Shown here piece by piece: positions 1 through 64,000 of a stretch of 64,000 nucleotides of DNA. The DNA comes from Lagopus muta (taxonomy: Eukaryota; Chordata; Aves; Galliformes; Phasianidae), in assembly GCF_023343835.1 (NCBI RefSeq), contig NC_064438.1, forward strand, positions 58,366,578-58,430,577, written 5' to 3'. The notes under the pieces were generated by a model. That model had not been told where the DNA came from, made no database searches, and was given only the letters and a program-made list of their open reading frames with translations. The translations under genes were made by a program, and so were the position numbers. Numbering within the stretch: position 1 is the first letter of the stretch; every line of letters starts with the position of its first letter.

Positions 1-2016
1 AGCTTTGGTTATATTACTGTGGTCTGCTAGTGTTACATTTGTTCTTGGGACCCATGGCCATTAGTACTGTTGTGTAAAGCACCACGGAAAGTCTGAACAG
101 TAGTACTGATCTGCCCTTTATGTGCAAGAGGCAAAGAGCACAAGTAAACAGGAGGACAGTACTGGCCGCAAATGAGATTGTGCATGGAACATTTAGCTGT
201 GTGAATGAGGGAGTCCCACTGTGTCCATTAGAGGTGTTCTCCAGAAAGTCTAAAAGAATTGACCATCCCCTGGATGAGAGGCACATAGATGAGCAGGATA
301 AAAATGATGCACAGGTTATGGACCAGAATGGAGGAAATACTGGTAATACTGCCTTTGGCATACAACAAAGAAACAGTGGAACACAGAAAGAAAGATGAAG
401 ACCCATTGTTTCATCCATACTGAGGAGACAGATCATAGACCCATTCTTGGAGTAGAGAACAAGGCTGGAAATTCCACAGCAGTGAGATCCCAGCTGATTT
501 TTTAGAGGTTGATAAAATCAAGTGGAAAAGGAAGAAGAGGTCCAGTGTAGAAGTAGTCCAGAGTAGGACAGACTCAGGGCAAGATTGCAAGGTGAAGAGA
601 AAGGACAAAAGCAAGCAGAATCTTGAAATCCCAGGGAGCCAAGACTTCACAGGGAAGGATGTGAAACTTTTCTCCCAAAGGAAAGAGGAGGATGAGAGAA
701 TTGAGCTTGCTTCAGCTTCCAGACGTAAGGATACTATTCAGGACCACTGAACGTGGAGTGAGTGAGTGATCTGCACAGGCAGGTCATCCAGTGAGGACAT
801 GCTTTGTGTATTTTGGTTACCTCTCTTCAGAGTCTCCAGTAGGAAAGGTGGAGCTTTGTGAGAATCCACCATAGTCAATGGGGTCACATGTTGGATTATG
901 GCTCCTGCTGAACCCAGCGTTAACATTGGAGGTACTTTCCCATAAGCCTGGGTTCAACAGTGCTGCAGTGAAGGGGTGAATCAGGCCTTCTCACATTGAC
1001 GTCAGTGAAGTTACACCCAGGGTAAAATTAGCCCCAGGACGGTTGTTCTGACACTTTCACAATAGCACTTTTTGGGGTTTTGGCTTAGTTTTGCCTTCCT
1101 TTATTTCTTTCTTTCTTTCCTTCTTTTATTTTTTTAACTGATTCTCCACTGAGCCGGCTTTCTACAGCTTGGAGAGGGAGGGAGACGGTCCTGACCGCTT
1201 CACGTGTGCGGATCATCAGCCATGTAACTGTGCAGACAAACAGATCATGCTTTGGAGATCCGAGCCTGAGTGTTACCTTATGTCTTAGCTGCTCCACTGG
1301 CTCCCACGCCTGGGACCATTTGAATTTCCCACCAGCTCAGCCCAACTATTTTCCACATATTTTAGGTGCTGAATTAATTGTGACCTCAAAGGAACGAAAT
1401 TTCCAGTCCATCGGTTGAGAGCAAGACAAGTTGCCAAGCTTTTCAAGGGTCATTCACCCGCATCTGACATATGGATGAGCGTAAGCCCCACGAGGTTATT
1501 TGAGGACCCACCGGTACATGCTGCAATATGAGGCCAACGTGAGTACCCCGCATGTGTCGATCGAATGGAGATCTGCAAATACATGTGCAGTTGGCAGCAT
1601 TTGGTGCTCAGCTCCCATCCGTGTTTGTAAACACTGGAGAAAGAGACCCAAATCTGTGTCCAACCCCGAGCAGTTACAGAACATACTGTAATTCTGTAAT
1701 GCGAAACAGAGTGGCTCGCTAACCGTGCAGATCTGGAGAGAATTCCTGACATGATCCTTTTACGTATTTTATGTTAATCACTTCCATCTCAAGAACACAC
1801 GCAAACAATGCTCTATTAGACGTTCCCTTTGGCACTCGGACAGCAGCGCAAGCTGCCGCATGTACCCATGTGGCGGCCGGAGCAGCCGCAGTAGGGATGG
1901 GAGGCCTTCAGTGCGTGCTGCAAACAGGAAGAAACCAAAGGGTAATGAGCAAAGGGCAGGGACGTGACCACCAGGTTCTCCTTTGGGTTTCTCTGCAGGT
2001 TTTCCTGTGGGTTTTC
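1..2016. other. intergenic, no gene recognised
   Basis: No coding gene, RNA gene or familiar repeat is seen here. Several reading frames of 60-140 codons exist on both strands, but none resembles a known protein family and none has a convincing exon structure. A short T-rich, TTTC-like stretch lies near 1098-1134. The strand with GAAGA/GGAAG bias at about 440-700 is purine-rich. Best read as gene-desert sequence distal to the BMP4 3' end. Confidence 0.5.
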
Positions 2017-2255
2017 CATAGAATCGTGGAACAGTTTGAGTTGGAAGAGACCTTCAAGATCATCTCATCCAACTCCCTTGCAATGGAGTATGCGTGCACC
2101 TACAGCTCCATCAGGTGTTCAAAGACTCTTCCAGATGGTATCTCCAAAGATGGGGCATCCACCAACTCTCTGGGCAACCTGTGCCAGTGCCTTACCACCT
2201 TTATTGCAACAACATTTTCTTTATATCCACTCTACATCTCCCCTTTTTCCAGGAG
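2017..2255 (-). mobile_element. CR1 LINE 3' fragment
   Basis: Begins with the inverted CR1 tail (catagaatcgtggaac), followed by the CR1 block with GAGTTGGAAGAGACCTTCAAG and, further on, the GGGCAACCTGTGCCAGTGC segment. CR1 copies are normally 5'-truncated, so only the 3' end is present. Orientation is inferred from the tail octamers lying at the left end. Confidence 0.85.
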
Positions 2256-3553
2256 ACTGTGTCTCTGGCTGCCTGCCCAAGAGAGCTTATAAACATCAGG
2301 ATGTTGCCATGGTCCCAGAGACCCCAAATCATTTCTGCTTTGGAGCAGGAAGGAGAATTTCCCAGCACAGAAGCTGCAGATCACTGTCTTGAGCACACGT
2401 CCTGCCTTGGGTAGAACACAAAGGATCTGTACCCTCCTGGTCAGGTTTGCATTCCCTTGCTGAAGTTTACAGTGGTATGAGTGATATGTGATTATTGAAC
2501 TCTTCAAATAAGCCTTTGCTGCTTTTGAAATCAGCTGGGAAATATTTTCCCAGTGGAAAGAAAAAGGCTGAATTACCTAAGAGCGTGGATGTGCACAGAG
2601 CTGCAGCACGGCTTTGTTGCAGAGTTTGACACCAAAATCCTCTACAGAGTGGAGGTGGGGCATCCTCAGACACTAAGGGAACAAATCCTGCTGCTATGGG
2701 AGATAGGCAAGAGTCCATGAGGATCTCAGCTTCACTCTGCAAAGAGCCTGGAAGCAAGAAGAGAGATGGAATGGGAGAGGAGGTATTCACTGCATTTGCT
2801 GGAGCAAACACTGCAAAGCAGTGTCAGAGGAGATGGGTTATTTCTGCTCAGGATGTACTTTTGAAGCAATTAAGAAGCAGCCCTGACTTTGAATAGTACT
2901 GCTGAAACAGAATCCTCTCCAACATTCACTGGCCCAAATGTCTTTGCTGAAATCATGCTGTTTCCCTATTGTTATTCAACAATAAATCCTGCCCCCTGGG
3001 AAATGCGTATAAATATGAATTTAAGAGTTCCCACATACAAAGAATCTCCCTTTTTCACCCTCTCAGAGATAAATAACTCAGAAATCTTCCTTCAAATATG
3101 TGCTTTTCTCTCTATTTATCCCCTTAATGCTGTAAAATGTAAAACACTGCAAGGACACAGCATGATGAAGAGAAGCTTTAGGATCTGCTGGATGGTTTCC
3201 TTTGCCCCACTACTGAGGGTTTAAGCATCTCTGTACACATGTGTGTTTGCTGCTCTGGAGCCCAGTTGAGTTGTTTTGTTCTAGAGCTGTTTGGGAAGAG
3301 TGACCTGGCCCTATTTTTGCAAAAGGTTTCCAAAAGATTGCAAAAGTTAGAGCAGTTTTAGCATGACTGGTTTCTTCTCAATTTTCCTGAGTCTGAGCTG
3401 GACAGAAAGGCAGCACAGGGGCTGCCCATGGGGCTCTAATGAGCTTCTTCATCTGGGGAAGCACTATACAGAGATGCTTCTGTAAATTTCATTCTATGGC
3501 TGATGGGAGGACTGCCCCCTCCAAGGCCTATATCCTTCATCATCCCATGGATA
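2256..3553. other. intergenic, no gene recognised
   Basis: Unique sequence between two CR1 tails. It is AT-rich from about 2930 to 3150. The small frames present do not resemble known proteins. Confidence 0.45.
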
Positions 3554-3770
3554 TTAGAATCATGGAATCGTGGAATCATTCACGTTGGAAGAGACCTTTA
3601 AGAGCACCAAGCCCAGCTTCAGACCACCCCTCCATGCCCACTGTCCATGTCCTTCAGTGCCACACATCCACAGCTCTGGAACAACTCCATGGTCGGAACG
3701 TCACCTCCTTCCTGGACAGCCTACACCAGTACTCCATCTGAGAAGAATTTCTTCCTACTATCCAAACCAA
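3554..3770 (-). mobile_element. CR1 LINE 3' fragment
   Basis: Inverted octamer tail (tagaatcatggaatcgtgg) followed by CACGTTGGAAGAGACCTTTAAG, a diverged block with CCATGCCCACTGTCCATGTC, and the AAGAATTTCTTCCTACTATCC segment. This order is typical of minus-oriented CR1 3' ends. The copy is visibly diverged. Confidence 0.85.
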
Positions 3771-4899
3771 GCTGTGGCAGTTTCTACCCTATGGTTCATG
3801 GGGATCAGAGGGCAGCAACATAAAGGACATCCTAAAACATCTGAATTCATTCCCCACAGTTCACCCCAATAATATTATCTTCTAAAATAAACCCTAATGG
3901 GGATTTCACCTGGGAAGCAATGCTCGGCTGCCAACCAACACAGAGGCACGTGGGTTCTCAGCAAGGAGCAATGCAGCACAGAGGGTGCTGAGCATTCCCA
4001 ACCCCTCTGCACATTCAGCAGTCAGGTTGGACACGGTCCCTGGGAGTAATTCAGAAATGCCCCAGGCACTCGGAGAAATGTTGAAAGTAATCCAGCTAAA
4101 TCTCCACCTGGAAAGCAGTGGGTGGGAAGTTTAAGAGCTCGGTGATTGGCATGCCAAGAGCAAGCAGATGAGAGAGCTGGAAGGAGGGATCCCATAGGAG
4201 CTGGTGTTCTTGCTGCAAAGGAAAACGCCTGTGTTTTCCCCTGCCCATATCTACACATCTGTCTATCCTGAATTTTAATCAATGCTCTAATAACCTAATG
4301 AAGATCTTTTATGCCATGCAATATCCACAATTACTCATTTCTCCCAAAAGTGTCTACCTCTATCAGTATTTCTTTAGCTCCAGTTCTGCCCAGAGGTTTT
4401 CACTGAACTTTTGGGGGAGAACTGCTAAGTTGCTATGATTTGTTTCAAGGTGCTGGCAGTGCTGAGGGAGAGCTGGCCATTCCCATTGGGCTGTGCAACG
4501 CTCACCCTGCTCCCCTTCCTTCCCCACAAAAAGCCAGAAATACCACTTAAATCACAATTGTTCCCTATGATTCAATTTCATATCAAGGCTCAACAGCTAC
4601 AGCTATTTACAGCAGTCCCCTGTTCGGTGATCATAGCTCACCCTGGATATTTATAAATTTGAAATCAATTTAATGGTGTAAGATCATCCCCAAATTCAGC
4701 ATCTCTCCTTGCAGCTGTTGTGTAGATAGGACAAGTTTACTTAAAGCACTGGAAGCTCCAATATTTAGCTTGTGGTTTCAATGGCTGAACAATCCATACC
4801 GTGCTTGGAGACTACATGTGCATCTCTAAGGGAGAAGAGCTCTGCAAATGAAGGCGCAAACACGTTTGTCAGCGCAGCAGAGCCCCCCCAGAGCTCCTC

Positions 4900-5250
4900 G
4901 CCTCCCCGAATGCAATGTTTAAGAGGGCATGAATTAATATAAACAGCCTGCTGATGTCCGTTTGACAGAATATGTGGGAAATAGAGTTTACCTTGAATTT
5001 ACGAACTGGGAAGGCTATTTCTCATGGTGATTAATGGTGAGACACGGAGCAAACCTGAGGCCATTCGCAAGCCCGTGCGCTATACGTCAGGTGTCGTGGG
5101 AGTGAGAACAGTGGGAGAGCAAAGAAAGCTCTCATGACAGTCTGTTAACTAATTTTCATGTGCCAAGTGAAGACGTGTCCTGGAATTTTGCTAAACTATA
5201 CTTAGCATTGCTGATCGTCTCCAAAGAGAGCTTTGTAAAATGCTGGAACA
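4900..5250. promoter_or_regulatory. candidate conserved noncoding element
   Basis: Repeat-free, moderately AT-rich block with homeodomain-type cores (GAATTAATAT near 4931, GGTGATTAATGG near 5026) and retained CpGs such as TATACGTCAGGTG near 5081. There is no coding potential. The idea that it is a BMP4-locus enhancer is inference from texture and from BMP4 being controlled by distant elements. An alignment to other vertebrates is needed to support it. Confidence 0.25.
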
Positions 5251-5751
5251 GGAAGAAAAATACACACAGGTATAAAAGCACTCTAAGAAAGCAATAACTT
5301 ACACAACTTTGGAGGGATATCCGACAATACATTTACTGCCAGCTGGGGACTGAGATGTATATCCAGGAGGCTGACGAACAGCAGGCTGCCCAGCCTTGCG
5401 CTTCTGCTTAAATACAAATGCAATAATCGCTCTCGAATGGCTTTCCAGGGATTTTACCTGGGGGAGCCAATACTCCCACACTGGGAGACCAGCACTGGGC
5501 CATTCACACATGGCAGATCTGCTTCCAGTGCAGCCTGAAAGATCAGCAGAATCCAGAGATACAATCCTGCGGGCTGCCTTTTGGAATACTGATTTGTGCT
5601 GATGATAACACCAAGGAAGAAGGCAAATCCTCACAACCTGAAGCATGCAGAGAAGTCAGCAGGGAAAGGTACTAATGTGCAGCATGATGGAGTGGGCAGC
5701 TGACCGATGACACGATGGATCTTCAGCCTGCTTTCGTGCACTTAGATATAA

Positions 5752-5785
5752 AATATAATTATAATTACAATATAATTATAATTGT
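5752..5785. repeat. 17-bp AT-rich tandem duplication
   Basis: The unit aatataattataattac (5752-5768) is followed directly by aatataattataattgt (5769-5785), differing only in the last two bases. Simple local duplication in AT-rich DNA. Confidence 0.7.
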
Positions 5786-5842
5786 GTAGCATTTAATTTA
5801 ATAAGGCTTGTTTTCCTGGTCAAAATAAGCTTTTCATGACAG

Positions 5843-5945
5843 TCATAGAATCATAGAATTGATTGAGTTGGCAGGGACTTTAAAGGTTGGCTAGTCCAAC
5901 TCCTCTGCAATGAACAGGGGCACCTACAGCTAGATGGACAGGACA
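5843..5945 (-). mobile_element. CR1 LINE 3' fragment
   Basis: Starts with the classic inverted tail (tcatagaatcatagaattg) and continues with GAGTTGGCAGGGACTTTAAAG and CCAACTCCTCTGCAATGAACAG. It stops after about 100 bp, where a second CR1 tail begins, so two copies lie head-to-tail or one truncates the other. Confidence 0.85.
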
Positions 5946-5948
5946 TTA

Positions 5949-6100
5949 GGATCATATAATTATCGAATGGCCTGGGTTGAAAAGGACCTCAAAGATCATT
6001 TAGTTTCAACCCCCTGCTATGCGCAGGGTCACCAACCAGACCAAGCTGCCCAGAGCCACCTCCAGACTGGCCTTGAATGCCTCCAGGATAGGGCAGAACT
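5949..6100 (-). mobile_element. second CR1 LINE 3' fragment
   Basis: Diverged inverted tail (ggatcatataattatcg), then GGCCTGGGTTGAAAAGGACC, CAACCCCCTGCTATGCGCAG and CTGGCCTTGAATGCCTCCAG. These are standard CR1 3'-end landmarks. It belongs to the subfamily also seen at 28101 and 46683, judging by the CCCTGCT/GCAGG.CACCAACCA block. Confidence 0.85.
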
Positions 6101-6485
6101 CATTCTTTTACATGTATCAGTAATCTCTAATGGGCTCCAAAGGGCCTCCTACTCATCAGAACCCTGACACAGGCTTATATCCAATATTCAATAGAATGGC
6201 AACACAGGACCAATGTTATCTCACCCCAAGGTTATCCATCGCTTGGTCCTATGGCTGAGTAACATTGGGAAGATGTCTCACGTCTTCACAGGGTAGTTCT
6301 CCATTCCATGCCTCTTTCTTTGGACACTGCACAATAGAAAGGAGAATTTCACTCCGCATGACCCTTCAAAACAGTCTCCAGTTGAACTGTGGTACAGTAA
6401 AAGCTGTCATGGCCAGGCAGCATTCCCATCAAATATCTACAGGGCAAACAAACCTACTGCCATACACACAAGTTTCTTTCATGAA

Positions 6486-6555
6486 ACAGAAGAGAAAAAG
6501 AGAAAAAAAAGGAGGATTAAAAAAAAAAAAAGGGGACAAAAGAAAAAAAAAAAGA
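6486..6555. repeat. A-rich low-complexity tract
   Basis: Runs of A interrupted by G (AAAAAAAAGGAGG, then 13 or so A, then GGGGACAAAAG and more A). It encodes only lysine-rich nonsense in frame and is not preceded by a recognisable retroposon. Confidence 0.75.
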
Positions 6556-8934
6556 ATATTGCTAGAGGGTCTCTCCAATAGAACAGGGACACAGTCTAGT
6601 GCTGTATATATGGCAATGCAGCAAAGGCCCAGAGGACATGCTGTCCCAGCATCAGGGCTGCCAGCATCCTGACAGAATTAGGAAGTCTTCTCTCGCAGTT
6701 GCCCTGTAGACATAAAATTACACAAAGAAAGAGTTCATCAGGATCCCAAACTAAATATAGTCAAGTGGGGAGAGTGGAACATTCAATTTTCGCTCTTGGC
6801 AAGCAGCACGGCTTCGCAACCTTTAGGATATTGTTTTAACAAAGCTGGAATTCCACACAACTGTGATTCTGAGAGCTCAGCACCTACAAGAGAGAAAAAA
6901 AACATATGAAAATAAAATCTTCACCTGGAAAAACCCTGAAAAACACACGTGCACCAGTGGCAAAGTTCTCACCCAGCTAAAACTGCCTCTGTCAGTAGGA
7001 ATGAGGGCTGGAAAATTCTTGGTGTCAATAAGAGCTTTGTACAAGCAAAGATCATGGGGTCAGAGCCAAACTGATCACTTGCAGCTCATAGAAAACAGTG
7101 GATAAGGCAGAAGAAGTGGTGCTGAGCCTGTGACAAGATTTTCTGAGTGATCAAGGTCTGTAGGCATCTTGGCTGGGGTTCGTTCCTGGTGCAAGAGCCC
7201 GGCTCTGCCCATTCGAGAGCACCGCAGCATCACTGGTCCTGCAGTGGCCGGGCTTCAAGCTCGGTATTCCTCACACAAGAAATACTTTGCTGTTCTCTGG
7301 ATATGCAGGTGCCATCAAGGCAGTCAGTTGTACAATCAAGCAGCTTGGGCAGTTATGTGGACAAGAAGGGAAATGGAAGTAAAGGTGCTGAGACTTCTTT
7401 TCAGGGCTATCATCCTCTGTTCCTGCCTGCTCTGCACGGGGAAATAGCACATAGACCCACAAGATAGCAGAGGAGCAGCTTTCATGGCCAGAAAGCCGAA
7501 GGCAAATAGGTGCTCAGCTCAAGCACAGAACAACTCACATGGGGTTAGGAGTTAGGCACATAGAGGCTTTCACGACTCCAGCTTTGGTCTTGTCCTTCTG
7601 CTTGTCCTGGATCTCTGTAATACCTAATTCCTAACAAAGACTCAGAAATCCCACACTCATTCCACACAGCATCCATTCAAAAGTGAATGAATTCAGCACG
7701 GGGGATGGTAAGGGGCAGAAATCCCAGCAGCAAAAAGGACACATTAAAAGATAGTGGAGCACACAGAAGGAGAAACATCCAATCTGTAAACGATGTCTCC
7801 TATTTCCCCAGCAGTAACATCAGTCAGGGTGGGAGCTCTGATGGAAATAACTCTTGCATGGGAATGCTGCACAGGGTGAAGCTTTCACGGGGCATCCCAC
7901 CTCGCCTGTAATGGAAAACCTGAAATAGCATTTTGAAGACATCTCCCATTAAGCACACTGCCTCCAACAGATGTTCAGGGCAGAGGGAGAATGACCGAAC
8001 ACAGCTGAACTGAGGGAGTTTCCAATGCAATGGGAATATCTGTGGATTGGAGAGGAAAAGATGCACAGCCTCGAGCAAGTGTTTGCGATGGGTCAGTCAA
8101 GTGAACCAGGTGAAATAAAGGCAGATCCATTTATTCTGATGAACATTTAGGCACAGATTTATCCGTGTGCTGCTGTGAGCATGCAGAGCCCTCTGGGTTG
8201 CATTCTTCTATCCCAGTTCAGGCTGTGCCATGGGACCTCAGCCTCAGCAGCTGGCAGCTGGGACTGGTGAGGGCTGCAGCACTCTGCAAACATCACTCTT
8301 TTAGGAAAAACATCAGCAAACAGAGGTCACGTGCTTCGCTCCCAGAGCTGAAGGCGTGAGAAGGGCTTAAAAAAAAAAAAATCTATTCATTGAAGAAAAG
8401 CAATTCAGAAAAGAAACCAAAAAAGGAAGCAGCCTTGATGCAGATCCCCCCCCCCAGAGCACTGCAGGGCATCGCTGGCAGCAGAGTGGATTTGGACAAC
8501 AGCAGCAGCCTGGGCTGGGCTGCCTTGGCCTGGGTGTGTGCTGGTACCCACCTCTATAGAGGGGTGCAGGGACACCTCCCAGCAGCTCAGGCTCCCAGGA
8601 TCCCATCCATGGCCTCAGGCACCTCCAGGATGGGGGACTCACAGCTCTGGGCAGCAGTGCCAGCACCTCACCGCATGAGTGGCAGCAGGATGCTGCAGCA
8701 ATGCTCTTCTGCAAGCATGGCACCACCAGGGACCAAGTGACATGAGGGTCTAGCATCTCCCTTCTCAACCGGCTACCTGAGACCAGCATTTGTCCATTGA
8801 TTTCAATGCACCATCACTCATGTCCACCCCTAGACCAAACTCTCACAGCCAGGGGCACCAGCAGCAGAGTGAAGGTGGAAGGGTCCAAAAGAAACACCAG
8901 ACCAACTGAGAGGTGAAAACGAGCTCTGCCACTG

Positions 8935-9600
8935 TGCAAGAAGGTGCAGGCGTGTATAATATGGTATATACTGTACATACCGAGAAAAAGAATATACTTC
9001 TCACTGTGAAGTGTTTTATATGCTAACCATCAGGCATATGCTAAGTCAATGGGTGCTGGCACTTTACATAAATATATGATGATGCAGTGCTATATGTAAT
9101 AAAAATCTGGAGCTTAAAATATGGAAGCAATTCAAGAAAACAGATCTCACATTTTTGCCTTTGTTACAGTCAGATTCTGACATGCTCTGATTAAAATTCA
9201 ACATCTGCATGTATTTAAAATTAAAATATATAGGTATTCATGTTTTCCTCCTTCCACGATGTTTTACTGCTGCCTTTTTCTTCTTAAATATTAAAAACAT
9301 TACATTATTTTATTTCAGATGTCTCAATATATTACACATCACCCTTTCACCTCAGAGCTTTGGTTCAAATCCAGCTCTTCTCTGAGGAAATAGAAAACAT
9401 CTGAAAATATTTAGTAGTCTCATCTCAGTGTCTAATCACAGTCTGCTCTGACATGACAAAACACAACAAACAAACTGGCTTGCCACAGATGAAAAATGTT
9501 TACACAAAAATACTCAGGAGTGTAAGAATGAATAAAGGCATCTCTAACTGCATTAAAGCCCATATTGTTAAGTCATAAAATAGCTTGCAGATAATCTGAG
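8935..9600. promoter_or_regulatory. candidate conserved noncoding element
   Basis: AT-rich, repeat-free block. It contains TGCTGGCACTTTACATAAAT near 9054, CTGATTAAAATTC near 9187 and GCATGTATTTAAAATTAAAA near 9208. There is no open reading frame of note. The texture resembles vertebrate noncoding conservation, but the call is by eye only. Confidence 0.25.
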
Positions 9601-10228
9601 CTGCACCTGCCCCTCTGGAAAAAAAAAAGAAAAAGCAGGTGATTTAGAGTCCTCGCAGCCTAGCAGGTCCTGGCTGCATGTTTTTCTGTTATTCTAAAGC
9701 AGAAAGATGTGTCAAGCTACAGTGCAAATATTGTCCATGGGCATCATGGTCTGCAGAGCCTAAGTACCTTGTGATTTAGGAATCTCAGAAGAAAACATTA
9801 TTGCCAGTAAATCCTCCAGGACTAAAATATATGCACTCTGAGAGGCATGAGCATAAATAAGGTCTTTGTCCTTGCTGGAGAATTCAGCCATTTGGTGGGC
9901 GGACAGGAGAGCAGCTGTCCCAATAGACATCCTGGTGGGTGCTGGGACAGTGCACAGCACAGAGCCTCCTTCAAAGCCATGACAATTTAAACACGCAAGA
10001 GAAAGGCTAGGAGAGAAATAAAAGCTGCAGGGAGGTGCAGTATCCTCCCCACAGCCAGTGGGAGAATCAGCTGTGACTGTCCCTGCCCTTCCCTTCCCTT
10101 GACAACAGCTCCCTGGATTTACCTGGTCCACAGGCATCAAGCATGAGCACACAGTAGATTTTGGCTGTCCTTTGTTCACCAGAAGGCTTCACTTTCTATC
10201 TCTATTTTACTGGAGGTAAGAATGGAAA

Positions 10229-10432
10229 GTACTGCAAGGGGTGGTGAGTTATGAGCAGAAGCTGCCCAGGATGATGGTGGAGTCACCGTCCTTGGAGGTG
10301 TTGAAGAAGATCCCATCAGGAGATGTGGCATTGGGGGGACACGGCTAGAGGGCATGATGGGGGTGGGTCAGGGTTGGACTTGGGATCATAGAGGCCTTTT
10401 CCAGCCTTAATGGCTGGATTCTATGGTTCTCT
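10229..10432 (+). mobile_element. CR1 LINE 3' fragment
   Basis: Plus-oriented CR1 3' end: GGGTGGTGAG, AGAAGCTGCCCAGGATGATG, GGTGTTGAAGAAGATC, GGTTGGACTTGGGATCATAG, and a tail ending GGATTCTATGGTTCTCTG. Moderately diverged. Confidence 0.85.
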
Positions 10433-12611
10433 GGTGAACTGCCCATAGATTGGGTTGGACTTGCAAGTTATCCTGTACTGGTCACCTCCTTCCTTATCCT
10501 GCCTGGATTCAATCCACCCATCTGCTGAAGCTCCACCAGGGCAAGATGTGTCCCCCCTGACCCTGGATGCCTGTTGTCACAGCTGCATCCCTTCCCTGAC
10601 ATTTAGCAAACCTGCCACCAGCATGGCCGATGCACCTCAGGAACCAGTGGGGCTCATTCATTCTCCCAGCTAGGTGGAAAAATCAGGCAAATTATACTTT
10701 TCTTTATGGCTGTTCAGATCTCCAATGTAAGAAAACAGGCTGAGCATAAAGACAAAGCAACGTTTCCTCTGTAATACAGTCCCACACCTACGCCTGCTTC
10801 CCAGTCCTCCATCCTCCACAGATCTTTGGGGGAAACAGGTCCATAAGCTCTTTCTAAGCCAACCTGTGGGAGCTGACAGAAACCTATGAGGGGAAAGAAA
10901 AGGTTGAAATCCATTGCCCTGCTTGTCAGTATCTTACAATGCCTTATTACAGAAAGATATTGTTGTATTTCCTGCTGCAATAGCCAAATTCAGTACGAAT
11001 AAATTAACATGCTAACTTTTCACTATATCCCCTTTAATGCAAAATGATATGGATCCTGTAATTCAATAAATTAGAGAGTATATTTTTTTTTAAGGGAAAA
11101 AATAGCTTGCAGATCTTGGCACATCTACAGTACACAAAGGACTGGCCAAGAAGAAACCCAAAGGATGACCACGCTGCCTCCAGAAGTGAGGATTCATCCT
11201 ATAAACCTTACTGGGAGGAATGCTTGCTCTGCCTGGGCACAGTGCTGCTGGATAATAACTTCCTTTGCACCTGACGTAGGCAATATTCCGAGCATTTCCA
11301 ATTATGTCCTTCTCAACAACATCCCTTGGTCTGTCCTTATGTTGTACTGTCAGTGCTTCATGTACATGTGTTTTCTCTCTGCTGTCATGTTTTCCTTGTG
11401 CTCCTTGAGGAAATCTCTGTCTTTGCTGCGTAAATGCAGCATTGACATGCAAGCTTGTTCACACAGCCTTTACTTCTTTGCACTTTGTTACCCTGCTGCA
11501 AGGCTGTTCCCAAGCAGTCTCCACTCCAAGATGTGAACATCCTTCCAATCAGCCATGTTGGACTTCTAGGCAGTATATTAGCAAATTATTTCTCCAGGCT
11601 CTTGATTGAAACGTTGAAACGATACTTTTCATGCGTGTCAGTCTTTGTGGGGTGAAAATGCCTTTAACATGCTTCTAGGATTTACATGGGCTTCCCTGGG
11701 CTGCTGCTGCCAAGTTCAGATGCGGTTGGAGCATGTGGCATTCTTTCTCCTACTCTTGTTACGTTTTCCTTTTCATCCAACCCTGCTGCATGATTCATAT
11801 TTTTCATATTTCTGCCCTGTGATGTAAAGAACAGCCAGTTGCTAAATGTGCCCTTGTCATACCTGCCCTCTCCAGAGTGATCCTGCTGTGAGCACCAGGG
11901 CTCCTTCTTCCTTCCTTCTTTTTTTGAGGGGAGGGTTGGGAAGGTTTTGTTTGTTTGTTTTGAGTTCTTTGTTTGTTTTGAGGTTTCATTTGTTTGTTTG
12001 GGGTTGGTTTGTTTATTTTGGGTACAGTTGTTTTGGTTTTCTTTTAACCATTTATCTCCTTTAATATTTGCTGACTGAGACACTCAAACTGTTGAGCAAG
12101 ATGCCCCATGTCAGCTGAACCACAGCAAGGGACCTCACACATGCTTGTAGATGTGGAAGACCCAAAGCACCAACGTTTGCTTTCACCTCACTAAGAAGAG
12201 GTCGGGTCTGGCTCTGCATGCAGCTTTCCAGAGCCAGGGCTGACCCACCTCTTTGCAGACACAGCCCTTTGTGTTCAAGCTCTTCAGGAGCTTCATGCTG
12301 CTCAAGCTGTCATCATACCAGTGGCATCTCCACAATCTCATTACAGAAGCCTGTGATGAGTAGTTGAGGGCTGAAAGCCCCCAAACCAAGCACAGAAACA
12401 GGAACAGTGACAAAAAACTTCATTTCAGTTGTCAAATGAGTTCATTTGGAACAGCAGATACTGGAAACCTATTGCATGCCCCAGCGTTGGTTTTGCCTTT
12501 TTTGAAACCAGAAAATACAGGACCCGTACCCTAAGAGTCATACCCAGTAATGATGTTATACTTCCAGAGTAGATTGAGTGTATCACACAGCATTTGCTGA
12601 ATTTACCTGAA
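10433..12611. other. intergenic with TTTG-rich tract
   Basis: No gene recognised. The main structure is the TTTG-rich low-complexity tract at 11940-12052. A T-rich patch occurs near 11081-11091. Confidence 0.45.
11940..12052. repeat. degenerate (TTTG)n low-complexity tract
   Basis: Repeated GTTTGTTTGTTTTGAG-type units, interrupted by TTGGG. Strong strand asymmetry: T and G on the plus strand. It is a decayed microsatellite. Confidence 0.8.
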
Positions 12612-12780
12612 AAATCATGGAATCATAAATGTTGGAAAAAACCTCTAAGATCACCGTGTCCAACCCCAACCCACCCACCGTGCCCACTGCCCACGTCCCT
12701 CAGAGCCACATCTCCACAGCTCTGGAACACCTCCAAGGATGGTGGCCCCACCACTGCTGGGCAGCTCGTTCCAATGATTG
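12612..12780 (-). mobile_element. CR1 LINE 3' fragment
   Basis: Inverted tail (aatcatggaatcataaat), then GTTGGAAAAAACCTCTAAGATC, CCACCGTGCCCACTGCCCAC, and CACCACTGCTGGGCAGCTC. Same subfamily as the copies at 36206, 39402, 40926 and 54854. Confidence 0.9.
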
Positions 12781-15679
12781 AGTTGTACATCCCCTGCAGG
12801 CTGGAGTGCATCATGAAGCTTTGGATGTTTCCTATCTGGAAGGAGCAGTCCTCACCTTGGACACACACTTGTCTTTAAATCACAGCACTGTTTCTTCACC
12901 CCTAAGAACGGTTTGATCTACAGCACAGCACCTCAAAGTCTGTGTTTCATACCTTCCCCGGTGACAGACCTGCCCCAACAAGAATCTCACCCACTTTCTT
13001 GGAGAACACTGGGAAGATGGAACTATTATTATGGATGGTGACCAGGATTTAATTCCTAGAGCACTCAAAAACAAACAGCAAAGAAAAATCTCACAAATAG
13101 AAATATTAAGGCACAAGGACTGAAGTTGTAGTTGAGTTCCATGTTCACTTCCCAACCTCCAAAAGAAAACCTCAAAACCCAGCAAAAATCACCTGTTTCT
13201 TTGGCAAGCAGCAACTGGAGACCTTTCTTAAATCTGTGGCAGTGGAGTCCACAATCATATTGTTCTGCTGATGGAAATCCAACAGTCTTCTCCGTCACTA
13301 TTGTGGGTAGAGGACAGGCCACCGATGGGAATAGTTTCACAATTCTTTTATTGGAAGCATCTGTAGAAACCATAAAACAACAACTACAACAACAGCAACA
13401 CAAAGCCATGTTTTCTCACTTCTTTCCGAGCAAGGAGGGTGCCAGAGCAATTCTCCCCTCCCACCCCACTGCATGGTGGTTTCCTTTGTTCACATTTCAC
13501 TGCCTGCATCCAGCAGAGAGATTGATGGGCTGGTGCTGAGCTCAGGACATACTGCACAACTCTCCGGGGGCCTGAGCTTGACCATGTGGAATGGGGGTGC
13601 AGAAAAGCTCCCATAGCTTCAGGGAGGAGGAAATTTGAGGGAGGAAGGTTATTTTGGGCCAGATTCCAACAACTTCCACTGAACTGCAGCTCACCAAAAA
13701 TCAGACCCTGGTAGCAGATGAGACTCTTCATGGAGAACATGTCTGTGGGGCTTCTCACTCAGGGACACAATGCCTGGACCCAGACCGACATTCCCTACGC
13801 TCTCCTCTGATCCTGGGCCACATCCTAGTGACAAGAAGCCCATTTGTTTCAACGTCAGATGATTTCCCATCAGCAAAGGGCACCAGGAGCACTTGCCAGC
13901 CTTGCTGAGAGCAGCTTTTGGTAACACAAGCTCTGTTGAGACCTGACATGGAGCTCGGCAGAGCAAAGCCCAGAGGGGAGAAGTGGTTTGGGGGTGGGAT
14001 GTGAAGCACTGGGTGCACTTTTTGGCTTGGACACATGCTCTCAGTGTGATTTTCGGTAAGCTGTTACATCAGCCCTGAGTCACCCTACCCCAGCAAAGGG
14101 AGGACATGGCATTTCCTGACTTGTCAGGCTCTCTTTAGAAAGAAAGTCTCCTGCTTTGTGATGGGTGGGTGGAGGAGGCCTGAAAAACAAAGCAAAAAAA
14201 GAAGACAAAGAGCTAGCAGGAGAGCAGCTCAGCAAAAGCAACAACACTCTGAGCACGCAAGGTAATGCACATAAATATTCACAGTCTGTTTGACATCCAC
14301 CCCTACTCAAACCCCCAGTGATGTCCAAAAACTCATGCGAGCAGAGCTCCATTGCTCCTGGCAGTGGTGACAGCCATCAGAGCAGAGTTTATTGTCTCAA
14401 AAAGAGAAACAGACAAACACTTCTGCCTCTGCATGGCCTTCCCTCGGGGCTCAGACCCCAAATGCCTCCTGGGTCTGCTTTGACACTCACACAGCACCCA
14501 TTGCCACAGGACCCTGAGCCAAACTGAGTCCCACATGTACAAAACCAGCATTTTTCTAGCAATCTTATGTGCTCATGATAAACATAAACCAGTAAAACAA
14601 ACCCAAGTGAAACACAGACCGGGAAAAATGCAACCTATTAAAGCCATGGAGAAACTTTTTATTTTTTTTTTTCCCTGTTCTTGCTCTCATTTTGTTTGTC
14701 TAAATATACCTCCGGGCTCCTTCTCTTGGTTTAAGTGTGCTCTTTCATGGATGGTTTTCAATGTACGTTAAAGCCGCTGCCTGCTGCCAGCTCGGATTTT
14801 TGCACCGTGGTCTCGGCTTTCCGTTCTATTAAGACAAAGTGCTGGCACTGCTCTCCGGCCGAGAACATTGTTCATGGTACTGAGCAGCGATTTTCCATAT
14901 CTGACCGTCTCTGGGTTCACCCCAGGAGGAAGGGTGAGCCTGGTTTGTTAAGCTCTCGTTTCTCAGAGAGCAGCAACATCTGGAGCGTGGAGCAGGCTGC
15001 TGGCACGCCTCAGCAGAAAGGAATTCAGCACGGGGTGAGGTCTGCCCAGCTCCAGAGGTGTCACTGCAATCGGTTCTGGTGGCAGAGAAATAACGAAGCC
15101 CCTACATGAAACAGTACTAAAAGTGCATTTCGAGCTCTGTCGTGCCACTCGGGTTTTGTTTCATCTAACAGGGAGTCAGGAGGCCCAGAAACCACACAGC
15201 TCTTCATTTTCGCTATCTGAATCGACATTTTCCTCAAGAAAAGATTTTTACATTTCACAAAAGCTTGTTTCCCGTCTTGCCTACCTCAGTGGGTCAGCAA
15301 AAGAATCAAAGCTGGGCAGAGGATGAAGTCTAGCACTTGATTCCATTGGCACATTTCTAGTTGCCTTTGAGACACTCCCAAAAATGCATTCCCAGTGCAA
15401 CTGTCCCTTGGAATGGAAACTGCCTTTGGATGAAGATGGGCAGCGTGTGCCATGACCACCAATGTGGGCACCTATGGGGCACAGGGATCTTTTCTGCGTT
15501 TTGGCCAAGGTGAGAAGAGACACCATGAAACAAGCTGGTACTGCTCCAGGACACAACACCCCCAAGATCTCTACGTGAAACTCCATCATGTCGCACCTCT
15601 ACAGATATCCTCCTTTCCTCAGGTTCTTATCCATCCCAGATCCCACGTTAAGCTGACACATTTTCCCTCTCAATTTCAA
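12781..15679. other. intergenic, no gene recognised
   Basis: Unique sequence. Small frames of about 60-135 codons show no known domain. A CAA-rich patch lies near 13376-13401. Confidence 0.45.
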
Positions 15680-15730
15680 AGAACTGTCGAGGTTGGAAGA
15701 GACCTGTAAGATCCTCTAGTCTAGTATTGT
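15680..15730 (-). mobile_element. possible short CR1 tail fragment
   Basis: GTCGAGGTTGGAAGAGACC and TGTAAGATCCTCTAGTC resemble the CR1 block that follows the tail octamers, but the octamers themselves are missing and only about 50 bp are recognisable. Another repeat family or chance is possible. Confidence 0.4.
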
Positions 15731-17092
15731 CAGGACTATTCAGTTCAGAACTACGTGTACAACCCTTTACCAGATACTGCTTTCCAAGGCGATGCCGAGA
15801 GGTGGTAACTGAGCACCACCTCGTTTTTGGGACTCCACATGTGGGCTTGTAATTGTGCTTGCTGGAAAGCCAGCCCACCACCACAACAGGAGATAAAAGC
15901 CATCCAGCATGCAGCTCCTATCAGTTTATTTTGGCTGCCAAACCAAATGTGGAGATAATCTCTAATTAGAAGTGTTGCCTCTGTGACAGTGCAAAGCAGT
16001 AACAACAGGGGCATTTGTCTGAAGCGCGTGCTCCGCTCACATGGCTATTGAGCTATTGGAGTATTGATGAGAGCTCACGTCCTGATGAGCACTGGTGATG
16101 TTCGTGCTAATCTGGATTTAGATACAAAGGGAGAGCCTCAGATGTTCCACTCTCCACCTTTCCTGTATGCTGTGGTAACAATTAAGAAGATGCAGAAGTT
16201 GAAACTAATGCCTGTCTGCACTTGGTTTGGGGCAGGTCTGTGAGACATTTCAACTTGGAGAACTCCAAGTGCTGGAGTGCAGTCACTCAGGGTATTCTTT
16301 GCTCCCAGCAGCATTTATCCAGGGCCAACGTTCAGAGACTTTTAGACTTACAGAAATATTTGCAAAAATTAGTGTATCACTCCAAAAGCTTTCTGCTAAA
16401 ACCGTACCTCTTATTTTTGCATATTCCTGTATACAGAAATGATACTTGACTACAGAAGTTCAGGGTTACAAAAACCATGCAACTGAATGCATGGCAGCCC
16501 TTTCCTCCATCTCAAAGATGCTTCATTTCTTGCAGGAAGAATAACATTTTAATAATGCATGATGTTCTTATGGGTTTTATTACTATATATGCATGCAATC
16601 TTGCCTGAAAAGCTCATGTTCCCACTCATTGCTCTGTTTGTTTTGTAACAGAAATCTAGCATGCCCCCAACATCAGAAGAATACTTTAAAAAGAAAGAAA
16701 AGCTGGAACCTTCCAGCAACTTTTTAAGAAATAACATCTCTTTCTGTGATGACAATGTGATTTTAAGGTACAACATTCTCAAGGCCTACCAAGCCTAGAA
16801 ATCATTACTCCATCGAATGAGGATCTCTGGTTTGAAGCCTGGGGGACCAGGCCTGCTCTCAAGAAGTATAAAGCTATCGGTTTCCTCCTCTGTGCCAAAT
16901 GCTGTCAGTACTGCGGCCCCTTGCCAGAGCACATCGCTGCACACCAGGCAGAAAAGAAAACCAAGAGTGAAAACAAAATGGCCAAACCCCTCCAGGCCCT
17001 TGGCTGAAGCTCCACAGGGTCAACAGAGGCCAGGAGACAAACGTGAGATTGATTTCTCCCCACCTGCAAGAATCAGTCTGATTATTTCTGAG
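15731..17092. other. intergenic, no gene recognised
   Basis: Unique, mildly AT-rich sequence with no supported gene. It precedes the mariner copy. Confidence 0.45.
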
Positions 17093-18218
17093 GGTTGCTC
17101 TGAAAGTAATGCCTCCTATTTTATGTTGTCAGAGGTGGATGCTGCTGTGATGGCAATAGAGGTTGGATCTTCCTGACGATGTTCCATTCCATTTGGTGAC
17201 AGATGGCAGTAGAGGGGCACTCTGACAAAATGGTATCTGACATGGAAGTGTGGCTGAAGCAAAGATGTGTCTGAATTCCTCAATGCAGAAAAAAAAATTG
17301 CACTTATTGATGTGCATCAACACTCACTGAACATTAACAGAAACCAAACAGTGGATGTGATCGCAGTGAGGCAATGTGTGGTGCATCTCAGCTTCAGTCC
17401 ATTGGAAACAATGATAACAATGTTGGAATATTGCAAAGATTGCACCAGGTGGTGCAACCACCTATGAATGCTCATGCAAGAACAGAAAGAACCTTATGCA
17501 AATTTGTAAGGTCCTATTGACCCACAAGACTGATAGTGAGAGTTTCCTGGATCACATCATTCCTGGTGGCAAGACATGATGTCACCACTACCAACCAGTG
17601 TCAGAATGGCAGCCCATGGAGTGGCAATGTGAATTCCCCCATCGAAGAACAAGTTCAGGACACAATACTCAGCTGGCGAAGTGATGTGCACTGTCTCTTG
17701 GGGTAGGAAAGGGGTGGGTGATCATTCTGGTTTTCCTGGAACCCAGACAAACCATCATCTCTGACTGCTACATCATGATGCTGACTAAGCTGAAGGCTCA
17801 GACTTTCAGAGTCAGATCAGAGAAGATAACTTCTCTTTTCCCAGGCCCTATATTAGTTCAAAGGCTGTGGAGCACACTGCCAGTCTTGGCTGGACTGTCC
17901 TACCACACCCATTGCTGTAGTCTGAATTTGGTGCCTTCTGACTTATGTCTGTTTGATGAAAGATGGACTGTCTGGGCAACATTTTCCTAGCAATTCATAA
18001 GGGTGAATTAGGGGGTGGGGTCACCTCCACTGGTGCAGATTTGTGTGAGCATGGTGCGTGGGTTCTTGTTCACGGCTGGTGATAATGCAGAACTCATGGT
18101 GGTGGAGGCTATGCTGAAAAATAGTGCTTTGTAGGTGAATATTTGCTCCATCACATAGTGCTATTGTGCTCTTTGTATCTGCTTAGTTTCCACATAAACA
18201 AGTAGGAAACAACCTATG
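17093..18218 (+). mobile_element. decayed mariner (Galluhop-like) DNA transposon
   Basis: The left end reads GTTGCTCTGAAAGTAATGCC, which matches the terminal inverted repeat I recall for the chicken mariner Galluhop. The interior keeps mariner-transposase traces: EFLNAEKKIALIDVHQ near 17273 and FLEPRQTIISD near 17730 (the family has a LEPxQTIxSD-like block), then LVPSDLCLF near 17932 in place of the usual APSDxxLF. Several frame changes and stops break the gene, and the region expected to hold the second catalytic aspartate block (HDNARPH-like) is garbled between 17840 and 17900. At the right end, the final terminal repeat is largely gone: it reads AGTAGGAAACAACC where a GGCATTACTTT core is expected. 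About 1.1 kb in all, close to full length for the family but inactive. Confidence 0.8.
17267..17990 (+). pseudogene. mariner transposase remnant
   Basis: Pieces of a cut-and-paste transposase: an N-terminal part (EFLNAEKKIALIDVHQ, QTVDVIAVRQ) and a C-terminal catalytic-domain part (FLEPRQTIISD, LTKLKAQTFRVRSEK). Mariner transposases are about 340-350 residues in a single frame; here no intact piece exceeds about 90 codons. The DD34D catalytic set cannot be recovered in frame, so it is a dead gene inside the element at 17093-18218. Family assignment is from remembered motifs, not a search. Confidence 0.7.
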
Positions 18219-18949
18219 TAAATCAGACTTTAAAAGTCCTCAGTACTTACTTACTGTTAATACATTTACACTTCTTTAGAAACCAGACAAAGTCTAGTGC
18301 CCCTCAAGTGACTACATCAAGGGACAAACCAAGTCTATCTCAGCTTGGTAGCAGCAATGGAAATGACCAAGGCTGGTTCTTCTGCAGGAGTTGCCCCGTG
18401 GTAGCATGCTCTTGGCTACCCCAAGCTAAAAGCTGTGTTTGAAACACCTGACTGCAACCAATTCTTTCCAGTGAAATCATGTGAAAGCAGAACAAACAAC
18501 TTTCTTCCTAATAAAAGCAAGGCCTTCAGGACTGACGGAGCCAACAAGTTAATCAAGTTTCCTACTAAACAGGAAGTTGTGGGACTGTGGCAGGAGGAGC
18601 AGAACTGCATTTCAGCTAGAGCAAGAGCAGAGAGGAATAATATAAATTAAAATTATTAAGGAGAATTGTAACATAGCATATTCTCTTACAAGGGTTTAAT
18701 AAGGAGAATAGACTCACTGCTTGTTCCATTCTGCTATGCGTAGGGCAGTTTCCACTTTCTAGGATTTGCACTAGGTTTTCCTGTCCTCAGATGGGTGCAT
18801 CTGTGTCACTCGGTGCATCTCACAGTGGTGGTGATAGGTCAAATCAAGGAGAGCAAAAAAAAAAAAAGAAAAAAGAAAAGAAAAATCAGAACATGGCGAC
18901 CTCATAGAGGGTCTGCAGGCACAGACTCCTGCCTTACACCTTTACCTGG
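18219..18949. other. intergenic, no gene recognised
   Basis: Unique sequence between the mariner and a CR1 tail. An A-rich run with scattered G occurs at 18856-18886, just upstream of the CR1. Confidence 0.45.
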
Positions 18950-19060
18950 TGTAGGGAACCTGCTTTGGCAGTGGGGTTGGACTCGATGATCTCTGGAGGT
19001 CCCTCCCAACCCCTACAATTCTGTGATTCTGTGATTCTGTAATTCTGTAATTCTGTAATC
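18950..19060 (+). mobile_element. CR1 LINE 3' tail with long octamer array
   Basis: GGGGTTGGACTCGATGATCTC and GGAGGTCCCTCCCAACC are the standard CR1 3' end. They are followed by five tandem ATTCTGTG/ATTCTGTA octamers (19018-19058), the characteristic CR1 terminus. The preserved array and low divergence suggest a younger insertion than most others here. Confidence 0.95.
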
Positions 19061-19659
19061 ATGTCATTGCTGCAGATTATATAACCCCACTTTGTTCCTA
19101 GCTACCAAGCAGTGCTGTGGGACATGCGTTCATGTGAAAATAAGCCCAGCCAGACATGGAGATATATACAAAATGGATGATTCATTGTAATTGTTGCACT
19201 GGAATTGCTCGACAAAGAGACAGGAGGAAGCTGCTGATTATCAGACACCTCAAGAAAGACCAGAGATACACAGGAATTTAATCTTACAGTCACTGTGGAC
19301 GTGTGAATTTTCATCCACAGAATAATAGGCAAGCCTGTGAAAAAGAAATGAAGAAAAGCATGCTCATTAGATTCAAAATAACTGGAAAAAGTTGCGTATC
19401 CACCAATTCAAAAAGGGTGGAAGTCACTGAGTCACACCGGCTGAGACCATTGAATAGGTCAACCACGAGCACCCGGAGGTTCTAATGGGCTCTACACGCT
19501 TTATAGGGTGAAATGCTTTCATAATCCTTTGAATTAGCAAAGCCCTGAAGACAGAAGGGACCACAGAGAAAGCACCTGGTTCATCTGCTGGTTATCGCCC
19601 TTCTGTTCCTTGGGACTTTGCTTTACTCAGGGAAAGCAGCCTCATTGAACCCTCAGTAC

Positions 19660-19960
19660 ACCGAGTGACTTGTAAGTGTAAGTATTTGTTGGATCAAAGT
19701 ATGCATTACTTCAAAAGCATAAAATGCCTAGATATTGAAGGCAATAAATCTTTCTCTGTAAAATACATGCATATATAATTTATACGATAAGCTTAATACG
19801 GAGATTTTCGTGTCGGCTTCCCACGGACATGAGATACAGGCATTTATGTTCCTGAAGAGTGAGTCTGTCTGTCCGCTCTCCATCCCAAAGAAAATAACTT
19901 TTGAGCTCATTAGCCAGTTTCAACGAATTCTGGCAGAAGGATAAAGGTCCTGAGGGTACC
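19660..19960. promoter_or_regulatory. candidate conserved noncoding element
   Basis: Repeat-free AT-rich block that retains CpGs (ATACGATAAGC, AATACGGAGATTTTCGTG, CAACGAATTC). An ATCAAAG core at 19693-19699 fits a TCF/LEF site and is followed at once by TATGCATTAC, a POU-like AT-rich core. No coding potential is seen. The regulatory role is inferred. Confidence 0.3.
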
Positions 19961-20721
19961 GAGTTCCCACGTGCTTTGTGGTGGTAGGTGGCCAGGTAGG
20001 TGTGGCAGGTTTACTGATGCTTGCCGTGAAGGAACAGCATCAGCACAGACACAGCACTTTCTTAGAGAATCCCCAAAGGCCTCATGAATGCCCAGGCAGA
20101 CATGGAGTAAAGAAAGCTTCAGTCCAAATTCACCTCTTAGTGGACATCATCAGAAAAACCAAAGCACGGAACTGAAAATAAGTGCTGCCCTGTTCTTTTC
20201 CTGCTTGTGAAACCGCTCATTTGTCCCTCTCTGTAGGTCACGGTGGTACCCTCAGAGCACCTTCACATCACAGCCAGCAATTCTACACGTACTGCTTTTG
20301 CTTCTTCCCGTTTAATGGGAGCCCCATTGCATTTTTATGCCTTAGCTCTCTGCTCATAACTGTCAGGCTATCTCCTAACATATGGAAACAATTCATTTTC
20401 TTTGTCATCATTTGGATCTGAAACGAGGGTACTCTGAAATGCAGCTATACACGAATTTCCCTGAACTAATTACATAATATTTATCCTATTTTCTTTAAAG
20501 TAATACTCGCTAGCTAAGAAATGAAGAACTGCATTGCTTATAATAAACTCTGCATGCTACATTGTAATCTAAACTGTACAGTTATATATGGTGAAGAACT
20601 AAAAGGTTTGAGTTATTCCCCTTGGCAAACATTTTTTTAAGGATTGCTTAAATAAGCAGTACAGAAACCAGATGTCATTTGGTAAGAGTATCTGAATGAC
20701 CAAAAATTTGCTGTCTGGGTA

Positions 20722-20766
20722 TTTTTTTCTTTCTTTCTTTCTTTCTTTCTTTTTTTTTTTTTTTCC
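20722..20766. repeat. (TTTC)n microsatellite with poly-T
   Basis: Six or more CTTT units followed by a run of about 16 T. Simple sequence repeat. Confidence 0.9.
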
Positions 20767-21939
20767 CCTTTATAAAAACATGAGAAATTCTTTGGATTTA
20801 TATCATATTTAGCAGCTGTGAAACAGTGCAAACATCTGTTTGTACCTACAGGGAGCTGACCTACAGGGTCCCCATCTCTTAATCACCAAGCAACAAGCCA
20901 GTCTCATATACATCGTTTATTGTTTTCTTTTCAGCTGCCTCCTGCACTTCAAAGTTTTTATACTCTCATGTTCTGTTATCGTGGCAAGAGGGACAGTCCA
21001 TTTGTTATAAGCCCAGATCACTGCAACCACCCATCGAAACTGCCATAAAGCACCCAGAACTGCCCCTCAGTGTTCTCAGCAGCCATACTTGGCGTGTCCT
21101 TACAAAAACTGTTGCTTCTTTTTTTCTTCTTTTGTCCTTCCAGTGTTGTTGGATTATTTATTTTAACTTAAAGACTGGAAGAAAAGAAGATGAAAAGGAA
21201 CAGAAGTCTCTCTTTATGGCTCGTTCTGTTGTGGGAAGAGGGGCTGACAAGACAGCTCCATGAGGTCCTACCCACCCTATTTTTCTAGGTGTCTATGATT
21301 GTTATCACAAGCCTGGTATTTCCTACGTCCAAACAGCATCCCAATCAGCACAGAGTAGGGAAATAGGGTGACTTTATTGGCTGTCCCCCTCCAAAGAAGC
21401 TCTCCTGCCACATGTATGCACAACACCACACCTAAATTAGATCCCAGCCTCCTTCAGGGCTTTTAACGCAAGGCAGAGGAGGGAAAGGGAATTCACTCAA
21501 GAGAAATGTTTTGCCCTCTCTTTACAGCATTACTTACACACACACACACCATCCTTCAGTGATTTAGCCAGGAGCAAAATTTTTCAGCCTCTGCGATAAT
21601 CTCTCCCCTTTTTTCCCTAATGGAATATTGACCTTGGGACCTTGATTTTTATGCAGTGAGAGAAAGGTGCAAACAGCGGGAAAGAAAAGATTTGTGAGCC
21701 TTGGACATGAGAGTGGAATCAGCACTCCCAGATATACTATGGGAGCTTAAACTGTACTCTGAACTAAGTCTGAAAACAAATGGGGAACACTGTATGATTC
21801 CATCCCATTACAGTACAAATAAATCATTTCTGGAAATCTAAAACAAATGGCCCAAGCTCAGCTCTACGGATGATCCAAATGCAAAAAAGCTGCTAATTCT
21901 AAAAGGCAGATGCAAGTAACCAATTAAGCAAGAATGCAG

Positions 21940-21970
<31 letters not shown>
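21940..21970. repeat. A(31) homopolymer
   Basis: An uninterrupted run of 31 A. No retroposed gene or LINE body is recognisable just upstream, and no flanking direct repeats were noticed, so it is recorded only as a homopolymer. Confidence 0.9.
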
Positions 21971-21972
<2 letters not shown>

Positions 21973-22515
21973 AGGAGTGTAACTTGTTTAGCAGGAAGAT
22001 GTTAAGGCCACAGAAGTGGGTCTTCCAATCACCTTTTTTGGTATTCCTGAGCAAACATTCTTTTTTGCTTACGTTAATATGGAATGTATTATGACAACGT
22101 TCTTATGGATATCCATGCCTTTTGTCTATCAGTACTTGCAGATACATTCAAAACAGCTGCAAATATTTTTTAAATTATGTAAAAGTCTCAAACACTTTGA
22201 AAAGAATATTAATATCCCTTTAAAACAGCAGTGTATTATATTAAATTAGGGGTAGGAATTTAGAGAACAAAAAAATATGTTGTTAGCGTTAACGTTTCCA
22301 CTGTTCTCAAATGCAGTCATCTTAGATAAGGATTAGTCTTATTTGGGTTAAATTTAAAAGAGTTATGGTGTTTGCACATTTAGATGACAAAGCAGATAAT
22401 CACATATATAGATTACAAGGAAAGGTTTGTGTTCACAAAGCTCAGCAGGTTTTCTTTCGCTGTTTGTACACACAGATATCTCTATCTATAACCTCTCTCT
22501 ACAGCTCATCTCTTA

Positions 22516-23010
22516 TCACAGAATCCTAGGATCATAGGATGGCTTGGGGTGGAAGGGACCTCAACGATCATCTGGTTCCAAGCCCACTGCCACAGGCAGA
22601 GTTGCCAAGCACTACACAGACACCAGCCCAGGCTGCCCAGGGCCCCATCCATCCTGGCCTTGAACACCTCCAGGGATGGACGGGGCATCACAGCCTCTCT
22701 GGGCAGCTGTTCCAGCACCTCACTGCTCTCACAGCACACAACTTCCCCCTGACATCCAACCTCCATCTGCCCTCCCTCCACTCCAAACCATTTCCCCTTG
22801 TCCTGCTGCCATCTCCCCTTTCCAAGAGCTGACTCCCCTCCTGTCTGCAGGCTCCCTTCAGGTACTGCAGGCTGCACCGAGGTCACCCCACAGCCTTCTT
22901 TTCTCCAGGCTGAACAAGCCCAGCTCCCTCACCCGTCTTCATAGGGGAAGTGCTCCAGCCCTCTGATCATCTTCGTGGTCCTCCTCTGGACCCTCTCCAA
23001 CAGCTCCATC
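22516..23010 (-). mobile_element. CR1 LINE fragment, longest in window
   Basis: About 495 bp of CR1 in minus orientation. The tail is tcacagaatcctaggatc, then GGCTTGGGGTGGAAGGGACC, the ACACCTCCAGGGATGG block, CCATTTCCCCTTGTCCTG, and GGCTGAACAAGCCCAGCTCC, ending at GGACCCTCTCCAACAGCTCC. The last blocks lie toward the end of CR1 ORF2, so this copy reaches further 5' than the others. Reading frames inside it are shadows of LINE sequence. Confidence 0.95.
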
Positions 23011-24343
23011 AATTTTCATCCATGCAGCTATAAAATAATTCTTGGAGAGAATTTCAAAGAACCTCTCTACCATCCTCCAGTGATGGCTTATTACAATCTG
23101 CAACAAGGAGGAGGCTGCTCTGGGGCACAAGCAGCAAAATACATCCTCTCTTCCATACTCTTTGGGGAGGGACAAATATTAATTAGTGCTTTTCCCTGGT
23201 GCATGAGAGCAATGCTATTGTAACCCAGAAGCACTGGCACTACATAAGACCACCGCACAACTACAAGTACAGGACCATGGGAAACCCCCAGAAGTCATTG
23301 CAGCTTTCCACACAGCATTTGGGAACCATTTGCTCCACAAAAACAGGAGGACTGGCAAACTGACCCAGAGTCCAGCATAAAAGAGAAACAACAGTGAGAA
23401 AGAAACCAGGAGAGCTAAGAAAACATGTTGCAAAATAATCCTGAAAATGTGTGCATATGCAGAAGTGATTGCAACTTGGAAATGTGTTTCCTGGCTCTTA
23501 AGCCAACCATTGTTTTTAGTTTTAAGAGATGCCCAAAGTGTAACTTGGAGGTAGCGTATGTTCTGCAAGCAAGGATCCAGTCTTTCTTCTGGCCATTTCT
23601 TTTGTTATGGCCTGCAATATCATTTCTTTTTGTTTGATGTGTGCAGCTCCATTTGCAGACTTCTAGCCTTGATAAACAACATGACAAATAACAGAAAGGA
23701 CGGGGAAAAGAGGAAAGAATAAAGCTGATCCATGTGCTAACTCTGCTGATGGGGACTTATGGACTGTTATTACATTTCATTTTTTGCTAGGATTAAACAG
23801 CTAATAAATATAGATTTCATGTCCCATAAATAACATTGTGTTTGTCAGCTCACTCAAAGAATAATCGATAGTTAGTGCAAGAGATTTTCCAGTATGATGA
23901 AATAAGCTCTACGTTTACTTTTTCCAGAGATACCTATGAGTTCTCCATTTGATGTTGTCCCTATCTAAAATATCAGCTATGCTCTCCCCAAAACCACCTC
24001 GAGTGACCTAAATGTTGGCAGCTGGGTGCCTTCAAAACTTCTGGAAATAAGACCCGGACCTAAATAATTCCTGCATCTGTGGAAAAATGAAAAGCCACTT
24101 GGAAACCGCTTGGAAAATCAGGATATAAGGCTTGGTCAGAAGCTGCCATCCATCCTGGGCTGTCTCCCAGTGCCTAGTGCTTGCTTGGAGTTCATCATGA
24201 GAGAGCAGCTTGTGGATATAAAAGTCTTGGTGCTGTCAGCCCCTTCTGACACAGGCGTTGCCTCTCTGCCAGGCCCATGGGTTACAGGTCTTGGAAATAT
24301 GAAACCATTCTCCACACTGCTGCAAGCTGCAAAATGCATAGTG
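23011..24343. other. intergenic with candidate element
   Basis: No gene recognised. AT-rich unique sequence, with the block at 23700-23960 noted separately. Confidence 0.45.
23700..23960. promoter_or_regulatory. candidate conserved noncoding element
   Basis: AT-rich, repeat-free block with AACAGCTAATAAATATAG near 23797, GAATAATCGATAGTTAG near 23859 and CTCTACGTTTAC near 23908. No coding potential. The call rests on texture and locus context only. Confidence 0.22.
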
Positions 24344-24480
24344 TCACAGAATCATAGAATCACAGAGTGGCTTGAGTTGGAAGGGACCCTTAAAGGCCAC
24401 CTGGTCCCACTCCTCTGCAGTGCACAGAGACACCCACAGCTCCATCAGGTGCTCAGAGCCCCATCCAGCCTGGCCATGCT
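24344..24480 (-). mobile_element. CR1 LINE 3' fragment
   Basis: Inverted tail tcacagaatcatagaatcac, then GAGTTGGAAGGGACCCTTAAAG, CAGTGCACAGAGACACCCAC and CCCATCCAGCCTGGCC. Little diverged; same type as the copy at 43579. Confidence 0.9.
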
Positions 24481-25087
24481 GTGTGCAAAGCATTTACACT
24501 GACCTGCACTGAGAGCAGGTTCATGGGACAGTTGTCTCTGCTAAAAACACGGGAGATGTTCACTTTACTAGTGTTGGAGAATGAGCCTCTGAATTTATCC
24601 TCTGATTGATCCGGGATTTGAAGAATGGTAGCCCTGACAAAATTATCTCTTAACGATCAGATAATTCTATGGTGGCCGTTGTGCCCATACCTCACTGTGC
24701 ATGGATTTCACGAATGAAAACCTGCTGCAGGGGGGTTGGTATGGCCCTGTGTCTCACCTGAGGGCACAGAGCTTCTCAGACGCAGGTGAAGTGCCTCAGT
24801 TCCACCTGCCATCCCCACTCACCTCGTTTTAGAGCAGCCTGGATGGTCACCATGTATTTTTGCATGCCTCTCCTCGCTGTTTTCCTCCATCCAACACCTT
24901 GCAAGGAGCCCACAGAACCTGAGCAGCCTCCCTCCTTCCCATCAGGCCCTGACTCGGCTCCAGTCTCTTGATGGTCCAAGCAGCAGATCTGCCTCATCCC
25001 TCTGCTCTCACTAATGGAAGGTTTCTGCAGATGGCTCTGAGCTCAGCTTCTGGTCCTCGCCCCCTTTGTCACAATAAGTCAGTGAAG
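24481..25087. other. intergenic, no gene recognised
   Basis: Unique sequence between two oppositely oriented CR1 tails. Nothing else is seen. Confidence 0.45.
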
Positions 25088-25263
25088 CACAGCACAGGCT
25101 GCCCAGAGAGGCAGTGCTGCCCCATCCCTGCACACAGCCAAGGTCAGGGGATGGGCTGTGAGCACGGATGGAGCTGTGGGTGTCCCTGTGCACTGCAGGC
25201 AGTGGGACCAGATGGTGTTTAGGAGTTCCTTCCAACTCAAACCATTCTGTGATTCTGTGATTT
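25088..25263 (+). mobile_element. CR1 LINE 3' fragment
   Basis: CACAGGCTGCCCAGAGAGGC, CCCATCCCTGCACACAGCC, GGAGCTGTGGGTGTCCCTG and the tail CCATTCTGTGATTCTGTGA. Plus orientation; same subfamily as 58313. Confidence 0.9.
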
Positions 25264-27794
25264 CAGCATCTGTACCATGGGGCAGGGTGTCTCCTGTTCA
25301 GCCCTACAGACCAACCAGGAGAGATCTATTTTTATTTTTAACTTTTTAAGTACTCAGGTATTTTGCTACTTGTGCCCTGCTTGTTTGGACAGAGGCAAAG
25401 CAGCATACTCAATGCATTTTTTTTTTGCTTTTCATCTCTACCTTCCACTCATGGGTGGCACTTATCTATTCTGCTTTTTCACCTGTGTCTAATTTAAAGG
25501 TTATAGTCCATCCATTAACCCCTGCTAATACCACCCTAGAGGCAGAGCAGTGATATTAATTTAGTGGAACTCTGTCCTAAGACTTCTGCAGATTTCTGCA
25601 TTTCTTAGTCCACAAACTCCTGTCCCGTGTTTCCCTCTAGCCAGCAGCCTTCATATGCACAAAACCAGGCAGCAGTTCAGCATCAAGATGGTTGTTGTAT
25701 GGCAGTCCAAACACTCCCATAGTCACCCTCCCGATCTTCCACATTCATAGGAGTTATTTGCTCCTCTCTGTGCACATAGCCTGGGTTTGTCTCCCAGCAG
25801 CTGCACCCAGCACACAGCCCACAGGAGCAATGTCTCACTGGAGGAGCTGAAATTTGCTGTGTCTGCACATGGAAGCAGCCCTGCTATCTGCACATGTGGT
25901 TACCTGGCAATTCCAGCAGACGATTTTTGGATTATAGTTCCATTACCCGCACTGCTACCAGTTCTTGCAACCTGCCCCTGCCAAGAAAACTCCAAGAGAA
26001 ACAAAATCCCTTATAACCCATGCTCACAATGCTCACAAAACCTGGCAGCTTCCTTCCAAAATTAAGTGATTAAAACAGTGCTAATGAGACATTCATCACC
26101 TGCGCTTTTTTCCTTGAAGGAAATATACAGGGCTCTGTATATTTTGCATACAGGTGCATGCAAAATCATGGTAATAGACAGCTTTGAAGCACTGTAAAAC
26201 AATAAATGAATAAATAAAGGTCATTCTGGCAAAATGTTCCCCAAATACTTGAAAATGTAACTGAATAAATAACTCCTTTTTGGACAGAAATCTGCAGACC
26301 TTAGCAGATGTGTCCAAGCTAAACGAAATATCCAGGGAACTGGATCTCCTTACTGATGAGAAATAATCAAGAGCACTGCCCTGGCACGGAGGCAGCCTGG
26401 AGGAGCCCTTTTCCAGCTCTCACTTCCATGATAGCTCTGTATTGTCCTTAGGCATCAGCCTGATCCATCAGTGAGGTTATTTACTGTGAACCCAGACCAA
26501 TGGGCCGCCAAGCCCACATCCCATAGTGAACTGGAAACAGTCAGAGCTTCGCCAAGGGAATGGGATTATTGGATGCTTACAGTCGAGCACGTGTCTGTCT
26601 GTGGAGGAGTGGGAGCACTGTAAAGATGACTGCATGGAAACGGGAAAATCCTCTTAGGAAGTGGTGGCTTTGGAAAGATATAGAGGTCACTTAAAAAAAA
26701 AATAATAATGGTGTTTTAAAAATGCCACTGTGGGAGAGTCAGCTTAAATTATTAGGCAAAGTGCTAAGGCAAATAAAGAAATCACATTCCACGGACCTGC
26801 GTGGAGGTATAGAAGGAATACATTCAACGGGATGATTTTTGTTTCTTTTACTAGGCCATGCTGCAACAGTACCCAGCATTGTATTTGCAGGGTTGGGTGT
26901 GAAATCTGCTTATGGGATTTCTGGCAGCACTGCTCTGCTCCGCGACCCTTTGCTGCAGGGCTCCAAAGGTGAAGCCCTCAGCAAAACCTTTTTCCTCAAC
27001 AGCAATGGGAGCAGGAGCAGGCCCTGAGTTTGTAAATATTAACTCATTTCAAATGTCAGATTATTTACTCTCTGCTCTTATAAGCACCCAGGCCAAATGG
27101 ATGGGATCCAAGTTTGTTAACAATAGCTCTTGGCCAGGACAAGCTGTAGCAAAGGTTAAATCCTGTTTGCTGTACTCCAGCCTGGAGCCCCATTGACTCG
27201 AGTAGCACTGGCGGCTTTGGGAGGATGGCAATGAAGGTGGTGAAGGCATGGCTGCAGAACCCCTGCCAGCATGGGTTTGCCATCACCTTGCCATGGGCAC
27301 CTTACCAGGGAAGGTGAGGACACGTCTGCATGTGCACATTGATGCACAGCACAATGGAAGTGGAAAAGAACCATGTCCTATGAAACAAGTCTCTCTGCTG
27401 TCAAGATAATACAAGTAGGTTTGCTTGTTGTGCACTGGAAAACTGAAAAAGTGTCCATTATCTTGCCTTGGGCCTATCTGCATGATGTTATATATAGATG
27501 TATGTATGCACCAAAAATTTTCTTCCATTCCATTACACAGCTCTTGCATCATTCCACATTTTCTCCTTGCTCCTTGCCACCTCCACTGAAATACATGGCT
27601 GCTGCATGGCCCTGAGAAAAGAGAAAGCCAAAAGCGACTTTCAGAGATGAGGTAGGAGGAAGCCAAGGTATTAGCCACCCTGTTTGAGATCCTTGCTCTT
27701 CTATTCTTGTTGGCCAACCACACAACAACAAGCAGGTGCCATTTGATGACAGATCTCCAAATTCACCCCCCAAAAAGAAGCACTGGGTGGAAAG
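25264..27794. other. intergenic, no gene recognised
   Basis: No gene. Mixed unique sequence; the part at about 26480-26600 keeps several CpGs (GGGCCGCCAAG, AGTCGAGCACGTG with a CACGTG E-box) and could hold a short regulatory block, but the evidence is thin. Confidence 0.4.
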
Positions 27795-27970
27795 GAGGTG
27801 TTGGAGATATCGAAACAGGCTGCCCAAGGATGTGGGGGGTAGGTCACCATCCCTGGAGGTGCCCAAGAACAGTGGAGATGCGGTGCTGAGGGACGTGGTC
27901 AGTGGGCATGGTGGAGGTGGGTTGGAGTTGAACTTGGGGAACTTAGAGGTCTTTTCCAACCTCAGTGATT
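27795..27970 (+). mobile_element. CR1 LINE 3' fragment
   Basis: AAACAGGCTGCCCAAGGATG, GGTCACCATCCCTGGAGGTG, AGTGGAGATGCGGTGCTGAG and AGAGGTCTTTTCCAACCTC. The octamer tail has been lost. Plus orientation; same subfamily as 38330. Confidence 0.9.
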
Positions 27971-28100
27971 ATAAGGACGTGGCAGACCATCCTGAAGCAC
28001 ACATGGCACATAATGAAGAGTTACTTGCACTTGGCAACAGCAGTGGGACTGCAAGACCTCCATAGATGACAGGATCTTCATGGATCACAGAACACAGAAT

Positions 28101-28517
28101 CTCTCCTATGAGGAAAGCTTGAGGGAACTGGTCTTGTTTAGCTTGGAGAAGAGAAGGCTCAATGGAGACCTCATTGTGGCCTTCCAGTGCTTGAAGGGAA
28201 AGGATAAACAGGAGGGGGAACAGCTGTTTGTGAGGGTGGATGGTGATAGGACAAGGGGAATGGTTTAAAAGTGAGACAGGGGAGGTCTGGGTTGGGTATG
28301 AGGAGGAAGTTTTTCAGCCAGAGGGTGGTGAGGCACTGGCACAGGTTGCCCAAGGAGGCTGTGGATGCCCCATCCCTGCAGGCATTCAAGGCCAGGCTGG
28401 ATGTGGCTCTGGGCAGCCTGGGCTGCTGGTTGGTGACCTGCACACAGCAGGGGGTTGGAGCTGGATGAGCACTGTGCTCCTGTGCAACCCAGGCCATTCT
28501 AGGATTCTGTGATTCTA
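28101..28517 (+). mobile_element. CR1 LINE 3' fragment
   Basis: About 417 bp in plus orientation. Starts at the TTGGAGAAGAGAAGGCTC block and runs through GGCACTGGCACAGGTTGCCC, GGCTGGATGTGGCTCTGGG and GGGCTGCTGGTTGGTGACC to the tail CATTCTAGGATTCTGTGATT. Its last 190 bp are very close to the inverted copy at 46683-46857. Confidence 0.95.
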
Positions 28518-30267
28518 ACATTCACTGACCACAGGAGCACATGACACTTTCCTGGCTTGGTGTGACAAAGCATGCTGACCCATCAGGGCACGCAGTGTGC
28601 TTTGCCCGGTGTGACCTGCACAGATGGCTCACAAAGGAAGCACTTGCCAAGCCAAGCGGTGCACAGAGCAGTTTAGCCGGGAGCACTCACGTCCAGAGAC
28701 ATTCCTGCGCTGATTAGGGAGGCTGAGCGGGAGCCAGGGGCGGGTCGACCATCTCCTTCCTCCGGCAGCTCAGATCACACCTCTCGGAGATGCTTGGGTC
28801 AGGCATGGGAAGTTCATGGCTGCAAGCTCGGTGGCGGGGAAGGGGATGCGGGGGAAGTTCACAGGGTTCAGCCAGAGCCAGGTCCGGAACAAAACGTCTG
28901 ATAAGCAGAGAGAGAGTCAGACATGGACATGAGCCCCGGGAATCCTTGCCTCTTCTCCAGCTGGTGCGTGGTGCTGGGTGCTTTGGGGACAAAAGGCCAG
29001 GCTCTGCTCTGACTCAAATGATTTCTGCAATGAATGGAGGGACCAGTGTCCAACAAATAAAAAGATCAGATGAGCAGATGGGACAGATCAAGCTGACCAC
29101 AAAGACTCTGTCCAACATTTTTTGACAACTGTCAGAGACATATGTGCATGAGGATTTTGGAGTAACTGGGAAGGGCATGTGGGCTGGGAGGGAGATGCAT
29201 GGCTGCAGGAGGACGCAGGCTCTGGATACTAACTTGGTGCCTTTGGTGCGTGGCCCGACGTCCTACAAGGAGGAAGAAGCTGGTAGATCATTCATCACAC
29301 CTCCTCACCAGGCTGAACCAGCCCTTCGCATGCTCTTCCTGGTGTTTGGTCCATCACTAATGAGCCATGTACTGGGGGGAATTCTTAGGTCATTTATTTT
29401 GCATCATGTCTGCTAGGAGAGGTAACACTACAGTAACTAATTGGGAAAGCAGACAGATAGCACTGAACAAAGCCATGGGCAGAGAGACCATGTCTGCGAG
29501 CATGAAGGACTGGAGCTATCCCTTCTGCCAGCTGCCCTGATGAAGTCTGCGTTTGAAATGAGCAGAGATGGCACATCCCAAGCAGCCCATCCTGCCCTTT
29601 GTGCAATGTCTCTGAAAAAACAAACAAACAAAAAAAAAACAACAAAAAAAAACCCCACAACCACACTTTGCTCATTTATTTTGTCAGCTGCTCTTTTGGT
29701 TATTTAGTGCATTCCAAGGATCGTGAGGAAATACAACGGATGATGTTCTGCAAAATCAATGGCGACAGTTTGCAAGAGTGACTGGCAGCAGCGGATGCCC
29801 AGAAAACCACAGCCCTGGAAACGTGCAGTTTGTCACCCACTCATTGGTTGGTGTTGTGCCTCCACCAGGCAAAGCCAGGTCTCTTTGGTGTGTTTGCTAT
29901 GTGACAAATTCAAGAACCTGGAGATGGAACCCAACCATGTGAGAATTGGCTTTGGCCTCTTAAAAGTGGAAAGAATTTAGCTCAGTAATATTGCTTCCTT
30001 CTGGCCCGGTCATATTATCCTTACATCATTACAGCCTTCTTTCAGGCTGCTTCCCACCCTATGCTGCCTTTTCGCCCATGAGTATTTGCATTAAGGCAGT
30101 TTCACACTGTGAGCTTCTAATCTGGCCCTGGGCTTTAACAGAGTCTTGAGTCCTTTTGCAATCAGAATAACACATGTTCCTAAAAGCATAGCTCCTTCCT
30201 CTGTGGATTTGCTTTCTCTTGCTCTTTCACACACTAGAAAACTCTGGTTCCCTCAAAGAGACTGGCT
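28518..30267. other. intergenic, no gene recognised
   Basis: Unique sequence. A CAAA/A-rich tract lies at 29618-29654. Frames of up to 116 codons have no recognisable features. Confidence 0.45.
29618..29654. repeat. A-rich (CAAA)n tract
   Basis: AAAAAACAAACAAACAAAAA followed by further A runs broken by C. Low complexity. Confidence 0.8.
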
Positions 30268-30327
30268 AGAGGTTGGACTTGCTGATCCTTACAGGTCCCT
30301 CTCAATTTGGCATATTCTATGATTCTA
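30268..30327 (+). mobile_element. short CR1 LINE tail
   Basis: AGAGGTTGGACTTGCTGATC, TACAGGTCCCTCTCAATTTG and the tail ATTCTATGATTCTA. Only the last 60 bp remain. Confidence 0.85.
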
Positions 30328-33300
30328 AAAAGAATTGGACGTTACTGCCTCCTTTTTACCAACTCTAAGCAGACACAAAAAGGACACTCAGGCAAGCTGG
30401 GACCAAAGCAGGGATTTTATAAAGCACTTGTTCCCTTTGCTGCAGGCAAAAAACAGAGAGCAGCAAGTCAACTATATGAGTGCCATCTTCTCCAAGGCCA
30501 AAACACCACACCAGCAGCAGTGACAACAATGCTCTCAGTGTCCCCACGTGTCACTTTCCCATGAAAACTGCTGCCATCACCAAAGAGAAATTCTGCAATA
30601 AGGCTGCTGGTGTTCACATTGCTTGGGCATCACAGCAGGACCTCTTCATCCCAAGGAACACCAATCTGTGGTAGTGATTGATTTGTCCATGGATGTCCAC
30701 CAGCACTGCAGCAGCTCCCAAATCCCTCTCTTGCCTTTTCCCCCAGCACCTCGAGTCCCATACAAACATTGCACCATTCTCTAGCCTTCTGCGTGATGCA
30801 TGTTTTGTATACACACACCTCCCAGAGACTGACTCCATCAGCACATCCAGCACAGCTCTGCACCTTGCTGTAACTCCCCCAGATTCTCACCAATAGCAGA
30901 TCATTCCTCACGTTAAGGCTGTGTTAAGGGTTTTGCAGGGTAGTACTTCCTCAACTTCTATCTTGCTTGCTGGTGTTATCCCAATTGCTCAGCAAAGGTC
31001 TGTGGACCACGTCCCCCATGCTCAGCAGCTTCCCACTGCCACAATCATCCTCGCCTGTATGGAAGAAGGAAAGAGGAAACAACAGCTTGCTGTGAACGAG
31101 ATCTCCCAGGGAGTCAGAGTTAGCAAAACAACCACTCAAGAGGGGGGAAGTTTCCAGTGCGTTTACATGGCTGTGGCTGGAGGCAGCAAAGCTACCCGGG
31201 CAGATGGGACCGACATCCAGGTTAGCGAATGCCACCCGAACCCGCTCCCCGCCAGTTAATGTAAACAGGGCTGTCGGGCGCAGCGAGTGCTGCAAGGCTT
31301 TGATCAGAGCCAGCTGCACAGCCAGCCTCGCCGTGAGCCCACAGCCCCTGCCCCATCCCAGAACAGGGCCCTGAAGCGGGCTGGTGTGTTTGCCAGGAGG
31401 GGAAGGAAGTTCATGGGATCTGTACCTCGCACGAGCGAGTTTTCTGATGTGGAAGAAATGCTGCGGGTCATGCCAGGAGCTGCCCAGGCATAGCTACAAG
31501 AATTTGCTGGCCAACAATTCCCAAGTGCAAAAAATAACATTAGGGTTGGGGATTCTTTTTTTGGGGTGGTGAGTATGGATGGAGCTCAGCGATGGTTTTT
31601 TCCCCACCGGCAAAGCCCAGGGAGCTGGGGTAGGAAGCTCCCATCACCATGCAGTTCACAGCAGAACCCTTCCTCAGAGAAATGATCCAGGTTAGGAAAA
31701 TAGTGACTGGGGGAGTGAAGAGACAGGCCTGGGTCACCCCAGGGATGTGCTTCAGAACCCAGGCTGCATCACCCAGCGAGGGTTGTGGGACAGCACAGCT
31801 CACCTTACATCCCCACCCTGTGCTCTGTTAAGCAGCAGCTGCAGTCCTTACAGAGAGAATAACTTGGCTTTTTTTGGTATGGAGCTGACCTACGCTGTGC
31901 AATTCCTGCATGCTGGTAGAGGAAATAAGTATCCCAGGCTGGAAAACACCAGCATTTTCTGTTTGAGAGGAGCAATAACTCAGTGAAGTGGTAAGGAGTT
32001 TACAAGGGCTTGGAAAAAATTACCTCGTTTTAGTAAGTGTTAATTATATGACTAATTAAATAGAGAGGAGGTTGAAACACTTTCCAAGTCATAACCTGTG
32101 TGCTTCCAGACCAGTCCTTGCGTGACAGAGAAAACAGGGAAGGAATCCTGTTTGGCCTCCATGGCAGGAAGTGGCTACTAAACCAGCTCTAACTTCTAAT
32201 TTATTTATCTGGAACTGTTTTAAAATTCACCAATGTTTCTGCTACTTAAAAAAAAAATAAAAGAAAAAAGAAAAAAAACCACCAGCCATTCAGTAGAACA
32301 CATTTGGAGCAGCCTGAGTTTTAGGAAAGAGATATAAAAGGCCACTTTGTTTATGTTTTTCAGCAATGGTATGTTGGCTTCTTTTTTTTTTTTTCCTAAA
32401 TGGCTGTGAAGAAAAAAACCCATTATGTTAAATCTCTTATCTTCACACAAAGTGGTTGCAGCTATCATAAAACACACACATTGTGTCATTTCAAAACACA
32501 AGCAGGCTCACAGACAAACATTCTCCAGATTACCTCCTCTCTCTCCCCTCTTTATTTTATGATTGTGTTGATATTAATAAAGTTTAGCATATTCGAGTGA
32601 GGTCCTTTGTTCCTCCAGTCAGGTCTGAGTTGTGTTCGCCTGGGGAAGCACAAGGAAACCACAGGGTCACAGGCAATGCTTGTAGAACTCCCTCTGCACT
32701 TCAGTGCTGCATCCCACTCTCACTGCTCTCATAAGCTTTAAATGGGAAAAAATAGTGTCTAAAAGTAACAAACATTGGGCTGAGATGCAGAAGTCTATAC
32801 AAAAAAAAGGTCAAATCTCCCCCCGATGGAGATTGCATCTCCATTCCATAGGACTGCACTGAAAACTCTTCAGCTTTGTACAGTCCCAGGATGCTCTGAG
32901 CCTGCTGGGATGTAAGGGATTGCTGGCATATGGACACGTGCCATCATCTGCTGCCCTCTCCCTCCCACCAGCTTCCATCCACACTGGCAGGATTGGGCTG
33001 GGCAGCAAACACCAAGCCAGCTCCAACTGGAGAGCACTGGGGAAGCCCAGCCAAAAATAAATTCTAAATATAACAAAAACATGGAGGAGTGGGAAGCAAA
33101 GAGCAGCTGTGCAGGTGCGTGGTGCTTTGGTGGGTTCCTTCCTAGAGAAGGCTGCAGGCTGATCGGAACCAAGCTTGGTCCTTCAGTACTACCAGTGCCA
33201 ATATCAATAGGACACATCTGCTGGCCACCAAAGGAGGGACACCTTGTTTCCCTAGAGCATCCATTGGCTCCCATAGCATTTTCCTCACAGAGATTACATG

Positions 33301-33524
33301 CACCAGCATTCTCTTCCATCCCAAATCACCTCTTGGTGTTACCAAAGATGAGTTTGACACAGAGTCGACAGTCTCCAAGAGCCACTCTGGCCCGGGCCAT
33401 ATGCCTCGGTCTCCATGACAGTCATAGAGGTTCAAGATTTGTGAAAATGAGAAACTAGTGGAACAGAGATGGTCAGAGTGTGTGTCCTGGCTCGTAGTGC
33501 TGGTTGGCATGCTCAACTAACTGA

Positions 33525-33765
33525 GTAACCAACTCTAACACATTCAGACAGCCAACCCAGCCAAGCACCATGTGCACATCCAGCCAACCAATCTCCACAT
33601 GTGCACGCACAACTAACCCAACCAGACAGCACATACATGTGCACAAACAACTCAACCAACTCGCACACGTACCTGCCCAAACGAGCACCTGCACATGCAC
33701 AAATTACAATCACTTGCACAAGCACTACCAGCCAACACAGGCACAGCCAATCAAGCAGCACATCT
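33525..33765. repeat. degenerate C/A-only minisatellite
   Basis: The plus strand is almost free of G runs and made of CAACCAA, CACATGCAC and CAGCCAA words. A CATGTGCAC word recurs at 33569, 33598 and 33636, with a decayed version (CACATGCAC) at 33692, giving irregular units of roughly 29-56 bp that each contain an AACCAAC-type half. It reads like an old tandem array with strong strand asymmetry. Confidence 0.6.
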
Positions 33766-34499
33766 CCAGCCAGTGCTGCCTTACACTGCAGTGGAGCACC
33801 ATGGCAGAAGACAGTTTGGGTTCTTATGACCTTGGGCATTGAGAACCAAAATGCTTTGGGAAGCAGGACTTGCCTTTACAACCTGCTGGAAACATACTCT
33901 GTTGCCACAGCAGCATCCTCAGTGTTGTTCATTGCTCTGATACCTGTGATGATCCTGGAGGTGTGTCACCAAGCCATGGGGACACTGTGTAGATTCAAAC
34001 TGTGAACCCACAAGTTGCTTGCAGAGAGATTTCCTCTCCTGGAAGCAATAGGAACTCAGAGGAACTGCACCCCACCTGGTCTCTGTCTGCCACCAATGGT
34101 TTGGGGTGCAGCCAGTCCCCATCAGCAGGAACCAGGAAGGACATCTCAGAGTCTGGAGAGTGGGTGTCCTCACCAGGAGGTTCACATATCCCTGCCCTCA
34201 TGGTGGTGAGAGTGCAGGAGGCAGCAATACCATAAAAACACACTGAGCCACCACCACTGTGCAGAAACCATGTCCCCTCCCTCCACTCTGCTGCCATGCA
34301 GACACCCAGCTTGCCAGCTCAGGCACAAACTGCTTGTCTCCCCATGAGTTCTCACTCTGGGCCAGCTACCCCAGAGTTAGCCAGGGGCAAAGGAGGTAAA
34401 TGGACAATAGATATCAGGCTAGTCCAAATAAAGAAGCTTAGAGGCAGCACACACTCTAAAAACAAAGCTCTAAACTTCAAAACAGAACGAATGCACAAT

Positions 34500-35720
34500 T
34501 TCGGGGAAACTTCTGAAAGCATTGATTTCCTCTAGCGCCGTAAACACGACGGGTTTAATGAGCTTGTCCCACTGATGTGCTGAAAACAGACGGAGCCGCC
34601 GTGAGTCACCGCTGGTGCTAGCAGCAAACAAACCCACCAGGCACAACACCCGCACCGATAACACTTGTGCAAGGCTCAAACCGGAGGACCTTTCAGCAGC
34701 TATAACTAATCTATTTCCACCGCTACGCCGCATTGCTTCAGAGACAAAGTGGGAATTTTTTTTGCTGTTAATTAACATTTGTTCGCGCACAAAATGCAGA
34801 GGCTGGTGCCAACCGGACATACCTAGATAGAGCCTAATATTAGATTTCACAAAAGCATTCATCCTGTCTAAACAAACATCCTCCATACGATATTAACCTT
34901 AAAATTGTTGCCCAAACAGATGTTTGCACTTGTAGGCACTGCTCGGCATCGTTTCCCAGGGCGAGGCAAACCCTCCGCATCCATGACCGTCCCTGCACCC
35001 CAATTAACCCAGGCATTGACAGGAAAACAGGCTGTTGTTTTAGTAAGCTTTGCATAAAACTCGGTTTCGGATTTAAAACCATATCAGTCACTATTTGTCT
35101 CTAGCAGAGACTCGGTGTAAGGTTTCTTCCTCTGGCTTTATTGCCGTGCAGTGTTACTCACTTCTTTTTGTTACAGCCAGAGACAAAGTCCTGCTTTAAC
35201 AGCTGAGAAAATTTGCTGGCGGATGATATACGACGTTGATTAACCAATAGTGTGGCTCAGGTCTGGTCGAGCATGCGAGCGGCTGAAATGGGAAAGCAAG
35301 TTTTTTAACAATTTGTTATACACGGTAGCAAGAAAAACAGGAAGGAGGTGTTTATTAGCAGTTTCCAAATATACCAGCCAAAATAAAACTCCCCGTGCAG
35401 TCTGAGGTATTCAAAATACAGCAACGACCAGAATTCCTAAGATTATAAAAGGGTAATTAATCACAAACAGTGTTCACAGACCAGTGGTTTGGAAACTTCC
35501 TTTTTATTGAAGATCTGGATCAAGAGCAAACTTCAAAGCACAACTAATTGATCTGAGATTCATTGCGTCTGGTCGATAAAGCAAAAAAATAAAATATCAT
35601 TCCGACGAAGCCAGATCCACGGTTTACATTCATTATGCCCTGACAGCCCATAAAGCACATTAAAAAGCCATTTTTCAACGAATGCTATAGCTCTGACCTA
35701 TTTCAACATAAAAGCAATTC
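34500..35720. promoter_or_regulatory. candidate conserved noncoding element cluster
   Basis: About 1.2 kb without repeats, AT-rich but keeping many CpGs, which is unusual for neutral DNA here. Visible cores: AACAATTTGTT (35307-35317), an inverted SOX-type pair; GGTAATTAATCAC (35452-35464) with homeodomain cores; CTTCAAAGCACAACTAATTG near 35530; and CATTCATTATGCCC near 35628. It carries no convincing coding frame. Its position is about 16 kb beyond the BMP4 3' end. Enhancer function for BMP4 is inference. Confidence 0.4.
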
Positions 35721-36205
35721 ATACGCGAGAGACTGTTGCTTCCTCACAGTGTATTGCACCCAAAAGCCAGCCGTGTTATTCCAGGCTTGTTTCTCAGGAA
35801 TGCGAGCATATCTTGGAGACCGATTCATAAAAGGAAGAGAGCAGCCCACTCCCGGGCCAGGCTCACATGCTTTATTCAGAAGTGAAATTTCCGAATTTTG
35901 TTTGGCTTCAGCCAACTGTTAACTCTAGTGGAGCCGAGGGGGAAGTGGTTGCAGACAGCCAAGGTGCCAGATGAGCTCTTCTTCTCCTTCCTCTTCTGAA
36001 ATTACCTGGAAACAGCACCTTTTCTCTTAGGGATTGTACACATCTCACCCAGGGAACAATCCATTTGCTGCCAGCAGCCGTTGCCAGATTTGCAATTTCA
36101 CCTTTGTGATTTGTTGTGAGAGGAGCTGCATCCACGGGAGGATGCCGTGTGCCCCAGTCATACACTCACAAAACATGAGCCACGGCCCCTTTCTCAATCA
36201 TAAAC

Positions 36206-36445
36206 TCAGAGAATCGTTAAGGCTGGAAAAGACCTCCAAGATCACCAATTCCAACCCCAGCCCACCCCACCGTGCCCACTGCCCACGTCCCTCAGTGCCA
36301 CACCTCCACTGAACACCTCCAGGGATGGTGACCCCACACTGCTGGGCAGCTGTGCCGACACATTGCCACTCTTCCAAAGAAGAAATATTTCCTAATATCC
36401 AACCTGAACCTTCTCTGGTGCAACTGAAGGCCATTAGGTGATACG
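36206..36445 (-). mobile_element. CR1 LINE 3' fragment
   Basis: Tail remnant tcagagaatcgttaagg, then GGCTGGAAAAGACCTCCAAG, CACCGTGCCCACTGCCCACG, CACTGCTGGGCAGCTGTGCC and AATATTTCCTAATATCCAAC. Minus orientation. Confidence 0.92.
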
Positions 36446-38329
36446 GAATTGGGAGGAAACATAGAAAGGTTTTCTCCTTTCTGGCTGGCACAAACTATCC
36501 CAGCCTGAAGGCAAAGAAGCCGCCTGCACTAGGCAGAGCTTTTCAAGGCAACCTGTGAGTCTTCATTGTTTTTCTGGAGAACTAGAGGAGTCCCTGGCAA
36601 AAAGACACAGGAGTTGCATCCCTTTCAGCCCTCCCTCCATCCTGCTGGAGGGTTCTGCTTCTCAGCAATCCCAGCTGGGCCGCGGGATGCAGAGCTTGGA
36701 GTGCACACCCGGCCCTCCCAGCGCCAAGCCTCCCCACCTCAAGTGCTGTCAAAACACAGGCGGTGTGGACACATCCAATTTATTCTCAATAGGTTTTGCA
36801 GGCTTTAATTTTGCTGCTCCGCTTTCCTGGAATGAAAAGCAGAAGCCTCCAAGCTGCCAGGTCGCTGAAGGCTCTGATAAAGGTTTGATCTCCAATGTGG
36901 GCTGTGATTTTTTTTGCCTTTTGTCCGCTGTTGTCTTCACCTGTGCCATCCTCTCCCCGTGAGGGAGCCTGTTGCTGCGAACAGGAAAGAGCACAGTGAA
37001 CAAAACCTTTTACAAGGGATTAAATTTCATCTAAAAGCATGTAATTCTACATAGCCAGGAGCAGTTTCTAATCTTCATATATAGGAACTTACAAGGCATG
37101 GAATTCAAAGCCACCGGATTAAATGAAAAATGTGAATGAAAAGCTACATGCTGATACTCAGCTGACCTAGGCAAGTTACTGTACATTTTTCAAAGTTTTA
37201 AATTACCACTAATGGAAAACGTGGGGAGCGAGCTTCAAGTGCTTCTCCACATCACGGCTTTAAAAAAAGAGTCCGAAACAGTGAATGAATATTTGTGGAG
37301 AAGCCCACGATGCTTTCCAACACAGTTGGCCTCACTTTGCTCTTGCTGTATAGATCAGTAGGTATCATCGGATCAGATTAAGACCAGCTGTTCATTTCTA
37401 GGAAAGGAATTTCCCAAAAAGGTAAAATATAATGCAAGCTTAGAAACCTAGACACTTTGGAAGAATAAAACCTCTGCTCGTGACTGTAAAACGCAGAGAA
37501 AAAGACATCGAAAAGCAAGACACTTAAAAGACATCTTAAAAGCATTTAAGAACTTTGGTTTCAGTTATTCTGTATTAAAGGATAGGTAAGCTTAAATTGC
37601 TCAGACTCTTTAAAAAAATAAAAAATAAAAATAGAAGGGATTGTAAATAAAATTGGAAACAGATATACAACGGCCGGGTTCCCACAGGTGCGCTCCTCGC
37701 TGTGGGATATACCCGTGTGAATTTGCTGTTTCCCATCGTGTCAGGGGAAACAATGAATTCTGAGGTTACCCCGCATGCCTTCAGACCCAGCACAGAAGAA
37801 GTGACCTCTTGTCTGGGCAGGCTGAGGGCTGCAGGTCCCCTGCACCAACGCGAGGGGTTGTGCCGCCGGGGCTCACCGCCAGATCAAAGACGTGGGCCAC
37901 TCACAGGGAAACAAGAGGGGAAAGCCCAAAGAATCAGAGAAACAAAGGGAAGGTTGAGGAGATAAGGATCAGTCTCAGATATGATATTTCACCCAGATCA
38001 GAGCCGGCGCAGAAGTTCAATTCAAAGTTCATAAGACAAAAATACAAAGGGAGCTGCTGGAAGGTTTTGTTGCTCTACGTCTGTGCTCTCAATGATATTC
38101 CCATCCTCCAGGTGACAGAGGTTGCCTCTCTATTATGCAACATCATAGAACTGAGCTCACCTTTTCCTCCAGACCTCGCCTCCACCCAAATATGCACTTT
38201 GAGCATTCCTAACACCTTTGTACAGCCCAAAACCAAACCCCTCCAGGTGCACCCAGCAGGTGAGGCGTGAAGCTGTGAGGTACCCAGCACAGCCAGACCC
38301 CTTGACCTTGGGGAAAGGGACTTCTGCAT
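36446..38329. other. intergenic with candidate element
   Basis: No gene recognised. The block at 37080-37400 is noted separately. An A/T-rich patch is at 37611-37636. Confidence 0.45.
37080..37400. promoter_or_regulatory. candidate conserved noncoding element
   Basis: Repeat-free AT-rich block. It includes GCCACCGGATTAAATG near 37111, TTTTAAATTACCACTAATGG near 37196 and ATCATCGGATCAGATTAAG near 37364. Bicoid/OTX-like GGATTA and TAAT cores are present. No coding potential. Function is inferred. Confidence 0.27.
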
Positions 38330-38570
38330 GCACTCAAGTTACACCAGGGAAGGTTCAGGTTGGATAGTAAGAAAAATTTCTTCTTCAGAAGAGTTATATT
38401 GCATTGGCACGGGCTGCCAAGGAAGGTGGTGGGGTCACCATCCCTGGAAGTGTCCAAGGAGAGAGGAGATGTGGCACTGAGGGACTGGGCAGTGGGCATG
38501 GTGGGATGGGCTGGGGGTGAGCTTGGGGATCTTGGAGGTCTTTTCCAACCTGAATGGTTCTGCGATTCTG
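38330..38570 (+). mobile_element. CR1 LINE 3' fragment
   Basis: GGGAAGGTTCAGGTTGGATA, AGAAAAATTTCTTCTTCAG, GGGGTCACCATCCCTGGAAG, GGTCTTTTCCAACCTGAATG and tail GGTTCTGCGATTCTGC. Plus orientation. Confidence 0.92.
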
Positions 38571-39401
38571 CAAACAAAGCAAAGAGATAACACAGGGCAA
38601 CACACTGAGATGCCTATAGTTAAACCTTGAAAGGACTAACAACAAAGGGAAAAAGCCTTCACCTTCAGATTTGTCAGAAGTGCCAAGCTTTTTTAGAAAT
38701 TTGGTGCATGCTGTGTTGGTTCATACAGATCTATGATTTGGTATATGGAGTATTTACAGACACAATTGTTTTGGCCTGCAGGTGGATACCTGGGAATTAT
38801 TTGGCTGATTGTGGCTGTTTATCAAGGAGAAACAGAGCTCTTGGAGATGTAGATCCTTTAGAAGGAGCTAGGTTGCAAACAGGTCCCTAGCACATCAAAG
38901 CCTGCAGAGATGCAGCCTGCACCATGGCCATTAACCCACTGCTGACTGGCTGAGGCAGCAGAGGAATGTCAGCTCCAGAGGTTTTATTTGGACCATGGGG
39001 GACAACGGTGGGATGTCAACACCATATACAAACCAATCTACTACAGGCTGTACTATTTTCCTTGTTGCCTCCAGAGAACACACACCTTCTGAAGTTTCCT
39101 AACATGTTGCCTCATAAGGTGCTTTCACAACATCCACGCAGCGGATACATTAGCCAGCCACAGCAGAGCATAATTCCAGTCTCATAAATCTTCCAGCAAT
39201 TACAAGGCCTCGTTCAACCTCCCCGTGAGATAAAACAACTGCTGCATCATGGCGTCACAAAGGGATTTTTCTTTTTTTCTTTTTTAGCTTTTGCTTTCCA
39301 ACAAATCAACCCTGCAAAATGACAAGTGCAATGTGCTGCCTTCCACATGGAGCCTTGGATACGAAACCAGCCCATCCATTCCTTATTTTATTGACAAAAA
39401 C
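38571..39401. other. intergenic, no gene recognised
   Basis: Unique sequence between oppositely oriented CR1 copies. A short T/C-rich stretch is at about 39269-39291. Confidence 0.45.
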
Positions 39402-39612
39402 GTAGAATCATTAAGGCTGGAGAAAACCTCCGAGATCAAATCCAACTGCAACCCACCCCCCCATGCCCACTGCCCACCTCCCTCAGTGCCCCATCTCCAC
39501 AGTTCCGGAACACCTCCAGGGATGGTGACCCCACCACTCCTGGGCAGCTGTGCCAATGCATTACCACTCTGTCTTAGAATAAATTTTTCCTCGTATCCAA
39601 CCTGAACCTCCA
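39402..39612 (-). mobile_element. CR1 LINE 3' fragment
   Basis: Tail remnant gtagaatcattaagg, then GGCTGGAGAAAACCTCCGAG, CATGCCCACTGCCCACCTCC, CACCACTCCTGGGCAGCTGT and a TCGTATCCAACCTGAACC end. Minus orientation. Confidence 0.92.
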
Positions 39613-40925
39613 TTCTTGACATCGTTGTTTGTCACCTACCAATGAGGAGCAGTGGGTCCATTTAGAACAGGAAGAGAAACAGCATTCTGGGTTACCAGCA
39701 TTGGGCAGTGGCATCCACGTAAGTGCAGCCAAAGGGCAGGACCTTTGTGAACCATGTTGCTGCAAACGTGCTCTGACTCACAGCAGATTCTTACTGCTGC
39801 TTGCCCACAATTTGAGACAGAGCCAAACTACCAGATTTCATTGCCTGTTGTGCTCTCTTCCCTTGCCATAAGGATGAAGTAATGGGTACCCTGGGCTCTG
39901 TGCACGAGGTGCTCAGACTTTCCTCTCTCCCCATCAGGAGTGGAAAATTGTTGGAGCTCCCTTCTGAAAGCCCTTCCTTCTCCAAACACATTACTACGCT
40001 ACTGGAAGCCATTCAATTCAGCCAACTCATTAAGTGACATCTCCTGAGCACATTCTGCAGGAAGAGGAGGCTGTGTGGTGGGCAGGGTTGGGAGGAGGGC
40101 TGCGCATAAACCTGCAAATGCCGGGGACGCGTTACTGTTTTGGGGCTGCTCGTTTCCACCAGAATATTATTAATAACAGCAACAGCCAGCAAAGCTGAGG
40201 CATCTCCCCTGGCAGATGTTCACAGTATGTGTTTGTGCTCCCTTCGCTGATGTACGAAAACATTCTCAAGACAAGATGCTCAGCATGGCCAATATGCCAC
40301 AGCCTAAACAGCAGCCTGTTTTCTCCTTCACCTGTCCCAAAACAAGATACTTTCTGTAACTTCTCATGCATGTTACAGAGAGGTGACCACTGAATAAATA
40401 CACGAGGCAGCCTTTATTCTGATGGTTTCTCAAGAAAGCAAAAATCTCAGAGCATGGTCTCCAAAGACTGCTTGGAAAACATTAGCAGCTCATTACTGAT
40501 CAACTGTTTAAAAATCCCCATTAATGTATACACATACATCCCCAGACAGTACGTTTACCCCCAGTTAATGGCACTGAGTGGGGCTGGAAAGATATGTGTG
40601 TAACAACCCGGCACGCTCCCAGCCCACCCTCATTTACAGTTTTCTCACACAGGCTTCTTCTGACCTCTTCAAATCCCATCCCAATTACAGCCTCCCACTT
40701 ACCCTTCAATGTAAATAAATCCTGCATGGTGGGGATCGCCGCTACCAGTGCAGATGAAAGCCACGATGATGATGGAGGCAAAGCACAACCTGCAGACAGT
40801 TCCCAAAAAGGGCAAGAAAACAAACTGCACACGGGCCTGGCAGGTGAGATTGATGGTGACAACCTGTGGGATAGGAGGTGACACCCATCAGGACACTTGG
40901 AGCTTGGGCACGGGGATCCAGAAGT
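39613..40925. other. intergenic, no gene recognised
   Basis: Unique sequence; nothing supported. Confidence 0.45.
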
Positions 40926-41100
40926 CATGGAATCACAGAATTGCAGAATCACTGAGGTTAGAAAGACCTCCAGGATCTCCAAGCCCAACCCCAACCCACC
41001 CCACCATGCCCACTGCCCCTCAGTGCCACATCCCCACGGCTCTGGAACACCTTCGGGACGCTGACCCCAGCACTCCATGGGCAGCTGTGCCAATGAAGAA
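40926..41100 (-). mobile_element. CR1 LINE 3' fragment
   Basis: tcatggaatcacagaattgc tail, then GAGGTTAGAAAGACCTCCAG, CCCACCCCACCATGCCCACT and CATGGGCAGCTGTGCCAATG. Minus orientation. Confidence 0.92.
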
Positions 41101-42305
41101 GATGCCTAAAGAATGAAGAAAATGCAAAGAGAGGCTCCAAGGCACTGTATGGCTTCCCTTCCTGAGAAGATAGGAAATTTTCTTAGGAGACTGCCTGATT
41201 TCTGTGCTGAGATGACCCCATCCACTTCATGCTGGAGGATGCAAACACTAGGAGGTGCAAAGTTTTCTTTACATATTAACAAGGTCTTGATTGAAAGGGA
41301 GCAGTTTGAACCAGTTCAGGTGGAAATTACTGTGGTGCCATTGGCTTTGGCACTGTTGCATTGGTTTTACACCACTGACACAGTGGATCTTTTCCCCTTG
41401 GGAAAAAAATAGGCTTCCACAAATGTGTTCAGCAGGCTCAGAGGGAGCAAAAGCTGAATCTCTGCTGTCTCTTGGAGCTTCTTTAGGCTGCTGCTGAGGA
41501 TGTTAACAACTTTTTCTCAGGATCTGTGGACATCTTAGAGTACTTCTGGACACAACAAAAGGGTAAACACCATGGAGATGTTCTTCCCACTATAGTGTAA
41601 ATTGCTTCTCTGAAAATTCATCTCTAAACACATCTTCTCAGCTCTCATCCAGCTGTCCCAGGTCAGGATGTTGGGATTTCACGCTGTAATTTCTGCACCA
41701 GCTCTGCAATTTCATGCTACTGGGTGCATAGCAGGTGGGGCAGGTAGTGGGATTGAAGTTGCTGGAGTCTGTGGGGTGGAGGAGATTTTGGATGTTGGGA
41801 CATTATTTTTTTCTCAATCATGGGCTTAATGCGGGGCTCTTCCACTGATCATTAAATAATTACCCTGTGGTTTGAAATTGTTTTTAGTGAGAAAGGGCTA
41901 AATGATCTTATAATGTCCTGGAACTGTCAACATGATATATGGGGCTTATTCAGCATAAATTATAGGCAGTTTCCATGCCACAGAAGCCGCACAAGTTCAC
42001 GGATCCAGCCAAAATATTCAGCAGAAGTTTCTGCCAGGCCGCAGGGCCCGTTTTGCCAAGAGGTGCAGGTGTTTGCTGCCGAGAACGGCCCCATCGCCGA
42101 CCCCAGTGGCCCCGCTTCCCCTCCTGCCATGGATTACCTGAATCGACGCGTTCTGTGATGCCAGGAAGCACAGGAGGGATTTTCAAAACAAGCCCAGCTC
42201 CAAGATGACACGGCCTTTCCTCTGCAGGTGCACGAGCAGAGGATGGAGACTCTTGCAGATGCTCTTGGAGAGGTGTCCATCTCCAGCACACAGACGAGGT
42301 GCCTT
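41101..42305. other. intergenic with candidate element
   Basis: No gene recognised. The 41800-42110 block is noted separately. Confidence 0.45.
41800..42110. promoter_or_regulatory. candidate conserved noncoding element
   Basis: Repeat-free block with GGGCTTAATGCGGGGCTC near 41822, TGATCATTAAATAATTACCC near 41847, AATGATCTTATAATG near 41901, and TCAGCATAAATTATAGGC near 41950. Several homeodomain cores lie within about 100 bp. No convincing coding frame. Enhancer role is inferred. Confidence 0.32.
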
Positions 42306-42420
42306 GTAGGGATAGGGAATCCACCACCTCTCCGGGCAACCTGTTCCAGTGCATTACCACCCTTTCAGAGAAGAATTTTTTCCTGATGTTCTTGAGCACC
42401 TCCAGGGATGGGGCACCATG
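42306..42420 (-). mobile_element. internal CR1 LINE fragment
   Basis: CCACCACCTCTCCGGGCAAC, CTGTTCCAGTGCATTACCAC and AAGAATTTTTTCCTGATG are internal CR1 3'-end blocks in minus order, then a separate CACCTCCAGGGATGGGGCAC block in the wrong place. The tail is missing, so this copy is rearranged. Confidence 0.8.
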
Positions 42421-43578
42421 TCTGAATGGTCTCTCAGAAAGGACAAAGCCACCACTCAGCCATGGCAGTGCCAGATTTACTGTGTCCATCACATCCATCA
42501 CACGCCCTTCGTGGAGCAGCGCTCCAAGCTCGCATTGCATTTCCCCAAACACTGCCACAGGCTGAGGAAATCACGTCTGTGTCCCTACCACTGACTTCCA
42601 CAGGAGTTCAGGAGCAGCAAAGAGCCTGCTCTGCTCCTCTCGGGGACAGGCAGCCCAGAGGATACCCAAGGCATCGATGGAGGACCACCAGCAAATGAAC
42701 ACCCCAACTCAGCACAAAGGTCTGCTTTAAACCAGCCTAGAAAAATAGTGAGAGAGACCTGGGTGGCTTGGTGGGATGTCCATCACCAAAACTCTAAAAA
42801 TGGAACAGGTGTGAGAATCCAGGCTGGAGTAGGATAAAGGCACAGAGCAAGGATGTTCCCTAAGCCCCCTCAGCACTGCATCAGTCATGCTGCTGGGCTC
42901 TGCACTCTACCACACATAAGCATCCTTAGTTCAAGTCTCCGTTCAGGCCAAATGTCTCTGCAGCCTCACTATCTCTCACTCTTGGCCTCACTTTTCTGTG
43001 CATGCCACAGGGATGGTGGGCTGTAAAGCCAGGCTGAAACCTCATGGCTTGGAAATGCTTCTTGCCATTAGCCACAGTAGTGGGGGACAGCAGTGCAGCC
43101 ACTACCAAGCTTAAGGGACAAACAGTTCCAACAACGTTCCATAGCCAGCTTGTCCATACTGATGGAGATTTGGGAATGTTCTGTGGGAGATTCCTTCACT
43201 GCTTTGCCTGGCCATGCCTTTTCCAGGGGGCGGTGGGAAGACTGGTGTCAACATGTGTGAACAAGGCTAGGAAATTTTTTCCCTATCCCTGCTCTTGGTT
43301 TTGCTGAATCTGAAATGAGTTGTTCAGAACAAGATAAGAAACCAGCAGCAACGGATGCATGCAGGAAGCCATGTGCTCAGACCAGTGCATCCTCTTGGCC
43401 TTCACTGTGTAAAGCAATGGGGACAGACAGAGAGCATCAGCACGAGCACTGTCCCTTCTGCAGCCACTGCATCAGGCATGACTTCTTCTTTCACCTCTAG
43501 GAGGTGATGTCATGTGGGAACCTTTAACCACAGGGTAGGTTGAGATTGGTGCTTAGTGTCATTGGGAATAATTTAAAA
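42421..43578. other. intergenic, no gene recognised
   Basis: Unique sequence; nothing supported. Confidence 0.45.
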
Positions 43579-43750
43579 CATAGAATTATAGAATCATCTG
43601 AGTCAGAAGGGACCCTTAAAGGCCATCTGGTCCAACTCCCCTGCCATGAACAGGGACACCCACAGCTCGATTAGGAGCTCAGAGCCACATCCAGCCTAAC
43701 ATTGAGTGCCTCCAAGGAGGGGGCACCCACCACCGCTCTGGGCGGTGTTT
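43579..43750 (-). mobile_element. CR1 LINE 3' fragment
   Basis: catagaattatagaatcatc tail, then GAAGGGACCCTTAAAGGCC, CTGGTCCAACTCCCCTGCC and CACCCACCACCGCTCTGGG. Minus orientation; close to the 24344 copy. Confidence 0.92.
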
Positions 43751-44399
43751 AGGAGAGATTCCTAAAGGGCTGTGAGAGCAGGAATCCCCACAGAACTGAC
43801 TCACAGTGGCTCTTCTAGACGTCACATTCGGCTCCAAAAAATGACATTTCCCGGCAGAAAACGTTTCCCCTTCCTTCTCTTCAGCACTGCTAATCATCAC
43901 CCTCCCAGCCGCTGGATCAGACCCAAACCAATCACATCTGCACCCAAAGAAAGGAAAACGTCCACTTGTGTTTCATTTACTTTTATGGGAGCGTTAACAC
44001 ATTTCAGTCACATAAAACCTTCACCTTCAAACAGAAAAGGGGAAAGACAGAAAGGAAAGCCATGTGAGGTGATCGACTCAGCACCAACTACGCACCGAGC
44101 GGGACCAACCCCAGAGTAGCAGATTTAACTTCCCTGCATGGGGCTTTGGGTCAAGCACAGGGCTGAGGATACCAAGCACAGAGAGCAGGGACAACACCGG
44201 GACCTCGGTGTCACCACACTGCTGGGATGTGCCTCCATGGCCCCAGCCAGCCCACAGCTGCAGACGGCTGCCTCGGCCCCATCTGTGGGGTCTCTTGTTG
44301 GTGGTTTGGGGTTTCTCCACTGAAGATGCTCGTAACCAAAACCAGATTTGATTCCCAAATAGCCCCAAACTCTTTTAAAGCTTACAAATCTTCCGCACC

Positions 44400-44620
44400 T
44401 GTGTTTGCTCATTCCTGCTGCTCAGCCCTGCCCTGGGAAGGACGATGTTTATTCCACTCCTCCGCAGTTATTTACAATGGGGTTTTTGGATGGAGATGGA
44501 GCACATATTTGTCTAATGGCGACAGGGCAGTGAATTTGATTCTTCTCATTAGCAGTCATCAGCTTAACGGGAAGCAATAAAAGATTTTTTAAATAGCGGG
44601 TGCTTGAGAGATGTTATTTA
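44400..44620. promoter_or_regulatory. candidate conserved noncoding element
   Basis: Repeat-free block with CCGCAGTTATTTACAATGG near 44462, GTCTAATGGCGACAGGGCAG near 44513 and CTCATTAGCAGTCATCAGC near 44546. Several TAAT/ATTA cores and retained CpGs. No coding potential. Function is inferred. Confidence 0.32.
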
Positions 44621-44667
44621 TTGCAGTCGCTGTCAGCAGGATGAGAGCATTCCTGGGCTGCAAGGGG

Positions 44668-44766
44668 GGAAACTGAGGCATGAGGCCGCTTTCTGACCCA
44701 CCCTGGACCACACAGATGGAAGTGGGAAGAAACCTCCACCCTCCTGCCAACAGCCGTGCTGCCCTG
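44668..44766 (-). mobile_element. possible ancient MIR SINE fragment
   Basis: GGGAAACTGAGGCATGAGG near 44668 followed about 40 bp on by GGACCACACAGATGGAAGTG resembles the reverse complement of the MIR core, in which GGAAACTGAGGC is followed by GGTCACACAGCTAGTAAGTG. The spacing and order fit. Divergence is high, as expected for an element that predates the bird-mammal split. A profile search would settle it. Confidence 0.45.
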
Positions 44767-46682
44767 GGGACACGCAGTGATGTTATTATTATAAGCCATT
44801 ATTCAGCCCACAGCAAAAGCGATTTGTGATGTGCCATGTACTGTTAGCTACATCCAGCACCCAGCGGGTCTGCTGCAGGGTCCCCTCCCCTGCTCCTCCC
44901 TCCATCAACCATCTCCAAAGCTCCTTGTCTGCTCAAGCACAGCAACTTCCTCAGGATCACACTGTACTTCATCACTGCTAAAGAACCATCACTACCAAAC
45001 AAGAACAGACTGAGTCCTTGGGAGACTCATTGCAGTGGTCCATCTGGGCTCTCACTTCTCCAATAGCCAAAATTTTTCTCCCAGTTTCCCAGATGTCTCT
45101 ACTGAAAGACAAAGAGTTCTTTTCTCCCCATGGGATTTACCAGCTGTACCATCACTTCTTTCTCCTGTATCCTGTACATGTTGATCCTCTTTGACTCCTA
45201 TTATTGGTAAATCAAACTGAAAATCATTGCAAACAATTTGTGGGCACTGCCTCTTGCAGGGAAGCTGTACAACTCAATCAACCATCTTTTGAGGAACGCT
45301 GCGGGGATCATTTTCAATATTTTTAAACACCGAAACAAATACCAGCTGTATACATTAAATGTCTCAAAATGACATCTAGGAATACCTGCTTCAGTTGTCC
45401 CACATCCAGAAATGGTAAAGGTCAGCGAGTTTCATGGGATGTCTTGCTTGATGCCTCTTCCAGACCTGAAAGCCCTTGCGTAAGACTGTCCTTGAAGCAC
45501 AATACTATGCAGGGTCCAGGCTCTTTGCTAGGATGTGCAAGCAGAGTAAAAGAACATTACCATGTAGTTCAAGTGGGCTGTTGGGTCCATAAGAAGCAGA
45601 GCAGGTACTAAAGCATGTCCTAGAGCCCTGATTCTTCTTTTCAGTGTAATTCAACAGCAAGGAACTCCCCCCCATAAATCACCCAGCAGCATGGGAACCC
45701 TCCCACAGCAGGTCCAGAGCCCAACCACATGAGCGGACAGTATGGCATCAACTGGGCTGTGATGTCTTCAGCAGTTCACACAGCTTCAGCCCATCACCCT
45801 CTGTGCCCCAACATGGAGAAGCTCAGGGTAGCAGGGATTGGAACCAAACAGGCTTTAAGGGTTCATTCAAAGCCAAACCTTTCTTTGATTGTGTGTAGGC
45901 AATTCCCTACTGAAAGTCATGTTGCCAGCACCTGTCCCATGGCCCTGTGAGCCCTCTCCCACGTGTCTATCATGCACAGGGCTCCCCCAGAAAGGTCAAT
46001 AATCAATTTAGTGTATCTTAGTTAGTCTTGGCATGGAGGCTTTCATTTGTTTTCTTATTAAATAGCAGGTGTGTGTTACAGTGCAGACAAAACTAACAAA
46101 ACCAATAAAAGTAACGCAAAGTTCCAACTGTCTTCCATATATGCTGATATGTAAAGCAGTGGCACTTGTTTCAGCCTATTGCTTCATAGTACATCATCTC
46201 ACTTTACTGGAGGGAGAGGCGAGGGACAGGTGGATACTGGGAGAAGCATTTGCTCCTTGCCTGTGGGACTCCAGATCTGCCCACCCTGCTTGGTGCCAGG
46301 GGTACCAGAGAATAGAGGTCCAAGCAGCACTTCCTGAAGAAGAAAGTGGGTGGGAAGCTCTGAGCAATGGATTTATGGATACAAAATTGGAGCTGTCCTA
46401 TTGAACGCAATGACCTTAATTTTGGCTCAGGAAGCTCTGACCTGTAAATATCAACAGGTAGTGGGTATTCTGGAAAAACATCATTACAGGTTTGCTGTGT
46501 TCCTTCATCCTCCTACAGCATCTTCAGAGATGGGCTGCAGCACTAGATGGTCCTTTGGAAAGAGTTAGCCCAGGCTTCTTTTGAACGCAGGGCAGCATCA
46601 GCAGTTTTCCATTCATAGCTTGCTAAGATTGGGAGCCAGTGCATCCTCTAGGAGCTGTGTGGTCTCCCAAGGTCTGCATATC

Positions 46683-46857
46683 ATCATAGCATCCTAGAAC
46701 GGCCTGGGTTGCACAGGAGCACAGTGCTCATCCAGCTCCAACCCCCTGCTGTGTGCAGGTCACCAACCAGCAGCCCAGGCTGCCCAGAGCCACATCCAGC
46801 CTGGCCTTGAATGCCTGCAGGGATGGGGCATCCACAGCCTCCTTGGGCAACCTGTGA
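46683..46857 (-). mobile_element. CR1 LINE 3' fragment
   Basis: atcatagcatcctagaacgg tail, then GGCCTGGGTTGCACAGGAGC, CACCAACCAGCAGCCCAGGC, CCTGCAGGGATGGGGCATCC and CCTTGGGCAACCTGTG. Minus orientation and nearly the exact inverse of the 3' part of the 28101-28517 copy. Confidence 0.95.
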
Positions 46858-48006
46858 ATAGTGCAGGTATCTGCAGCCTGTGGGAAAAGGGGGAATTAGA
46901 ACAAGAGTGGAAAGGAAAATCTGCATTTATTAACAAAGAGAAATGTGAAAGCAGTACAGAAGGCAGCAGAATAACCAGGCAGCGAACAGCACAAAGGCAG
47001 GTGTGAGCACACTGAAATGTGCCTGTGCTTTCCAAGGTGCATGAACAGACCCAAAGTGCAGGGCTGGGTTAGGGTTAAAGCTCTCCTCAGCTCTGATGTT
47101 GTGGCAGAGGCAGCAGAACCGAGGTCTCAGCATGTGTCCATCTGCTGGGTGGGACAACCTGTGGTTGACACAACAGAACCAGAGCTCACTGTGGCCTCAT
47201 TCCTCTTGGGCTCTACAAGCTGAGCTTTATGTGGCTTGAGTTTAAGTGAGGGATGCTCAGGACAAACCCAAGGGCAGAGGAGAGTTTTGCAGCTAACTCA
47301 CAAGGCAGATCAGGCAACTGTTGGTTCTTCGTGTGTGACTCAGCCCAAGTGCACACATCTCTCTGGGCCCAAGATCCCCACCTGCAAAAGGGCAGAAGGA
47401 TTCCTCACACCAGCTCAGTCCAGTGGTTCCACATAGGAACAATGTCTTGTGCTCAGCACAGAGGAAAGCCTTTGGGTCTGCTATCATGTGGCGAAACCTG
47501 AAAATAGAGAGAACAGAGCGGCACTTTCAGTGCCAAGGTTCAGCAGTTTTTCAGGCCACCAGAGCTCAACTATTATTGTAATAGGTGAGAAGCTTGCCAG
47601 AGGTGTCCAAGCATGAAGGCCAAGAGGAGAACGGCTCCATCTTCGTTTGCTGGATCCTTAGCAAAGCCTCTGAGCTCATCCCAGAATAACAGTGTACAAA
47701 CCTTGGTGCCTCTCTTCCAAACCAATTGGCATTTTTAGAAACTAATTTGCAAAGCCTCAGGCTCTGTGGCTACAAGCAAATCCTGGCTGTCTGAGCAGCA
47801 CTTCTCAGTGATGGCATCTCCAAAACAGCAGCTTTTTTCAGATTGATGCCGTAAGATCTGGCTTTGAAAGGCAAATCTTCACCTAGAAGAAGAAAGTTCT
47901 GCCCGATGATCCTACAAACCAAGAATCTGTAGGACCTCAGTTGGAGCCACAACGGGTTACAGCACCTCGCTGAGATGTTCTCCTCATCTGCTGTATTCAT
48001 AAGCCT
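46858..48006. other. intergenic, no gene recognised
   Basis: Unique sequence; nothing supported. Confidence 0.45.
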
Positions 48007-48125
48007 CATAGAATCGTATAGGTATAGAGTTGTAGAGTCAACAGCTTGGGTTGGAAGGGACTTTGCAGCCCACCCAGCCCCAATCCCTGCCTTGGGCTGG
48101 TTGCCTCCCACCAGGTCAGGCTGTC
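48007..48125 (-). mobile_element. CR1 LINE 3' fragment
   Basis: catagaatcgtataggtata tail, then GCTTGGGTTGGAAGGGACTT and a diverged CCCAGCCCCAATCCCTGCC block. Minus orientation. Confidence 0.85.
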
Positions 48126-48624
48126 CAGCCACTTCTGTAAACCATCAGTTTTTGGTACCCGGAGTCACAGCCTTCCTAAGGTGGGCCCAGAGATGAAGGT
48201 GCATTGTAGTGAGACGCAGTGCTCACCATCTGGGGTGCAAGATTTTGGGTGAAAGCTGCCTGGGGCTGGTAGGAAATCTGCACATCCACCTTCAAGTCAT
48301 TCTGCTTTCGTTTCCAGCCGGAGTTGAGTAAGAGGAGGGATTACATTGATACATCTTATCTCAAACCTTCGTGCACTGAAGGGCCAGGGATTTCTGTGCC
48401 ACAGACAACAAAGCGCTCTAAAATAAGTCATGTCTGCAAATGCCACATTCCATGGTCTAAAGGAGTTACTGCACTTTTAAAGCAGATATGTTTGTCACAC
48501 TTTTAAACAAAGTTGAACATAGGCTCTGCAACGCTCCATCTCTTCTCTGCTGTGTGATCAAGGTAATTTCTGACACAGGTAAGCCAGCAAGAAGCCAAAT
48601 GGGCTGTAGGTGTCTCTGATTATC
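48126..48624. other. intergenic, no gene recognised
   Basis: Unique sequence between two CR1 fragments; nothing supported. Confidence 0.4.
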
Positions 48625-48688
48625 GCAGGGGAGTTGGATTTGATGGCCTTTAAAGGTCCCTACCAAGACAAATGATTCTAGGATTGTG
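48625..48688 (+). mobile_element. short CR1 LINE tail
   Basis: GGGGAGTTGGATTTGATGGC, TTTAAAGGTCCCTACCAAG and tail ATGATTCTAGGATTGTG. Plus orientation, only the last 65 bp. Confidence 0.85.
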
Positions 48689-50429
48689 CATGCCACATCC
48701 ATGGCACAAAGCTAGCAAACAACACCACCACTGTGCTGACCCCAGAGCTGGGCATCAAACCCCAAAGCACAGCACAATGGCCAGAGACACTCCGTGGGAT
48801 TCCTGGCCGTTCCCCACACCTGCACTCAATTCACAGCTTCCCAAAGCAGCTCCTCTGCCCTCTCCCCTTCCCGAGGTGGTGAGAAGAGATCTGATCAGCA
48901 AAAAAAAACCACCCCCAATTATCAGCTGGAAACTGGAAGGGGCCTGAATCTGTTTGACCTGACCACTTTGCTGTGCTTTCCTGGGGACAGAGGGATGCAG
49001 GCACACGGGAAGGGGAATCCTCAGCCCCTGCACACACTTTGTGTTGCATGTAGGAGTTCAAATGTGCTTCACTGAGTCAGCTGCTCAATGCATCCACGAG
49101 TGTTTTGTTACTGACAGGCAGTCCATACCCATGGGTCAGATTCTTTAAAAAGTTACTGAATCGAAATGTCTTGATTTAACAATAAAAAGAGAAACGAAGA
49201 AAGAAAGATTAAAAAAACCAGCAGTTCCCTACAGTTTGGGAGCAGGACAGACCCTGCAGGATCAAAGCAAATGAGAAGCTCTCCAAGGCCGCACAGCACC
49301 AGGACAACATCTCCCCCCGCAGCACCTATAGGACATGCAGGTGCCTCTGCAGGGCTGGAGCTCTGCTTTCGTCATCAAAACGCAATGCAAAAACCAACAC
49401 CAAAGCAAGCAGACCCAGAAAGCAGCAGGAATGCAGCAAAGCAGTTGGAGGCTTCTCCTCACGCAGCCGCAAGGGGAATGAGCTAAATCCCAGAGCCACT
49501 TGTGCTGCACGGCTCCATCACACTGCCAGGGGTGGGATAAACCAGGATGGATGAGAGCAGGGAGACAAACCTGGGAGAGGCCTCGGGAGCTTTTTGTTTT
49601 TATCCTTTGAGGAAAAGCAGAGGGATTTTCTCCAGCTGCCATGCTGCGGGGTGATGGGGCTGAGCCCCTTCCCCTGTCCCACAGTGGGGTTATCACAGGG
49701 AGGTGGGGAGCTGTGTAATTGCCCTGTCAGGCAGCTGAAAGGCGCTTGCCTTTAGCTGATGCCACTTCAAAATGAAATTCCTTCTTTGGCACAGCTATGT
49801 CTGATATGCAGGCATCAAAGGGGAGGCAGCAGGTCGCCGGTGCCCCGGGCCACGCATTTCCCTTCTTAAAGGCAGGAATGAGAGTGTCAGCTCCGGGCCG
49901 AGGGGGGCCCAGCAGCCATCACTGCTGCCCCACACACCCTACACACCCCACAAACCCCCATGCAGAGCCACGCAGGGACCCCTCAGTGTGGGCAGACACA
50001 AAGCGCCCACAGCCCCTCCATCAGCGGTGCCGTGAGGGGGACAGAGGGGAGCACAGGAGGTTGGAAGGGTGGTTGTTGGGGGCGTTTTTGTTGTTTCCAA
50101 GAGAACTGCAGGGCCATGCTGCCTCCCCCCTGGCTCCCATCTCCTCTCTCCACCTGCACTCCTCAGGGAGCCAAAGCTTTTGGCAAGCATTCCTGGCCGC
50201 TTTTTTATTGGTTTCGGCTAAGCCGCCCCTTTCGGAGGGTTGGAGAGCTTCAATCGTTAAAAGAAAAGAAAGAAAACAAATTAAAAACCAAAAAAACGCA
50301 TCACACCCCCCCACCTCTGCTGCTGCCCTCCCTTCCATTCCCCCAATGGCTGCAGGGGGTCTGACCCCCCCTCCCCCCTCTCCCCCCAAACAGGTTCTGA
50401 CCACAGCATCCAAGCCCCCACTGTACCTG

Positions 50430-50550
50430 TTTGGCTCTGATCCCCTTCCTGCTCGGAAGCAATTTGGAGACGACGCAGCGCAGGTAGCTATTAGCTAACA
50501 CATATTTAACTGCTCCAGATATCTTTCGTTTCTTGTTGGGGTTTTTTTTG
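50430..50550. promoter_or_regulatory. candidate noncoding element 3' of BMP4
   Basis: AGACGACGCAGCGCAGGTAG and AGCTATTAGCTAACACATAT form a CpG-containing, TAGCTA-rich unique block inside otherwise C-rich low-complexity sequence, about 0.6 kb beyond the BMP4 poly(A) site. Regulatory role is inferred. Confidence 0.25.
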
Positions 50551-50922
50551 GCATTGTAATGGGGCGATTTGATCTTCAAAGGCCCCGTGCAAACCTTTGA
50601 AGCTTCCCAATCTCCAGTAGGGAGGGGAAGAGAGATTGGGAAGGGAGGGGGAGGGAATGTTAACAGTTTTAAAACCTGGGGAATCCTGAAGATGAACGAA
50701 GGGTTTAAAACCCATCGGGTTTAGCACATAGCCCTCAGGTAAACCTTCACCTTCTTTTCAAATGCAATTTTGGTGGGTGGCTTTGCAAACACTCGGGCCA
50801 GGTGAGCAAGGTGGGCTCTATTCCCAGCAGCTGACTGTCCAGTGAGGTGCTCCTCAGCACCGGGGGCTCCATGGTACCTCGGTGAGAAACAGAGACACCG
50901 AGATTGGCAAAGACTATGGGGT

Positions 50923-50938
50923 GGGGGGGGGGGGGGGG
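50923..50938. repeat. G(16) homopolymer
   Basis: Sixteen consecutive G following GGGGT, next to a purine-only tract. Could form G-quadruplex on the plus strand and is a likely sequencing and assembly trouble spot. Confidence 0.9.
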
Positions 50939-50962
50939 AAAGGGAGAGAGAAAGAGGAGGGA

Positions 50963-51088
50963 GGAAAAGAGGGAGAGGAGAGAGGAGGAGAGCAGATACA
51001 TTCCCTGCTGCGCTCCGGGCCAGCAGGAAAAGAGGGAGAGGAGAGAGGAGGAGAGCAGATACATTCCCTGCTGCGCTCCGGGCCAGCA
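50963..51088. repeat. perfect 63-bp tandem duplication
   Basis: Two identical, adjacent 63-bp units (50963-51025 and 51026-51088). Each has a purine-rich half (GGAAAAGAGGGAGAGGAGAG) and a mixed half (ACATTCCCTGCTGCGCTCCG). No mismatch is seen between the units, so the duplication is recent or actively homogenised. It lies about 35 bp past the inferred BMP4 cleavage site. Because 63 is divisible by three, it leaves frames open on both strands; these are not evidence of coding. Confidence 0.95.
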
Positions 51089-51141
51089 GCACCCCGAGAG
51101 GTGAGACACAAAATGCATTTACCTTTAAAATAATGACTCAT

Positions 51142-51147
51142 TTTATT
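51142..51147 (-). terminator. BMP4 poly(A) signal AATAAA
   Basis: TTTATT on the plus strand reads AATAAA on the BMP4 strand, about 190 nt after the stop codon and just after a T/A-rich stretch. It is the only canonical signal before the purine-rich downstream flank. Cleavage is expected at about 51112-51132. Confidence 0.75.
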
Positions 51148-51174
51148 TTTTTCTCTTTTAATACGTAGTTATAA

Positions 51175-51195
51175 ATATATTTTGTCAAAATATAT
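51175..51195 (-). other. 21-nt palindrome in BMP4 3'UTR
   Basis: ATATATTTTG and CAAAATATAT are exact inverse complements around one central base. In the mRNA this can fold as a 9-bp stem with a GAC loop, about 30 nt upstream of the poly(A) signal. I recall the same AUAUUUUGACAAAAUAU core in human BMP4 mRNA. Confidence 0.7.
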
Positions 51196-51336
51196 GATCA
51201 TTATTGTCAAAAAACATTTGCACATAAAGTCATAAATAAGGTCAAGGTGAACGTTTAGTTTAGAGGAAGAGTCCAGCTAGAGCAAGCAGTTCTGGGGGGG
51301 ACGGGAGGGAGAGAGGAGGGGAGGGGAGGGAAGGGG

Positions 51337-52181
51337 TCAGCGGCACCCGCACCCCTCCACCACCATCTCCTGGTAGTTTTTCAGCACCACCTTGTCATAC
51401 TCATCCAGGTAGAGCATGGAGATGGCGCTCAGCTCCGTGGGCACGCAGCAGGCCTTGGGGATGCTGGAGTTGACGGAGTTGACCAACGTCTGCACGATGG
51501 CGTGGTTGGTGGAGTTGAGGTGGTCGGCCAGGGGGAAGGGGCAGTCCCCGTGGCAGTAAAACGCCTGGTAGCCCGGGGGGGCCACGATCCAATCGTTCCA
51601 ACCCACGTCGCTGAAATCCACATAGAGAGCGTGGCGGCGGCAGTTTTTTTTGTTCTTGCGGGAACGTTGGTGCTTGGGGCTGCGGCGGGCCCTGCGGGTC
51701 AGCGCGTGGCCTCGTCCGTCGTGCCCGAAAGTGACCAGGAGCGGCCTGAGCTGCGCCCAGTCCCCGCCGTGCCCTTGAGGTAAAGATCGGCTAATCCTGA
51801 CGTGTTTGCCCTGATGAGTCTGTGCCTGGTGGAGGTGGGTCACCTCGATCACCAGCCCGTGGTTCGGCTGCTTGTCCTTGGTCCACCGGATCACGGCTGG
51901 GCTCACATCGAAGGTCTCCCAGCGCGTCACGTTGTGGTGCACCAACCGCGTGTCCAACAGGCGCGTAATGGCCTGCGAGCGCTCCGACAGCGGCTTCATC
52001 ACTTCGTAAATGTTTATCCGGTGGAAGCCCCTCTCCCACGCCGCGCTCGGCTCCTCCACCTGCTCCCGGTACAGCCGCAGCTCCGCCGACGAGATCACCT
52101 CGTTGTCCGGCACGCTGCTGAGGTTGAAGACGAAGCGGATCCGCGGCGCTTCGCTGGGACCCGGGACGCTCTCCAGGTGCT
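51337..52181 (-). other. BMP4: BMP4 coding exon 2 (prodomain end and mature ligand)
   Basis: Begins after a CAG acceptor (52184-52182) with AG completing the Glu-124 codon, then HLESVPG. Ends at the TGA stop at 51339-51337. Encodes residues 124 to 404, including all of the mature ligand. Its codons are GC-rich at third positions, giving the exon CpG-island-like composition. Confidence 0.95.
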
Positions 52182-53435
52182 CTGAATGGGTGCAGGGAAG
52201 GGGGGAAAACGGGACAAAAGAACGAAACGGGAGCGCGTCAGCCTCGGGGCACGCAGCCACAGCCCCGGCGCCGTCCCGGCCCGCATTCACCTGCCTGGCT
52301 CAATTACCCCGTGCATCCCAATCGCAGTCGCAGCGGTCCCGGTGCCGCGCGCACTCCTCCGCACTCTGACCCCTTCCCTCCGCCTCTCTCCCACTTCGGA
52401 GGAGGTTTTTCCCCTTTTGCTTCCCCCCCTGCGGCTCTGAAGCAGAGGGGAGCACAGAGCTGCCTTGTTACGGGGCGCAGGGGGAGAAAGCGAAGCAAAT
52501 TCCAAAGCCGTAATGATGCGGCTGGATTAATAATTCAGATTTACTTTGGAAAAGAAACATCCGCTAGGAAACATTTGGATCAGATTACAAGGGCCTATTG
52601 AATAAACCTTATAAACACGCAGCTGTAAGTATTAAATTCGAGGAGGGGTTCTTGGGGGGAGAAGTTTTCGTTGGTTTTTTGTTTGTTTGTTTGTTTTTGT
52701 TTTTGTTTTTCCTTAAGAGCAAAACCAGGCAGCGATCGCTTTGGAAGTTCAAAAGAAACACCGCGGGGGTGGGCGACCTCCCGCCCTCATTCGCTCCCGC
52801 ATCGGATGCATTAAATCCACGCGAGCCCAGCAACGATCCCGTGGCACAGGGACCGAGGGACAGAGTCGTCAAAGTGCTCCAACACCCTGAAACAGCCACG
52901 GGATGCTGGAAAGCCCGGCAGCACGCTGTCACCCGCAAACCGCACGCGTCGGGAGCGTTTTTCCTCCCGTAAAAAGTGAAGAGGCGGGCACAACCCGCTC
53001 CTAAACGCATCGGTGAGCTCCCGAGCGCTGCCGGGGCTGGGAATTTCCCTCCTCCCATCACTGACCTTCATGGTGGAAGCTCCTCACGGTGTTGGCCCGG
53101 CTGGTCGATCTCTCGGGATACTGCAGGCTGATCTCCTGGAGGCTCTCCTCCTCTTCTCCGGACTGGAGTCGATAGAGATCCAGCATGTAACTGGGGATGA
53201 CGGCTGATTTGCTGGGCTGGGGCCGCCTTCGCAGCCCAAACATCTGCAGCAGAGTCGTTTCGAAACCCCGCAAGAGTTCATGGCTTTGGGCAGAGCGGCG
53301 TCCGGATCCGGCTTGTCCCTGAAGCTCTGCTACTTTCTTCCTGCCGGTCTCGGGGATCAGGCTAGCATGGTTGGTACCTCCCAGCAGGACTTGGCATAGT
53401 AGGATGACCATCAGCATTCGGTTACCAGGAATCAT
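51337..53435 (-). CDS. BMP4: bone morphogenetic protein 4 (two coding exons)
   Basis: Secreted TGF-beta superfamily ligand that signals through BMP receptors and SMAD1/5/8 and patterns mesoderm, neural tube, limb, tooth/beak and eye. The coding sequence joins 53435-53066 and 52181-51337 (370 + 845 nt), giving 404 residues. A signal peptide (residues 1 to about 20, [18 protein letters not shown]) is followed by the prodomain to residue 290. Two proprotein convertase sites are visible: RISR at 252-255 (the S2 site) and RRARR ending at 290 (the S1 site). The mature ligand, residues 291-404, starts SPKH, has a basic heparin-binding stretch ([12 protein letters not shown]), and carries the seven cystine-knot cysteines at 304, 333, 337, 368, 369, 401 and 403, ending GCGCR. 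N-glycosylation sequons lie at 143, 207, 346 and 361. The start was chosen because MIPGNRM is the conserved BMP4 N terminus. BMP2 is the nearest alternative, but the N terminus and prodomain match BMP4. Confidence 0.98.
52500..52640. promoter_or_regulatory. candidate intronic enhancer of BMP4
   Basis: AT-rich, repeat-free block in a GC-rich gene. It contains GCGGCTGGATTAATAATTC near 52518 (OTX/PITX-type GGATTA plus TAAT), TTTACTTTGGAAAAG near 52541, GGATCAGATTACAAGGGCC near 52577 and a TAAGTATTAAATTCG end. No reading frame. The composition contrast inside the intron suggests constraint. Function is inferred. Confidence 0.4.
52674..52711. repeat. (TTTG)n microsatellite in BMP4 intron
   Basis: GTTTGTTTGTTTGTTTTTG-type repeat on the plus strand. 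It reads CAAA/CAAAAA on the BMP4 strand. Simple repeat. Confidence 0.85.
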
Positions 53436-53442
53436 GGTGTCT
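53066..53442 (-). other. BMP4: BMP4 coding exon 1 (signal peptide and early prodomain)
   Basis: Starts after a CAG acceptor (AG at 53444-53443) with only seven bases, AGACACC, before the ATG at 53435-53433. Ends with G before the GTCAGT donor (53065-53060). Encodes residues 1-123 plus the first base of codon 124. The AGACACCATGATTCCTGG start region agrees with human BMP4 mRNA as remembered. Confidence 0.95.
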
Positions 53443-53899
53443 CTGGGGTGTAAAAAACGCAACAACAAACGACAAGGAAAGTCAGGATGAGAAGCGAGCC
53501 CCCCCACCCCCCCCCCCCACCCCTCCTCTCCTCCTCCTCTTCCGAAGAAAGTTGAAAAATACGAAAAAAAAATACATGGCAAAGCGAGATGAGAAGGAGC
53601 CAGCGGGGACAGGACGGCTCCCGGGGCATCGCGGCCGCTGCGGGAAGGGGCGCGCGGCGCGGCGGGGCGCGGAGCTGCGGGTTCGAATCCCGCTGCGGGA
53701 CGCGGAGACAAAAATAAAGTTAAAAAAGAAGAAAAGAAAAGAAAAAAAAAAAAAAAAAAAAAAGGAAATAATTTTTTTTTTTTAAAGCAAAAAATAAAAA
53801 TCGGCATAAAAAAAAAAATAACAATAATAAAAAAGCCAAGGCGAGGAAGAAGAGGGCTGTACTCACTGACAGCAAGCAAGGCATATCAGCACAGTCCAT
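53422..53899 (-). CDS. BMP4 upstream ORF, 17 codons, spliced, overlapping the main start
   Basis: Reads 53899-53867 in the 5' exon ([11 protein letters not shown]), then, after splicing at 53442, RHHDSW and a TAA at 53424-53422. It ends 14 nt inside the BMP4 coding region, in another frame. Its ATG sits in a strong Kozak context (AGAATCATGG, A at -3 and G at +4), while the BMP4 ATG has A at -3 but A at +4. I recall the human transcript having the matching segment, GAATCATGGACTG, a MPC-type middle and the same RHHDSW end, so the frame appears conserved. Expected role: lowers or regulates BMP4 translation. Conservation is from memory and untested. Confidence 0.7.
53499..53523 (-). other. G-run cluster near BMP4 3' splice site
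   Basis: Runs of 7, 12 and 4 C on the plus strand, read as G on the BMP4 strand, 56-80 nt upstream of the acceptor. With the nearby GGAGGAGG-type bases, a G-quadruplex in the nascent RNA is plausible. Confidence 0.6.
53677..53693 (+). other. perfect tRNA-type T-arm / B-box motif
   Basis: GCGGG TTCGAAT CCCGC forms a 5-bp stem with a 7-nt TTCGAAT loop, and contains GGTTCGAATCC, an exact match to the RNA polymerase III B-box consensus. The acceptor-like TGCGGGA follows, but no matching 5' acceptor strand, D-arm/A-box or anticodon arm is present upstream, so this is not a complete tRNA gene. Confidence 0.6.
53702..53835. repeat. A-rich low-complexity tract in BMP4 first intron
   Basis: Long A runs broken by G or T, including about 23 consecutive A at 53741-53763 and a T run of 13 at 53771-53783. 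On the BMP4 strand it is mostly T. Confidence 0.9.
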
Positions 53900-54080
53900 G
53901 ATTCTGGAGAGCCAGCGCGGACCCAGCGCGCCGAAAGCCTCCGGGGCAGCGGCTGCCGAGCGCCTCCCGCGATCGCCGCCCGGGCGCAGTGCGGCCGCCG
54001 CCGCCGCCGGCCCCGGTTTTCTCCCGGCCCCGCAGTCACGTGGAGCCGCTCACCACCCCCCCGTCGCCCCCCCACCCCCC
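53867..54080 (-). other. BMP4 5' noncoding exon (3' end supported, 5' end unknown)
   Basis: The 3' end at 53867 is set by the GTGAGT donor and by the resemblance to human BMP4 5'UTR (CTGGCTCTCCAGAATCATGG here, TTGGCTGTCAAGAATCATGG remembered in human). The upstream limit is not visible; the transcription start could lie anywhere in the GC-rich block up to about 54240. Carries the upstream ATG at 53899-53897. Confidence 0.65.
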
Positions 54081-54345
54081 CGGCCCGGCTCGGCCCGGCC
54101 CGCCGCCCCCGGCCCGCCCCCGTCCGGCCCGGCCCCGCGGGGGACGGCCCGACCCGCCCCGCCGCCCGCGCCTGGTTCTCCCTCCAGGGAGGGGGGAGGC
54201 GGCGGAGAGCTGCGGTCGGGCGGGGAGGGGTCCGCGGGGTGAGCTCAGGTGGGCGGCACCGTGGTGTCCCTTAAGTCCCCCCTTCGGTTTGGCCCCTCTC
54301 AGGTGCGTCCCGCGGGACGCGTCCCCGAGGGGCTGCGTTAACCCT

Positions 54346-54853
54346 GCTCTCTGCCTTCGGTTCCCACCTGAAATCGGAGTTTTCTCTCCTTTCCCTCTGG
54401 AATAAAGCTCATTCCCTCCGGGCCGGGTTCCCTGACCTCACGGGGGACACGTGTCCACAGCACGGTACCAATAGGGACACCCAAAAGAATGCTTCCTCTC
54501 CTGAATGTGCCAAAGGTTTCAGTGACGGCCAGATTTGGGGCTGAGTTGAAAGCCCAGGGCTCAAAGCTGCTCCCCAGCAGGGTGTGGGGATGGAGTGGTT
54601 GGTCACTGGGAGCAATGGGGTGGTCTGGAGAGGGCACTCCTGGGGTGGGAGCCCTGATGAAGAGTGATGGGGTGCCACAAGCAGACAAGGTGCAGACTGA
54701 ACAATCCCATGGTAAAGAAAGAGTTCCTCCAGAGTGTCAGATTCATCCCTTTGCCCTCCTGGGTTGGATAAATCACCACCCGTAGACAGAAAAGTTAATG
54801 AGATTACAGGACCAAAAGACACAGTCAGAGGGTCGGCCACAGGAACTCCTCAT
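54346..54853. other. BMP4 proximal upstream flank
   Basis: GC content falls off. No gene or repeat recognised before the first upstream CR1. Confidence 0.45.
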
Positions 54854-55082
54854 GGAATCACAGAACCATTCAGGTTGGAGAAGACCTCCAAGATCCCCAA
54901 GCCCAACCCCAGCCCACCCCACCATCCCACTGCCCACATCCCTCAGTGCCACATCTCCACTGAACACCTCCAGGGATGGTGACCCCACCACTGCTGGGCA
55001 GCTGTGCCAGCACCTCACTACTCTTCCAAAGAAGACATGTTTCCTAATATCCAAGCTGAACCTCCCCTGGTGCAACTGAAGG
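54854..55082 (-). mobile_element. CR1 LINE 3' fragment
   Basis: tggaatcacagaaccattc tail, then CAGGTTGGAGAAGACCTCC, CCCACCCCACCATCCCACTG, CACCACTGCTGGGCAGCTGT and TTTCCTAATATCCAAGCTG. Minus orientation; the closest CR1 upstream of the BMP4 promoter. Confidence 0.93.
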
Positions 55083-55778
55083 CTCAGCTCATAGACGAAC
55101 TGTGAGCACAGCCCTACATGTTCCCCCAAAGCACCAAACGGCTGTGTCCAAGCACACAGCAGGACTGGGGCAGCACTCATCACCTTCCTGACGCTGCCCC
55201 ACAGCTCACACAACCAGGCACGACTTCCTTTAATATTTCACGTTTTCTAGCTCAGGCCTGACCCACGCATTACAAAAGCCTGGGGATGTCACCGAAAGGG
55301 CGCACGCAGATAAAAGGCAGTGCTGACACTGTAATATCTCTGAGTTATTCCTATACCACTCCGAGTTTAAAAGAAACATCTGTTAGCAAGGTATTTGGGC
55401 TATGAATCCATCACAATTTGTGAAATATTGCCATCGCCATTTCTAATGTATCACGCTGTGCGTTATTCTTAACAAGGGAAAACAATTTTTGGAGTAGCTG
55501 CTGTGCAACTTTTTAAAGTTAAATAACATTTTCATTGAAAATATCCCCACCTAAAAACAAAGTTTGTGCAAGGGCCTGTATGGCACTGCTCTTGAAACAG
55601 ACCTCTGGGTTCGGCAGAGCAACCCATGCCTCTGTGTGGGAGCAGCACTCAGGTGTCACTCCTTCCCTAAGGACCTCATTCAGATTTTGGTAGGATCGGA
55701 GGTGCTGGCAATGTTTATCGATGAGGAATTCAGTCCCACAGCATCCAGTGCCTCCACGACGAAGCTGTCCTGTGTCCT
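55083..55778. other. intergenic with candidate element
   Basis: No gene recognised. The 55290-55560 block is noted separately. Confidence 0.45.
55290..55560. promoter_or_regulatory. candidate conserved noncoding element upstream of BMP4
   Basis: Repeat-free AT-rich block, about 1.3 kb upstream of the promoter. It contains CCACTCCGAGTTTAAAAG near 55356, ATCACAATTTGTGAAATATT near 55409, TATCACGCTGTGCGTTATTC near 55448 and AGTTAAATAACATTTTC near 55517. No coding potential. Function is inferred. Confidence 0.32.
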
Positions 55779-55932
55779 TTGCCCAAGGAGGCTGTGAGTG
55801 CATTCAGGGCCAGGCTGGATGTGGCTCTGGGCAGCCTGGGCTGCTGGTTGGTGACCCTGCACACAGCAGGGAGTTGGAACTGGATGAGCGCTGTGCTCCT
55901 GTGCAACCCAGGCCGTTCTAGGATGCTATGAT
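55779..55932 (+). mobile_element. CR1 LINE 3' fragment
   Basis: GCCCAAGGAGGCTGTGAGTG, GGCTGGATGTGGCTCTGGGC, GGGCTGCTGGTTGGTGACCC and tail CGTTCTAGGATGCTATGAT. Same subfamily as 28101 and 46683. Confidence 0.93.
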
Positions 55933-56669
55933 AAGAGGGATCCAAAAAGTGACTTATGTAATGCTGGTTAACCATGGCTCTGCACTAGGAGGTGGCCAGC
56001 TGGGGACAGCAAGCCCGTGGAGAGCACTGTGGTTTAGGCTCTTGTAGGAGGCAGTGGTGTATTTGAGTAGCTTATTGGTTACTAAGAAGTGTTAGTCATG
56101 GGGAAAGCTGTAGTATTTATTCCGTAAAATGTAAATACATAACCCAAACCACAGCGGAATAACCATGGATGGAAATAGTGTAGCATTTACTGAGGGAGCT
56201 GAAACGCGTTTCTACAGAAGCTGTATTTCCTTAGCCCCATAGAGAGTAATTCACCTTGAACGTAGCTTCTGCTCCAGCCCGTGGAGTTACACACAGGCTG
56301 AACTCGGTCCAGGCACGCTAAATAACTGAGTGTGTTATATATTCCAACCAAAAAAAGTGAATGCCAAAATGGAGCTAAAAATACAAATGTGGAAGGTTTG
56401 AAAAGCAAACACTGCTTAATTCAGCGGCAGATACAACATTGTATGTTTTAAAGATCCAGCAAATCAAAAATAGAGAACGTTATGTCTGTGCTCCATGTGA
56501 GACACACCTCACCACGCATCACATCTCGTGGTGGTGGGGAGAGTGGCTCAGGTTCTTCCCTGTGATCTGGTCCCAGCCGTACTGGGGCCATCCTACCTCT
56601 GTGAAAACCTCCCAGGATTGGAAGCAACACTGCTCATCTCTGAGCTAAGAACCACTTTGCCAGATATTT
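55933..56669. other. intergenic, no gene recognised
   Basis: Unique, AT-rich in its first half. Nothing supported beyond scattered AT-rich cores near 56320-56450. Confidence 0.45.
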
Positions 56670-56849
56670 TAGGTCGGGTCTTAGGAAGCATTTCTTCTAA
56701 AAGAGCAGTGCTGCCGTGGCACGGCTGTCCAGGAGTGGTGGGGTCACCGTCCTGAAGGTGTTCCAGAGCCATGGAGATGTGGCACTCCATCCACATGGTG
56801 GGGTGGGGATCTTAAAGGCCTTCTCCAACCTGAATGATTCTGTGGTTCG
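56670..56849 (+). mobile_element. CR1 LINE 3' fragment
   Basis: GATATTTTAGGTCGGGTC, GGAAGCATTTCTTCTAAAAG, GTGGGGTCACCGTCCTGAAG, GGCCTTCTCCAACCTGAATG and tail GATTCTGTGGTTCG. Plus orientation. Confidence 0.9.
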
Positions 56850-57117
56850 CTGGGAATGTCACCTTGCAAAGAATAGCCAGAGGACAAAGGTGAGTTGTGC
56901 ATGTAGACCTCAGGCCATGTTTGCTGGTGGTGGTGAGAAGCCCAGGAACTGGCAGGTCCTGGATCCCTGGTGCCCAGCTCTGCGTGCAGTTATTGTTCTC
57001 ATTTCAACCCCATGATCACAGAGTAGCCTAGAAGTATTCCTGATACAATCCCAGCTGCTAACATCTGCTCTGCTTCCAGGTTTCGTGTGCTCAGGCCTTA
57101 CCAGCAGGCACTGGGTG

Positions 57118-57298
57118 ACAGAATCACAGAACCATTCAGGTTGAAAAAGCCTCTGAGATCCCCAGCCCCACGCAGCCCACTGTGCCCACTGCCCGCCTCC
57201 CTCAGTGCCACAGCTGGGACACCTGCAGGGATGCTGACTCCATGGGCAGCCACTGCAGCACTGCTCTTTCAGAGAAGAAATGTTTCCTCATTTCCAGC
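57118..57298 (-). mobile_element. CR1 LINE 3' fragment
   Basis: acagaatcacagaaccattc tail, then CAGGTTGAAAAAGCCTCTGAG, GTGCCCACTGCCCGCCTCCC and AAATGTTTCCTCATTTCCAG. Minus orientation. Confidence 0.9.
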
Positions 57299-58312
57299 AT
57301 TCAGCACCTCTAGAAATTAGGCCAGTTCTGTTTACAAGACAAACTTCTCCACTCATGGCAGCACTTTGGGAGATGCCTCTGGACTTGGGCAGAGAGAGAC
57401 CTCCCCAAACCAGTTCTTATATCCTGTTTTTTTTTTATTTATGGAGCAGCTGCACCTTTTGGGCTCCAGAGTTTGCAAACAACTGCCTTGGGAAAAGAAA
57501 GAAAATCAAACCCCCCCCCAAAAAAACCCCACCCTTGTCTCACCAGATTTGTGCTAGAGCAGAAACAAGCCTAAAGCTGTAAATAAGTAAATAAAGTTAT
57601 ATATCAGAGAAGTTGTAATGACATGAATTACAGGAGGGGATGCCCATAAGTGTGCTGAGATCGACTCCCTCCTACCCCCTCCTTTCAACTGCCTAAGCTG
57701 GTCCATTAAGGCAAAGGCACTGAACAAACAACTCCGAGGGATTACATTTTCCAAAGCAGCTCCTTGCTGAAGAGCCTGAATGCAGCCGATGGAAACAAGC
57801 ACAGCTGCTGCAGTGGTGAAGGGAACAGCTTTTATTGCCACACTGAAATTTTTGTTATTGCTCTGAACGCTTCAGAGCTGGGCTGTCCCACCAGTGCTTC
57901 CTGCCTTTTCTTGAGAACAGAAAGCCAGACCTCTCATGGAACACAGGATCAGGCCCAGCTTGGAGCTCACTGCAGCTTTACTTTCCTCTATTCTTAAGTT
58001 TTAAGGCTGATTTTTATCGTTTTGCAAAGTCTACAAAAAGGACGACCATCCCATGCAGGGAGAACATTCAGACTGAGCAAACCTGGGAATTTCACCCCTT
58101 CCTTTTTGTACACACGTCGTCCATCTGCTCCAGTTACAACGCAAGGCCCCTTCAGTTCAGTGCTGTCCCTTCTGAGATTCTTGGGCAGTGCATGGAAACA
58201 AGGAGGCCTGGGTCCTGGGGAAGTGCTCCAGCAGTACAAATCACAAAATAAAGCTAAAGCCATTCTAGTGGTATGTTATGGAAAGTCTCCTGACCTGTGC
58301 TACAAACAACTC
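57299..58312. other. intergenic, no gene recognised
   Basis: Unique sequence. A C(10)A(8)-type low-complexity patch lies at 57511-57534. Nothing else supported. Confidence 0.45.
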
Positions 58313-58484
58313 CAGCACAGGTTGCTTGGAGAGGCAGTGGATGCCCCATCCCTGCAGACACCCAAGGGCAGGCTGGATGGGGCACTGAGCACTGATGGAG
58401 CTGTGGGTGCCCCTGTGCACTGCAGAGGAGTTGAACATGATGACCTTTAAGGGCTCCTTCCAACCCCAACAATGTGAATCTGTG
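58313..58484 (+). mobile_element. CR1 LINE 3' fragment
   Basis: AGCACAGGTTGCTTGGAGAG, GGATGCCCCATCCCTGCAG, GGAGCTGTGGGTGCCCCTGT, GGGCTCCTTCCAACCCCAAC, with a decayed tail. Plus orientation. Confidence 0.9.
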
Positions 58485-58670
58485 ACTGAAGCCACGTGTT
58501 GTAAAATCGTTTGTACACTGATTGATGACTGTTACCAGAGGAAAATCCATATTCTCATGCACGTTCTGGAAATAATCATTGCTTTTAGCCTACATTTGCT
58601 TCCCATTCAATCAAAGCCTCATCCTTGAGATGCGAGAGGGACCTCCAGAAGGTGAGGGATGTATTTGCAG

Positions 58671-58868
58671 GATCATACAATCATTAAGGCTGGAAAAGAC
58701 TTCTAAGGTGATCTTTGAGGTCCAGCTGCCAACCCATCACCACCAAAGACCATCCAGTTCCAGCCCCCATACCACAGGCAGGGTTGCCATAAACTACACA
58801 GACACCAGATGAGGCTGCCCAGGGCCTCCCAACCTGGCCTTGAACACCTCCAGGGATGAGCATCCACA
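58671..58868 (-). mobile_element. CR1 LINE 3' fragment
   Basis: gatcatacaatcattaagg tail, then GGCTGGAAAAGACTTCTAAG, ACCACAGGCAGGGTTGCCAT and CTTGAACACCTCCAGGGATG. Minus orientation. Confidence 0.9.
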
Positions 58869-60535
58869 AAACCATCGTTTTCCTAAGGAACACTGTAAGG
58901 CCATAAGAGAAGAAGGCTCATTTCAGATTGGTTGAGCCACAAATACGTTTTGAGAACACCACAATGCTGGCATCTCCCTCAGCATCCACACCACTTCAGA
59001 GTCTCCAGCGCTAATATTAATGATTAATTAATTATGGCTTTAATGATTTCAAATGCTAGCACAAGGCATAAATAAGCAGAGCAGGACAACTGCTGCAAAA
59101 ATAATTCTAGGAGGACATGCTTGAATTTGCTAGATGAGTTTGTTTAGAGCACTAAACACGTTCTACTTGGTTTTCAGCAGCAGAGGAGTTTAGCAGTGAG
59201 CATTATTGTAAGTGCCTGGAAATGCCAGCACATCTATGAATTTCAGACTCATGACTGTGACTGTCCTCTCCTGAAATTAGAGAAGAGAAATCCTTTTAGG
59301 GATTCCCATCTGCCTGGAGGTGGAGAACACGGGAACAGCTTGTGGCTTCCATCTCCAGCCACAGGAGGCTGGTGGGGCTCATTTGCACCACCTGCCTGGT
59401 GACTAAGTGCTCACCATGAGCACATCAAGGGTCATTCATAGAAAGTACTCATCAAATAGGCTTTCATAGCGAATGTGTATGAGAGCATCAGCTTCCCACA
59501 GACATGTGATGAGAAAAATCACTTCAGGAAGAAAGGCTGCCTCTCCATGGCCATCTAAATGAGGCTGCAGGTTATATTGGCTTTGTTAGTTCTGTCCTAC
59601 TTCAACTCAATATCCCATGTACCTTTATAGCCATGCATGTGGTTATAAACACACACGAACACGTAAACACAAATCCATCACACTTGGCTAAATCATGCTC
59701 AGTGCAGTAAGGTCTTCACTCAAGCTTACTCTAGTGCAAAGCAATCCATGTTAGTGCAACACATTTGTCAGGTCAACGCAGTTCACTCCAAGTACCCTAC
59801 AAGTTTAGTCCTTCTGAAACAGGCAGATGGGAAGGAAGGAACTACAAGTACTTCCAGTCCTTCCTGACAATAACTTTCTAGCAGGACCCACTTCACTGCA
59901 GTGCAACAGGACCGTTTTATTACCGATGAAGTGAGCTAAGGAGTGAGGTGTTCTCTGGGTTTATTCTCAAGGTAGAAGTGTTCTTACTTACTGTTACCTG
60001 CTCTGTCCTCTTCGGTTCTGAGACAACACCTGTAAGCAGAATCAAAGCCCACCACATTCTCTCCTAAAAATCTATTACCCAAAGGCATTTGAGCAAGAGC
60101 AGAGCTTGTGTCAACGGCAGCAAGGCACGGTTTCATTTTTGGCTTTTTCCTGCCTAAGCAATTACCTGTTTCCCCCTTCACTGCTTCCATCACGCACAGA
60201 CGCTGAGTCAGCAGCCTAAAGCTGGGAAGTTCAAAGGCGAGAGGTTCTGGGCCACGCTGCAAGTGCTGGCGTGCCTGCAGGAAGGCAGGTCTGATGATGA
60301 AGGAGTTGATTTGGACTTCAGAAGCTCTAGCTTCAGCTTTGTGACTCTGTGACACCACAAACCTACTTTATCCAACTGGTTAATTATATGCTTAACCGTG
60401 AAGGGTGATTAAAAAAAATTAGGAAAGGAGAAGATTAGAATTAAAGGCATGTCAGAGTCTCCATCTGGGAAGGAGAGCACTTTGAACCATCCTCAGAAAT
60501 GAAGCAAAACCACACGTCAGTTCTGAACAAGACGT
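58869..60535. other. intergenic with candidate element
   Basis: No gene recognised. The 58980-59160 block is noted separately. The rest is plain unique sequence. Confidence 0.45.
58980..59160. promoter_or_regulatory. candidate conserved noncoding element, homeodomain-core cluster
   Basis: CCAGCGCTAATATTAATGAT, then GATTAATTAATTATGGC and CTTTAATGATTTC place at least six TAAT/ATTA cores within 40 bp (59011-59050). The unique AATGCTAGCACAAGGCATAA and AAATAATTCTAGGAGG follow. No coding potential. About 5 kb upstream of BMP4. Enhancer role is inferred. Confidence 0.38.
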
Positions 60536-60620
60536 AGAGTCACTGCATGGCTCAGGTTGGAAGGGACCTTAAAGATCATCCAGTTCCATCCCTCCTGCTG
60601 TGGGCTGCTTGCCACCCGAT
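60536..60620 (-). mobile_element. CR1 LINE 3' fragment
   Basis: agagtcactgcatgg tail remnant, then GGCTCAGGTTGGAAGGGACC and TTAAAGATCATCCAGTTCC. Minus orientation; diverged. Confidence 0.82.
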
Positions 60621-62577
60621 AGATCAGTGCCACCCAGTGCCACAACCCAGCACACAGAAGGCTCTCACAGCATTTCAGTCCCCGTGAGAATACTGGGAGA
60701 GCTACATCATACAAGATTGTTGGATAAGATCTTGTTTATGGCCCATGAAACAACAGTTTTGCTGCTATCAGGGTATGCATTGCCCCACACATCACAGAGG
60801 GACATCCTCACCACTCAGCTCTTGGAGAACAACCAGGGCTGGCTCTCCTTTTGTCGCACTGGCTTGAGAAGAAGAGCAGAAGGGAAACATTGCTGGGAGA
60901 CGGAAGCAAAATCTTCCCTGTAAGCAAGAAGCAAAAAATGAACATGCCTGGAAAGGAAGAACTAAACACATTGTTGTCTGAGCTGGGTTTCCAGCATCTT
61001 TCAGAGATGGGCTTTAGCTTATGGGCTGGCAGCCACAAGGCCTGTGGGCCGAAGAGAGGCCAACTCCTTGACCTGCAGACTTCAGTGCAAAGGCAGTCTG
61101 TGCTCTCTGATACCTAATCCAAATGATGTGGGCAAACCATTGCTGTACGTGTGTACCGTGCCTGTCTGATCCCACAGGCAAACCAGGCTTCTTAATCAGG
61201 GCCATTTGCAGGGTCTACTTGTTTTATTTTTAAAATACAGCTCACAGAGAAAGAAAACCGAGGGACTGTTCCAGGAAAAGAGAGAAGAAAGACATTTAGG
61301 AGAACTATCTAAAATTCAGTTTGAAGAAGGAAGAAAAACTGCAAACATCGCACATCTCTCTGTTATAAATGAAGGGACCCTGGGAGGGAGGTGCTGCACA
61401 CCCACCTGGGCACAAGGGTTTGCAGCCAGATCCCTGAGGAGAAGCAGGAGAGAAAAGTGATATGGGAAATAAGTGAAAACCAAGAAGGCAAATTCAGGCT
61501 GGGCAGAGGGCCAAAGCAAGGCCAAGTGCAATTCTAGAAAATGGGAGCGAAGCCAAAGGCACCAAGGTGTCACAACAGGTTTGTGCTGCTCTGCAAAGAC
61601 AACTGTGAGCGATGCAGCCGGCAGGTGCATGGCATCACAGACCTGGAAGGATGCAGGCTTCGAGCTCGGGTGTTGAACAGATGGCTTAAGATAAGAGTTT
61701 AAAGCAGCATTTTCCATTTGCGTTGTGCCCACTCTCAGTGTGACACTCATGCTTCACAGCAGCAGCCAGCTGGGCACACTGGTGTAGCACTTTGAGTCAC
61801 AAAAAGCAGAACAAGGCAGCTGCAGCAATTTCCCTGAGGATCTCTTTGGTCTCACCCCACATTCCTGCTCGTCCCACCTCTGCCCTGCTGGTTGCTGCCT
61901 CTTCCCACCCTCTGTGCTCATCCCTGAGGAGGCGCAGAGGCAAAGCAGGGCGGAGGGTTCTGCTGCTTCCACTTCAAACCAGGCTGAGCATAGCAAGGAC
62001 ACTTGGGGCCGAGTGGGTTTGGGACTTGAGGGACTCCAAGGAGGAAATTAAGTGGATTAAGACACACGGTTGGAGAGCGGAGGACAGAATGAGGAAGTGA
62101 AGAGAGTTTAGAGCCACTGAGTGTTGACTTGAGTCAGGGACAGCGGATCCAAATACGGATCCAAATCACAAAACAGCAGTGACTTCTTTTTCCAGAGGTT
62201 CCCCTGTTGGTAAGCCACCAAGAGCCCAAAATGAGACAACCCCAGAGGAGGAACCATGAAACAGAAGGCATGACTGGATCACCTTCATCACAGCTTCTGG
62301 TAGGGAAGCATGCTTGAAGCGGATGTCTGAAGGTATTTACAGTGTTGAGAATGGCTGCAGCCTGCAGGCAACAGAAGGGTCACCAGAAAACTGGAGACCT
62401 AACTGGTCTGTGCTTGCAGGAGACAGCTCTGCTCTTTCAGAGGTAGCTCCCAATGCACTCAACATTCTTCAGGATGCAGAGAATTTATCTCACTGAGCAG
62501 CATCCACACAGGCTCATTCTGCCCTGCTGGGCAAAAACTCCTTTCTCCCCAAACAGCAAAACTCCAAGTCCAGCCTG

Positions 62578-62614
62578 CAAACAAAACAAAACAAAAGAAA
62601 ACAAAACAAAACAA
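62578..62614. repeat. (CAAAA)n microsatellite
   Basis: CAAACAAAACAAAACAAAAG followed by further AAAACAAAACAAAAC units. Simple repeat. Confidence 0.9.
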
Positions 62615-63169
62615 CCGACCACAGGCAGCGGACGAAACTACAAAAGCATTTTTTAAAATAAAATAAATAGCTAAAAGCTGAGCTCTGGGCTCGGTGCTGC
62701 ATTCCCACAGTCCTGGCTCTACCAGCTACAGAGATCCCAGAGCTCTTGGCCTTCACGGGGCGAGCAGCTCCGTGTCTCCCATGGCAGAGGGCACACATGG
62801 TGATGTGGCTCGCGTTACTGAGCAGGATCGGATGATAGGTGCAGATCCACGATGCTCAGCAGCAGGCACAGCTGGTCAGCAGCCCACAGGTCAGTCCTTT
62901 CCCTCTGTCTGAACGTCCATCCCCACCTTCCTGCTCTGAAGTAAGAAGAGGCCCTTCCTTCTTCCTTCTCTTGTTGCTGCAGCTCTGCATGGACATGATT
63001 ACAGCACAGGGCATCAGTGCAGTACGTTTCAGCTCACATACACTTGTTACAACCAGAACTGTTGTAAAATGGTTGTTTTGACTGCACCATAAGAAACGAG
63101 CAGTAAATCCAGAGAAAAGCCCTGCCCCACAGCATTGGGAAATGCACTGTCATCCTTTGCTCCCTTTGT

Positions 63170-63700
63170 AGGTCGGGAGATTTTTCTCCACGTAATTTTA
63201 TGCTGCTCAGACACCTGATGACCCGAGTGGTCCCAGGAAAGGGGAATTGGCTTCCTCTTTAAAAAGCCTGCTGTTTATTTGCAATTTAGCTTACCTGACT
63301 TGTTTAAAGCGTTATCAGAGTACGCCCATCTACTTTCTTTTATTCGTTTTCACCTGATATCCAAGATTTGCTTGAATTGAGAATGCCTAAAGCCTCAGGC
63401 GTGTTCCTGGGTGTTCTCAAGTCTTAAATGCCACTGCTTAAAGAGTTAAAGATCTAGATGGCTGCACTAAGAGGATGATAAACTAATCACTCAGTCACTG
63501 CTGGTGAGCCTGGTGTCATTTACTGAAACAAGGAATGCATTTAAAAATGTAAAAGAAACTCCATGCGGTGCAAAAGCCAAAGATGGTTGTTAGATTGTCA
63601 AGGTTTACTTTGGAGAAAGTCCTCAGTTTAATTACTTGCATTTAAACAACAGAAATATTTTTCCACACATTGAAGAACCGAACGTTTTCCTTTCAAGTCA
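63170..63700. promoter_or_regulatory. candidate conserved noncoding element
   Basis: Repeat-free block with TTTATTTGCAATTTAGC near 63273, AAAGCGTTATCAGAGTACGC near 63307, GATGATAAACTAATCACTCAG near 63474, and GTTTAATTACTTGCATTTAA near 63626. Retained CpGs in AT-rich DNA, no coding potential, and about 9 kb upstream of BMP4. Function is inferred. Confidence 0.32.
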
Positions 63701-64000
63701 ATGTGTTTTTTTTAATATGACTCAGGGCAGCAGATTACATTCAGGGGACTACAGAAATATAAGAAAAGGGCTGGGGAGAAAAAAATAAATCTTACAGGGG
63801 CAAGTAAGAGATGTGTCCTATCATAATCATAGGAAAAGCAGATACAGAAATTATAGTACTGCAACTTCACATTTCCCTATTGATTTGTATCTTCTTGTTC
63901 TGTGAAACAGTGTGATAGAAAAGCACAGCTCTCAGCACTCAACAGAAACAGTTTTCTCTTTATGTAAAAGCCAGGCTCTGTTTTGGTGTTAGAAGAAGGA

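Follow-up and report, generated by a model that had tools for sequence, protein, structure and literature searches.

In this work, we analysed a 64,000-nucleotide stretch of Lagopus muta DNA (hereafter the window) and found that BMP4 is preceded by an upstream open reading frame (uORF) that opens in the 5' noncoding exon, runs across the predicted splice junction and closes inside the BMP4 coding sequence (CDS). This overlapping frame probably acts as a brake on BMP4, lowering its output by capture of scanning ribosomes. A regulatory uORF is the likely reading, and leaky scanning, repression, decay and selection are inferred; the element is of an ordinary, common kind and may have been kept from bird to human.

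Identification and layout of the BMP4 gene

The gene was identified as BMP4 because the chicken BMP4 cDNA primers (PMC5007334) matched exactly at both ends of the gene (20/20 at the start and 18/18 at the end), whereas those of chicken BMP2 fitted less well, with one mismatch in 18 for the reverse primer and at best 6/20 for the forward primer. The open reading frame that holds the second coding exon carries the TGF-beta and TGF-beta propeptide domains of Pfam, and its closest solved chains in the PDB comparison were those of BMP2. The complete protein counts 404 amino acids and its stop codon ends at 51337. According to the splice consensus, the noncoding exon would end at 53867 on the minus strand (CTGTCA/GTGAGT) and be spliced to 53442. 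The resulting layout is as follows:

53443..53866, minus strand: predicted intron between the two halves of the uORF, 424 nt, GTGAGT...CCCCAG (splice consensus)
53442..53066, minus strand: first coding exon of BMP4, with its CDS part at 53066..53435 (scripted read)
53433..53435, minus strand: BMP4 start codon (script; matches the published chicken BMP4 primer)
51337..52181, minus strand: second coding exon of BMP4, CDS with propeptide and TGF-beta domain (script, Pfam and PDB)

The 424-nt intron is devoid of stop codons in the BMP4 frame and has an ATG at 53807 in that frame (53058..53879, minus strand). On the sequence, a transcript retaining this intron could make an N-terminally extended BMP4.

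Architecture of the overlapping uORF

Assuming the predicted splice, the uORF comprises 17 codons, 11 of them in the noncoding exon and six, followed by the stop, in the coding exon:

53867..53899, minus strand: first part of the uORF, ATG (53899) and 10 codons, in the noncoding exon (direct and scripted read)
53882..53884, minus strand: second ATG of the uORF, codon 6 of the same frame, with G at -3 and C at +4 (sequence)
53422..53442, minus strand: second part of the uORF, RHHDSW and TAA, in the coding exon (script)

The uORF start lies in the context AGAATCATGG, with A at -3 and G at +4, and the BMP4 start in the context GACACCATGA, with A at -3 and A at +4. Kozak's rule (purine at -3, G at +4) ranks the former above the latter, and the G at +4 thus makes the uORF start the better one. 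In the spliced mRNA, 40 nt would separate the two starts, which are in different frames, and the uORF stop (TAA) ends at 53422, i.e. 14 nt inside BMP4. Without this TAA, the frame would continue for 19 sense codons to the next stop. Upstream, the next ATG was found at 54412, 513 nt away (scan as far as 54700), so the uORF ATG is presumably the first AUG of the mRNA, unless the leader is longer than 513 nt or has a further upstream exon. The frame thus combines the features of an overlapping uORF (uoORF), namely an upstream out-of-frame AUG (given the predicted splice), a stop inside the main CDS and an initiation context able to recruit ribosomes.

The original prediction of an ATG in a strong Kozak context in the 5' noncoding exon was borne out, and so was that of a frame crossing the splice junction to overlap BMP4 by 14 nt, which both the direct and the scripted read returned. 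It had further proposed that BMP4 codons force the half of the peptide in the coding exon; this is so only for the part beginning with the second His (HDSW and the stop), the first 7 nt of this half, which cover Arg, His and one more base, being noncoding.

As a null model, 5000 first-order Markov leaders were generated on the model of the 203 nt around the uORF. Any ATG was present in 94 % of these leaders, an out-of-frame ATG opening a frame that runs into BMP4 in 66 %, and an out-of-frame ATG with both a purine at -3 and G at +4 in 34 %. Since such ATGs are frequent in the Markov leaders, the presence of the uORF alone is not significant, and the case rests on conservation.

Conservation of the uORF

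Primers taken from published papers cover the BMP4 start region and are uninformative on the ATG at 53899. Some zebrafish and mouse primers carry cloning or Kozak tails upstream of the start, and these letters were excluded from the native sequence. Identity with the window reached 24/24 for human, 24/24 for mouse, 24/25 for zebrafish and 21/22 for Xenopus; a second human primer, located deeper in the exon, showed 2/24 differences. The uORF letters from the BMP4 ATG to the TAA are identical in the primers of zebrafish, Xenopus, mouse, human and chicken. The TAA requires that Gly4 of BMP4 be encoded by GGT and followed by AA, and GGTAA is found in the primers of all five vertebrates, which also agree at the third codon positions of Ile2 and Pro3. 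The single difference of the zebrafish primer is the base directly after the uORF stop, and Xenopus primers read CATC where the window has CACC, 2 nt 5' of the BMP4 ATG, a His to His change in the uORF if these letters are native. The conservation of the stop could be due to the coding of BMP4, to codon choice or to the stem predicted below.

Strings from this region were also searched for in paper text. The string AGACACCATGATT is present in the available text of PMC10562473, and the GGC form of the start string in that of PMC2796875, which is on collagen genes by its title; the other alternative Gly codons were unmatched in the paper text. Antisense strings gave matches in the paper text available, none of them on BMP4 by title. 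Neither the splice-junction strings nor the noncoding-exon strings had a match in the searched text, where the BMP4 start string did match. Patterns for the uORF exon and patterns for the BMP4 start returned no match in viral contigs and none in prokaryote genome contigs.

The noncoding half was compared with the human BMP4 leader, which we take to have the same uORF start, the same length of 17 codons and the same stop; the comparison of the presumed human peptide with that of the window includes MDCYYMPCFLSRHHDSW. On this assumed human sequence, 78 of the 86 nt across the junction are identical, as are 13 of the 16 nt 5' of the uORF ATG, and this last identity goes beyond what peptide constraint explains. 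In the noncoding-exon half, four of the 11 codons would differ and eight of the 11 residues would be the same: Y4A, Y5D and F9L presumably alter the residue and the change at C8 is presumably silent, few changes as these are (n=4). Random single changes in codons 2-11 are expected to be nonsynonymous in 71 cases out of 90, close to the three out of four observed, so this pair of sequences gives no sign of peptide constraint. Silent changes, i.e. one among the four codons differing from the presumed human sequence and one in the Xenopus primers, are too few to weigh and show no excess. From bird to human, the frame looks to have been kept and the peptide less so, as far as these letters indicate.

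The original prediction had proposed either a regulatory uORF or a constrained peptide. The latter was set aside as the main reading, since three of the four codon changes relative to the assumed human sequence alter the residue. The former is retained as the best reading; translation of BMP4 uORFs in human cells is reported in the available part of PMC13432870.

Possible control of BMP4 translation

The uORF would act as follows. Scanning 43S complexes would first reach the uORF AUG, in its strong context, and then the in-frame AUG of codon 6. According to the scanning model, an upstream AUG in the better context takes many complexes and the main frame is translated through leakage. Ribosomes initiating at the uORF would terminate beyond the BMP4 AUG, 14 nt into the CDS, without making BMP4, which would instead be made by complexes leaking past the uORF AUGs. 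A minor share might arise by reinitiation, either through a step back to the BMP4 AUG or at two downstream Met codons:

53409..53417, minus strand: Met7 and Met9 codons of BMP4, 4 and 10 nt past the uORF stop, possible reinitiation sites (sequence)

Starts at Met7 or Met9 would yield the same ligand with a slightly shorter signal peptide that retains most of its hydrophobic core; the Met7 codon also occurs in the primers of zebrafish, mouse and human. We take these starts as minor because reinitiation usually favours longer spacing. The uORF stop lies 356 nt 5' of an exon junction. Under the decay rule, a stop more than 50-55 nt before an exon junction exposes the mRNA to nonsense-mediated decay; as this distance is exceeded, use of the uORF may feed the mRNA to that pathway. 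Selection would bear less on the peptide than on the start, its context, the frame and the stop.

That BMP4 depends on leaky scanning can fairly be inferred, the alternatives being reinitiation or transcripts without the noncoding exon. By human numbering, the human BMP4 start is placed in exon 3 in the part of the source available, so BMP4 leaders can differ.

In the available part of PMC13432870, Ribo-seq of human HaCaT keratinocytes infected with T. mentagrophytes is reported to reveal two translated uORFs in the BMP4 5'UTR. The study thus resembles ours in the gene and in uORFs of its 5'UTR called translated by Ribo-seq; it differs in having two uORFs whose positions and peptides are unstated in that part, which makes them candidate counterparts of the uORF of the window, and its authors infer enhancement from correlation. 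After infection, uORF translation and BMP4 translation efficiency both rose while the transcript level was unchanged, according to the same text. These data support the use of BMP4 uORFs; a simple brake would not be expected to give such a joint rise. A brake and the reported data could be reconciled by reinitiation or by a general increase of initiation on the BMP4 mRNA. Deletion of the uORFs is named there as future work. Judged by title or abstract opening, and with supplements outside the scope, none of the other matches listed dealt with a BMP4 uORF. In the text available, PMC4776370, PMC11473369 and PMC12076418 name BMP4 for other reasons, and in PMC4583406 the uORFs are those of Nanog and c-Myc with BMP4 as a signal; these four candidates were rejected.

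Predicted pairing of the two starts

Folding of the spliced junction predicted that CCAGAAUCAUGG, at the uORF start, pairs with CCAUGAUUCCUGG, at the BMP4 start, with additional UGU/ACA pairs:

53896..53907, minus strand: 5' arm of the predicted stem, CCAGAATCATGG, which contains the uORF start codon (predicted fold)
53425..53437, minus strand: 3' arm of the predicted stem, CCATGATTCCTGG, which has one bulged C and contains the BMP4 start codon (predicted fold)

As the arms belong to different exons, the 424-nt intron separates them in the pre-mRNA. The 63-nt hairpin alone has a minimum free energy (MFE) of -23.1 kcal/mol. Eight of the nine pairs of its core had pairing probabilities of 0.98-1.0 in contexts of 90, 160, 280 and 441 nt, and the ninth 0.50-0.63. 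The human leader, as we assume it, keeps the nine-pair core at -15.1 kcal/mol, the UGU/ACA pairs being absent. The hairpin is no known RNA family or tRNA by our searches (no Rfam match at the gathering score and no tRNA match).

Other ATG sites of the window served as control, on both strands, excluding those within 25 nt of either start and those within about 30-40 nt of the window ends. Six of the 2279 other ATGs bind the BMP4 start region as well as the uORF start does, and three have an in-register run of at least nine. Among CATG sites (n=688), three bind as well and three have such a run; for CATGG sites (n=224), the corresponding counts are two and three. The run was reached by 171/200000 random ATG pairs and by 1296 random CATG pairs, draws less than 40 nt apart being scored as misses. 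When the flanks were shuffled with both AUGs fixed, the energy was matched in 11/1000 cases for the wider stretch and in 54/1000 for the hairpin alone. The MFE structure contained AUG-AUG pairing in 560/1000 shuffles. The folding tool's own shuffles gave a z of -1.27, 22/200 being as good. In these models, the pairing of the two starts appears moderately unusual relative to the controls; it was found post hoc and is aided by the self-complementarity of CATG.

Alternative explanations

The junction might be conserved as an RNA-structure element, i.e. for a hairpin that forms after splicing and gates both starts in a helicase-dependent manner, the uORF being partly a by-product. Such an element would account for the identity 5' of the uORF ATG; the energy of -23.1 kcal/mol, the probabilities of 0.98-1.0 for eight of the nine core pairs and the few equals among 2279 other ATGs speak in its favour, together with the 9-bp core presumably kept in human. 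However, the hairpin was noticed only after looking, and CATG being self-complementary, such starts pair easily (three of 224 CATGG sites reach a run of nine). The shuffles moreover reproduce the AUG-AUG pairing (560/1000) and at times the energy (11/1000 and 54/1000; z -1.27), and the inner UGU/ACA pairs are missing from the human fold as we assume it, so that we consider this explanation unlikely. A more specific version, in which a conserved hairpin assembled by splicing selects the start, its unwinding exposing both starts and the better upstream one winning, appears very doubtful on the folding models. If true, it would make the dose of this morphogen depend on helicase activity and initiation stringency.

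A fortuitous ATG would leave the conservation to splicing, to transcription-factor sites near the exon end or to the BMP4 start itself. This would agree with the adjoining splice donor and with the overlapping out-of-frame ATGs of 66 % of Markov leaders, but not readily with the strong start context, with the single frame shared by the two leader ATGs nearest BMP4 or with the start and stop that we take to be the same in human, and it seems quite improbable. The explanation that we hold to be the most improbable is that the 17-residue product itself acts, e.g. by stalling its own ribosome: eight of the 11 residues of the noncoding half are presumably shared with human and the sole change in Xenopus primers is silent in the uORF frame, but three of the four codons that differ from the assumed human sequence alter the residue, and HDSW and the stop are dictated by BMP4 codons. 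The translation of BMP4 uORFs reported in human, in the part of PMC13432870 available, likewise argues against a chance uORF.

Comparison with known systems and significance

BMP4 is dosage-sensitive, and a translational brake at its start would add a directly testable layer of dose control. Variants removing the upstream ATG, the uORF stop or the stem would be candidates for altered BMP4 output. A heterozygous BMP4 stop variant has been described in association with Stickler syndrome and renal dysplasia (PMC6460578, available text). The uoORFs created in ENG by 5'UTR variants (PMC10582052 and PMC12274349, as far as their available text goes) resemble the BMP4 uORF in their upstream AUG and their overlap with the main CDS; they are disease variants, whereas the BMP4 uORF belongs to the window sequence as it stands. 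Likewise, the uORFs described by ESUCA (PMC7530721), which covers chicken, human and zebrafish, and by Crowe 2006 (PMC1402274) are kept across distant animals, but according to the available text they were picked for peptide conservation, unlike the BMP4 uORF, whose pattern, as seen here, is not peptide-like. The term 'BMP' is absent from the main texts of PMC7530721 and PMC1402274, a listing in the supplements being possible.

Other features of the locus

Two repeats were observed around the gene. On the 5' side, very G+C-rich tandem repeats lie at 54060..54167, upstream of the end of the noncoding exon, and are perhaps part of a promoter CpG island. A 63-bp unit is present in two tandem copies with 100 % identity at 50962..51089, 3' of the BMP4 stop, in the 3' UTR or flank; this pair may have arisen by recent duplication or reflect an assembly artefact.
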